Source: Cloeon dipterum
Lineage: Eukaryota > Arthropoda > Insecta > Ephemeroptera > Baetidae
Length of the DNA: 64,000 nucleotides
Assembly (NCBI RefSeq): GCF_949628265.1
Contig: NC_088786.1
Span: forward strand, 21,225,681-21,289,680
Direction of reading: 5' to 3'
The notes beneath the pieces were generated by a model. The model had not been told where the DNA came from and ran no database searches. It worked only from the letters and a program-made list of their open reading frames with translations. Made by a program: the position numbers and the translations under genes. Each line of letters begins with the position of its first letter. Position 1 is the first letter of the stretch. This document shows, one piece after another, positions 1-64,000 of the stretch.

Positions 1-150
1 CCTTCAAAATCAGCGTTTCTCGGCATTTCTTTGCAGTTTGGTAAGCCTCGTCGCCAGTTTCTAGTCAATTAAAATGATAATGTAAGAACACACGCAAGAT
101 TCTTATAATAAATTAATTAACGCACTTCCTTTCTTAATCAATTTTCCTTT

Positions 151-418
151 TTAAGTAGGCCAGTCTAGATTAGGGCGCGAATTCTTTCTCATGATGGAGT
201 AACACTTGGTTAAATCTTTCTGAGGTGGCCAATAAGCCTTGTCACCAGAATCCGAGACATATCTATCTGGGATGGCATAGACGGTCCTTTTAGGTTCTTC
301 ATACATAAATACAGACCATCCAGCCTAGTGAGACAAAATTAAATCAAATTTTAAAATTAATTATATCGATCCAGAGCACATTACTCACCTCGGCGGTCGC
401 AGGAACAAGCTCAGCCAT
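151..418 (-). CDS. N-terminal exons of a DUF4806-like, transposon-associated protein (partial or decayed)
   Basis: Two exons are visible. Exon 1 (418-389) starts MAELVPATAE and ends at a GTGAGT donor; exon 2 (324-151) starts after a CTAG acceptor. Spliced, they give 67 residues before a stop, with WSVFMYEE, VYAIPDRYV and YWPPQ blocks. Those resemble the N-terminus of DUF4806-type proteins, which are abundant in arthropod genomes and often linked to DNA transposons (family knowledge, recalled, not searched). Such proteins normally continue for hundreds of residues. A possible next exon lies at 60-1 (after an AG at 62-61; one frame reads TGDEAYQTAKKCRETL), but exon 2 has no GT donor near the point where it should join. 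This copy may therefore be broken, or exon 2 may end elsewhere. Function unknown. Confidence 0.4.
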
Positions 419-654
419 GGTCGATAGCAATCAGCACCTGGAATCAAAAAGTTAAAATTGAGCACTTGAGAGCAAAATGACAAAATTACAACAATGAAAA
501 TGAAATCCATGCAATATTATAAGAGTTATACATCAACCCGAGACCCAAAATATGAAAAAAAACTGCCCAACAAGCAAGTGTGTAAATATAGGTTTTGAGA
601 TAGAAATCATATTAGCAGTTTTGCTTTTGCAACTATTATACTATGCTAGGACTT

Positions 655-2832
655 TTATTCATTAGAATGCAATAGTGGATATACAGCAAAGGTACCTTTG
701 ATGGATAAAGGTAACCTGAAACATTTGGAAACACCACTATCGGCTGGAATGATTGTTAACGTTGATGCCAATTTACTAACTTTGAAGATGTCAAACTTGG
801 AAGATTTCAAAGGTAAATCATACAAATTCTCTACAGCAGCATAAACTCTTCCACAAATGGCAATTCTCTCAGGATCATTGGTCAAATGAGATATTTCCTT
901 TACCTGCATTACTTTTTTGTCAGGTAGCATAACACAATTATCTTTTTTCTCTACAGTAATGGTGCAATTTTTCACTGCGAGTTCAGTATATACAGGCCCA
1001 GTCAGTTTATTTGACAAATGACCTTTGAAAAGAGGTTGTCTTGCCTCAATCGTTTTGGGCTTCTGATTTTTAACGGGCGGCACAATTTTGTCCTTTTCAA
1101 TTTGACGCTTGACAAACTGTTATAAATAAGAGCCACTAGCTTTCAAGATCCTTTTCATTTTACCAAACTCATTTTCAAATTTAAACGCACTGAAATTGTC
1201 AAATTTTCCGTATCTTTTGATGTCACATGCAATATGGAGAAGTGCATGGAAATTTGCTGACACACTGTGTTTCTAGTGAATATTAGGATATTCAGCGACA
1301 AATATTTTATAAAGTTGTTCAGCATAATCAACATAGCCTGGCATGTTGGCTTTATCACTGCAACAAATCACGGTTGCAGCATGAAATAACATGAATTCTC
1401 TATAGTAATCTGGATACTGTGTTCGTACAGTTTTGTCAAATAAAACAGGGCCCAAGTACAAGAGATACATTCTGAATTCTGTCGCCTTAAATCTAACAAG
1501 ATCTTTTAGGTTGCGGGGCTTCCTCTGAAATTCTTTGGGGACATAATGGTCGTATCATAGAAATCATGCTGTCAATTTCAGCCACAATATATCTTGGAAG
1601 CTTTGTTTTAGCATCAATGACATAGGATGTTAAAATCCTTTTAGTGATTCCAAGACAAATCAGATGCATATAGTCGTACGGGACTTGAGAAATGATTAAG
1701 AAATTTGGAATGTTTTCAATGCTCGAAAAGCCAATATGATGGCCTGGTTGACTGCGATGTCTAAAATCTATCTCTGTTCGAAGAGGCCCACTGAAAGTTT
1801 TGAAATATGTAACTTTGTGTTTGTTACTATATACACCTGAAAGTGAGCATCGAAAGCAGCTTAACTTTCCTGAATGTCCCAAGACTTGCAAAACGTAAGC
1901 CTTTGCAGGGGTGTCACAAATTAAGGCACTAAGCTCTACTTTAAATTTTTTGCCATTAAATTCAAAGCCGTGTTCATGTGCCTCAATAAAGTCCTGGACA
2001 AAGTCACTGATGAAATTGTTCACATTTTCAGCTTTTTCCATCCCTTCATATACTCCTATAATGAATATTTCACTTCCTCCTAAATTTGACACTTGGCCGG
2101 CAATCACATAAAATTCTACTTTAGAGCTGCCAGCTAATTTGACACCATCTATGCCCACGTGTCTCTTCAAAGTGTCAATTCGATCAAGATCGGAATGTGT
2201 TTGTGTAAGGGCAGTACACAGACCTTTTTTCAAGCCAACGTGGAAATATATTCCAGGTGGGGCCAACTTGACATTCACTTTCCCTGATGGGGTTTTCACT
2301 AGACTTTTTCGGGTTTTCGGCAAACATTCAAGCTGAGGGATCATTTTGAGAATGTTCAGCAGCTGCCACGTGGCTGCTTCACTAACATTGTTACTTAGAA
2401 TCCACTGGGCTAATAAATGCTGAATTGTTTCCTTATCCACAAATTGAAGTTCCCCAAGAGATGCAAGCGAAAGAGGATGTTCCGAATAATTACTGGATTG
2501 CAACCTTTGTGCAGGGAGAATCAAAACATCTGTTGCCAAACTCTGCGTATCAATAGGAACCGGTCCTTCAGAGTTCAGATGTGCATGTGCTGTCAAGCAC
2601 ACTCGTTCGTTTTGCCTGTGGTGATGCGTGATTTGAACTGGGTGATGATATTCCAATTCCCTCTGATTCAATGTCTAGGAGTTTGCATTTCATGAATTTC
2701 GAACATTTGTAAAAATTTCTAACCAGAAGTATTTTCACTTAGCATTTGTATGAGGCTAATTTCATTATTTGCAATTTTTTGAAGTCGCCTCTTTTGCTGT
2801 CTTTTACCAAGAGAAGAAAAAGGTTTCTCCAT
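655..2832 (-). pseudogene. Frameshifted DDE-type DNA transposase (Tnp2/CACTA-like family)
   Basis: Transposase for cut-and-paste movement of a DNA transposon. The N-terminus (ATG at 2832, MEKPFSSLGKRQQKRRLQ) precedes a stop or possible small intron near 2720. The main block (about 2600-1555) has ALICDTPAKAYVLQVLGHSG, a CFRC pair, HHIGFSS and VPYDYMHLICLGITKRIL, hallmarks of the insect Tnp2-like family. A frameshift near 1550 moves reading to DHYVPKEFQRKPRN followed by LVRFKATEFRMYLLYLGPVL. A second shift near 1260 leads to NFHALLHIACDIKRYGKFDN, and another to the 142-residue C-terminal block ending at 655. Order and spacing are as in an intact protein of roughly 700 residues, so the copy is young but inactive unless some breaks are introns or assembly errors. 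I did not find convincing terminal inverted repeats. Confidence 0.75.
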
Positions 2833-3189
2833 TTTTCTGAAATATATATACAAATATGTAAAAGATTTCTTCTACTTATTTTATTTCACTAGTCAAAAAA
2901 TTCTTAAAAAGTCACCAATATTAATAACCAGTATCACACACCACCACACAAGCAGTACCCAGAGATATTTAGTTCATATAGTTGGGAATTTTTCGCATGG
3001 ATGTACAAAACCAGGGCAACTACGAAGAGAGAGCTAATGCTTAAATCGGCAACGTGCGTATTTTCATTTTTTTTATATTATCAACTCGAGGGAAATATGT
3101 AGCACTGTGTATCAAACTGAACTCGCATTTGATGAGCACCTTAAATACCTTGCCTTAATTCTATAGTTAAAATCTCAAAGATCACTCAC

Positions 3190-4720
3190 CTTGCATTTAG
3201 TTGGCGTACAAATAGTGAAGAGCAGCTGTCAGCACCTGTAACAAAGTTAAAATTTACAAGTTACATTCAGTTTTTCGTCACATGGTTATCTCAGAGGTGT
3301 ATCAAATTTTTTAATGGTTAATTGCGATATCTGACAGATTATTTATATTCAAAATTGAAATTAATTTCATATGGCATAACCAAAGGCAAATTTTTGCTCA
3401 AATTTCTCAACATTCTCTTTTACAAAATTAACATTTTCAAATACAACTAGAAAATATTTCTTCTTACAGATATAAACGTTGATTCATCAACTCATTTACA
3501 AACTGATAAAGCACACACTCTACAAGATGCGTGGAGAAGCTTTTTCCTCCGCTGTTTTATATTTTTGCTATACCTTAATATAATTTTCTTTGAAATGTTT
3601 TTTTAATTTTGAGACAGTAGTAGCGACATATATATTATTTTAATATGAATATATTGTTTGAGCTAAATTTAAATGTTTTTTAAGACCATAAAGCATTAAA
3701 ATATATATTTTAAATAACATATTTTACCTGGTCTAATGCTTTCACGTCACAAAGCAGAAAAATTCCTCTTATTGTCCCTGTACTCTATCGTAGAAAAGGT
3801 CGTCAGTGTGGCGCCTTCCAGATCAGTTCTGAAAGATTTTAAATTATATACAATTAATATAATTACTCACAAATGACAAAACAATATTATGCCGACACAC
3901 ACACACACATATATGCACTGCTAAAATCAGAGGGGTAAGAGAAACTCACTTAGCAGCAAAGATATATTCAAACTGCACCCTCTATTGAATAATATCTAAA
4001 ATGGCAGTAAAAGATTTAACATTATGTGGGGTATGAGTGGAATCTCCTTTTGCTGCGCCATTGTAAAAGCAGATATACTTTGTTGATCTTTTTTGCATGC
4101 ATGATGTTTGGGAAAATAATTTAAATCGCGCTCTGTTCTCATAGCTAGAATTCCCAGCAGCGCATTGTGGGTATGTCTCATAAAACACAATATAAAATCC
4201 CTAAGCAATATCGTGAGGCAGATCACCGTTTTGTCGGATACACACACAATACGCACCATACTACAAAATTAAGTAGTTATGAAATGCATACTTACAATAA
4301 TTATTATACTCCAAACTCGCAAAGATGGCCGCGCACAATAACAGAGAGAAGACGCCTATCTCGGCGCTTGGCTCTTATGCAGATGCAGTTCGACTTTACA
4401 TCCTCTTTGCGACCACAGTAATCTCGGTTGGCGATAACGCTTCTTCTTGAACGAAAACACCGCACTACTACCCTTCAATTGCGGTTGACACAAGAGCAGG
4501 CGAATTCACATCCGAATCCGAAAGAATTACGTTCGCCGGGCCGCTCTGACGCTCTCGCCGCTGTGATGCTGTGATGACAACTCAAACAAAACACTATCGC
4601 TTCTGCTATTGCTGCTGCCGCTGCCGACAGTAGCGCCACACGCGCGGTAAACCAGTGTGTAGCCAAGTAAACGCGCGCACAATATTCAGCACACCGTGGC
4701 GTGCTCAAAACGAATTAATT
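3190..4720 (-). other. Candidate non-coding 5' exons and GC-rich promoter region of a minus-strand transcript
   Basis: Splice-site pairs on the minus strand outline exons with no ORF: 3235-3190 (TTACAG acceptor, GTGAGT donor), 3828-3728 (TTTCAG acceptor, GTAAAA donor), and donors at 3950 (GTGAGT) and 4296 (GTAAGT). The region 4430-4700 is relatively rich in GC and CG dinucleotides and could be the promoter. The 3235-3190 exon starts with the same GTGCTGA as the exon that begins near 437 and carries the ATG at 418, so both may belong to one transcript. Its intron would then enclose the transposase copy. Splice signals alone support this. Confidence 0.25.
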
Positions 4721-5870
4721 AAAAGAGATAAAAATTCTAATTAGAATATTAAAACTAAAATTGTTTTTGAAAATTACATTTTAATGAAACAGGATTCAAT
4801 AATTAACGGTGGTCTCGACGTTGCCCATCGGTTAACCGTTGGGTTTTGGTTATCAAAGTTTTAATAATTTTTACTTTTATATGTTCATTTACTATATAAT
4901 ATTAATTTAAAACCTGATAATTGACAAAAAAGTATGGACATTTGAGGGTAAAAACGACTATAAGAAATATAGTGCCCACGCATGGGTTAACCACTGGGGG
5001 ACCAAAAGTTACACCTTGGGTGGTTAATTTAAAATGCATCAAAATTTGGATTTTCACTCATTAAATAACATTTTTTCTGTGCCCAAGAATTAACCCAAAC
5101 AGTTAATGAATCTTTCATTTCACACAGCAGTTATCCCATCCGAGTTGCCCGAAAGGTGCCCTTTTGGTGCCCACGACTGGGCACTGGTATTTTGGATGAT
5201 CCAAACCAAATTAAAAAATAAATAAATGAAACATAATTCAAGATCATGCCTGAATTGCAAGACCCCCCTTAACTCAACTTTTGCTAGGTGACCACGGTTA
5301 CCACCCTGCCCGCTCCGGCTATCCGAAAGGTGCCCGTTCGGTGCCCAAGACTGGGCACTGGCATTTCAACATGATCCAAGCAAAATATCAAAAAAATTGC
5401 AGTGAAAAATGATTGAAGATCATGCCTGAAATGCTAAACCACCCTTAATTTTAATTTTGTTGGATGACCGCAAAAGTGACCTCCTGCCCGCTCTGGTTAT
5501 CCGAAAGGTGCCCATTCGATGCCCAAGGCTGGGCGCTGGCAATTTCGGTGATCCAAGCAAAATTTCGACAAAAATTTAATGAAACATGATTCAGGATCAT
5601 GCCTGAAATGCAAAATCACCCATAGTTTTAATTTTTTTAGGTTACCGCAAGTAACCCCCTGCCCGCTCCGGGTAACCGAAAGGTGCCCATCGGGTGCCCA
5701 AGACTGGGCACTCAAAATTTGCATGATCCAAGCCAAATTTAAAAAAAAAATCCAATGAAACATGAATCAGGATCATGCCTCAAACACAAAACCACTCTTT
5801 GCTCAACTTTTGTCAGGTGACCGAAAAGTGACCGCGGTTACCCCTCTGCTCGCTGGGTAAAACACTCTCG
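4570..5870. repeat. Repeat block A: GC-rich head, AT-rich middle and about 4 copies of a 175-bp tandem unit
   Basis: The head (CTGCCGACAGTAGCGCCAC at about 4620) and the middle (GTTGCCCATCGGTTAACCG at about 4823) recur at 6690 and 6890. The tail is tandem: the phrase CCGAAAGGTGCCC followed by a TGGGCAC palindrome appears near 5149, 5324, 5500 and 5674, a period of about 175 bp. Each unit carries the imperfect palindrome GTGCCCAAGACTGGGCAC. Short ORFs inside are artefacts of the repeat. Confidence 0.8.
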
Positions 5871-6629
5871 AGCTATTATATAGCCATAAATTGAAAATGA
5901 CTTTAAATAGAGCCAAGTTAACGCTTGCAAACAAATGCTGGCATTCACTCGCCCGGCTTAAACATCTGATTAAAATCAGTGAAATCTTAAATTTGAGCCT
6001 TAAATTAAGTCTAAATTTAGGCACACAAATATAACAACAAAATAGCTATCAAACACACAAGTTACCACACTCATTTATTCCTTCATGTGGTCCGCAGTAT
6101 TTAGCATTTCCACTTGTTCCTGTCAAATTGTTGTTTTACGTCTCCGGAGTCGCATCCAGCCGTCTCTTCCATTCCATATCAGCGAAAAATAGCACCAAAA
6201 GACATCACGCTACAAAATAAAATGCAATTTATTACTTTTTCTACTCAATAAATTCGCCATGCATTTAAATGCATACCTGCATGCTGCGCGGCAAAGGTTC
6301 AGTTCGGTTGTCCCGGTTGTCCAAGCTTGGAATCCCTTCCTGTACATATGCAGACAGATTAGGGCGGGACACGGTGCAAGCCTGCTGACACAAGGATGAT
6401 AATAAACAATTTGAAATGACAATTTTGGTGTTTACATAAAATCAGTTTTACGCGCGCGTATTTTTGTAAGCCCTCCCTGCTAAAATCTAAGTAAATTCAA
6501 TATGCCCTTCCTTGCAAACCATCCGTCATCCGTCCAAGGATTCGTTGATTAAGTTGATTTCTCGAAACACGTCCAAAAACACGGCGAAAATCTCTGACGA
6601 CAATTATGATGCAATAATCCATCCGTCCT

Positions 6630-8115
6630 GTTTGTTGTTCGTTCTCAAACACAAACATAACCAGCACGGCGGCAGATTATGCTACTGCCGACAGTGGCGC
6701 CACGCGCGGCCTGACGAGTGTAACAATGAAACGCGCGCGAAAGCTGCTTGAGTGAATTGTGCTCAAAACGATTAAATTAAAAGAGTTTAAAATGCTACTA
6801 AGGGTATATTAAAACTCAAATAATATATTTTTAATAAATACTTTTTAACGTTACACGGAATAAATAATTAATTGTGGTTATGAGGTTGCCCATTGGTTAA
6901 CCATTGGGAAACCCCTTTTGGTTATCATATAGTTAATTTTTTAAGTTACTTATGTATTTCACTAAATAAATAAATTTAAACCTGAATTGAAAAAATCTGA
7001 AAAAATTTTAGAATTAAAAGGAGTTAAAAAAAATATGGTGCCCGCGCATGGGCTAACCATTTGGTGACCAAAAGGTACACAATGGGTGGTTATTTTAAAA
7101 TGCAAAAAAATTTAATTTCCGCTCATTAAATACCATCTTTTATCTGTGCCCAAAAATTGACCCAAACAGTTCATGAACCGGTCACACCGCAGTTAACCCA
7201 TTAGAGCTACTCAAAAGGTGCCCTTTGGGTGCCCATGCCCACGATAGGGCACTGGCATTTTGAGATGATCCGAGCCAAATTTCCAAAATTTTCAAATGAA
7301 TCTTGATTTTGGGTCTGAAATGGAAAAAAACCATTTGTTCAACTCTTTTTAGGTGACCGCAAGTGACCATAATTGCCCCCCTGCCCGCTCCAGTTACCCG
7401 AAAGGTGCCCATTGAGTGCCCAAGACCGGGCACAGGCATTTTGTTATGATCCCAAGCAGAATATCAAAAAATCAAGTAAAAAATGATTGAAGGTCACTCC
7501 TAAAATGCAAAACCACCCTTAATTTTAATTTTGTTAGGTGACCGCAAGTGACCCCCTGCCAGCACTGGGTAACCAAAAGGTGCCCATCGGGTGCCCAAGA
7601 CCGGGCACTGGCAATTCGACATGATCTAAGCAAAATTTCAAAAAATTCCAGCAAAAAATGATTGAAGGTCATGCCTGAAATGCAAAACCATCCATAACTT
7701 TAATTTTGTTAGGTGACCGCAAGTGACCATAGTTAACCGCCCGCCCGCTCCGAGTATCCGAAAGGTGCCCGATGGGTGCCCAAGACTGGGCACTGGCAAT
7801 TTCGGTGATCCAAGCCAAATTTAGACTAAAATTTAATGAATCATGATTCAGGATCATGCCTGAAATGCAAAATCACCCTTAGTTTTAATTTTGTTAGGTG
7901 ACCCCAAGTAAGTCCCTGCCCGCTCCGGGTAACCGAAAGGTGCCCATCGGGTGCCCAAGACTGGGCACTCAAAATTTGCATGATCCAAGCCAAATTTAAA
8001 AAAAATCCAATGAAACATGAATCAGGATCATTCCTTAAATGCAAAACCACACTTTGTTCAACTTTCGTCAGGTGACCGAAAAGTGACCGCGGTTACCCCT
8101 CTGCTCGCTGGGGAG
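6630..8115. repeat. Repeat block B: second copy of the same block with 5 tandem units
   Basis: This block is in the same orientation as the one at 4570-5870. The tandem phrase GGTGCCC...TGGGCAC recurs near 7213, 7396, 7570, 7756 and 7931. Both blocks end in the same words (GACCGCGGTTACCCCTCTG at about 5837 and 8083), so the whole assembly duplicated as a unit. The intervening 5870-6630 stretch is single-copy, AT-rich, and shows no gene. Confidence 0.8.
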
Positions 8116-8129
8116 TACATTAAAGAGAT

Positions 8130-8490
8130 TTGCGCTCGCTCTTAGATTGAGACTGAAAAGCGAGCGAGCGTTTGGTCATCACAGTGAGTATCAAAAGCGA
8201 TCGGCCGCTTCTCGTACTCACTTTGATGACCAAAATCGCCGATCGCTTCAGTCTCAACTGAGAGCGAACGTTTGGTCATCACAGTGATAACCAAAAGCGT
8301 CTGGCCGCTTCTCGTACTCACGGTGATGACCAAAATGCTCGCTCGCTTCAGTATCAACTGAGAACGAGCGTTTCGATCTCACAGTGAGTACGAGAAGCGT
8401 CCGGCCGCCTCTGATACTCACTGTGAGACTAAAAGTTGCATTATCAATTTGAGAACAGCATTTTGACACTCACAGTGAAAATTTTTTCTG
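8130..8490. repeat. Palindromic tandem array, about 3.3 copies of a roughly 105-bp unit
   Basis: Each unit holds GGTCATCACAGTGA and its near inverse TCACNNTGATGACC around a GGCCGCTTCTCGTACTCAC core. The unit is therefore itself an inverted repeat and could fold into a cruciform or hairpin. Copies are separated by TCAACTGAGA-type words. Overlapping short ORFs on the minus strand are repeat artefacts. Confidence 0.75.
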
Positions 8491-8800
8491 TGAGTGTAAG
8501 GGTAGAGTGCAGAGTTTAGCTACTTTGCCACCCATTCTATCGTGTTTTGCATAAAATTTAGAATCCACCTGAGGAGGTTTCAAGGTGGCTAAACCCTGTA
8601 AACACTGTTCAAATTCGTGTTGAAGGTAAAAAAACTCAAAAATATCGTTTTTCACGCTTTCGCCCCTTTTTATGGATAGACTTCAGGGTTTGGCCACTTC
8701 CCCACCCATCCTATCTTTTTCTTCGCAAAATTTAGAGTCCACCTGAAAAGGTTTCAAGGTGTCTTAACCCTGCTGAGTGTTGAAGTATCTATTTAGCTGT
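8490..8800. repeat. Two tandem copies of a roughly 180-bp sequence
   Basis: The words CCACCCATTCTATC / CCACCCATCCTATC, GAATCCACCTGAGGAGG / GAGTCCACCTGAAAAGG and TTTCACGC recur in the same order about 180 bp apart. No ORF or known element was recognised. Confidence 0.6.
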
Positions 8801-8915
8801 TTTCTAGGGCTTTCACGCGTGTTTCTACCCCTTAGAACCACTTGTGTGTGCGGAGTTGGTATACATATTTATGCTTATTTCCACCCTCTGAACGTATTTT
8901 AGTTGAAATCGAATA

Positions 8916-8978
8916 TTGGCGATATCGCCAAGTTCACTACTTTTTGAAATTTTGTAAAATGGGCTGGCGATATCGCCA
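8916..8978. repeat. Two perfect palindromes, 49 bp apart
   Basis: TTGGCGATATCGCCAA (8916-8931) and TGGCGATATCGCCA (8965-8978) are perfect palindromes. Each is followed by a TTCACTA word, suggesting a short direct duplication of about 49 bp. Confidence 0.85.
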
Positions 8979-8989
8979 ACTTCACTAAC

Positions 8990-9423
8990 GTGAAGGTAGT
9001 TTCTAATTCTAAACATACTAATCTGTGCTTAGTTCGCCCATTAACCTTAAAAAGAAAGTGATTACATACAGTTTGATTCCTTTTAAAAACCAAGTCAATC
9101 ACACTACAACCATTCCTACACAAGTATGTACACTTAAAAGGTGTTTTGTTAACAAGTATCAGGTTATTTTCAACCACAAAATCTAATAGCACTTCAGCTT
9201 TTTTGTTTGAAACATCTAATCTGCAATTGAAATCACCTACAAAAATTATGTTTTGAAAATTATCAATACAGTCTAAAGTAAGCAATAATTGATCAGAAAC
9301 AGAGTGCTTTAGCTTTGGTCTTAAGTAGCTTGCTACAACAGTAAAATATTGAAAATTTAAAACAGAATTTTTCGTTGAATAACAAGTCCATGGTATACAA
9401 CCTATGCAACCGCTCAGTTCCAC
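8990..9423 (-). pseudogene. LINE retrotransposon endonuclease (EEP domain) fragment
   Basis: This is a fragment of the apurinic-endonuclease-like domain that nicks target DNA for a non-LTR retrotransposon. The frame contains NIIFVGDFNCRLDV (the GDFN signature), followed by LLDFVVENNLILVN and GCSVIDLVFK, in the order usual for these enzymes. A degenerate TKHRLV stands where a catalytic SDH is expected. There is no reverse transcriptase downstream: the frame runs into palindromic sequence at about 8980. It is a truncated, dead copy. Confidence 0.75.
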
Positions 9424-9457
9424 TACACATATAACTCATTGCAATCTCTTCAAACTG

Positions 9458-10315
9458 TTATTCCTTGATATACTCCGCAAACCGACGAAAGAACTTGTGC
9501 ACCCCTTCCAGATACTCAGGCTTCTTACAGTACTTTTGCGGGCTCTTCTCCTTCACCACCACACTGAGAATAGTCCCTAGACCATCCGCCTCCTGGATAA
9601 GGAAGTCTCCAATCTCAGTCTGCTTGCCCGGGACCGTCTCAGGACGTCCAATCCTCTCCGCAATTGCTGCTGCTACGCCTACTCCACATTTCGCATCGGC
9701 TGCAATAGCATGGCACTTAACCAGCTGAGCTGCGTCTAGTATGTTTCCCACATGCTCAACAAATTGATTTTTATCTGCTGCCGCCGCCACTGGCTGTCCA
9801 TTTTTGTACGCATCGTCCAGAACATCACACCTCTCGAGGATCGAAGAACCTGTTGACGTTAGGCGTTTCTGGAGAGGGTTGCGAATGGACAGGTGCGTAC
9901 TGTCTCGAGTTCTTCGGTCTCCTTGGTCCAGACTGTTCTGCATCACGTCCTCGTTGAATCGACGACGCCAGAAGAAGCCCTTGGATTTGCTTTTGCTTTT
10001 CCATCTCGTCAGTGCGCTGCAGCAGCTCCCTTCTCTCAGCAGCATGTTCTTGCTGGATTGCCACGAGGGTACTCTGGAATGACTGTGATAGAATGGCAAT
10101 CACTTGAGCCATTCCAAGCGAGTTTGATGTGCGCAGAGGATGAAAATTGGGCTGCGGGACTCCAAAAGTGGGCGTGGCCATGTTATTGTTCTTACATGGC
10201 TGCTAATGCTGGATGAACTCAGGTCGCAGAACGGGCTGTCCAGAGCTCCACACCGGTTGCCTCTGCGCTCCTGACGCGACAAAGCATTAAAACGCTTGCC
10301 TGACTGGGTCGCCAT
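9458..10315 (-). pseudogene. Broken mobile-element ORF with Gln/Glu-rich gag-like part and C-terminal macro domain
   Basis: Three overlapping minus frames read as one decayed protein. It starts MATQSGKRFNALSRQERRG (ATG at 10315). The middle frame (10181-9825) is rich in Gln, Glu and Arg (SFQSTLVAIQQEHAAERREL) and ends NRFFDPREV-stop. The last frame (from about 9850 to 9458) reads ERCDVLDDAYKNGQP, then LVKCHAIAADAKCGVGVAAA, GDFLIQEADGLGTI and VVVKEKSP, ending KFFRRFAEYIKE. The H-x-I-x-x-D-x(3)-G-x-G-V-A pattern and the later VVKEK and Y-x(2)-G-V-H blocks fit the OARD1-like macro domain, which binds or hydrolyses ADP-ribose. Two frame changes (near 10150 and 9840) break the gene. Its stop lies only about 35 bp from the LINE fragment, so the two may come from one element. 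Confidence 0.5.
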
Positions 10316-10340
10316 GACCAAGTTCAATTTCTATTTTAGT

Positions 10341-10477
10341 CAAATCTGGTAGGGCGGCCGACCAGCCAACGCACAATACATCATTTTCTCTCGCCGCTCG
10401 CCAGCAGACAAGATGCGATGCACACTTATTTTCCCCTCTCCATCTGCGTCGGCTGGCCGGCCGCCCCACCAGATTTG
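10341..10477. repeat. Short foldback element with 27-bp arms
   Basis: The arms at 10341-10367 and 10451-10477 are near-perfect inverse copies built around AAATCTGGTNGGGCGGCC. The 83-bp spacer is unique. It lies just upstream of the gag/macro ORF. Confidence 0.8.
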
Positions 10478-10640
10478 ACGCATGCGTAGTTTGCGCAAAA
10501 AAGGTTCATATTATTTGGCGGCAAAAAAAGTTCCACGTGTGCTACGCACGTCACGCTGGACTTTTTGGTCGGAAAAAATATCAAATTTACTTAATTCGAC
10601 CCTTAAAAATCTATTCGTGTTCTCCAAATTTTCGTCTAAG
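10478..10640. repeat. Half copy of a foldback MITE family
   Basis: The order of words (GACGCATGCG, TTTGGCGGCAAA, CTACGCACGTCACGCTG, GGTCGGAAAAAATATC, TTAATTCGACCCTTAA) matches the right arm of the complete element at 34216-34637. The left arm is missing. Confidence 0.65.
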
Positions 10641-12420
10641 TGGGCCTTTACATGAATCCAAACACAGACCCCTTTTGAAAATCTGCAATTTCTCTTTTTA
10701 AATTACATAATTTTCCTCACCCCGGAAGTAGTTTTTTCCTTTGCTTAAAAAAAGGGCGTAACCAGTAATATTCGAAAAATTGGATTTTGGGTCACTTTTG
10801 GTCAGAAGTACAAGGAAAAAATAGGTCATTTAGGGTTAACTTAACATGAAATTTCATTTTTTTTTTAATGAAAAAATCACAATCATTCCAATATAAAGCA
10901 AATAAATTTTAGCATGATTCAGCACTTTGCAGTAGTGTTTTTCGATACCAAACTTTTTTATTGTCTGGAACTTTTCTTGACGAAACTGGTATTGTTCTGG
11001 TGTGGTTTCTGAAAGGAATATTCAAAATTTTCTTGTCTTGTGTTGTTTTCCAAACCTTGTTTTGGTATTGCTTTTCTTACAAAAAAATCTTATTTAGGTA
11101 TTGTGTTTTGAAAAAATTCTTATTTTTGGGATTTTTTCTGAAAGAGATCTTTTTTAAGTTTTATATTACCAAATCTTGCTTTGGAATTTAATTAAAATTG
11201 TCATTTTGCTTAATTACATATATTTTCAAATTGAAACTAGAGAGGTGACCAAGGACAGGGATTACGAGATTCCCGTCCCGTCCCAATGAGACGGGTCGAA
11301 TTTTTTATTTCGAGACAGGGATCGGACGGGACAGGGGACAATCTTCAGCGGACGGGACAGTTATATCGGCAGCAATGGCAGAGTGCAGCATTAAAAGCCT
11401 AAAGATTCTCACTTTGTCAGTTCGAGAAGGAAAGGAAAGCAATCAGGGTTCGCCAAATTTGCAATACGCAAAAATGCAACAGTAATACTGTTTTTTTACG
11501 CAAAAATTATCAGCTGGAAAACACCTAGTTTTGTTTTTGTCCGCATTTTTCCGAATTTTACCCCGAAAGAGTCACATATATATTTCGTGCCAAAATAGTA
11601 AGAAATTTTGGAATATTGCGATGAGAGATAAAATTTTCGGTCTCTTGGTACGTATAACCAATGCAGGGTTCGCAAAAACACGCATTTTTTCGGGAAAAAC
11701 CAACTGTATTGCCAAAACTTTTTTGCGGATCTTTCTGCAATTTTCATTGAAAATAAAAAAACTTGCACGGCCAAAAATAGGGATTTTTAAAAATTAGAAG
11801 AATTTTTCCATGAAAAATTTTCTCTACCACCATAAAGAATTCAGGAAAAAACAATTATCTATTGCCTTTCCCAGTATTGTTCGGTATTGTTCTGGTATTG
11901 AATTTTGAAAAAAAAACGGCAAAACAAGAACAACACCGGAAATCCGGTATTGTTTTTTTGGTCTTGTTCTGGAAATACACTCTACTTTGCAGCAACTGTT
12001 TTGTGGTCTCTGCAGCTTATTGTTAGCAGAAGCATTTTACAAAAATCATCGCTTGAGGTTGATTGTTAGCACACTGGGCACAAATTATAAAAATAAACGG
12101 GAAACAAGCAACCTTTTCAACTTCTATTATATTCTTAATGGGAAATAAAAAAGAATCATCATTCCAAATATTTCATCCATGATTTTTTGTCGGTTGCGAA
12201 CAATAAGACTCATGAATGAGTAGAATGAGTAGCATGAGTAAAAATTGTGCTGTCTAATATGATAATATAGAAGCTTAGTTCCTCAGATGCTTGACTTAGT
12301 TTAATTGCCAGAGAGGGACATATATATGTGCTGGAGTGTGTAATTCTTTTCTCCTCAAAGTTTCGCTCTAACGCCTATCTATAATAATTTTATTAATTTT
12401 GAGTCCAATTGTCTGAATTT
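10641..12420. other. Intergenic, AT-rich; no gene recognised
   Basis: There are T-rich and A-rich runs, and a repeated TATTGTTCTGG word (about 10991 and 11887). A short inverted repeat of GGGAC/GTCCC words at 11270-11360 may be a decayed hAT-type element. AGGGTTCGC occurs twice (11447, 11663). No ORF with coding character was seen. Confidence 0.5.
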
Positions 12421-12795
12421 TTTAGTGACCTACTAGATTTTGTATAATGTGGATACTTTTTTATTTACAGATCGCATAATTATGTGATATCACTCAGCGC
12501 CTGAAAACTTGTTGAGGGTGTCGCTGCTTTAAAACGGAAGAGGACGCTACCGCCATGCTAATATAGAAAGGAAGTCTATCATAACCAACCTGAAGTGTGC
12601 ACATCGTAGCCAAGATCAAAATTTTGAAAATATTTTTAAATTTTCTTTTGCAGGTTAGTTCTTAGCAATTTATTTGAGCAAAAGTTTGATAGTTTATTTT
12701 GTTTCAGGAGACTGATTCTTACAACAAGATTCCCACATGAATTTGGTGTTCAGTTAGGATTGAAGCGCGATATTCGCGTTGACCCCAATAGGGCG

Positions 12796-13592
12796 GTATC
12801 TGCAATATGGAATTAGACCTTAACATTTTTTTCAGTTTGATCGCTGCGTTGCGTTAAGGCGTTGGAATAATCCTCTTTTGAAGGAAAACAAAAAGCGATG
12901 TCAAGGTGGTAGTTAAATTTTTCGAAACCATTACCATGTATTTTTCAGATGAAAGCAGTCGATTGCGTTAGGATTTGAAATATTGAAACTAGAGAATTTT
13001 TATCGCTGCACCCGTAATAGTGACCACGGTTACGGAGCCTAAATTAAGGCGGTAGTATTTTCTCGTGGAGTACTTTTATGGATTTTACAGACGAAAGCAG
13101 CTATGTCCATTAATGATGCACCCGGTGCACAAGCGATAACAAATTAGTCCTTGTTTGGGCGAGAAGCTATCAACAGCGGTAGGATAACATCGTTTCGTAT
13201 TACTATTATTTTGCAGATGAAGCGGTTCACTTTTCGTCGTGTTGAGTAATAAATATCAGCTGGGCCTAATATTGAAAGGCAGTTACAAAGAACAAAATAA
13301 TACAAAGCGGTAGGGTAAAGTAGTCTTGCCATCATGTGTTTTTGCAGATGTAGCTGATCTAAATCCATCCAGTATAGAAAATTGTCTCGGTTTATACTAT
13401 GGCTATAAATTTGCGGTAGGGAATATTCGATTTTTTGCGCTCATGTTTTCTTGCAGATTAAGCGGTTTTGTCATCTTTGGAATCGACCCTTCAGCCGCGG
13501 CTGATGAATTTAAGACATGTATAATAGTCAGGAAAAAGCTCAAAACGTGGTAGGGAAAAGCTCAAAATTCCCAATTACGAGTTCTTTTGCAG
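12796..13592 (+). other. Ladder 1: seven intron-like segments of 38-43 nt between duplicated exons
   Basis: GT...AG segments lie at 12796-12835, 12909-12948, 13052-13090, 13179-13216, 13310-13347, 13416-13456 and 13550-13592. Each starts GTAG or GTAT after a GCG or GTG and ends in a pyrimidine-rich TTGCAG, TTCAG or TTACAG. The exons between (68-103 nt) often begin ATGAAGCGG, ATGAAAGCAG or similar and end GCG/GTG, so exon plus intron seems to have duplicated as a unit. Introns of neighbouring coding genes are mostly 50-60 nt or longer, so these are unusually short. Confidence 0.55.
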
Positions 13593-13677
13593 ATGACGCC
13601 GAATGGTCTGCAGTTGCGTTGAAAAGCTGCAGTTGTTGAGAAATTGTAGAAAAAAGAACAGTATATCATTAGGGTTC

Positions 13678-15332
13678 GTGGGGGGTTCCCTAATAACCTC
13701 TTTAGAGTTTTCAGGTCGTTAGACTGACTGGTGATATTAAGCCTGTCAACACGTTTAGGCGGCAATTGTGTCCAGTTGTAATTATCGGTTGATTGTTATT
13801 GCAGCCTTGATTGAATGGTAATGAGAATGGGTGGGGTTTAAACTAACTTTCGTTGCTAACAGAAGGCAGCTGCTTGGAAAGAAAAATAGTCCCCAGTCTA
13901 GTAGGTTTTGCCAGGACGAAGCGTGCGTGTGGATCGCTCGGTTTATCAACTCTATCGACAGTCAAGTTGAAGATTCTGCCTGCTGGGCCGTAGAAGCAGC
14001 AGAAAATCAAGATACGATGACACAAATTTAAAATTGCATCATTTGTTTGGGGGCGGGGAACTTCTAATCCCTCTGTTGTCAGTCAGGGTGAAGGCGCCCT
14101 TCGCGTGAAGTCCCTAATCATAAGCAGCACTCTCGCCTTATGTAAATTCCTTGTATCGTGCCGATTTGAAGCTCCAACGTGAAGATTGCGTAAGACGGAA
14201 TTTTGATTATCATCTTGAACCATTGTTCGACAGGAGCGGAAATGCCTTTGCGACAAGCCACCCGTATCTGAAGTCCCCGTTAGAGATAAACCATGTGAAA
14301 ATGAAACGAACGTAACAATGTTAGGGTGGGGGCGAGGGTTCATTAACCTTCTTTTGTCTCCAGAACCGTTCAGCAGTATGATTTAGCAGACTCGAGAGTT
14401 AAAAATACAAGTGCCTCGTGCCGTCTCCCTGAAGGAGCTGAAATAAGTTTATCAGATAATATTTCTGGCGTTTGGGAGGGGTTTCGTAACCTGCTGATTG
14501 CAGTTCCTGTCTGTCAACAGTAGAGCAACCCTATGCAAGTTTTTCGGAATCACAAGATAGCGACGAGATTCGACCCATTCACAATTCCCGGTTGGTGATC
14601 TGCGTTTAAAGCAGCTGAATCTAGAAGATATAATATGTCGGTCGGTCTGATAATTTAATTAGGTCATTGCTGGGTGGGGGGAAAGGGGTTCAAGTTAACC
14701 CGTTTTGAGATTTCAGCCAATCCTGCTATGCACCGACGCTGATTAAAGAATATCTACCTGCTACGCGTTTGAAGAAGAATCGAGTATCACGAGAATGTGG
14801 AGTCTGCCTTAGTATTCGGGAACAGAACGTTACCCTCCTGGTCGAGAAAACGCGGAAGCAGTCAAGCCTGCTACAGGATCCTCCTTAAATGCATTGATGC
14901 CCCTTTCCGGTTTGCTTGCGGAAGAAGTCAACAAATACTCCACTTGCTTTTCTTATCGGTCAGGTAGACAGACTAAGGAGAGTCTGATATAATTTCCATG
15001 TTTGGGTGGGGTGGGGGTTTGTAATTAACCCGACTTTTGCTGTGGCACAGTTTGGAGCACCCAACTGAAGTAAGGCCACGACTTAAGAGAAATCTGCCCC
15101 GGAATTGGGATGCCAAGGAGCGCCGAAACATTTCACCGGGAGCGTTTGGCTGCACGTAACGTCTTACCAAGCAGAAAGAACATGACTCGCACGAAAATGA
15201 TGTACGATGATCAGCCGTCCATGCCTCTGTTTCTATATTCGCTCGACCAGCTCAATGCAGAAAGAAAAGATATCCAGTTTCATTGTCTAGGTAGTTAGGA
15301 TCAGAGGGGGGTACTAATGTCTTGTTTTTCAG
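13678..15332 (+). other. Ladder 2: eight intron-like segments of 32-45 nt with G-rich 5' ends
   Basis: Segments lie at about 13678-13714, 13831-13862, 14045-14082, 14326-14363, 14470-14503, 14674-14716, 15006-15050 and 15291-15332. Most begin with GTGGGG or GTTTGGG. They contain a branch-site-like TTAAC, CTAAC, CTAAT or TACTAAT, and end CAG after a T-rich stretch. Exons between are 106-289 nt without a shared ORF. The G-run at the donor side is unlike the GTRAGT donors of the coding genes here. Confidence 0.55.
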
Positions 15333-16146
15333 CTTTCCCATTCCCCGGTTCGCGTGAGGTGTGTCCTAAGCATAGATCGCGTGCATTGTCCTGAGCTGGT
15401 ATCCATTGTGGCCGTGCCTGAGCAGCAGCGGGCCTTTGCAGAGCTGGTGACCGAGCAGCCAGTCCCGTGCGTCCGTCAGTAGAGCATTCATTCCTGGGGT
15501 TACGAGCGAGAGGCTGGATAGGGAGAAAGAAGTCGCGTCATTCGCACCGAGCCGAGTAGAAAAAGAAGATAAGTCCTCGCGTTTTTCACCGTTCGCGCTG
15601 AGAGTCTCCGTGGGTCCGGATTCCGAAAATTGGGTGCATTACGCCCCTTCCTCCGATACTTTCGTCCCGTCATTACTTCTATTCAGTTGGTCACTTTCGT
15701 CGTCGTCGCGTTTTTTTTTTGGGTCCCCGTTAGGCAGGAGAAGAAAGAAGAGAACCGTCCTCGTGGAAGACGATGGCCTGGTGAAGAAGAAGACGGCCTG
15801 GCGCAGAAGCAGATGGCATGCAGACGAAGAAGACGGCCTGGAGAAGAAGAAGACGCCGGACATCCAGGACAGATGCTAACTTGTGCCCACCCTGGGCTCG
15901 ACGAGAGTCTCAACGCCAGCGCTTCCTGCGCTAATTGGGGGGTTTCTGGCCAGCTAAATGCGGGTCCAGAAAGGTGGCTCAGGCCACGGGGGACGGGGGG
16001 CTCGTGCTTGAAGGCACGGTGAGGATAGAAGATGGCACCCCTTAAAATAATAAAACGCACGTGGCAATCAACCCTGGAACCCCTATTTTGCGGACTCCTG
16101 TTTCATCTATGAGATCAAGAGGTGAAATTAAGTATCACTAAACTTC

Positions 16147-16282
16147 GTCCTGGTCCCAGTAAAATTGCGCAACTGTCAACAACCAAACGCGAATTTCCTT
16201 GTTGCAAGAAAAGGTCAACAATCAATTCGACAATGAAAATTATGGTGTTTGTTGAACGTTGCGCAATTTTACCGGGACCAGG
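16147..16282. repeat. Small foldback (MITE-like) element, copy 1
   Basis: The arms (TCCTGGTCCCAGTAAAATTG at about 16148 and its inverse ending at about 16281) pair over about 27 bp. The interior word GTTGCAAGAAAAGGTCAACA resembles GTTGCAAAAATCGCTCAACA in the element at 38207-38351, so both are probably one family. It would lie inside the intron 16019-16352 of the candidate ncRNA. Confidence 0.65.
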
Positions 16283-17003
16283 ACGGACCTATTTTATGAA
16301 TCTGCTTCGCTGTCTCGCGATTTTTATTTGATTTCAGATTATTTTTGTCGCAGTTGGATAAGAGCTGATGCCCAGGCAAGCAAAGATTGATCTTCGCAAC
16401 GTGCGGGAGCTGTCCTCATGCAGTCCCCGGCCGGGGGGTTTGCCAAGTGCAGCCCGTCGGCCACAGCAGCACGGCTATGCCTGCGACATTCTGTCCGCAG
16501 ACGGGGCTTGGGCCCCTGGAAAATTGTCGCCAGTGTCAGGCTGGCCATTAGGCCGCCCGGTCGGTGACAATTTCCAGCCCATCCCGTCTCCTGCGACCAT
16601 TGAACTTCTGCATTCTGACTGTCCTGAACGATCCCCTACATTATTAGGAGTTGTGGCATCGTTTTGGATGGTGGAATGTAGAGGTAGATGGTTACAGGGG
16701 GCATATGCCGTTTGCTCTGTGCCGTGTCACTCGGGGCGCGACATGATGGAAATGCAGCCCAATCATGCAATATGAACTGGAGGCCATCGCTTAACCTGGA
16801 TAATTGGGGAAATTTTGTTCGACTGGAGTGAACCTTCCGCCAAAAGGAGATTGTATGTGAGTGTGCTTGGATCGTTTCAACGTGGGACCAGAGGAATTTC
16901 CCCATTCCTTCTGCAAACTTCCTTTACAACCGTGTCGCATACCGGAGTCTCGCAACTTCGGTGCCAAAGAGTGACCGGCATAAAATCAGCTCGACCTTAA
17001 TTT

Positions 17004-17072
17004 CCATACTGACTGTGATGTTTTAAACACAGTCGGTTGGAAAAGAATGGTGAACGTTTACAATCACCATTC
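17004..17072 (+). ncRNA. Two adjacent stable hairpins upstream of the ENE-like elements
   Basis: Hairpin 1: ACTGACTGTG (17008-17017) pairs with 17028-17037 through one G-U, and CCA/TGG extends it past a one-base bulge. The loop is ATGTTTTAAA. Hairpin 2: GAATGGTGA (17045-17053) pairs perfectly with 17064-17072 around loop ACGTTTACAA. Hairpin 2 ends directly where the first ENE-like stem begins. Confidence 0.7.
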
Positions 17073-17127
17073 AACCAAGTTTTTTCTCCCTTTCATTTAG
17101 ACTTTAATTGAAAGGGTTTTCTTGGTT
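17073..17127 (+). ncRNA. ENE-like element 1 (U-rich internal loop between two stems)
   Basis: The lower stem AACCAAG (17073-17079) pairs perfectly with 17121-17127. The upper stem CCCTTTCA (17088-17095) pairs perfectly with 17109-17116, with a 13-nt loop. Between them face a U6CU tract (17080-17087) and a U4 tract (17117-17120). Known ENEs (KSHV PAN RNA, MALAT1) use such opposed U-tracts to clamp a poly(A) tail in a U-A-U triple helix and block decay. Function here is inferred from architecture. Confidence 0.65.
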
Positions 17128-17160
17128 ATGAAATTACCAATTACTTATGGTAGTTTCTGA

Positions 17161-17208
17161 CACCAATTTTTCCCTTAATATTTCCCATTCTAAGGGTTTT
17201 TATTGGTT
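17161..17208 (+). ncRNA. ENE-like element 2 (closest to the PAN RNA layout)
   Basis: The lower stem ACCAA (17162-17166) pairs with TTGGT (17203-17207). U5 (17167-17171) faces U5 plus A (17197-17202). The upper stem CCCTTA (17172-17177) pairs with 17191-17196 around a 13-nt loop. The stem-U5-stem-loop-stem-U5-A-stem order is the one I recall for the PAN RNA ENE. Confidence 0.65.
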
Positions 17209-17259
17209 GTAAAAGAGATATGAAATTACATAATTATTGTAAAATTTTACCAAAGTGGA

Positions 17260-17297
17260 AACCAATTTTTTGTCCCTGTTGTAGGGTTTTAATGGTT
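17260..17297 (+). ncRNA. ENE-like element 3 (shorter upper stem)
   Basis: The lower stem AACCA (17260-17264) pairs with TGGTT (17293-17297). A U-rich 5' side (17266-17273) faces UUUUAA (17287-17292). The upper stem CCCT (17274-17277) pairs with 17283-17286 around GTTGT. It is the weakest of the four. Confidence 0.5.
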
Positions 17298-17338
17298 GTA
17301 ATATTTGGATTAAGAAAATGTGATAATGTATCAGAACT

Positions 17339-17388
17339 AAACCAATTTTTCTCCCTAGCTCTAAAATTCTAGGGGTTTTCTTTGGTTT
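17339..17388 (+). ncRNA. ENE-like element 4
   Basis: The lower stem AAACCAA (17339-17345) pairs perfectly with 17382-17388. U5CU (17346-17352) faces GUUUUCU (17375-17381). The upper stem CCCTAG (17353-17358) pairs perfectly with 17369-17374 around a 10-nt loop. Stem sequences differ from those of elements 1-3 while pairing is kept, which argues for selection on structure. Confidence 0.6.
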
Positions 17389-17642
17389 TCAAATCTTCTG
17401 ACCTTGACATCTGCAAAATCTGTATCTGGTTTTATGCTCTCGTCTAGAATTCCAGATAAAATCGAGCTTCACTCCATCGCAATGTGTTCCTGACAGTTAT
17501 AGTTATGTGCAATTATACCGAAAAGTGTTTGCTGTGTACTTGATTATAATTTATTGTTCATTATATTTGGAAAAAATTGATTAAAAAATGTATTTATAAA
17601 TTGACTTGCTGGTCGTCAGCTTTTAATTAACAACTTTTTCGC

Positions 17643-17648
17643 AATAAA
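17643..17648 (+). terminator. AATAAA polyadenylation signal, likely end of the ncRNA
   Basis: AATAAA stands about 250 nt after the last ENE-like hairpin, just before a C9 run. If used, the poly(A) tail would be available to the ENE-like loops. Confidence 0.45.
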
Positions 17649-17659
17649 AGTTTCCCCCC

Positions 17660-18223
17660 CCCCTCCCGACGTCTTCCCGCGCTACCTTGATTCCGATCAT
17701 CCAGAACGTCTAGATTTGGCAAGTAGAACAACCAATTTTGAATTGTAGTGATCTGGATGGATATAAATATTAAAGTAGAGTCAAATCCGTGCCTTTTAGA
17801 ATTTTAATAATTATTCCCTAGTCATTTACATTTAATAGTATACATTTTAGAATATTTTAGATCCTTTATTAAATTGCCCCAGCCATCCAGATTAGTTTTA
17901 ACGTAAATTATTGGCACTAAAGAAAAGAAAATTAAATATAGATTTACGCTTGATTATTTTGTATATTTCCTTGAGCTTGCCGCCTACCTAGGCTAAGAGG
18001 AGAGACCACCCGGCCGCTGCACCTTCTACTTGGCATGGGAACGCTGATCCGAGAGCCAGACCGAGCGAGATCCCTTTCTCATCTAGGTACGGCTGGTAAT
18101 TTGGCAAAGTAGTTGAGCGCACTTGTACGAATCTTCTCTTCTGTCTCTAGGAGATGCCGACGTTAGTTCTCACCGGGGACGAGCCCTTCTACTGTATGGC
18201 CAGGGTTAGGCTACGCTAGAGGT
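17660..18223. other. AT-rich spacer, then a GC-richer leader to the 381-bp array
   Basis: 17.66-17.97 kb is AT-rich without features. 17.98-18.22 kb is GC-richer and shows a possible 64-nt intron: GTACGG after TCATCTAG (about 18086), and TCTCTAG before GAGATGCC. No ORF is present. It may be the first exons of a transcript running into the array. Confidence 0.3.
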
Positions 18224-20508
18224 CCGCAGAGACCGAAGGAGAACTGACGTGAGGATGGAACACCACTGCGTTGAGCCTTAGCGAGAGTGCTCGGAACGGC
18301 TAACTATACACCGATGCAGCCTACTTCTTCTGTCGGGAAAGAGAAGCAAAATAATGGGAGCCCTGAGCACAGGTGGGACTTCTTATTCAGGAGATTCATT
18401 CTCTGACCGACACTCTAAATGAACAGTCGAAACGACATGTTCCTCGCCTCCGCTCATCTCCGATAAATGTCTGTTACAGGAGCGAGTGCCCTAGCAGCGA
18501 TGAACTGGAGTCTTGACCACGACGAGAAGAAGAAAACACCACACTACAAGAAAGCAGTACACTCACATATACACAATTCCTGTCAGATTGAAACGAAATA
18601 AACGAAAAAGAGACCGGAGGAGAACTGACGTGAGGATGGAACACCACTGCGTTGAGCCTTAGCGAGAGTGCTCGGAACGGCTAACTATACACCGATGCAG
18701 CCTACTTCTTCTGTCGGGAAAGAGAAGCAAAATAATGGGAGCCCTGAGCACAGGTGGGACTTCTTATTCAGGAGATTCATTCTCTGACCGACACTCTAAA
18801 TGAACAGTCGAAACGACATGTTCCTCGCCTCCGCTCATCTCCGATAAATGTCTGTTACAGGAGCGAGTGCCCTAGCAGCGATGAACCGGAGTCTTGACCA
18901 CGACGAGAAGAAGAAAACACCACACTACAAGAAAGCAGTACACTCACATATACACAATTCCTGTCAGATTGAAACGAAATAAACGAAAAAGAGACCGGAG
19001 GAGAACTGACGTGAGGATGGAACACCACTGCGTTGAGCCTTAGCGAGAGTGCTCGGAACGGCTAACTATACACCGATGCAGCCTACTTCTTCTGTCGGGA
19101 AAGAGAAGCAAAATAATGGGAGCCCTGAGCACAGGTGGGACTTCTTATTCAGGAGATTCATTCTCTGACCGACACTCTAAATGAACAGTCGAAACGACAT
19201 GTTCCTCGCCTCCGCTCATCTCCGATAAATGTCTGTTACAGGAGCGAGTGCCCTAGCAGCGATGAACCGGAGTCTTGACCACGACGAGAAGAAGAAAACA
19301 CCACACTACAAGAAAGCAGTACACTCACATATACACAATTCCTGTCAGATTGAAACGAAATAAACGAAAAAGAGACCGGAGGAGAACTGACGTGAGGATG
19401 GAACACCACTGCGTTGAGCCTTAGCGAGAGTGCTCGGAACGGCTAACTATACACCGATGCAGCCTACTTCTTCTGTCGGGAAAGAGAAGCAAAATAATGG
19501 GAGCCCTGAGCACAGGTGGGACTTCTTATTCAGGAGATTCATTCTCTGACCGACACTCTAAATGAACAGTCGAAACGACATGTTCCTCGCCTCCGCTCAT
19601 CTCCGATAAATGTCTGTTACAGGAGCGAGTGCCCTAGCAGCGATGAACCGGAGTCTTGACCACGACGAGAAGAAGAAAACACCACACTACAAGAAAGCAG
19701 TACACCCACATATACACAATTCCTGTCAGATTGAAACGAAATAAACGAAAAAGAGACCGGAGGAGAACTGACGTGAGGATGGAACACCACTGCGTTGAGC
19801 CTTAGCGAGAGTGCTCGGGACGGCTAACTATACACCGATGCAGCCTACTTCTTCTGTCGGGAAAGAGAAGCAAAATAATGGGAGCCCTGAGCACAGGTGG
19901 GACTTCTTATTCAGGAGATTCATTCTCTGACCGACACTCTAAATGAACAGTCAAAACGACATGTTCCTCGCCTCCGCTCATCTCCGATAAATGTCTGTTA
20001 CAGGAGCGAGTGCCCTAGCAGCGATGAACCGGAGTCTTGACCACGACGAGAAGAAGAAAACACCACACTACAAGAAAGCAGTACACCCACATATACACAA
20101 TTCCTGTCAGATTGAAACGAAATAAACGAAAAAGAGACCGGAGGAGAACTGACGTGAGGATGGAACACCACTGCGTTGAGCCTTAGCGAGAGTGCTCGGG
20201 ACGGCTAACTATACACCGATGCAGCCTACTTCTTCTGTCGGGAAAGAGAAGCAAAATAATGGGAGCCCTGAGCACAGGTGGGACTTCTTATTCAGGAGAT
20301 TCATTCTCTGACCGACACTCTAAATGAACAGTTGAAACGACATGTTCCTCGCCTCCGCTCATCTCTGATAAATGTCTGTTACAGCAGCGAGTGCCCTAGC
20401 AGCGATGAACCGGAGTCTTGACCACTACGAGAAGAAGAAAACACCACACTACAAGAAAGCAGTACACCCACATATACACAATTCCTGTCAGATTGAAACG
20501 AAATAAAG
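18224..20508 (+). repeat. Six-copy tandem array, 381-bp unit, nearly identical copies
   Basis: The word GAGGATGGAACACCACTGCG recurs at 18251, 18632, 19013, 19394, 19775 and 20156, exactly 381 bp apart. Differences are single bases and are shared by neighbours: copies 4-6 have CACCCAC, copies 5-6 have GGGACGG, and copy 1 alone has GAACTGG. This suggests stepwise local duplication. Each unit holds a GTGAGG donor-like site (18249), a TGTTACAG acceptor-like site (ending 18479), a 30-nt GT...AG segment (18557-18586) and an AATAAA. There is no long ORF, and it is not 5S rDNA, snRNA or histone sequence that I recognise. The units may be repeated exons of a non-coding transcript. Confidence 0.9.
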
Positions 20509-22660
20509 TTGCCTGATTGCTTCTACAGCGGAGGTGTGCTGTTTGTGTCCAGGCCCTTTTGGCTGACTACCTTTTTATCTCCCCAGAAATCGACGATCTT
20601 GCCCATTGGAGGCCAACGAATAGTGATGACGACTCTATACTCTATACCTAATTAGTTATTGAAATGAGAATACTACAGAATTGCCTCCCCTCCGCGTCTC
20701 TTTTCCAGCGAGCGGCGCGACCAGCACGAGAGGGCGGACAGCAGACTCGTGCATTATGCTTAAAATTTTCCCTCCTACAACTTAACTTTAAAAAAATCGT
20801 AATTTGCTAGGAAAATTTAACTTCTAGTATATTTGTATGCAATGACTGCAGAAAATTTTAACTTCTTGAAATGCTAGAGCAGACTGATGAATAAAAGTAC
20901 AAAATCATTTGAGCACGTGCAATAATTAATTGAGAGAAAGAGAAGGGTTTTAAAAAAAGGCTTACTTGCTTGTTTTGTTATATAGGAGCGACCTATATAT
21001 GCTAGTGCCAGACGAATCTACACGGGTTAAATCAAATAATGGGATATTGGGACCAATCAGCGATCTCCAAATTTAACATGTAAAATCCCATAAGCAGCCG
21101 CATGCAGTCACTTTAATATCGTTTTTCACGTTAATGGGACAGCAACGTCATTTATACGTACCATTTTTACTTGTCACGGTGCAGTAATTGATGCGAGATT
21201 GACTCAAAATCAGCTGCGAAAAATCAAAACAAGGCTGTCTCAATGCTGAATAATTAAATAGAATTTAAACTGCCAAATAAATCGCCATTCTTGCGATTCT
21301 TGCTATAATATGAGGTCTCAGCCAGCCGGTAAATTTTTTGTTACGTGTGTAACCCCGGTGAAAAAGTGATCAAAAATAAAAAAGTGTCTTGCGGCCCTTT
21401 GGGCCGTTAAGGCGTTAAGCACTAAGAAATTTCACGTTTAAATATTGTTAACAGCGCCCAGCGCCAGCCGCCGCTTTAAATCATGACAGTGGCTTATTAT
21501 CGCTGTGGAGTGTGGCGCTTATGAATTTTTTTAATCTCGCGCCAATTGGCCACCATGTTATATATTATATGTATAGCTAGTAGTTGCTAGACACCACAGG
21601 AGGTTGAGCCACTGCATAGCCACAGTATTAAAAGGAGCTACAAGTTAAATTTATTTTTTAGCTATCTAGGCCTCTTACAGTCTTTTATTACACTTTTTCA
21701 AACAATTATCTAAATAAAAATTATTCAATTTATTTCCTTCTAACTTTCTGCTCGTTTAAAGGTTGAAAAAACTGACGTGACATAGTATATTTCTTAACTC
21801 CTTAGCAAACTCCGATTTTGGTGCCGACTTTCAGATCGCCAGCTGATCTCTATGTTTTACACCGAGAAAACACCCAGTCCGGTTGTTGTCCAACTCTGGT
21901 AATTGACAGTTTGTCCTCAACCAAGGTATCTGCGTCGATGTAAACTAACAATCGCATGATGTTAGTTAGCAAGACGCATGCTGAGACAACTTTTTTAGAT
22001 TTGTCGAATGGGTGCGGCCTTGGGCCCAGGGACAGTTGTTGGGTGGCTCGAGATTTATTGTCAAATTGGTCGTCTGTTCGGGGAGCCTTGTATTTTCCTT
22101 CTTTCCGAATAGTTCCATCCCGAAGCTCGTTTCAACACCCGAATTGCCCAACGGCCTGGATTCCGAAACGGAAGGCAGCACCCGCGGCAACTTCTTAATT
22201 AACTCTCATCTCGGCACCGCACTGCCCTTACTTTCCCAAGGTCCCGCCTCGAAATATGAATCATCCTCTCTGTCAATTACTATTCATGCCCTCCGTCAGT
22301 CTCTCTGCGCGCTTCCTTTCACAGTCAGGGAGCGTGTTTGTTGGCTCCACGCACGGTCGCCCCATTTTTGCCCGTCACCGCATCTAGTCTGGATATTTTT
22401 TCACTTATCACCCTTGAAATTTGATCATTGTGCCGCAGAAGTCTATCCTCGCGCACCGCTTGAGGATATTGCGTTACCTCAATTATGAATTACTACAAAG
22501 AGAACGTCCAACGCGAGTGCGAGTCGCAGAGAAGGTCAAAATGATCAACTCGATACATATACATTTTTTTTCATTAATCATGACAACGACCAGATTTTTT
22601 TCGTCTCCCACTTTGCTTGATTGGCTTTTGATTGTGTGTTCTCAGCAGGTGGATTGAGCA
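20509..22660. other. Intergenic and 5' flank of the NRBP gene; no gene recognised
   Basis: A GC-rich patch at 20.68-20.76 kb and AT-rich sequence to 21.9 kb show no feature. From 21.95 to 22.66 kb overlapping short ORFs on both strands have no family look. This is probably promoter and 5' UTR of the downstream gene, with an acceptor-like TTCTCAGCAG at about 22639-22648 just before its ATG. Confidence 0.5.
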
Positions 22661-25600
22661 ATGCCATCAGGCGGCCCGGCTGGGACGAGTCGGAATCAAC
22701 AAAAGCAGAGCATGAGAGAAAGTGGCGAGGACTCGGAGGACGAGAGCGAAATTTTAGAGGAGTCACCTTGCGGACGATGGCTGAAACGGAGAGAGGAAGT
22801 GGACCAGAGGGACGTGCCGGGCATAGACTGTGCCTTTCTGGCCATGGACACGGAGGAAGGAGTCGAGGTTTGCACCAAATAATTTAAATTTAAGTTTTAA
22901 AAAAAGAAGAAGACAGCTTAAGAGAAATTTAATAAATTGCTGCAGAGGAGACAAAAACGGTCATTTCGTACAGGGTGTTAACGAGCCACGCTCGCCCCTT
23001 GGAAAATATTCTTCGGTCAGTCCGTGTGCAGATTTGCCGGAAGACTGGTGGGTATTTTAATATAGTCAGAATTGCCGACAAGGCATGGGATTATCCAAAA
23101 TCGCTCTAATTGATTCTCCTTGCACAGTTTTTAAATTTCATTTCCTGACTGGGAAACTTCCACTTCCAACTTTTCACACTCAAGTTTCTCGTGATTTGTA
23201 GAAATTAAAAATAATCCTTTTCTCGAAATTCCAGGTGGTGTGGAACGAGGTGCAGTTCTCGGAGCGGAAAAACTTCAAGATGCAAGAGGACAGCATCCAC
23301 ATGGTGTTTGAGAGCCTGACCCAGCTGGAACACGTGAACATTGTCAAATTCCACCGCTACTGGACGGACACGCACAACGACAAGCCGCGGGTCATTTTCA
23401 TCACCGAGTACATGAGCAGTGGCTCGCTGAAGCATTTCCTCAAGCGGACAAAGCGCAACCTCAAGAAACTGCCCTTCCAGTCGTGGAAACGGTGGTGCTC
23501 GCAAATCCTATCGGCGCTTAGTTATTTGCACGCGTGTACGCCGCCCATTGTGCACGGCAACCTCACCTGCGACACTATTTTCATCCAGCACAATGGACTG
23601 GTTGGTTGAGTTTTAAAATTGTTTCTTAGATCTCAATTTTACTTGAATTAGCCTAGTTTTTTTTCTAGTGGGTGCAATTTATTGATATCAAAGTCGTGGC
23701 TCAGAGATGGCGCCGCCTGGCACTTCTATATTTACGAGTTGCATGCGAACTTGCCATTACGTCAGTTTTACTGTCCTTGTAATTGGGATGAAATGGAGTT
23801 AAAATTATAGCTGTTCAAAGTTAATTTTCTTGATGCTGAGTTATGTCGTGTGTTCGTGAGCTCTTTTAATCTTCAAAGAGCAAGCTTCGCAATTTTTATT
23901 GTGCTTAAATGTATGACGGCTATATATTCTAAAAGAAAAATACGACTTATCCTTACGAATCGGGACACTTAGATTTATTAAATTTCACCACAACATGGAT
24001 AATTTGAAATTTTCGCCTGAATTCACCTGTTGTGTAGTGTTTGAAACCGTCAATAGATGGCGCCACTGGTCAGTTACGATTTTAAGTCGCTTCTGATGTG
24101 ATTTCAGACTCAAATCTGCATCTAGTAAGATTTATTTTGATTTGAGTACAGCAAAAATAGTCCAGCTAATCGCCGTAGAAATGTCAGCAAGGATTTTTTG
24201 TTATTGTTCATTGGTTTTTCCTTGCATGCTCTAGGGAAATCGCGTGCAACACAATTACGGCAAGTGGGAAAGTTGAATTTTTCTTGAGATGTTTACACAG
24301 ACCCAGGCTATCCTGAAAAATATTCCCTGCTGCTTAGTTTTTGGTTAAATCAAGTCAGGTTTTACATTAATTTAGTGTTAAAGTGGGAAGTGCAGCGATA
24401 TGTTACTACCTGGTTTCCACCGTTCTTTACCAGTTGGTTTTTGCCCATTTTTTGGGCAAGAATGGCGAGATATTTTTAGTTCTTCTACCCTAAAATCCGA
24501 AAGAAGCACAAAATATGCTCCTTTGTATGTTTATAAAGGAAAAATACTATTTCTGCCCTTACAATTTTTTTTAATGATTGCAACTATTTCGTTCAAGATA
24601 ATTATATAAATTGGTAGAAAACCCAGTAATCTGCATAAAAAATATTGCGGGGATTCTGTAACCCTGTTTAAAGGACAAGGATGAAAAAAACAATACTTTA
24701 TTCATTTGAAGTTGAAATTCTGAAAATGAGAGTGCCGTTGGAATTTTTGTAATCGTCCTATGCTTTGTCCGTGAAGGGCTGAGTAAAGAGAGCGGCCATA
24801 TTGAGACGCTCCCTGATTTTGTTCCTTGCTAATTATTAATTAGAACAGCAGGGAAAATAAACTAAAATTTCAACAAGCAGCCCTAGAATCATTAAAAATT
24901 GACCAACTTGAGCAGGGATCACGTCAAAAAACTGCCGCTCTCTTTAACCAGAGCTTGACCGCGGAGGACGATTCAAAAAATAAAACGGCTCTCTGATTTA
25001 TAGAAATTTTAGCTTGATATATTTTTATCATTTTGACACACATTTTTCCTTTGAATTTTCTATACATGACGTATATCATTGATTTAAAATTATTATTTCC
25101 AGGTAAAAATTGGTTCTGTGGCGCCGGACGCCATCAACCACCATGTGAAAACTTGCCAGGGCATGGCGCGGAACGCGCACTACCTCGCTCCCGAGTATGG
25201 CACAAACGCGCCCATAACGCCGGCCGCGGACATTTACGCGTTCGGCATGTGCGCCCTTGAGATGGCCGTGCTGGAAATAGCAGGCGAGCAGTCGGGCCCC
25301 ATCACGCCCGACCAGATCGAGCGTGCCATCGATAGTCTGGAGGGCGAGTTGCAGAAGGACCTCATCAGACAGTGTCTGCATGCAGAGCCGGCCAAGCGAC
25401 CTACCGCCCGCCAACTTCTGCTCCACCCCCTGCTCTTCGATGTGCACCCGCTCAAGTTGCTCGCGGCCCACTCGGTTGCCAAACACTCGGACGGCCTCCC
25501 CGAAGGCCACGAACGTCCTCCTACGTCAGTTTTTGCTGTGTGCAACGGTCGCAAAATCCTTTATCAGGTAAATTTGCGGAATTTGTTGGCTTTAAACATT

Positions 25601-27950
25601 CTGGTCTGTGGGATACATTTTGAGGTGGCGGATGACTGTTCAGGCTGAGCTGAAATTTAGCCTGGTGGCGGCTGACAAATTTATTAAGTGAAAATTGAAA
25701 AGTGGAGACAAGTTTTTTCACCGGCACTTTTCGATTTTTTTTTTAACTTTTGATCGTGGCTGGCACAGCTTACAAGGAAAATCATAGGATTCGACGTTTT
25801 AGATTTTGGTGATTTTATTGAAATCGTGTAGTACGCAACGAGTTCTGAGATTTCAACAGGGGAAATTTGTAATTCGACAGAGTTTGAAAATTTTGAGGCT
25901 CCGAAGGTTAAAAAATTATGAGGAATCATTCAAAATCGAATTATTAAACCAGTCTCTCAATCCTGATGATATTGTATAGGTAGACTTTACTTGACAAGAC
26001 AAATCATGGGTCAGTTTTAAAATTCGCGAAAAAGTTTATAATCTCTAGATATTTGTCGAGAAATTCACTGTGGCTGGCTGAGACCTCTTTTTTTAATTTG
26101 TTGCTCGATTTTTAGGGTGCCCTTAAAAGTTTTTTATGGATTTATATGGCATCGTAATTCATGCGTAGCAGCAGTGTTTACTTTCTTCAAACGTCATGAG
26201 GCCACACGTGACCTTTCGATTGTTGCGTATTTTTTTTATTATGCACTTACAGCAGTTTGTTCTTTAATGGCGACATCAGATAAGAAATAATTAATGCGTA
26301 CGCCAGAAATAGTATCCAAGTTAGAGGCTGCTTTGAGTAAACAGCGTCTACATTTATTTTAATTTGTTGACATGTTGAGGAAAATGTTCAAGGGTTGTTT
26401 CAAGGTTAAAATTACAACTTCCAGTGACAACAACATCACCACAAACCTAGCTAGCCAATTTAAAAATACATGGTTTGGTGATCTCCAGTTGTGATCAATC
26501 ATTGCGGGGGTTTCAAACTATTCTGGCTTTATTTAGTACATTTTACATAGCTGGTTCTAACATTTTTTCAATAGAATGTAGAAATTTGAAGCTGTAAAGG
26601 GGGTTGAGTTAGCTAGCACAAATGTCAGCCTTGATTTTTTATCAAGCAAGTGCCTTTTAAAACCGATATTGGGACTGATTCTAATTTTAAAAATTGCGGA
26701 GCACAAAATTGTTTGATTGCTTGGTAATTTACTCAAAGGCTAAATAAAACAATTTTAAGGCTGTGCTGACAGATGTTCTTACCAGACCTTAATTTTATAG
26801 GGGAAATTTTTCCTGGTCTTGCGTTCTTATTAATTTATCAAAATATTTTAAGATTATTTTTTATTTATATTACTTAAGAAATTTAATTAAATATTGTGTG
26901 TTAATAATGTTGAAATAAATTAACTTGAATCTCTGCCAAACAGGAATTTGGTAGAAAGCGCTCAAAATGACAAATATTTCTTATTCTGGAATTTGAAAGA
27001 ATATAAATTTATTTTATTTTCGCTCTAGCGTAAAATAGCTGTGCCCTTTTTTAAAGTGTGATAAAAGGTTTGAATGCTTTCCCTGTATTAATTTTTTACT
27101 CTACGTGAAGGCGTTTTCACATTTCTTCTGATTAATTAAGTAGTCTTGTTTTCATTGTTTGAAAGGTGAGACTTTATTTTTTCTCAACACTTTTCGGCTC
27201 TAATTGACACCCTAATCAAAGAAATTGAGAATTTTTAAATTATAAAAAAAATGAAGAAAAATATTCCTTATTTTTAAAAAATGACTACAGAAATAAATTT
27301 TTCTAGAAACATGAAAAAGAATGCGTTACCCTGATTTTTATTATCATCGCTCAGACAATTTAGCGTCAGACTTAGTGCCGTAAATCCTGCCATAAAAGCG
27401 ACAAACCAATTTCCTGCCATAAAAAAATCGAGCACTTATGTTGAAGTGTCGTTTTGCTTTCTTCGCTCGTCCCATCGCAACAAAAGAAAAACCAGAGCCC
27501 TAATTTTGCGACGAATGATAATTTCAGGAGCTGGAGCACACGGAACGGCTAGGCAAGTACCTCGAGGACGTGAAGTACGGGATCTACCCACTGACGGCGT
27601 ACGCGCCGCCACGGACGCGGGCGACGTCGCCCGAGGTGACCGCTGAGTCGGTCAAGTCGCTGAGCCCGGAGCCGGTGGACGTGGAAACGCGGCGAGTCGT
27701 CACGATGATGTGCTCAGTGAAACGCCGCGACGAGGCTGTGATGTCGAACGACCTGCAGGTGACCCTGCTGCTGCGCATGGACGACAAGATGAACCGGCAG
27801 TTGACGTGTCCCGTGGTATCTGGTGACTCTGCGAGCGCGCTGGCCCAGGAACTGGTGCACTTTGGGTTTGTCAGCGAACTGGACCGCGTGTCTGTGGAGG
27901 AGCTGCTGGTCGAGCAGCTGCGCAATCACGTGCACCTTCAAGGCAAATGA
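22661..27950 (+). CDS. NRBP1: Nuclear receptor-binding protein, pseudokinase (NRBP1 / Drosophila Madm orthologue)
   Basis: Kinase-like adaptor protein acting in vesicle traffic, growth signalling and ubiquitin-ligase or TSC22 complexes (family knowledge). Four exons: 22661-22867, 23235-23600, 25103-25567 and 27528-27950, all joined in phase, encode 486 residues. The acidic SEDESEILEESPCGRW block (about 22-38) precedes the pseudokinase domain. The catalytic HRD is replaced by HGN (about 176-178, VHGNLTCDT) and the DFG position reads SVA (about 196-198, KIGSVAPD), so ATP-dependent catalysis is not expected, as in all NRBPs. A conserved C-terminal part follows (YLEDVKYGIYPLTAYA, VETRRVVTMMCSV). 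Compared with human NRBP1 (535 residues) it is shorter mainly in the N-terminal linker and in the loop before YLEDV. The start is the first in-frame ATG after an acceptor-like AG. Confidence 0.96.
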
Positions 27951-28778
27951 CCCGACTTGAATTTACGCGTTGAATCAAAAAGCCAAACGACTGACTCTGA
28001 GCTCCGGCCCCGCGCCGCCTTCCACAAGGACTCGCAGCAAAGAGAGAGACAGAAAGAAATTGGATATTAGCAATATATCTATTACGGATATGTCTATTTT
28101 CAAGATTATAATTTATGTTGCTTACATGTTTTTATGATAAAGAGAAAGTGCTTTGCAAAATAAGTATTTTTTGCACACAGCCTTATTATTTGTACACTTG
28201 GTATGATAAATATTATTATATATATGATACAATATATATATAAATATATTCCTCGCGTAAGAAGGAAAAGGTTTTCCTCCCGAATCTTCTCTGATGGCCG
28301 CAATTCGCTTGCGTAATTTTATTAACTCGTCACACACACACACCTTCTCTTGTATTGTAAGAAAGGGAATCTTTTTTGTTTTCTTTTGATTACACGAACA
28401 CACACACACACCGCTATAAAGCTTTTAATTGTGAAAATCGGTACAGACCCGGACGGTAATCAGAAGGCAAGTGGGCACTTTCTCTCTGCGCGCGTCATGG
28501 AGAACTGCATTTATTTTGTACCGTCTCGATCCTCAGAAATCTCCCTCACTTGCCAACGCAATGGATTGTCACTCTCTCTGTGGTTCAACTCCGGATGCTA
28601 CAACACACACGCTACTTGGTGATGAATTCTCAAAAATAAACTGAGCTATGATGCTTACAAAACAAACGAAAACGCATTTTGGTCCACACCTCCATCGACT
28701 CTTTTATCGCAAAAACGACGCGTTTTCCATCTTGTGTATCATGCTTCTTTTATTTGCTCTGTATTAGGAACTGTTTCC

Positions 28779-28784
28779 AATAAA
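28779..28784 (+). terminator. Possible polyadenylation signal of the NRBP gene
   Basis: AATAAA lies about 830 bp after the stop codon in a region without other features. Two CA-type microsatellites (about 28329-28343 and 28399-28411) lie in the presumed 3' UTR. Confidence 0.4.
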
Positions 28785-29032
28785 ACCAGATACGAAATTT
28801 TCATTTTGTTGCTTTAATGGAACAAGACAAGATGAGAGAAACAAAATTAGATTTTGACTCAAAAAAATATCGTGGAAAATCGTAGAAACCTAGAGAAAAA
28901 ATAACTATGACATAGGTGATCAATAATCTACCTGGTCTACATGATTTCATATCATTTAACTATTTCCAACCTCCGTTTGCTAACTCTGTTGCACAGTTGA
29001 TTTGTTAATTGCGAGAGGATATGCTACTACTC

Positions 29033-29622
29033 ACAAGGCAACCCTGGCTACGTTCCGCTCTAAAATGCAATTTTTTTGCCTGAAACTTGACTGAACACTT
29101 TCAACAAGTTAGAAGAAAATGACCAATATCATTTTTTAACTAGCATCATTTCCGAGTTACAAATTTACAATGGCGGTTTATGGAGATTTTTATTTTGATT
29201 CTTTAAAATAAGAATTTTTGTCTAAACATGACGAAATTTTGTATGAGACGAATCGATCAATCTGACAAAATCCTGAATTTTACAAATGGAACCAATTGAG
29301 GAGTCCTAAACAAATAAAATATTATTTTCAATATGACAAATATAACAAATTTTTCAGCTTTTAGAATATGTGGTAACATTGGAAAGTAAAAAGTGAACTA
29401 TCGGTCGATTTGTCTCGTCAAGCGGAATCTATGTACCGAAATCTTCACGATTGATCAAAAATGGTATTTCCGCATTAATTTTCAAAGATTTTCATGGAAA
29501 ATTTGTCTGTTCTGTAACTTGAAAATAATGCTAGATTGGAAACTTTGGACAGGTGGTTCATGTAAACATCACAATGAGGATAAATTTGCGTGTCAGAGCG
29601 GAACGAAGCCAGGGTTTCCCTT
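29033..29622. repeat. Foldback element of about 590 bp
   Basis: The left end ACAAGGCAACCCTGGCTACG (about 29034) and the right end (CGAAGCCAGGGTTTCCCTTG, about 29603) are inverse copies. Further inward, GAGACGAATCGATC and its near inverse (ATCGGTCGATTTGTCTCG, about 29400) also pair, so the arms extend towards the centre. No ORF is present. Confidence 0.6.
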
Positions 29623-29639
29623 GTCAGGATAAGGGTACA

Positions 29640-31135
29640 AGGGACACTTCACAAGTGACACTATTACACATTATATTCATTAACATTGTTTAAGGGCGCC
29701 CGTCAGCGCCTCAGTTTGGCTTTTTTTTAAAAGGAAGAAGAGATTTGCCTGAAACATCTTTTGAGCCTCGGGCCTGCTTTTTTGAGTCATTATGCCAGCA
29801 ACTTGCATCCCTATTTATTTTTTGCTACCCTTTTGAAAATTAAATTTCTTTTCACTCACATTCAACGAATTAATCTAGAGTAGAGATAATAACAAAGTAT
29901 TTAAATAGGAATTTTTAAGCGTACAATTAGAGATTTCCTCTTAAGTATATCTTCGCATCCGTGCCACCGTTTCTGCTGATACTCAATGAAGGAAAAACGT
30001 GTCCACGAGCTCAAAAGAGACTCAAAAAATTTTGTCCGCTCCACTCGGCTGTAGTGTGTCAACAACGCATTATGATTCAAGTGTCTCCCCAATATCAGGT
30101 TCTCGACTCAAGTATGCCAACAAGGATTCAAAAAATATTTCTTTCATCACAATTATTTCAGCAGTTCATTCTTTGCTACAACCTTAAGATTACATTATAG
30201 GAATGCTTAAATCTCAAATATTCATCCAGCGGATTTTTCCACACGCACGGTTTGTTTCAAGTTAACCCGAGGCTCTGACAAAAATATATTATATGTTTTA
30301 TTCAGCAATTTTGCGCCATTTTTGAGTCTTATACGTTGCGGGTGAATAGCCTTGCGCAAGTTACAGTTGCGTTTTTTTTTCATTTTGTATTCGTTAGCAC
30401 ACAAATTTTAGTCCGCAGACTACGGATAACGCGGTTGACAATATCTATTTTTAATTGCGTGTTACGAGACATTGCAAAAAATGTTCGACCAGTAAAATTT
30501 TTTGCTAGTATACACGATTGCCATGGACTTCAAATAAAAACTTTTGCAGGCCCTGCCTTTGCGGTGACAAACTGAAAAGGCCAACAAGAAATTGAAACTA
30601 CACAAAAATTAACAAAATAGCAGGAAAATAACAACAAAAACGTGGAGAACTGCAAATAAAAAAAAACTATAAAAGAGAAAGTTAGCTTCTTACTATAAGA
30701 TTCGAGATTACGTAAGCTTTTATTAATTAAAAAGTGAGTCCTATGACAAAACGTTGAGTTGCACTAGACAGGAAACATCTCACAAGGAAATTCCATGGAT
30801 TTGATGTTTTAGTTTTTGGTGAAACAATCAAAATAATTCAATTCATGTAAGCTTTCGCCAAATGAATCATGAAAAAAATTGGTAAAATTTCAATTTGACG
30901 ATTTACGAGAATTAAAAATTTACCAAAAAAAATGCTAATTCGATTTCAAATACAGCTTTTGCTGTGAAACTAGGATTAGAGACAATATTTGATAAGATTA
31001 ATCAATATGGTTTTTTCATCGAGAAATTTCAAAAAATTCCCCAGTTACCGAAATAGGTTCACGCGACCTGGAAGTCAGTTTTGTAATATTTGAAAATAAT
31101 GTTATCTGGAACCAATCGAGTACGTAGCACAGGAT
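29640..31135. other. Intergenic, AT-rich; no gene recognised
   Basis: Short ORFs around 29.9-30.6 kb lack family features and splice support. I see nothing else. Confidence 0.5.
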
Positions 31136-31139
31136 TTTA

Positions 31140-31640
31140 ATTTTTGACAGTGCCGATCGATTCCTGGGAGTCAAATTAGGTCATGAAACCAATTAATTGG
31201 TCCACAATTCGACACAACGTGCCAAAAATCGGTATTTGGCGTTAAATCTCAACCCAGCAAAAATTGTGCCACACCAATGCCGCCGATCAATCAGAGAAGA
31301 TTGTTGGATTGGACATAGCGATGGCCAAAGATCGAGACATCAGCGCCACAGTGAGGGCCAGCAGAATCAAGTCACGCGACAAGTTAGTGACCTGTTAGCT
31401 TACGCGGACTGTCCATATGGCGCTGCCGTCTGGATCCTCGGCCAGCGTTGCCAATCAGAGAACTAATTGGTCGCCGGCGTTCTCCTGGCACCTTTTGCTA
31501 GGCTCAGACCAAAAACCACCAAGGTAACTGTTTATACGTTTCCGGCGAATTTTGGCTTGTCGAATTTTCGACCAAATGATTCACTTAGCTTAATTCGACC
31601 CTCATAAATCGATAGGCACTTTAAAAAATGCTACTATTAT
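31140..31640. repeat. Diverged foldback MITE, same family as 34216-34637
   Basis: The left end (GTGCCGATCGATTCCTGGGA, about 31150) and the right end (CCCTCATAAATCGATAGGCAC, about 31601) are inverse relatives. They match the terminal words of the intact element inside the menin gene (ACCAATCGATTCTTGAGGG). The interior is different and contains no convincing ORF. Confidence 0.55.
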
Positions 31641-31666
31641 GAACTTTTTGCAGCAATGTGAAGTTA

Positions 31667-33186
31667 TCCACTCGTCCAGCCAATAGAATCCTTTTAGCCT
31701 CTAGCCACTAGAGGGAGCCAAAATATCAGGATATTGCTCGTTCTTATCGATACCCAGATATTGTATTGTTCCAAACAACCCATGAATAAATTAAACAACA
31801 ACAAAAAGCTAAGATGTTGAATTTAAAACAAAAGCCTGCTATTTGTTTGGAAATTTTTGGAATTGTATATTTTCAATAAACTAAGATCCGAATTTCCAAC
31901 GCGATACTGTTAATGATCACATTAACTATGATTCCAGAGAGTTTCAAAAACTTTTACTGTCTAGAACTTTCAAATTCAAAAGTTATTTTTTTAAATCCTT
32001 GAAATATATTGTAAAAAAAACTGAGATGGGTCTCTCTGAATATCCAACGCGATTCTTTTTATGATGACATTTCCTATGATTCCTGTTAGTTTCAAGAACT
32101 TTTATAGTATAGATTTCTAAAATTCGAATTTGGAAATTAATTTTGAAATCTTTAGATTTAAAAAAAAAACTGAGATGGATCCATTTGAATTTCCAACGCG
32201 ATTCTTTTTAAGATGACCTCAACTATGATTCCGGTGAGTTTCAACAACTTATATTGTCTAAAAATTTTAAAATGAATATCAAGCTATATATTTTGGAAAT
32301 CTTTGGAATATTATTTTAATAAAAAAAACTGAGATGGGTCCGTCGGAATTCCCCACGTGATTCTCTTTATGATGACATTATCAATGATTGCTGTGAGTTA
32401 CAAAAACTTTAATCGTCCAGAGTTTTTAAATTGAATATTGAGCTATATTTTAGAAATCTTTGGAATTTTATTTGGATAAATTGGAAATTCAGATGAACCC
32501 ATAAGTTTTTATTAAAAATTCCAAAGATTTCAAGCTCATATAGCTCAATATTAATTTAAAACACTCCAGACTACAAAAGTTCTTGAAACTAATAGTTAAT
32601 ATGGTCATAAGCAGCATCGCGTTGGAAATTCAGATGGACCCATCTGTTTTTTTAAACAAAATTCTAAAAAATTAAAGTAAAACATATAGCGTGATATTCA
32701 TTTCAAAATTCTAGACGACAAAAGTTCTTAAAACTCACAGAAATCAATGTAGTTAATGTGGTCCGAAAGAGAATCGCATTTGGAAGTCAAATGGTCCCAT
32801 TTCAGCTATTAAAAAAATACAATGAATTTCAAAATAAATGGCCAGATTTTGAATTTGAGAATTCTAGAAGATAAAAGTTCTTGACACTAACATGAATCAT
32901 ACACAATGACATCATTAACATCTAATGGCTAGATTTTACACCATAAAAGTTCATGAAACTCACAGGAATTGTAGTTAATGTGATCATTCACAGAATCGCG
33001 TTGGAAATTCTGATGGACCCATCTTAGCTTTTTTTTTCAATAAAATTATGATAAATTTATTCACTGGTTGTTGCAGACAACCGATTCTCTGGGCATAGAA
33101 AGTATCGTCCAATATCCCAATATGTTGGCTCCCTCTAGTGGCTAAAAGCATTCTACTGGCTGGGACGAGTGGCTAACTTCACACAG
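31667..33186. mobile_element. Large foldback element with arms made of tandem 150-bp units
   Basis: The ends are inverse copies: GTGAAGTTATCCACTCGTCC (31668) and GACGAGTGGCTAACTTCACA (33165), extending through a TAGCCACTAGAGGGAGCC block. Inside, the left arm has four direct units of 144-158 bp (starts near 31878, 32022, 32170 and 32328; key words CCAACGCGATTC and ACTGAGATGG). The right arm holds about four units in reverse (GAATCGCGTTGG and CAGATGGACCCAT near 32610, 32770 and 32990). This recalls Drosophila FB elements, whose inverted arms are tandem arrays. There is no transposase, so movement would need help in trans. Confidence 0.75.
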
Positions 33187-33593
33187 CGGAAAAAATATCA
33201 CGGTTGAACGAAAACCGACATCAAAATTTGAGTTCGATTTTAAATCTAAGCCCGAAACTCGCACAATCCGTCAAATCAAAAACCTTCCCTACTGATATTT
33301 CTGAACTGTTTGAACAAAACAAGATTCAAAATCAATGATTTCTCGTTAAACTAAAACATGGAATCCTGAGTTTCCTTTTTGATATCAAATTCGCGGTTTC
33401 CAAAGTAAAGTTAAAACCAATCTAGCCACCAAATTTTGGCCAGTAATTAATTAATAAATATGTCACATGACGTCAACTGACTGAAGGATCCTTCCTAGCA
33501 AAATCGTGGCAATTTAACAAGGGCAAAAATTTCCAGCACAAGAAAAAAGAAAACTATTTAGGTATCACTTTCCGGCGGCGGCGCGTCAACTCC

Positions 33594-36500
33594 TTACTCT
33601 CTGCTCTTGGCCTTCTTAGCTTTGGGAGTGTCATTCTGCTCGACAGCGGCCACCGGTTCAGCGGCCCTGGTCTTGCGGCCGCCGATCTGCACCTGCGACT
33701 GGGCCGTCAGTTGCAGTGAAATAGCGCTTGTGTTGAGCTTCTCGGCCAGCAGCACCTCCTTCAGGCCGGCCATCTTGCGCGAGTGCAGACGCAGGCTGGG
33801 CCGCTGCTGCTCCTCGTCCGGCACCGGCGTGGTCGGCAGCGGAGACGCGTTGTCCACGAACGGGTTTCCGACGCCACGCAGCAGGTAGCTTGGGTTCAGC
33901 AGCGTCTCGCTGCACGCCTCCGTCAGGGCTGCGATGCTTGGGTGCGTGGCCGTCTGCGCCGCGGCCAGGCCGCTCAGCTGCGCCTCGATCTCGTTATTGT
34001 TGTTCAGGTACTTGGAGCGATCAGAGCCCAGATCCTCTTCGGCCAGGCTGATGTCCACCTGGGCCCTTACCGACGCATCAAACTGCGGGAAAAGAGAGCG
34101 CTCGGCAAAAGATTCTATAAGGTTGAACGCTAACTTCGGATGAAAAAATAACCAATTGTCCAACATGCTCACGTACCAAAACCCAAAACGGTTGCTAGAG
34201 CCGGTTTAGAAACATTTAAAGACCACCTTTAACAAAGTTTCTGAGCACACCAATCGATTCTTGAGGGTTGAATTAGGTATAGTTGTTATTTTTTCCGGTC
34301 AAAAAGTGCAGCGCGACGTGCGTAGCACAAGTATAACTTTTTTACCGCCAAAAATATGAACTTATTTGTAAGAAATGCGCATGCGTCAGAGCTGACACCT
34401 GAAACACGCCAATCGCCGGCTGCTAGCGGCTGACGTGACGCATCTCTTCGGCCACATCAGCTCTGACGCATGCGCAGTTCTCGCATATAGATTCATATTT
34501 TTGGCGGTAAAGAAAGTTCTACTTGTGCAACGCACATCACGCTGCACATTTTGACCGGAAAAAATATCCACTTCACCTAATTCAACCCTCAAGAATCGAT
34601 TGGTGTGCTCAGAAACTTCGTCAAAGACAGTCTTTAATTTCAGAAAATTGGGTTAGAATTTAAAATTCACTGTAATTTAGAAAAAATGTTTAGACAAAGA
34701 TGCCTTAAAGTCTCTAGTTTGATAAAACATTTAAATAGCCAGAAATACCTAAATGATTGAAATAGCTTGTACCTTAGAAATGGCATTAACGAGTGGCTTG
34801 GCCCAGCCAATGTGCAAAACAGGAGTGGCACTGCCCTCCTCCCAGCGGCAAATTCCGTCGTAGAAGCGGAGCAGCGAGGCGAAGCACTCCGGGTCCTTCA
34901 GGATTGAGTGCGCGCTGATGCCCGAGCTTTCCACCTTGATGGCGTATGGAATCAACTCGTTGGCAATCTCAAGGAACTCTTTGTAGATCTCCTCGTCATC
35001 ACGGTTGTAGTTGTATCTGCGGTAAACAACCGTCAGGTCGATTTTCGAAAAGAAAATTTCGCCAGTCTTACAATTGGATCACGTCTGCTGCGTTAGCCCA
35101 ACTTTCAAATGCCTCTTTGTACATGTTGTGCCTGTAGTAGTAGCCTCCCTGGTACGTGTATGGGTAGACGTGGTGGTTCTTGTAGTAGCTCCTGGCCGAC
35201 GTAATCGCTTCTTTGAACAGGGAAGCACAGGAAGCCCGGCCCGGAGTGGGAAACAACTCTTCGAGGTCCCCTAAATTGCCTGTTGAGGCAAGGTTTGGAT
35301 CGAAATTAAAAAATTACGCTCTTCATTTTAAAAATTAGCTGGGCAAAAAATTACGAAAATAATTAAATAAACAGAAGAAAAATTCGGCTAAAATTTATGT
35401 TTAAAGTCTAATTTAATGCAACAGTAAAACGTATTTTTACAAGTGAAAAATACTTTTGACGGTTTTGACTAAGAAATTGATCAAAAGTTTTGAAATCTAT
35501 TAAACCGACACAAAGGTTTCTTGCGCAAAGCAAGAGATGTAAATCAACGGATGTTTGCCGATATTGACAGTTTTATAAGCCCTTTACACGATTTTAGCAG
35601 TTTAAGAAAATTTTAAGAATGTTTAAAATATCAAAATGTTTTAAAATTGCATGATTCGTACTGATTTGATGGTTCCGTAACAATTGAGACCTCTGAAAAA
35701 ATATAAATAATTTCATCTTAATTTCACAGCCCTAAATGATGAACGCATCATATCCAGAAATAAGATTTCATAGACATCTCTCGATTTTTATAGACTTCAT
35801 TTATAAAATTTGTCATATTCAGCGTTCCACAATTTTTCAATGCGTGAAAAGGCACCACAGGTTTTAGCGTAAAAAGCAAAACAGTCGGAAAACCCCACCA
35901 ATTTTGGGTTTTACAGCATGTATCTGAGTTTTTCTGGGATATTCCTAAAAAGCTCATATTTCATGTCAAACCAGACAGAAAGTATGAAAAAATATTCGAA
36001 CCGTACAACATCCAACATCAATTGTTTAAGATCTAATAGAAGCGCATATACGTTTCGGTAAAAGGCAAAAATGTACGGAAAACCCAGCATTAAGTTTTAT
36101 TTTTTTCCCGAAAAATAGGCAGGGTTTAGTGAACCGTGGTCGCATTTTTGCCTGACTTGGGTTTTTTTTTGTTTTGAGTGGGTTATGCTCAATTATAGGC
36201 AACTTTAATGTACAGTCAATACAGCGTAAATTGAAGTTGTTTGGATTACCGAGTGCCATGGGGTATTTCTTCATGTGGCCCATGTCATAGAGCAGCCAGA
36301 GCAGTTCCTGCTGCAGAATGGCGACCTCGATGGCGTCATTCGTGAGATTCAGACTCGGATTGATGGACGACACCAGAGCCACGACCTCCATGTGCCTGGT
36401 GCACTTGACAGCGTTTCCCTTCAGGTAGAGCCACCCTGAGCCATCCTCCACCACCAACTGTCCCCGTTTGTCCTCGTTACCCTTGCCTGAGAATTTCGAA

Positions 36501-37890
36501 TGTCGGGCGTCGCAAAAAGGTGTCGGCAGATTTTTGCAATTTTTTGTTACCGTGCCAAGTGACTTCCGCTGTTTGCTGTTTTCCCGGCTCTCCAAAGGTG
36601 ACCCACGCGTGGTCTTCCGAGAGAGCCAGGTGCACGTCCTTGAAGCCGAGCGCCTGGCATCCTGCCACAACAGCAAATGCGACACCGAAGCAGTCGAGTT
36701 TGTTGCCTGAAATTCACGCGATTCGTCAAATGAGTGACGATAACGTGGCACTTTATTCCTTGAGTGATAATTACGTGGAAACTCACACCACAATTTATGC
36801 ATTTTATTATTGAGGATTTTAAAAAAAAAATTTAATCATAGCATAAGGTAAAGGTTGTTTTCGATTTTCCAGTTCTCAAGCCGTGCCATTATCGTAATTA
36901 TTAGCTGATGCACTGCACTACCTGTCTGAAACTAACTGCGCAGCAATGCATTTGACAAAATGAATATGTAGTTATAGCGATGCGCGTCAAAAATCAATAG
37001 TCCAGTGACGCAAGATTGCGCAATTATATCACTGGGAATACCACGCAAAATCAATCAGTGCAACGCGTAAGCAGAAAACCCTCAGAGCCGGGAGCCGGTC
37101 GAGAATAAACTAGAAGTGTGATATATTTTTTTTGTTTTAAAAAAAAGCTAGAATACTTCTAGAATGTTCAAATAGGTTAAATTTGCCAAAATTAAATATA
37201 TTATATGATATTTTTACCATTGGCAACAATAAAAAAGTCAAATAAATGAGATAGATTATTTTTAAAAGAAATTAATTTTTTAGGGGAAGGGTAAAAAAAT
37301 ATCTGACACTGATTTAATAAACTGTTCTTAAATATTTAAATATTAAAGCCCATTCCAGAATTTATAAAGTTTAAAACTAAAAAATTCTGGAATTTTCTAC
37401 CCCAAAATTGGAGAACGCACCTCCACCAACTACTAACCATTATTTCGACAAGCAAGGAAAAGCAAACCATCACTCTACCTGTCAGGTAGCTGTAGATACT
37501 CTGCAGGTGTGCCCTTTCATTGTAGTGTCTGCGCGTCAGGGAATTCCAGATGACGTCGGACACCTTCTTGATGAGCTCCCTGGACGCAAAGCGCTTTTCG
37601 TAAAGTGTCAGGTCTACCGAACCTTTGAGGATGGCGTGGAACTTGGTGTGCAGCGCCTCGGCGATGTGCAGCTCGAGCGGCGGCAGCCGGACAGTGTCCG
37701 ACGGCGGCAGCTCAACCTCGTCGAACGAGGCCGGACGGCTACACGTCAGCGAGTTCTCGACGGCACCCACGACGATGGACAGCAGCGCCAAGTCTGGCTC
37801 CGGCGTCTCTAGCTGCTGTCTGAAGAGTCGCACGATCGAGGCCACGTCGGCCAGGGGAAAGCATTGTTCGACCACTGGCTCAAGTGCCAT
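33594..37890 (-). CDS. Mnn1: Menin (multiple endocrine neoplasia 1 orthologue)
   Basis: Nuclear scaffold protein of MLL/Trithorax-related histone H3K4 methyltransferase complexes; it also binds JunD in vertebrates (family knowledge). Six exons on the minus strand: 37890-37479, 36706-36551, 36486-36250, 35279-35072, 35016-34773 and 34082-33594, all in phase, encode 581 residues (human about 610). Signature stretches in order are [124 protein letters not shown] and, near the end, [21 protein letters not shown] basic tail (KAKKAKSRE) may be a nuclear localisation signal. GTG at 37899 lies just upstream in frame, but ATG at 37890 matches the family start. The intron between exons 5 and 6 hosts a MITE. 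Confidence 0.96.
34216..34637. repeat. Complete foldback MITE inside a menin intron
   Basis: Two arms of about 190 bp are inverse copies: left AAAGACCACCTTTAACAAAG (34217), AGCACACCAATCGATTCTTG and TGCGCATGCGTCAGAGCTGA; right the reverse of these, ending GACAGTCTTTAA. The short centre (about 34405-34460) is unique. Outer words TTTAAAGAC/GTCTTTAAT leave the target duplication ambiguous. Partial relatives lie at 10478-10640 and 31140-31640. Confidence 0.8.
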
Positions 37891-37899
37891 TGTCCGCAC

Positions 37900-39200
37900 G
37901 CCGTATCATCGGACGACAGCACGGCTGGATAATGCTATCGGACGCCGGTTTTCGCACGTTCACGCGCTTTTCAGACGCACGCCGCTCGCATCGACATAGC
38001 CTCCAACAAGGGACAACGCCGGACGAGTGCGCTTTTCGCGGCGGACAAGCCTGGGAATTTTTTTCTACGCAGCGCCAGCAGTTGGTTGTTTACATCGCGC
38101 AGTAGCCGCTTTTTTCTGCACCTGCCATGTTGGCTGCGCGCAGTGTTGCCAACCCTGCCCTAATATCTTAAATTTAATTCGAACCTAGAGATAACAGAAA
38201 ACACTTCGCTGTGGCAGCGACCAATCCCAGTATCTTTTCCGATTGTAGCAAAATTTGCGTGTTGCAAAAATCGCTCAACAATGTGTGCAAAAATCGAAAA
38301 TCAACTCTTTTGTTTGGGATACTGGGAAAAGGCGCTGCCACAGCGACTTGACTTTATACCCAGCAATATAAAATTCTTGCGAACTTTCAAAGCACATCCA
38401 AGCTGCATTGCTTTTATTTGTGATTAACCAATTTCAATTTTTAAAACTTTACTAACTAGAAATAGTTTAAAAAAGTAAATTTGACGAAAATTTCTTCCGC
38501 ACTTCATGAATTTCTTGCACAGCTCAATTTCCTTTATTGAAGTTAGTTGTAGTACCCTTAGCTTGCCTGTAAAAATGGAGTTTGACACGTGCTCTTTATT
38601 TACAGCATTTCTGCTAAATTAGGCCTTGATTTTGGGGAATTGATACCATCCATTTATTTAAATTGTCGCATTTTAGTGTTTTTTTATTACTGAAGCAAGA
38701 ACGCAACCTTTTCAAATATGTATACTTAAAACATAGTAGACACTCACTTATATATAATATATTCTCATATTTTGTGTTTAGTTATCCACAACCAACACAG
38801 ATTGAATTATACAATTATACATTTTACATCTCTGCCGAGAAGGGCAGCTGACACTTTAGTAAATCCGAATACGACCAATAAATAATCTCTGAAAGTTAAC
38901 ATAGTAAAAGGAATATGCCTTCCCTACATTTCCACGTGCGGGAAGCAGAGTGAAAATAACTTAATTGGTAGCATATTCGGGCACATTTGTGAGAGCGATC
39001 AGTCCATGATTGGTCAACTTCAAGAGCAGCATCTTTCTCCTGGCTGCTGGTTGACCAACGTTTACAAAATTTCTGCAATTGTACATGTATGGTAGTTCAA
39101 TGTTTTTTTTTCTTTTACAAATAATGCGCCACTCACTCTGCAAATAAATGTTTTAAATACAACAGTTCACTCAGCAGTCTTATTGCGTAAGAAATTTCCC
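37900..39200. other. Menin 5' flank and spacer to the DnaJ gene
   Basis: 37.9-38.15 kb is GC-richer and probably holds the menin promoter. 38.36-39.20 kb is AT-rich and includes the presumed DnaJ 3' UTR. No further gene is seen. Confidence 0.5.
38207..38351. repeat. Small foldback (MITE-like) element, copy 2
   Basis: The arms TCGCTGTGGCAGCG...ATCCCAGTATC (38207) and GATACTGGGA...CGCTGCCACAGCGA (ending at about 38351) pair over about 28 bp. Interior words are shared with the element at 16147-16282. Confidence 0.7.
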
Positions 39201-39202
39201 TC

Positions 39203-41502
39203 TCAATTGGGTAGCGTGTCGTAAATGATGTCCCTAGCACTTTGACTCAATGAGTCGGGGAATTTGATGTCAAAACTGACAAGGATGTCGCCCTTTCTGC
39301 TCGGCTCCTTGGGGTGTGGCAGGCCGTAGCCCTGGATTCTCTTTGTTGTAGTTGGTTTGACGATTTCAGTGGTCAGGTTGATCGGGATCTTGTCACCGGC
39401 GAGTGTAGGCACTTCAATAACACAACCGCACAGGGCCTGAAATAAACATATTTATTTTTTTTAAATAATTTTTAAGGTGTAGGATTTAAATATTTAAATT
39501 TTTGAATGACGTCTTTGGTGGTCTCATATTTTTAAATACGTTGCGTTAAATAAGATTCCAACGGTTTTCAAGTTCTTTACATCAAAACAAGCAGCTGGTA
39601 ATACATTACCAATTTTAAACCCTCATTGATTTTGTGAGGCAAATTTGATGCATTTTGAATAATTTGGCCTGACAAAATATGAAAATATTGTAATTTTACT
39701 GATTAAAATTCAACACAAAGACTATTCAGAATCAGATATAGTATCCCATTACAACCAAAATTAAAATTGTGAAAACATTTTAACTAAATCCTAATAGATC
39801 AAGATTGGAGACTTTAAGAGATTTTTTATCCTAGCCAACTGAACAAGGAATGGTTTTTAATTAATTTTAAATGTGTTACAAATGAATTTATGTCAATTTA
39901 AAAAAAAATAAAAGCAAGTAACATGAAATTGTTTCCCTTGAAACAAGAGCAATAAGTTCAGCAAGCCATCGGAATGTTTGGCGCTTGCCTCATGCCTTGT
40001 ATAGCTGAATAAGGTAAAACGGCTCGAATTTTAATTACCTGCTTGAGCGAGATCTTTGCTGTGTAGCGGAGGTCGCTTCCCTCCCGTCTGAGATGTGGGT
40101 GAGGCTTATCTCTGATGATGAACACAATGTCGGCTGGGATCTTGTGCGTGCCCTGGTCGCCCTCCTTCTGGAAGGTGATCTTGGTGCCCGCTTTCCAGCC
40201 CGGTTTGATGCTGATTGTCAGCACCTTGTCCTCCTTCTTCGTCATGCCATCTGGCTGTAGGACCCGGCGCGAAATCTTCATTTTCTTCGTCGTGCCCTTG
40301 GCGATCTCCTCTAGAGTCACATACAGGTCGTGTTCAATTGGAGGGTCCTGCTGCTTGTCCTTTCCCATGCGGCTGCCTGGCCCACCCCCGTGGATGTTGA
40401 ACGACTGTGATCTGTAGGCCGGACCGCCGGGTCGGCCTCCACCAAAGCCACCAAGACTAGCAAATGGGTCGTCAACGTCCATGTCGTCATCACCACCATG
40501 ACTGAAATTAAAAGGAATAAATTAATTCAATACAAGTATAGAGGGGGTGTTCATTAATTCCTACAATATAGCAAACAAATTATTAGATGAAACTTTATAT
40601 CTTAATTTCAGAAAATGATTTTGATTTGAAATTTTCCTCTCTCTTGCTAATGCATATCATAAAAACCGATATTGAGTCAGATATAAAAGTCTGTCTCCAA
40701 ACAAATGGTTTAACTTTGTGTTTTGTAAAATCAGATTGGTTTAGCAGATCCATTCTTTGTTGTTTTTTTTTCAAATTTCAGCACATGGGGGCTACTATTC
40801 CAGTTTGAATGTTCAAGATGTTAAACCAATTTTTAAGATGCACAATACAAAAGTAAATTCCCTAATATATGCTACTGGTCTTGTCTTAATGCCAGAAATT
40901 TCTGGGGTAAAATTAGAATTTGTCAATGTCATTCATCATAGGTCCAGGTATCTTCTTTTGAATTCCAAAAGGTTAAAATTAGAATTTGAGCTTAAATTTA
41001 TAATTTTAATAGAGAAAAAAAGCATTCCTAGATTAAAATCCTTAAATTTTATTTTGTATGGATAAAATTACTGTCAATTTTCTGCTCTGTTCAAAAAATG
41101 TATTACAACTCACCTGAAGAACATTCTGTTTCCTCCTCCCGGCTCGAAAAAGGCACTGAAGGGGTTTGAGTTGCCGAAGAACTGCGCGAAAGTGGCTCGT
41201 GGGTCTCCGTGGAACTGGTATGAGAACTGGGGGCCGTTGGTGTGCATGCCGCCTCCACCGCCCCCGCCGCCAGGAACTCCGCCCTTCAGACCCTCCTCAC
41301 CGAACTGATCGTAAATGTCTCTCTTCTTCTTGTCGCTCAAGACTTCGTACGCCTCGGCGATTTCTTTGAAGCGCTCTTCTGCTCCAGCTGCCTTATTCTT
41401 GTCCGGGTGGTACTTGAGTGCCAGTTTTCTGTATGCCTTCTTGATCTCATCGTCACTGGCGCCTTTGGCAATGCCCAGGGTTTTGTAGTAGTCTTTCCCC
41501 AT
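39203..41502 (-). CDS. DnaJ-1: Type II (class B) Hsp40 co-chaperone, DNAJB1/DnaJ-1-like
   Basis: Co-chaperone that delivers unfolded clients to Hsp70 and stimulates its ATPase in cytosol and nucleus. Three exons on the minus strand (41502-41114, 40501-40039, 39436-39203) join in phase to encode 361 residues. The J domain (1-70) has HPD at 32-34 and the flanking [16 protein letters not shown] helix. A Gly/Phe-rich linker follows ([12 protein letters not shown] to [13 protein letters not shown]), then the C-terminal client-binding domains ([52 protein letters not shown]). There are no CxxCxGxG zinc-finger repeats, hence type II rather than DnaJA. An AG acceptor 10 nt before the ATG implies at least one 5' non-coding exon; a GTGAGT donor at about 42055 is a candidate. 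I found no clear heat-shock elements. Confidence 0.95.
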
Positions 41503-41519
41503 TTTGTCTCTGAAATGAA

Positions 41520-44500
41520 AAAATAGATCAGTTTAGCAATCGATTTTGTAAATAGTTTTGTCAATAGCATGATTTTTTTTTAAAGAAAAAATGCGTTTTC
41601 CTTTTAGTTTTTCACTTTGCGTCACTACTTGTTAATAATGCTATATGTATAGCTAAAGAAGGATTCACAAAAATGTTTCCGGAAAAACTCACTGCATTGC
41701 CAGTATTTCAGAATTTGCGAAAAAATCAGTGGTGCAATTTTTGCAAATAGAAAATTTTGTAAACCCAGGTATAATTTTTTATTTTAACGTGTTATTAGGT
41801 TTTAAGATTAGCTTTTTAGTAATTTCATTCAATATTATTTAAATTATTTGTTGGTATTAAAAGAAACACAATTTTAGCTTCAAACTCAGATTGAGAAGCA
41901 AGATGGATGATGAGCTAATAATTCCCCGATTCGAGTTGGGATTGCCGAGACCACCAACGCATTTTAACTATTTGGAATCGCCGGATTGTCAGTAACGATT
42001 GGAATGCGATACGCTGCAAAGTTTCTATTCGGAATTTGAACGTAAATACCACTCACTTCGACAGTCTTTATCAATATTACATTCATTATCACAAGCAATA
42101 TAATGTTTTAAGCTTTTGAAATTAAATAAGTGGCCACGGTACCAACTGAAAATTACGCGGAAATCGTATTTACACTTAATTATAATCAATCGTATTTTTC
42201 CGCTGAAAATGTAGGCGACGAGCTTGAAAACATAGTTCACACGCCAATAAACGCTGCTTCTGCAAATCCCATCTATTTTCATGCAATGGTCTACGTGAGA
42301 ATGCAATAATAATCGACACGAAGCAAACTTTGAATGGTTTTGACCTAGACACATTTGATTCCGATCAGCGAAAACAAGAGAAATGGCATGTAAACGTCTC
42401 GTGAGCCTCGAGAGTCGGATTTTCCGAGAGGAAGTGTGACAAGGCTTCGTGGCGGTGTGCGTGTTGAGTGACGCGAACAATAATGGAACAAATCGCTGCG
42501 GCAGACACCGGACACTCTCGGCACAATCGGTTGCTTCATTAGCTACTTGCACCTCTGGTTTCATTTCAGCGAAAAAGCAAACGCGCGCGGCGCGTGAGGC
42601 GGCCGAAACGAAAACGCCGTGCCTGCTGCTATGATGCACAGCCCGCCGCTTGTTTGTCACTCCGGGTGAATCAGTTTAATCCCTATTTTAAGACTATCGC
42701 GTGGGCTCTCAAAATATAATTCGCTCCTTATATTCTTTCGTTTATGGCCGCGCCGGCGGCCTTCACCTCGGCTCTTCGGCAGGACCGCCGCTCATTACAG
42801 CCAACGAACATCTGTTTCGGATAAAATAATGCATGCACCGAGTGGATGCGCCAAGGATTGTTTGCCTGCACACTTTCCCCGCGGACCAGTGCACACAATC
42901 GATTTGTTTCAATTAGCAGAAGCGAGTGGGGAACACAGCTCATAAAAGGAAGAATATTGCAGGAGGATAGAAAAACAAGGCCAGGTTATTCTGGTTGACT
43001 ATAGTTTGAGTAAGGCAGAACAGAAAAATTGTGAAATATCCCAGAAACAATTTTTATCTTTACTTGAAATGCACTCTATGAAAATAAAAGTAAATTGCGA
43101 GAAAATCGGCTCCTAGTTTGCATGCTTATCAATTGGTGAGCACACTATCCCTATTGAAAATCAGGCTTTATATCGCGTGAAGGGAAACAAACTAATTCGC
43201 ACACCATTGACTAGATCGCGACGAGATGTATCAAAATTAAGAAAAATTATTGACAAACCATTTCATACATAAAATCCGAAATATAACTTCCACTCTGTAC
43301 TGATTTTATTTGCACATTATTGAGTTTAACTGTTGCCAAATTCGAATGCAAAATGTGCTTAATGGTTGGCCTGTAATCATTACGTTTTATAAATTAATTT
43401 AAAATGTATTACTAAAAATATTACTTTAAAAATATAAATGTGATGAAATTAAGTGTAATTCATGGTTATTTTAACCAAAGACAATAAACGTACATAAATT
43501 TTTCAAATTCAAAGACCCGTGAAATAGTTTTTAGGTTAAATTTATAAACTTTTGAGCAGTAGAATTTGCTATCATTTATTGTCTAGCATTGATTAATTTG
43601 CAAAAAGAAAGTGAAAAAAATAACATAAAAATTTAGTTTTTGTTGTTGCTTAGGAAAAACATAAATAAATTATGTTCACTTTCTATGCGCGCTGATTGTG
43701 AGTGATTGAGCGGCGGACAAGGCATGCATGTTAATCACTCCTTCGCATTTGTGTTTTGTATTATTTGTCACTTCGGAAATCAGCTTGGTGCATGTTGGAT
43801 GGATACAAAATAGGCAATGTTTGCACAGCTGCGCGCCCACGAGGGCAGCGAGCGAGCACAAATTAAAAGACGGGCTCGTTAATCGTGGCAGCGAAATTAA
43901 AATTATGCTAAAGCCCGCGCCAAGGCGATCTCAGACGAAAGCCTTTTTCAACAACAATTGCCACGGCCGCGTCGGCCAAATATGAGCACAAGTACACAAT
44001 TCGAAATGCCGAATCGCGAAAGGTTAAGGTGGTGTGGTGCGCGCGGCTGAAATTAGCATTCAGAGCGCCAGCTCCGGCAATGGTAATAAGATCTAAGATG
44101 TAAGGTCAAAAACGAGATGGGTTTTAATATTCAATTATCCTGCTCAGCTAGGTTTCACTCTTTGCAAGGATTATATCTGTTCAGTTATGACTAATCGTTA
44201 TTTTAGAAGGGAAAAAGTTGCGACAGACATAACGAGCCTGGTGATGTCTTATATACTCTGTTGAAATTCATGAAATAGAATATTACAAGCTAATAATAAG
44301 TTTGATGGCAAAAATATATTATGTTGGGGCCGGTCGAACTGCGGGATTTCCTTGTTTAGAGCACGTGTTTCGTTTTCAGGATAATTATATTAAAATTAAC
44401 TAAAGAAAAATATTTTACATGGGACAACAGTAGATTTTGCAGCTTTAATTAAATGCGTGATGATATTACTTGAGAAGCGAAATTTCGCTCAGACCAATAT

Positions 44501-46640
44501 TTCTTAAAATAAATGGAATTTTGAAATAGAGTGAGTAGCTTGTGTTTACGAGATTCGTCTCAATCGCTTCCCTTTTTCAAGCAATGAGTGCAGCTACTGT
44601 AGTTGATCGTCCCCAATGGTCAGTGTCATTCAAAAGTTCTGTGAATTCATTGAACTTTTGTTTAACATTGCTGATGAGGCCTGAGGGTCGAAAACAGCTG
44701 GCTATCCGATAAGAGAACGTGCGAGATTGTTTTCAACTATCTTCGTTAAGATGCTCTTTCCTTGTGGAGAGATTAATTTAGAAATATGTTATTGTAAAAT
44801 AATATTGTTGAGTATCTATTCAATTAATTTTAGATTTACTTCATCCACTGGCAATGCATTTTAAATATTTAAATTCAAACAACCTAAGAAAACCAATTTG
44901 TAAAACAAAGAGCATGAATAATGATGTTTTTAAAAAAATATAATATAGTATTCTGTACTCTTTACACCTTAAACATGGTCTACTCAAAAAGATAATAGAA
45001 GTAAATGATGACTTGCTTATTTATTGGAAAATTGGAAAGAAAACTCGAGAACTCTTATGTTTGACTTCAAGACAATATTATTACAGTCATTACGAAAAAT
45101 TTGTTTGGCTAAGGTAAAAAAGAGATAATGACACTTTCACACTCCCGATTTCGATCTTTATATAACAGCTTCATTGAAAGAAATATTAAAGGTCTTTAAA
45201 AAAAAATCCAATTGATTCGATCTCGTCAAACAACTTCAAGTAAATCAGCTTGGCACAGACATGCATTAAAACTGTCACATCAAGCGCAAGCGGCTCTTTA
45301 AAAACCCAGTTTAAAAATCGGCACCGGAACAGTAAAACGGGCAGAGAGAAGGGAAAGGCGGCCGGTTCGCCCTGCGGAAGGGACTCCAGGGCGGCGAAAA
45401 TCGAGCATAAGGCCGCGAGGCGCGCGCGTCATCGGCCGGTTATCCTTGTAATACTTGCTGATGCCTTTGTTTGGCTGTGGGCCAAGGTGCGTCCGCCCCC
45501 GAGCCGCCGCCTCAACCTGCCCGCCAAGGGCCACTCACCTCAGCTGCTCTGCTCGTCCTGCGTCCGGACTGTCCGAATGGCTGCGTGTCCCGACTGAAAC
45601 TGCGCTAGACCGTGGGCTGCGCACGTGTGATGATTACGGTGCTCGGAGAGAGGGGGCGCCTTCGAGAAGGATCCAGAACGGCCGCGAAAGATCGCGACGG
45701 TCCGAGCCCTTTCGAGAGCGTCCCGCCCCCCAGACACACAGACTTTTCGGACACGGACAGTTAGGTTCGGCGGCTACGTCAGACGAGATTCGACTGAGAG
45801 TAGCGAAAGGAAGCAGGCTCGCGTTTGGGCTGGGACGTTTGAGCATGACATCATCCAGCAGAGGCAAAACATTTTATGTAATATATTAAACGGCCTGTCA
45901 AACCAGCTGACTATTTTCGTCGAAATTATTTGTGAATTTTTAAGAAAATCGTTGTATCATTTTCAAGTCGACTGATATTTATGCAGTAACACAATCGGTG
46001 TCAACAGCCCTTGCAGCTTCGCATGGCTGGCGTTTGTGTTAACTCGGCAACTGGAAAATGTGTCTAGGTCGGCTCTGAATGACGAAGTGGACAAAAAAAT
46101 AGTCGCGGCTCGTTGCTCATTTGATGCAATTGAATCACGATTGAAATCCAAACCACGGCCCATGGAGATGTAGCCTCGTCTCCACGAATAAGTCTATTTT
46201 TAGCCCAATTTTTCATTTCTCGGCCAGCGCGGATATAAATCACGCACGGCAGCGGATATGTGTACGAGCGCAGTGCACCACGCAAAACAAACTAGACTCG
46301 ACTCACCTCTTCTGCGTGCGCCGTCCGACGAGTTGCTAACAGACCTGGTGCGTGTCCAGCTCAGGTCGCCAATCGGGTCGAAAATCTCCACAGACTGCTG
46401 CTGTTCTCCCCCCGAGTGGGTGTTTTTCGCTCGTCACCTTCGAAAAAGTAACTACTACGAGACGTTTTAGTGTGCTGTTGGACGGAGTGAGCGAGAAGTT
46501 ACAAGAATTTGCAAAAGAGGTCACTCATGCGCGTTTCATTAGCCACGACCACGCCCCCTCTTTGTGCTCACACTCACTCACATGGGCTGTAAAAAGAGGA
46601 GAGAAGAAAACGCAAACAAACTGACAGAAATAGGGAATTA
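41520..46640. other. Long intergenic region with two GC-rich patches
   Basis: 42.35-42.66 kb is GC-richer and likely the DnaJ promoter; the 211-residue minus ORF over it has no family look. 43.7-44.05 kb is a smaller GC-rich patch. 45.25-45.85 kb is GC-rich with CpGs and has a strong minus-strand donor (CAGCTGAG then GTGAGTGG, at about 45539), suggesting a first non-coding exon reading leftward. 46.3-46.65 kb is the AGK 5' flank. The rest is AT-rich and featureless. Confidence 0.45.
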
Positions 46641-46660
46641 ATCGAATCGGCCGATTGAAA

Positions 46661-48271
46661 ATGAAGATTCTCACCTTTTTTAAAACTATAAGGAACAATT
46701 GGAAGAAAAGTACTTTTGCCGCGTGTCTGGCAGCGTACGGCGTCGACTATGCGATCGAGAAACAAAAGGTCAAGGAAATGATGAGGGCCTACTGCCTGGA
46801 GGCTGTTGCCCTCGGACAGACTTCGGGGGACCGGCCCAAAAGAGTGACTGTAATCCTAAACCCTGCAGCTAATGGAAGGTGGGAATCTTCTAATTTTTTA
46901 TGTTTAGCATAACTCATTTTCAAAAATGTATTTCATAATTTTTAGAAAAGCGGTAAAGGACTTTGAAAAATACTGTGCTCCGCTGCTCCACCTAGCAGGA
47001 CTGACAGTGAGTGTCGTGAACTCGGACAACGAAGGTCAAATAAAAGGTCTGATGGACGTCATGGACAACACTGACTGCGTGGTGATAGCTGGAGGGGATG
47101 GCTCTCTTTCCGAAGCCGTGACTGGATTTCTGAGAAGGCCTGATGCCAACTCAGCAGCCAAAAAAATACCTTTGGGCATCATTCCCTTGGGAGCAACGAA
47201 CCAGGTCGCAGCCTCTATTTTCGGGAAATACGAAAAGCGGGAGCAGTTAATGGCTGAAGCTACAAAGGCTGTTGTCGAAGGGAACACCAAATCGGTCGAT
47301 GTCATGAAGATTGAACCTAAAGTGGTAATTAATTTTTGCAATCCTGAATTTTAGCCATTTAAAGTTTTCTTTATAGGAGAACGCTGAAACTCCCGCCAAA
47401 CCGGTTTATGCCCTTGGAGAAATCCAGTGGGGCGCCTACCGAGACGCTCACGTGCGCAGAAACCGATATTGGTTGTACGGACCCTTCCGCAGTTACGCTT
47501 CCATGGTGTTCTCGTGGCCAAAGGACGAGCTGGCCTGGGACTGCCAGGCACACATTAAATATGTGAAACCGTGCGCCGGGTGCAGCAAGTGCGGAGGCAG
47601 GCACTTGGCGCCTGAGACCGAACCTCCCAAAAATCGCCGCTGGTGGCATTCTTTCCTGTCGAAGCCGACCAATTTTGAAAGTGAGTTTAGACACGCGACT
47701 GTGCACTAAATAATGAAATATTTTTTCAACGCAGAGAAAGCAGACTTCAGCAAAATTATTAATGAAGAATGTGGCGTGCAGCATGAGCTGGACGTAAACA
47801 CAGCCGACTTCAGCATTGCGTCACCTAATGCGGTGCCCACTGTTCAAAGCACTGATTCCGCCCTGCAGATTGCTCTCGGTAAAATATTGATAAAGCTGGA
47901 GAAATGGGTCAGATAATTGTATATTTGGTTGTAGGTCGAAAAGAGGTCGGATTCACTGACTTTGTCAAAGAAGGCTGGAACAGAGTTGGCGGAGAAGCAC
48001 CAGAATTCCAAGAAATCCACACTGCCCAAGAGGTGTGGTTCACGCCCAAAATCGAAGAAAAGGAAATCAAAGAAGAAACCAAAGAAGTAAGAGTTGAGAC
48101 TTTCGCTTTGCTAAAAATACGTTACTATTTCGGTTTCAGGAAGAGACTAAGGCGGAAACGTACATGCGCTGGTTGTCTATAGACCACGAGAATTTTGAGC
48201 TCATGCCAATGCACATAACCTTGCAGCCCAGCCGGTTAAATATATTTTGCTCCAGGCAAAAGCAAATGTGA
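46661..48271 (+). CDS. AGK: Acylglycerol kinase, mitochondrial (AGK orthologue; Drosophila mulk)
   Basis: Phosphorylates mono- and diacylglycerol to lysophosphatidic and phosphatidic acid in mitochondria. The vertebrate enzyme is also part of the TIM22 import complex (family knowledge). Six exons (46661-46878, 46946-47324, 47377-47680, 47735-47878, 47935-48086, 48140-48271) join in phase to 442 residues (human 422). The N-terminal KTIRNNWKKSTFAACLAAYG resembles the human KTLRNHWKKTTAGLC segment that anchors the protein. The diacylglycerol-kinase domain shows TVILNPAANGR, AGGDGSLSEAVTGFLRR (GGDGS at about 122-126) and IPLGIIPLGATNQ. A GEIQWGAYRDAHVRR block and a C-terminal IDHENFELMPMHITLQPSR block follow as in the family. 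Introns are 52-67 nt. ATG at 46661 is preferred; TTG six bases upstream is in frame only. Confidence 0.95.
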
Positions 48272-48284
48272 TTTTTAAGCTTAG

Positions 48285-48290
48285 AATAAA
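48285..48290 (+). terminator. AGK polyadenylation signal
   Basis: AATAAA starts about 15 nt after the stop codon. On the other strand an AATAAA (about 48335-48341) can serve CLPTM1, so the two convergent genes end within about 60 bp of each other. Confidence 0.55.
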
Positions 48291-48469
48291 AAATATTAAA
48301 TATGATGTGATACTTGTACATTGTTAAGGGACCTATTTATTGACTAAATCACTTAATGTCGATATAACACAACATATAAAAAAAATTTACGCAAAATACA
48401 CATATTTGAAGCACATGGAATTAAAAACAGTGAGCCCACAAACATCCATACAAGTCATCAACAACTTGA

Positions 48470-51400
48470 TTAATCCTTCTTCTTGTCCTCGATCGGCTTA
48501 CTATCTTCGATTGGCTTGACCTCCTCAGTCTGAGCCCCTTTAGTAATGGCTTCCTTTTCCATCTCGGCAGAGAAACCAAACTCGTTGAGACGGCTAGGAT
48601 CAGTCTTGTAGATCCATCTTTGGTACAGGAAAATGAAGAACACAATATCTGTAAAAAAGAAAAGTGATTGCATTAGAAACTAGAATTCGTTGGTCGAAAT
48701 TTTTCTTATTGTATGCAAATCGTAAATGTCTTTTTGAACATTGTCCAAAACCAAAATTTAGTGAAAAGTATTTTTCAATAAATTTTGGTCAGTTTCTTAT
48801 TTTCTCCAAAAAATTGTTAAATATGTCCCCACTCCCCACATCAGGACAATAACTTTTAAGTCAAATCCTAATAAGAGTTTCCTTTTTAGTCAGTAAATAA
48901 CATTCCTGACAAGGAGTCAAAAGTTAAAAATTAACTTTAAAGTGGAGATATTACCATCTCTGAAGCATCCGAGTCGATACATTGTTGGCATTTTGATTAC
49001 AAAGGCAAAGATGTCATCAATGAAGGTGTTGAGGAATTTGTACGTCATCATGCGCCAGGGCAGGTGAGCAACAGACTTGAGTTTGTAGTTGATGAAGAGC
49101 TGAGGGGTCATCATGATGAATCCAAAGGTGAGCAGGAAACCGTAGAGCATGTTCAGCACCCATGAGTACCAGCCCTTGTGCTCTTCGTACAGCAAGGAAT
49201 ACACGCAGTAGCTTCCAAGGAGGGGGAACAGCGCCCACGAGAGGTACTTGTAGGCCATCATGTCATACTGCCTGGTGCTCGACTCGACATATGATCCCTT
49301 GTCTTTGAACTGGATGCTCGGAATGAAGCCTAGGATCTTTCTCGCACCCATTTTCACGTCCATCACCTGGAAGGAAGGAAAATATTTATTAATTTAGGCA
49401 TCACAATAATTTGGAAAGTGTTGCAATGATGTTCAATTGCAAAGAAATCCATGGAATAAAGACTAAACCAGTGTGTAGCATAAATTTTAAAACGTCAAAC
49501 AGGAGATTAAATCTCTAGATTTTGATGGAAAATTTCACACTGGAGAATCCGATTATTTTTAATTTTAATTTTTATATATCTCATTAAAGCATTGACGTGC
49601 TAAGTATTTGGCGTGAATAATAAACATCCATCTGAAATATTTTTATTTTGAAACAGATAAGAAAATATGTATCTTAAATTCATTTTAAAATATACACAAG
49701 TTGTGTGGGGGGCAGTAGAAAAATATGTTTTGATTTGTTATGAAAACTGTTGCTGAATACCTTGTGGATTTTCCATATTTCGATGCCAAGCCCAACTAAG
49801 CAAGAAATCCTAACGATGGTATTTGTATCGTTGTCCAGCACATACAACAGCACCACTGTTGACTGGAACACATTGAAGAACACAGAGCGAACGGACAGGC
49901 CCTCCAGAGACTTTCTGTTGTTCCAGAATTGAATGTCTGCGAAAACACCATGATAATTTCATTCAAGTTGCAATCAAGTTCTAAACATTACCATTTTTGA
50001 AAGCGAGAATCTCGAAGATGGAGTGCAAAATGGAGACGGCGAAAGTGAGACCAAGCAGGTACGGCGAGGTCTCCAGCAGGGCCTCTTTCAGAGAATCCTG
50101 GTCCACTTCTTCTTCGTCAGCAAATGAGTCGCCAAACACGCCAGACGTCCACTTGTTTTTCATCGACTGGGCCGCATACAGTTGCCAACGCAGCAGGGAA
50201 AGCGGCTGGAATGTGAGCTGCAGTTTCAGCTCCCTGGTTTTAAAATGACGTTTAGGAAAGGCAAAAAATTTCAATAAATCACATCTTACAAAGTAGTGTC
50301 ATTGATGGGCTGGTAGTCTCTCTGCATGTTCCAGTAATCGTTCATGTACACCACAGGCTTGTAGTATTTTCCTCCAGGCAGGAAAACCACATCTGCACAA
50401 ATTGAAATTAAATACTGCCTTGATCTGAGAAATTTCCACTTACATTCATCCAAAGGAGGGGGCACCGACCCCTGCACCCAGTTGGTAAAATCGGTGATCA
50501 TGTTGATGGTCATATTTGGATGCCAATGCGACACAATCTCTTTTTTGGTCGTCTCCGCTTTCTAAAAAAGAAACTGTTTAACAGCACACGTCAATCATTC
50601 CTTTTGAATACCTTCTGGTGTTCAGCTGAAGCGGCGGTTTCTCCGGTCAAAAGGTTGTGGGTCTTGATGTAGTGTTGCTTTTTGAATTTATTCAGCATTT
50701 TGTGCGCATATGCGACGTTTTTTCCAGAGTAACTGGCCGATTTTGGATCTGGACTGTAGCCATTCTTAGTTACGTAAACGTGCAAGAAAATGGAACCATT
50801 GTTACGAAGTTTCTGCGGGCAAATATTGAAATTATTTAATTAACCGAAATATATTTTGTCTAAAACAGTACCTGAGAAGTGGGGAATGTGAGGGATGTCG
50901 AGTAAGAACCATCGAGGTCTGGACCTCCATACCAATCCCCGTAGACAAGATTTTCTTTGTGCCACACAAGAGATTTGGGGTCGTTAAAATCATTAAATTG
51001 CTCGTTTTCAGATAAGAAAACATACATGTCCTGAAAACAGTGGAATTAAGAATTTGCAGTGTCAAAATTCGTGGAGGCTTTACCATGAGAGTTCCATTTT
51101 CAAATATATTCAGAGCCGGACTGTTCACGACCTGTGGACCTGAAGTAGGGCCGACTGGTGCTGCTGGCTTTCGGAAGAAAGACATGACAAAATAAATCAC
51201 GAGGCCTCGAAGCACCATCGACTTCATTACAGCCATGAACGACTCAGACGCTGTTCCTTGCGGTTGCTGCTGTCCAGCCTATGATCATTACGAGAATGTA
51301 AAATATAATTTAATAATATATTAACAAAAATAATTCTGCCATTTTGATTCCTCTGTGTACTTTTCAAAGTCTAGAGAGAACATGAAATACATTTAATTCG

Positions 51401-51699
51401 TCGCTGTCTTTTGTGAGCCGACGTTCAATTAAAATTTTTATCAATTTCACAATAATTCCGAACTTTTATACAATTAACTCATACAAAACTCAAAATCTAA
51501 CCAAATTTCAAAAACAGAAATGTGTGTTAATAAATAACAAGCACGAGCGGTGACGATGGGAAAACCGCGAGCCTGCATCTTTAAATATTAAGTTATGTAT
51601 TCATTGAAAATGGAAAATTTAAGGAAATCTCACCTCATCTCCTGCATTAGCAGGAGCGCTGGCAAGGTTGGCTGCAACCTGGTTATTTTCGTTGCTCAT
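48470..51699 (-). CDS. CLPTM1: CLPTM1, multipass membrane protein
   Basis: ER/Golgi multipass protein of the CLPTM1 family; the vertebrate protein limits GABA-A receptor exit from the ER, and its paralogue CLPTM1L is a lipid scramblase (family knowledge). Ten minus-strand exons: 51699-51634, 51278-51084, 51030-50872, 50812-50612, 50561-50444, 50392-50290, 50233-49992, 49936-49761, 49366-48955 and 48648-48470, all in phase, give 616 residues (human 669). Features in order: a membrane anchor (LVIYFVMSFF), the luminal domain (VWHKENLVYGDWYGGPDLDG; NYWNMQRDYQPIND-like), then several membrane segments (YLLGLTFAVSILHSIFEIL; FFNVFQSTVVLLYVLDND; WVLNMLYGFLLTFGFIMMTP) and the conserved FIDDIFAFVIKMPTMYRLG and YQRWIYKTDPSRLNEFG. 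The tail is charged (KPIEDSKPIEDKKKD), typical of ER proteins. Five introns are 50-59 nt. Confidence 0.96.
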
Positions 51700-54139
51700 T
51701 TTGATCGTTCTCCTAGACGTCAATAATTATTGGAACTAGCCTGAAACTATTGTATAGCCCACACCGCCGTGTACCTCACACGAAAACAACCACTGATGAA
51801 TAAATAATACTGAATTGAATATTTTTCATGAGCAAGTGGGGATGGGCACCCACATGACGACACACATTCAGCCTGTCCATGAACGGAAACTCCTTTGTTT
51901 TTATTTCAAAGTGGTGAACGCGCGAAAGCGCTAATGCAATGTTGCGCAATAAAATTGATGCACAGTATTAACGTGAATACCTATATATTATGTCATTTTA
52001 AAAATCATGATTAATTACATTAATTAGTATTATTAAATTGTTAAATTACATGAATTATTAAAAAACTCATTGAACAATTTTTTTCTTATCAAAAACTTAA
52101 TATCTGTATGTCTTGTGCTTATAGCTTTAAATTAAATGTTAACACAATACTAAAATATTTAAATTTAAATTTTTGAATGGTATAACAATTTTCATATTCA
52201 TATTATAATAATAATAATGGTTTTAGTTGATTTAGGGTTGACAAGTTAATTCAAGTTTTTATTTTATCATCGTCTTAATAGCGTAAATGAAATATGGTTA
52301 AAAATACTTAATAACTCACTAATGCCATGTAATTATTTACGAAATTAATATTTTATTTGTCAAGAATTCTAAGAAAACAAAAGACTTTCTAATTAAAAAC
52401 ACAACAGCAGGAAAACATTTCGTATATGTATTCAAATCAAAATTCAAAAAAATATTTTTTATGAAAATATTAACCAACAAAAGCTGGGGGTTAGAGTAAT
52501 AATATATTATGGCAGCCAGCCTACGACTTCCTACAGCAATCAAAGTTTCGAAAATAGAAAAATTAATAATAAAAAAACAGGAGAGTTAGGCTTTTCTACA
52601 GTTAATGAAAAAATATTTTGAAAGCATAAAATTAACAACTCCATTCACTGCAAATAGAGCTTACGAAATAAACAGGGGATCGTCAAGCTGCGTGAAACGG
52701 TACGTGCACTGAAGTCTGATCAAGGAGAGTAAAGCTTTTTACCACTCTCCTTAAGTCTGATTGCAGTAATGGCTGATGATCATTTGAACAGGCACAAAAT
52801 GGACAAATGGAAGGAAGTAATGTAAAATAGCTTGAACAATACGGACCTAAAATAAAACCAATATCATGAGATTATTGTTATTGTACGTATTACCTCTGTT
52901 TTGTTCCTCACACTAAATATTTTGCTTACAAAAAGAGCCATGCACCTCAATTATGACTCTACTGAGGTTTGGTAATTGTATAAGTTTGCTCTCAGTTTCA
53001 AACCTTGGACGTGAGTTGGATGCTTATACTCTTTGGGTTGATACTTTGGAAGTATTTTAGAAAAAAGGTTTACAGAAAATTTGTGAAAAAAAATCATTTA
53101 TACCTTTACTTTTGAAACACAAATAACTATCTTAAAATTAGGAAAAAGAGTAAAGTTTCCCAGACAATCATATATTCCACATTTCTGCAGAGTATTAGCC
53201 GCGTTCAACTTTCGCTAGGTGCAACATGTAAAAAATAGCAGGCTGCCAAAGATCCAAACGGCCGCTCCTGTAACAACCGTGGAAAAAGGAGGGTTGTCCA
53301 TGTCCAGGCGTAAAAGCGTACTGGAAGCTGGTGCCCTCGGTTTTCACAAAAACGATGGGTGACAGAAACCTTGCAGACTCCTTTTGTTCGCTACACTTCA
53401 TTGTCAGCTTTCAACACCCCTGTAAAAATCTTGAGATGCGTGTGGAACATGCACCAAATACCTGACACTAACATCACTGAGAAAACCTCGAGGTCAAAAT
53501 GATGAATTCCGATTATAATTTGCAAGGACTGTATTTAGCAAAAGATCTAAATTATCATTCATTTTGTTTTATTCATGTTTTGTTGTATTGAGTTTATTGA
53601 ATAAAAAAGTGAGTGATTATGCTAAAATCAAAACGATTATAGCAGCTGAGGAATTTAGCTAATTCTGAATGAAAAATTAACTTAAATTATATTTCAATTA
53701 AAAAATATACTCGTACTATAAATTATATTGTTCACAGGGAGAAGCCCTCTTGATAGAGATAAAAATAAATAAATGTAATGCAGCAAAACTAATTTTGCTA
53801 CGTTTTCCTTGTTATTTCCTACTATGTTAAATAGTAGATAAAACTACAAGACCAAATTTAAAAAAAAAAACTTATAATTAATCATTTGCACAATATGCCT
53901 AATTTTTTACAATTCGCACATGTCATAATACAGGGTAATAAGAAATATGAAGTGCGAGTAAAAAAATATTGCATAGTTTGACACTTTTTTGTGAGAATTT
54001 AAACTAGCTAAAAATATATAAATAATATAAAAGCATGACCTTTAATTCCACATCATACACATTACCTTTTGCACAACACACATGAAAAGTGGCACTCAAA
54101 ATCAGTGCATCACACAACTAGCACAAATTGGTCCCTTCA
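51700..54139. other. CLPTM1 5' flank and AT-rich spacer
   Basis: A minus ORF of 68 residues (53401-53195) follows an acceptor-like TTTTTACAG but has no recognised family and no partner exon. Elsewhere there is only AT-rich sequence and the 3' UTR of the BTAF1 gene. Confidence 0.45.
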
Positions 54140-57100
54140 TTACTTCAATCCTTGCAAAAAATTGGACAGATCATACTCTTCTTCGTATTGCGTTACGTCC
54201 CACAATTCAGGTAGCGCTGCTAAAACAGCGTTGACATTTGCGGGCTTTCCAGTTAAACTTGAGCCTGAGGATATTGAATGTCCTTCTTCTCCGTTTTTGT
54301 TTAGTGTAAAAAGATCCATCAACTAACATGAAAAATTTGTTAAGGTAAAGGTACCAGGTTAATATTCATATGCTCACCTCAACACTTCCCATTGATTCTA
54401 AACTGTTGTTTTCACTGTTGATCACCGTGTTTGCGGTTAAAAGTTTGAATTTTTGCAGTCTGAGAAAAGAAAAAATAAATTAATTGAACTCTAACGCACT
54501 TCCCATTCTTACCCCATGATCTTCTCCTCAAGCGTGGCTCTGGTGATGAGTCTATAGACGTTGACCACCTTTTTCTGTCCGATTCGGTGCGCTCTGTCCA
54601 TCGCTTGCAAGTCTTTCATTGGGTTCCAGTCGTGCTCCACGAATATTACAGTGTCAGCACCGGTCAAGTTCAAACCAAGGCCTCCAACTTGAGTCGTCAG
54701 TAGCAAGACGTCAATGGAAGGGTCGCTGTTGAACATGGAAACGATTTTGTGCCTTTGCCCTGGAGGAATGGAGCCGTCAAGTCGCAGATAGGTCACGCTG
54801 GGCATGTGTTTTCTGAAATGGCATTAATTACTCATCGTGATTAAAGTTCAATCTGAACCATTACCTGAGCAAATCCTTTTCGACGATGTCTAGCATTGTT
54901 TTCAGTTGGCAGAAAATGAGGGCACGATGTTGATTCACCACCAACTCTGGTGTTTGGTCACTCTCCTCGACCCCAATGCCACAGTCCAGCAGCAATTGTC
55001 TGAGTTGATAACTTAGTAAAATCAAATAAGGAATTAACGGATTAAATTACTTCAATGCTGGCAGCTTTGCTGCATGCTGGATGTCCGCCAAAGTGGAGCC
55101 TTGCTGTTTCAATTGCTGCTGGAACTTGTCAAACTGAGGATGCTGCTGCGTGAGTACAAGCTTTGGATGGTTGCAAACGTTTTGCAAGTAGTGCAGCGCC
55201 TTAAAAAATATCAGTGAATGCTTGACTTGACAAACAGCAACAGGATTATATTAAAAAAGCAAAAGGTTATGCAAATTACTTGAGCAAGTTTCGTAAGGTT
55301 CAGTACGAATTCTAACCTGGAAAATGTGATAACGGTTGCTGCCTGACGATGATCCAGAGCCTTCACTTCCAGGCCGACTGATTGACTCGTTTAGAGTTTG
55401 ATGGGCCCTCGTTCGCTGGAAGTCTTCATACAATTGTTGCTGAAGAGGACTCAACTCGCAGACATAGTCTTGCGTAATTTTGGGAGGCAAATCTTGCAGC
55501 ACGTCCGATTTGATGCGGCGCAGGAGGAAGGGCAAAACTTGGCGATGCAATGACTCCATGGCCAGCACACCTACATTCATCACTCATTATTTCTTTTTGC
55601 TTTAAGAAATTAAAAATCTCAATACCAGCTTCTTGCTCCTTGGGGCTGCTCTTTGGGTCTCTGCTGGCTAAAATTGGTCTGCTGTATCGAGCCGTGAACT
55701 GCCGCTCGGTTCCCAAGAAACTGGGCATGAGGAAATCAAACAGAGACCAAAGCTCAAGAACGTTGTTCTGGATTGGGGTGCCAGACAGGATCAAGCGGTG
55801 ATTTGCGGTCAGTTGCTTGATTGCTTTTGAAGACTGCAAGAAAATTCAGGTGACAATAAATAATTCGAAATGAATTATTAATAACAAATTACTTTCGTTT
55901 TGCCATTTTTAATGACGTGACCTTCATCCAGAATGCAGTAGTTCCAATTGATCGTTCTGAAGAAATTGATGTCTTTTCGCACAATGTCATAGGAGGCGAC
56001 AATCAAATTATGAGTTTTCACCCGACTCCTCAATCTGGATAGTTTAAGTATAAGTACTGGTGATAAATTTAATAAATATTTATTACTTCTCTCGTTCATT
56101 AGGGGGACCGACATACTGAAGAGGGTTCAAGTACTTCTTGGTAAGGAATTTGGCTACCTCGTCAACCCAGTGGCCAGTCAGGGTCGGTGGACAAATGACG
56201 ATAGAAGGTCGAGGCGCGTACTCAGGCAGCTTGGTATTCTTATATTTTTCTGCCCTTGTGAAATGGTCTCCGGCCAAGATACAAATGGACTGCAAAGTCT
56301 TTCCGAGACCCATGTCATCGCACAAAATTCCATGCAAGTTGTACCGATTGAGGAATGCGAGCCAATTCACTCCAGCCTGCTGGTAGGACCGGAGTTCAGC
56401 CTTCAGAGGCACAGGTACTTTGTAATTTTCTATGCTAGAAGTATTGAAGAGTTGTTCCAAGAAGCGCCTTTGTTCATCTCTAAGTTGTCCCAGTGAGGCT
56501 TTGAATTCTGGCGGCTCGGCGACCGCCCCATCCAAAGGTATCAACTGAATTAGTGTGGCGAAGCTGTGAGTCGCCATCATCCGCACTGAGGGATTTTGAT
56601 CACTCATCCGGCCTGAAATACAGTTTTCTCATGCATTATTTACTTATTTAATTTCCCAACAAAATCTACAGAAAAATATTCTGGTTTTTGTGCTAAAACA
56701 TTGTTTAAAATCTAGTTTAACTGCTACAAGCTCAGCATAAAGCTTTGATATAATTATAAAAACCATTCAAATTGAAATTAAATCATGATCCACTTGACAA
56801 ACTGAACACATGCTCATAAAAAATGCCTATTTTAAGAAAAACAACACGTAAGTAATCTATTCTGTAATCTGTCTGAACAAAAGGGATAAAAAGAGCAAAA
56901 AAAACTTGCTAAATCATTACCTAGAACTGGAACTGCCAGTAAGACAGCAAAAGGAATTATCATTGTTCCTAACGAGTCTACCAAACAGGCAATGGACTCA
57001 ATGGCTCCTTGTCGTCGAATTTCCTCAATGGACTCAAGAAGAGGCAAGACTCGTTCCACTATATTTTTCATGACAACGACAGAGTTCAGCTTTCCCATCA

Positions 57101-60100
57101 CTGCCAACACCCTGGAACTCATGTGGCGCACAGCCCGGTATTTGTGAGAGAGCATGTTGCAAAACTGAGGTAGTCCTTGTTCGATCTGCGACATTAAATC
57201 ATTTCTGAATATCTGTATGCCATAGGGACAGAACAAATTCACCTTAGGTCGTAATACAGGGTGCAAATGAGGTAGAACAACTTCCAAAACCTGCAAACTG
57301 GCTATCAGGCGTTCTGCTTTCTCTTTTTCACTGACTGATTGCAGAGAATCTATAAAAAATAGTTATTTAAACATTCAAAAGAATTTAAGGGGAAGTTACC
57401 AGCATCAGAATTTTCCAATAATTGAATAGGCAAAGTGAGAGTTTCCCAAAATCCTGGTAATTTGGTGGGCAAATCACTTCCAAAATGTGCAGCAATCGCA
57501 GTCAAAGCCAAAGTTGCTCCTTGACGCATTAGTTCTCTAGATCTCTGAGTCTAACATACAGTACATAGTTTTTATGATTAAAATATTTAACTCCAAAATT
57601 ACCTCATCCTCTATAGTCATCAATTCTTCAATGGCAAACTCAGGGGAGGCAACAATGGCAGCTGGACGACCAGGTCCGCGACCAGTCACTGACGTAGCTC
57701 TACGCAGGACAGCTCTTTCAGCGTTTTTCTGTTGGTTGATGAGCGACAGAATGCCAAGCTTGTTGCTGGGAATATTAATGCTCGCTTGGGCATCAGGAAC
57801 TTCTTTTGACTCATCCTGTGGAGATAGTGTCAGACGTTTCGCTCAAAAGCTTTCAGTTTTTAATTCTTACCATTATTACTGGAGTGAACTCGGGGTCTGA
57901 TCTTAAAAATACGCATAGATTTGTGACTATCTTTGCGTTCGGTGACGGGCTTCGGTTAACGCACATTTCCATTAAGTGGGTAAGGTGTTTTGCAGCCAAA
58001 GCCTGAGGGAAAGTAAGTTTTTTAAAGAGGTCACAGAGTTTAGTTTGAAACTTACTTGGAGCATTTCATTTTGTTCTTTTTTGATCGCTTCCATAAGTGG
58101 TTTAACGACTGGATGCAGTTTTTCAGGGAGGCTCCCAATACTGACAATGGCGCCTGCTAAAGCGGCATGAGTGCTGAATAAATTTTTTTAATAAAAGTTA
58201 TAGTCACAATTTAGAAAAATTCATACGTTATAGCTAAGGAGCACTGGTGAAGGCTGGTTTGAGAAACAGAGTTTTGAATAGCTTTGCGTCTTTCTTCCAA
58301 GGTTTCCGCTGTCTTTGGTTTCAACTTGCTTTGTACAATGGTCTGCTGAATCGCTGAATTACTCAGCTGAGAAATTTGTTCTAAAGTGAGCATTGAGGTT
58401 TGAGGAACCGGCACTTGGTAATGGCGCAGCATGGCAACAAAATCCTGAGCAGGGTAAAAAATCGATTTAAAAACTCCAGAACGTTTCAAGGGTCCATACC
58501 TTTGTTTCTTGCATTAGCTTGGTAAACGAGTGGGCAATTTCGTCAAAATAAACGTTTTCATTCAGACACAAGTGCAGCCTGGAGACCAAGTCTGGATGAT
58601 TTGAATTTGCAGAGTCCTTTTGGGCCCATTCAGAGACTACTAATCCCACTATCAGTCTTTGAAGCGCTGATTTTGAATGGAGATGCACCATCAATACCTG
58701 TTAGCATTTAGGTACTTTTATGATTTAATCTGCGAACTAGGAACATATTATGGAAAAATCCAAATTAAACACCCAGGTTGAAAAGCCTGGATGCAATAAG
58801 CCTCTGAAGTAAAGTTTTTGGGAATTTTGTAAAAGATCAAATTCAAGGCAGAATTTTGAAGCAGAAACCAAATAATGCTTGATTAAATTTGAGATTTGAT
58901 ATTTATTTCAGGAAATTGTATGTTTTGCTCAATCAAGGTGTGGGCTGTTTATTAAATGACACTTGGTCTATCCCATGTTCCATGTTAAATCTGGAAAATT
59001 TATTTTGAATATTTGAAATACAACCTACAATTATAGCCATTATGGAAACAGATCTAACAAAAAATAAAATCCTTGCTTAAAATGGTGATTTTTAATATTA
59101 TATAATTGTTAAATTAATTTTATAATGGCTACATAATCCCATAGGCAAACAACAACTACAAGGAGAGGAAGGTTAGCAAAAACGAAAAGCACGCGATGCC
59201 AAAATAGCCGATTTAATTTTTTTTCATAACATTTTTAAGCCTTCCGTTCCTTGTTTGCTTATTGGAGTAACCATTGTAAAATTAAATTAAAATTGAATGA
59301 AATTCACCCCAAAGAGTTCCATTTTTTTAAGTTTAAAAATTACTGATAGTGTTCTGATTATAAAATTCTTAGAGACGTTGAATTTTCCTAGACATCATAC
59401 CTTCACATAACATTCCACAGGTGACGAGCCAGGTATTTCTTCAAGACCAGGAAAGGGTTTCACTAGATAGTAAGAGAGAGTGCCAAGCATCCGACACGCC
59501 ATGCACCTTGCACGGACAACGGCAGCGTCTGCTCCTGGTATATCTCCACCGCCTATGTAAGACTTGTGCTCAGCAGGAACAATGACGTTATTTTCTTCAA
59601 CCTCGCCAGAAGTGTGATTGGAAGTCTTTTTTAGTGACTTAGACTGCAAAGAGAGAAGTCATATCGTAAACGGGAAAATTTGGATTGAAGAATTTCCTTA
59701 CCAAAGTAGCTTTGAGGAGTATTGAAGAGTCAAATGGGATTTTGTATGATTGCATTGCAAGACACATCCAGGAGCTAGCGACGGGGCAAGCAGCAATCAA
59801 GACCTCATCCAAAGGACAATTTCTCAGCAGCTTCCCCCAAACTACCTCGGACAACGCCTGGATGTCTGGATTTGTCTCAAGCAGCACTCGCTGGAAGATG
59901 TGCCTGAGGGCGTTTTGCAAGAGAGATGGCGCTCCAGGCTCTGGCGGTACTCCAAGGGAGACGATCGACTCTGCAAGCGTGGACAGCGTCTGCAAGGTGG
60001 ATTTGCGGACGGCAGACGACGAGTGACTTAAGAAGGGCCACAGCTGAGGCAGTCTGTGAGCGAGCACCTCAGTGCTGTGCAGGTTGCTGGCCGCCTTCTG

Positions 60101-62994
60101 GTTGATCAAAGCGGCTAGCAGCCCCATGTAGCTGTTACTGGCAGCGGCTAACTCGTCCTGCTCACTGAGCAAATTCCACAAGCGCTCGACAGTGGCTCCC
60201 AGTTGGTCAGGGAAGCGGTCGGCCAGCTCCCTCGCTGCAGGAATGAGCGAGGCGGCAGCCACGGCTCCCACATCCTCCACGGGGTCGTCCAGCCCCTTGA
60301 GCATGTAGGGCAGGGACAGAGGCAGCAAGGATGGGTCCTCACCTCCTTTCACAGCAACAATGTATTTGAGGCCAAGGAGGCTGCCGTGGCGCGCCTCCCA
60401 CTCTTGGCGGGACAATAGGGTCACCAACGTTCTCACCAACTTCTGCACAGCCTCCGAAGTCATAAGGCAGACTGTCACGCCTGCAAAAAGCAATTTATTC
60501 CACATAGCAATTATCAATTGGTTAATTTTGTCAAAAAATGCCGTTAGTTGAATACCCAAAAAATGTTAGATATTGAAATTCCTGAAAAGTACTATTTGGA
60601 TGCAACTTTGGAATGCCAGAAAATATTAATTGAAGAGTTAATAAAATCAATTATTTCACTTGATAACCTTTGTACAAAAATTGATTTTTTTTAATGGAAT
60701 AGATATGGCGATGAGGCACTGCATGCCTCAAAAAATATCTTTTTGTTTCAAAATAATGATTGACTCCCTTTTAGCATGGGTCCTCGGAATTGGACCAATA
60801 TTTGCTGGGGCCTATATCTCAACCTACAATATGGGACGAAATTCCTTTAGCCTATTTTACAGACGCAGAAAGTGTGCGATGCATTAAAAAGGTGATTTTT
60901 CTGGAAAATTGTAACATAATATGTTACAATTGTTATGTTACACTGAGGAAGAACAAAAAAATTTGGTGTTCAAAAAATATTAACTTGCCCGTGGTGACTG
61001 ACTCTGTAGGTCAAAGGTCAAGGTAACAAAAATTATTTCAACACTTTTTAAAATTCAGGCACATCCAAGCACAAAGTTTAAAAAGTTCAAAATGTGGCCC
61101 ATACACGTGGCAATCACATACAACACATTGAAAAATGGTATTTATTCTTTTCAAGCGGCTAGGGGCTTTTACCCAAATTGGATTTAAAATAATTATGACT
61201 TTTTCAGGTCAGCGGCTGGAATCCACCAATGCCCTTGAGGCGGAACGAGTTAAATTTAACTTGGTCAGAGCTGAGTGTTTTTGGTGTCGTACCATATATT
61301 ATGTAATTTGTCTAGAGAAATTAGATTCTAGAATTGATTTCTCTGTATCTCTCTCCCTTTGTTCGTAGACTAAATGATTTCAATGAAACAATTTTTTAGT
61401 AATACTTGAACTATTAAAAACCTATTGTGATGGTTTCTAGATTTTATTGAGATTCCTTTAAAAGCCAAATTGAGGTTTTGAAAGAAACAGATTTCCATCT
61501 CGCCCTGAAAATCTGACAATAAGGATCCCCTACTGTTTTATTTTCTAACATTCCGGGCATTTTCATGTCATGCTACAAAATAATATCAGGCACTCCAAAT
61601 TCAGAGCAAAAATTCGGGTTGAGATTTTAAAAAATTTGTGTTACGATGTTGAGGACTAACCTAAAGTTTGCGCGCACGTCTCTCGAACTGGAGCTACAAC
61701 CTGGTCAGACACAAAATCGCCGAACCGGTCGAGAGCCAAAATACACACAATTCTTAAGGCAACATCTTCAAGCCAGGAAGCACGCGCAGCAGACATCTAA
61801 ATAATCAGTACTGTAATTTTGAAGTTTCAATCTTTCCTAATTTTACCTCGGCAGCATTCATATCTGTCGTCCTCCCCGCACCTCCTCCGTGAGTTTTGAT
61901 AACCTCCCTTAGTGCCGTTGCGGCTCCGTGACGAACCTCCCAAATTGAGCTAAACAGGTCTTGACACAACTGCTCGCAAAATTCCTCAAAAGGCCAACTA
62001 GTAGCTTGCTATAAGAAAACTTTTGCATTACAGCGAGACTAACAGCCGACTTTAAACAAACCTCTTCCCATAGAGTGGTTCCTTCCGTGGTGCATTCAAT
62101 TTTCAGATCTTTCTCTTCCTCTTGTTTCACCTCCAATCGGCTCTTCTTGCTCTCTGGAGCACTGTCGTCATCTGTTGTCTCTTTAGATCGCTGTTTTGCG
62201 ACAAGTCGAGCAACTCTTTTGGCTCGATTCATCTCTCGGGAGCTCATTCCGTCACCTCCACCAGTCATGCTTTGCACCATGTTCGCAATTCCTTGCTGTA
62301 AAAAGGAGTTGACCTCACACAATTCAACTATCTTATTGTTTCATCTGCCTGATTGTTCTTTTCCTGGGTTGGCGCCAGTATTAGATCTTCGTCATTTATC
62401 AAACCCTCTGCGCACTCAGGCACTCCCGTAAAACCAAGCGTTGCGTTGAGGGCCGCCTTTTGACTAGCCAACCTTTCTACTGTCCCCTCCTCTTTCACGT
62501 CCAGCTCAAATTCATTCCCTTCAGATCCAACCAAGCGGTTTCCCTCCAGCAAAACCTTTTCCAAGTCGAAAGTGTCAAAAGTCATTCTACCGACATTAGC
62601 TCCCGAGTTTGCAGGTTCCTCTGAAAAAGCATTATTAATATTTATTATATGGAAGCGAAAGTCAGACTCTAAAAATCAAACCTTTTTTCACTTCCACGGC
62701 TGCTACCGGTGGCGGATCCCAAGGTGGAACATTGCGGACGACAGCCTCGACAGCATGACCAGCAGCGATTCGAGTTTCCCACGACTGAGATTTTAAAAGA
62801 ACAGATATCCTCGCCAAGAGGTGGTGCAGATCGTGCGGGTGCAGTCGTTGGACTTGGCCAAGTTGTTGAGCTGCTGCCTTTCTTGTAACAGCAGATGAGC
62901 CGCTCTCAAGAAGAAGAAACAATCTGTCCAAACTGGAAAAAAACAGTACTCAAGTGCTCATGAATGCAACGCGTGCTCTTTACCGAGATGTCAT
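54140..62994 (-). CDS. BTAF1: TATA-binding protein-associated factor 172 (BTAF1/Mot1; Drosophila Hel89B)
   Basis: Swi2/Snf2-family ATPase that strips TBP from DNA. I resolve 24 minus-strand exons, beginning 62994-62984, 62932-62682, 62620-62349, 62295-62062 and ending 54812-54513, 54459-54378, 54322-54140, encoding 1841 residues (human 1849) with consistent phases. The N-terminal half is HEAT-repeat solenoid ([54 protein letters not shown]). The C-terminal ATPase has [11 protein letters not shown] (Walker A, about 1284), [13 protein letters not shown] (Walker B, about 1394), [52 protein letters not shown] and [18 protein letters not shown]. The intron at 62348-62296 appears to be GC-AG (CAG then GCAGAT); any GT donor there breaks the frame. 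The first coding exon holds only 11 nt. Some introns are only 51-59 nt. Confidence 0.97.
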
Positions 62995-64000
62995 TTTGCT
63001 GGGTTGATTTTGTCAGTCAGCTTGGTGACATGTCATTTGTTAATGGCATCAACGACTCGTCTCGTTTTTCTAAAAGAGACGGAGAGATAATATTCCACAT
63101 TATATAAAATATAAAAATTAGATATGACATTATTTCAGAGTACATAATATGTATATAACGAACACAAAAAAATAAATCAAAAGCAACAGCTTTGAACGAA
63201 TAACTGAAGACAAACAAACCATAAAAACTCGATAAAAAACAGAAGTGAATGTGTCATTAAAAATTGTGTACGTCTAACATATGATGAGATGTATAAACAT
63301 GCGGCACAATATTATCGAAAACCGTTTCAGTTACCGCTTGAGCCATACATGGAAATCTCACCAGCTGCGGGTGGCGAGTCTTTCACCTGCACTCAAATGG
63401 CACTGAATTGATTATGTACGGAGCTTTCGCCGAAATTTCAACTGACCCCGTCAAGAATCTGCATGCGAAATAAAACTGCAATCACCCGTTTTGGACCTGA
63501 TCCGGACAAATTAAGAGTTTGGAATTGGCCATTCAAGGAGGTCAGGAGGGCGTTCTTAAAAGGCAGATGTGGATGTCAATGAGGGCGTTCCCTTGGGGTG
63601 CGCAAAAAGAAGTTAACGTGATTCTCAACTTTATCAACAGTTGGAACATAGAAAAGTGAAGATTATTAAAAAAACAATACAAAATAAGTGAAGAAATATA
63701 TTTTGAAATCGCTAGTTGAAAAATAAAGAGTTATATTAAAAATGCTCTTGAAAGAAACTCATCTCCTATCCTACGCCCCATTTATTCACTTTTTGTGTAT
63801 CAGCTGTTAAACGTCACTTTTACTCACAATAAGGAAAGGGTTGGAAATATTTTTCTGGAACTTCGCCTTTCGCCCTACCTGCTGGTCACTGTCTTCAAGG
63901 CTGTAATTTGTTTAGAACTTCGTGTAATTTTAGTGGTTAGTATTTATGTATTTTAACTAGCAGTTTAATCGTAGATAATAGCCGCCGGAAGAAATTGGTA
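62995..64000. other. BTAF1 5' flank; no clear gene
   Basis: A 60-nt minus segment (63386-63327) after a GTGCAG reads VKDSPPAAGEISMYGSSGN and stops; it could be a terminal exon of a gene beyond the window. A 39-codon plus ORF (63463-63582) reads MRNKTAITRFGPDPDKLRVW and onwards. Neither is supported by family or context. Confidence 0.3.

Follow-up and report, generated by a model that had tools for sequence, protein, structure and literature searches.

The locus described here raises the question of whether an arthropod chromosomal gene can carry, in series, RNA elements of the kind that clamp poly(A). In the account of KSHV PAN RNA given in the excerpted text of PMC4246217, the ENE is a stem-flanked U-rich loop that lies close to the 3′ terminus of a non-coding RNA and sequesters the poly(A) tail. 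A preliminary description of the window (the whole 64-kb stretch of DNA that was analysed) had claimed four tandem hairpins of this type at 17073..17389, and all four are present on the plus strand, where they can be seen in the sequence as well as in the folds. We consider it probable that these hairpins, E1 to E4, make up a tandem ENE-like stability array that clamps poly(A) in the 3′-terminal part of an RNA that is spliced, polyadenylated and probably non-coding.

The hairpins were delimited on the plus strand by folding and by a layout descriptor, and they share a common plan in which ACCA(A)/(U)UGGU forms the core of the lower stem, U5-6 faces U4-5 in the loop, and the upper stem is of the CCCU/AGGG type. 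The ACCAA/TTGGT-type lower stems, opposed U-tracts and CCC/GGG upper stems of the preliminary description are thus found in all four. E1 (17073..17127) combines a 7-bp lower stem, AACCAAG/CUUGGUU, with an 8-bp upper stem, CCCUUUCA/UGAAAGGG, and its U loop has U6, followed by CU, on the 5′ side and U4 on the 3′ side. E2 (17161..17208) has lower and upper stems of 6 bp each, ACCAAU/AUUGGU and CCCUUA/UAAGGG, around a loop of U4 (U5 with the first U unpaired) and U5. In E3 (17260..17297), the weakest of the four, both stems are 5 bp long, AACCA/UGGUU and CCCUG/UAGGG, the loop is U6 opposite U4, and the predicted fold energy of -7.0 kcal/mol denotes the lowest stability in the array. E4 (17339..17388) pairs AAACCAA with UUGGUUU over 7 bp, has a U5/U4 loop, and extends its CCCUAG/CUAGGG upper stem by a U-G pair at the loop, giving (U)CCCUAG/CUAGGG(G). 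The 3′ U-tract is therefore U4 in three of the four hairpins. Predicted unpaired probabilities of the 5′ and 3′ U-tracts are 1.0 and 1.0 in E1, 0.81 and 1.0 in E2, 0.74 and 0.57 in E3, and 1.0 and 0.99 in E4, which makes the tracts of E3 the least open in the ensemble prediction. Scored against model R1, which was itself built from E1-E4, the hairpins reach 56.6, 31, 39.1 and 33.8 bits, respectively. A further plus-strand hairpin, GAAAUUACCA/UGGUAGUUUC, is predicted in the linker between E1 and E2 (17130..17157).

The four-fold ENE-like layout is real, and its clustering is far beyond chance. Our layout-only descriptor called for a lower stem of at least 5 bp with at least two G-C pairs, an upper stem of at least 4 bp with at least three G-C pairs, and loops of 4-9 nt that each contain UUUU, with G-U pairs allowed. 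Across both strands of the window it matches four times, at exactly E1-E4, with no match on the minus strand. In contrast, 60 dinucleotide shuffles of the window gave a mean of 0.57 matches (maximum 3) with no two within 150 nt, and among 2000 shuffles of the 341 local bases three contained a single match and none contained two (mean 0.0015). The descriptor also found one isolated match (locus L009) in 15 other loci of the same genome (67,576 bases), and 26 matches in 240 loci of viral contigs (2,068,123 bases), none of them within 200 nt of another. A strict sequence pattern built from E1-E4 matches nine times in the 190-Mb genome, against once for the reversed pattern; four of the nine fall in the array, within 305 bases, and the ENE-like layout is absent from the other five, each folded on its matched strand. 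In viral contigs, the strict pattern matched at least 120 stretches, with one match apiece in the 80 listed. The same figures, at least 120 stretches and one match apiece in the 80 listed, were obtained there with a two-element pattern, a poor one that inside the window fits E2-E3 alone.

Folding energy adds to this picture for the array as a whole. The 341-nt array is more stable on the plus strand than 100 of 100 shuffles (z -3.2), and its reverse complement also beats shuffles (z -3.5); because the reverse complement folds equally well, fold energy assigns no strand to the array. When 120-nt windows are considered, the excess stability lies at 16940-17239 and comes from E1, E2 and the stem-loops preceding them, while those covering E3 and E4 (17180-17479) show no gain over shuffles, with z between +0.6 and -1.1.

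Assignment of the hairpins to the ENE class can be weighed feature by feature. Opposed U-tracts that form an internal loop, a feature of PAN-type ENEs, are found in all four hairpins, as are base-paired stems on both sides of that loop (lower 5-7 bp, upper 5-8 bp). The upper side carries G-C beside the U loop, as C-G in E1-E3 and behind a predicted U-G pair in E4. On the lower side, the adjoining pair is G-C in E1, U-A in E2 and A-U in both E3 and E4. In the excerpted text of PMC12501189, the G-C pairs adjoining the U-rich domains of the Evade ENE are essential. Since a lower-side G-C is present in only one of the four, we term the elements ENE-like and not proven ENEs; the claim of ENE elements holds for the stem and U-tract layout and is weakened at the lower junction. 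From their sequences, E1-E4 appear to be ENE-like elements of the known ENE kind in what would be a new arrangement. In Rfam, which may hold no ENE family, nothing from the window reaches gathering score, and six weak matches below that score lie in 15000-20000.

Comparison with known systems sets the array apart in several respects. It resembles the KSHV PAN ENE, as described in that source's excerpted text, in its U-rich loop between stems and in its putative position near an RNA 3′ end, but it differs in having four elements where PAN RNA has one, in lying at an arthropod chromosomal locus, and in lacking the lower-side G-C in three of four hairpins. Multiplicity has a precedent in reporter work, in that several ENE copies were required for higher nuclear retention of a beta-globin reporter (PMC4246217, excerpts). 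On the opposite side, the same source states that PAN RNA deprived of its ENE was no more abundant in the cytoplasm. Several U-rich tracts per RNA, able to take up poly(A), are also described for plant transposon ENEs and dENEs such as rice TWIFB1 and Arabidopsis Evade (excerpts of PMC12501189, PMC10078130 and PMC10855403), and an arrangement of four U-rich tracts within a single stem-loop is described (PMC12501189, excerpts). The array shares with these elements the presence of several U-rich tracts in one RNA. A dENE, in turn, consists of two U loops stacked in one fold-back hairpin, whereas the centroid fold of the array has four separate hairpins joined by linkers; because the four loops lie in separate hairpins, the array does not have the dENE layout. 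A 2012 paper reportedly found ENE-like elements in insect viruses, namely a polydnavirus and a picorna-like virus, which provides an arthropod link, although the present locus is chromosomal and single-copy and has four elements.

The likeness among the four copies bears on how the array arose and on what has been kept. E1-E4 are mutually similar in all six comparisons, with at most 1% of 300 shuffles reaching the observed score. Among the spacers, one of ten comparisons stands above shuffles, that between S1 (E1-E2) and S2 (E2-E3), both of which contain ATGAAATTAC. This similarity therefore suggests, from the sequence, a trace of tandem duplication, and common descent by duplication could by itself account for some of the resemblance among the hairpins. 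The upper-stem continuations differ from copy to copy (CCCUUUCA, CCCUUA, CCCUG and CCCUAG) and their partner strands follow, in agreement with the co-variation that had been claimed. Three of 15 base pairs are changed on both sides among the four copies, a count reached by 32 of 500 shuffles, and pairing cells amount to 94.2% across the copies against 86.5% in shuffles, 14 of 500 of which reach 94.2%. These values come from an alignment of the four internal copies only, hand-padded and with rows partly edited, and the co-variation supports a kept structure, short of proof.

The sequence around the array is compatible with the 3′-terminal region of a spliced plus-strand RNA, a view supported by the distribution of acceptor-like sites. 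Sites were scored with a splice matrix derived from 12 hand-picked short coding introns of the window. Between 12500 and 17650, acceptor scores on the plus strand exceed 6 bits at 19 sites and 8 bits at 10, against means of 9.1 and 3.4 in shuffles of 300-nt blocks (0 of 200 and 1 of 200 shuffles reach the observed counts), and the minus strand has 10 and 2, against shuffle means of 8.1 and 2.7. The plus strand therefore exceeds the expectation from composition and the minus strand does not. Donor-like sites above 6 bits number seven on each strand and carry no strand signal. The putative terminal exon extends on the plus strand from 16338 to 17600; its start would follow one of three acceptor-like sites, at 16337 (11.8 bits), 16353 (10.7) or 16500 (9.4), and its end is guessed from candidate poly(A) signals. 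These signals, ATTAAA at 17580 and AATAAA at 17643 (17580..17648, plus strand), lie 192 and 255 nt past E4, and weaker variants occur at 17455 and 17595. The preliminary description had placed the array at the 3′ end of a candidate non-coding RNA; the excess of plus-strand acceptors, the downstream poly(A) signals and the frequent stops described below agree with it, while the RNA end itself is only a guess.

Further predicted structure lies within this exon. Two simple plus-strand stem-loops immediately precede the array (17006..17073), in a region whose fold at 17000-17119 is strongly stable on either strand (z -8.4 on plus, -8.1 on minus). Farther upstream, a long extended plus-strand hairpin of 41 pairs, including 8 G-U, spans 16593..16700 and has no Rfam match at gathering score. 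Stability favours the plus strand at 16580-16699 (z -6.5 versus -3.1) and shows the opposite preference at 16460-16579 (z -5.3 on minus versus -2.2 on plus).

Upstream of the terminal exon, the plus strand at 12653..15332 has the appearance of a further part of the host gene, with short exons and short, G-rich candidate introns whose exact limits are uncertain. A regular series of 14 segments occupies 12909-15332; each is 32-45 nt long, starts with GT and ends with CAG, and the starts are mostly GTAGG, GTGGG or GTTTGGG. The segments are shorter than most of the short coding introns picked in the window (50-60 nt). After removal of the candidate introns, 12560-15450 contains 41, 55 and 43 stops in the three frames over about 780 codons. 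The upstream exons (window 12702-13870) have two partial paralogues at C1:36559519-36563720, with 85-88% identity (L132, L133 and L142). In the copy whose extent includes them, two G-rich segments of the candidate introns are absent, and donors 13678 and 13831 are therefore doubtful. Many of the paralogue indels have lengths not divisible by three, in keeping with non-coding exons, and a non-coding host RNA is plausible from these features. Three 10-kb stretches around the C1 paralogue contain no descriptor match on either strand, and the paralogue thus offers no comparison for the array.

By analogy with PAN RNA and plant ENEs, poly(A) would enter the open U loops and form U-A-U triples, about four per hairpin. 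At about four triples each, a single hairpin would grip a tail weakly, but four in series could together retain it. In this way, the array might bind several stretches of one tail and withhold them from deadenylases, and the RNA would accumulate. We envisage that the array grew by tandem duplication, with selection keeping the stems and U-tracts while the loops and most spacers drifted. Several observations count against a poly(A) clamp, namely the weakness of E3, the 3′ tract of U4 in three of four hairpins, the single lower-side G-C among the four, and the gap of 192-255 nt to the candidate poly(A) signals.

These reservations give some room to other explanations, the foremost of which is that the hairpins are bound by a protein with a preference for U-rich or stem-loop RNA, through which they would act without any triple helix. 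A series of hairpins whose U-tracts are open is well suited to proteins of this type, and a lower junction without G-C in three of four copies speaks against an optimal triplex. However, protein sites of this sort would not by themselves predict two opposed U-tracts in every copy, both of which a U-A-U clamp needs, and we regard this explanation as unlikely. It is less likely still that the array is a functionless local tandem duplication of one hairpin. Four related copies that begin at intervals of 79-99 nt, with spacers 1 and 2 still similar, are what such an event would leave behind, yet the loops and most spacers have diverged while the stems, the U-tracts and some compensating pairs have been kept.

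Two further alternatives concern the kind of RNA that carries the array. It might lie in the 3′ UTR of an mRNA whose coding part is the open frame at 16362-16775, an arrangement that would be compatible with a clamp. This frame, the longest of the predicted transcript, encodes 135 aa from its ATG and exceeds the 95th percentile of shuffles (125 aa), but shuffles reach an ORF of 164 aa, the frame overlaps strong hairpins, and neither it nor the other ORFs tested has a Pfam domain at E 0.1. An mRNA of this kind appears improbable, to about the same degree as the functionless duplication. MALAT1 and MEN-beta are animal long non-coding RNAs whose 3′ ends likewise carry U-rich motifs; they use an A-rich tract encoded in the gene and have a tRNA-like processing site downstream. 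A corresponding end here would have the U-tracts take up the encoded A-rich stretch at 17571-17588, with no poly(A) tail involved. Six consecutive A occur twice there, from 17571 and from 17583, and could supply that stretch, but ordinary poly(A) signals lie close by and ARAGORN, run in its bacterial setting, which a tRNA-like fold may escape, found no tRNA gene in the window, unlike the MALAT1 type; we consider such an end very improbable. A nonamer associated with hsr-omega had no match in the window.

The preferred reading of a poly(A)-clamping array can be set against the examples described so far. According to the excerpted text of PMC12501189, eukaryotic genomes, when searched, yielded around 200 ENE motifs, mostly in plants and fungi. 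Among the matches listed in a search of titles and abstracts of the openly licensed literature, there was neither an ENE in an arthropod cellular RNA nor a four-unit ENE array. The claimed novelty of a four-ENE array in an insect cellular RNA agrees with that search, with the reservation that the elements are only ENE-like. As to the host, whose genome comprises 190 Mb in 10 contigs, an arginine kinase exon gives its best score among single-domain chains, 221 bits, with 5zhq, and 215-219 bits with others, all of them decapod entries, while a two-domain taurocyamine kinase chain totals 262 bits over two stretches; this agrees with a pancrustacean and stops short of identifying an insect. Cellular animal examples such as MALAT1 and MEN-beta rely on an encoded A-rich tract, and four clamp-like hairpins in one animal RNA would be a new arrangement. 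More tentatively, and with clearly less confidence than in the clamp itself, we suggest that a cellular long non-coding RNA of an arthropod may carry four ENE units in an array that clamps successive stretches of one tail, or the tails of several RNA molecules at once; the array would then stabilise the RNA and also, as a scaffold, bring polyadenylated RNA together. If the clamp reading is true, animals too use poly(A)-clamping elements, and do so in series in an arthropod chromosomal gene, and the effect of clamp number and spacing on RNA stability becomes testable.

The genomic setting of the array was also considered with respect to transposons, in whose RNAs dENEs are found. The array (317 bp) matches only itself in the genome and is single-copy, and the same is true of 16300-17060. 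A transposon family is thus unsupported for the array, which could conceivably be a single old transposon copy. The genome matches listed for 15400-17070 (40 of 822 candidates scored) all fall on a MITE-like inverted-repeat element at about 16144-16285, which would sit in an intron of the putative host gene; in the same 40 of 822 candidates, it has at least 40 other places at 93-97% identity and one at 84%. Partial genome matches resume past about 17600. The segment at 17687-17956 has copies elsewhere in the genome, at 82% in two places and weaker in others, and is perhaps a mobile element remnant beyond the putative 3′ end. Tandem repeats are found on both sides of the putative host gene. Just downstream, 18228-20507 is a tandem array of six copies of a 381-bp unit at 99% identity, to which a sequence on a different contig is related (88%, C2:7869688-7870160). 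More tandem arrays occur at 5149-8434, where the repeat units measure about 353, 175/360 and 100 bp.
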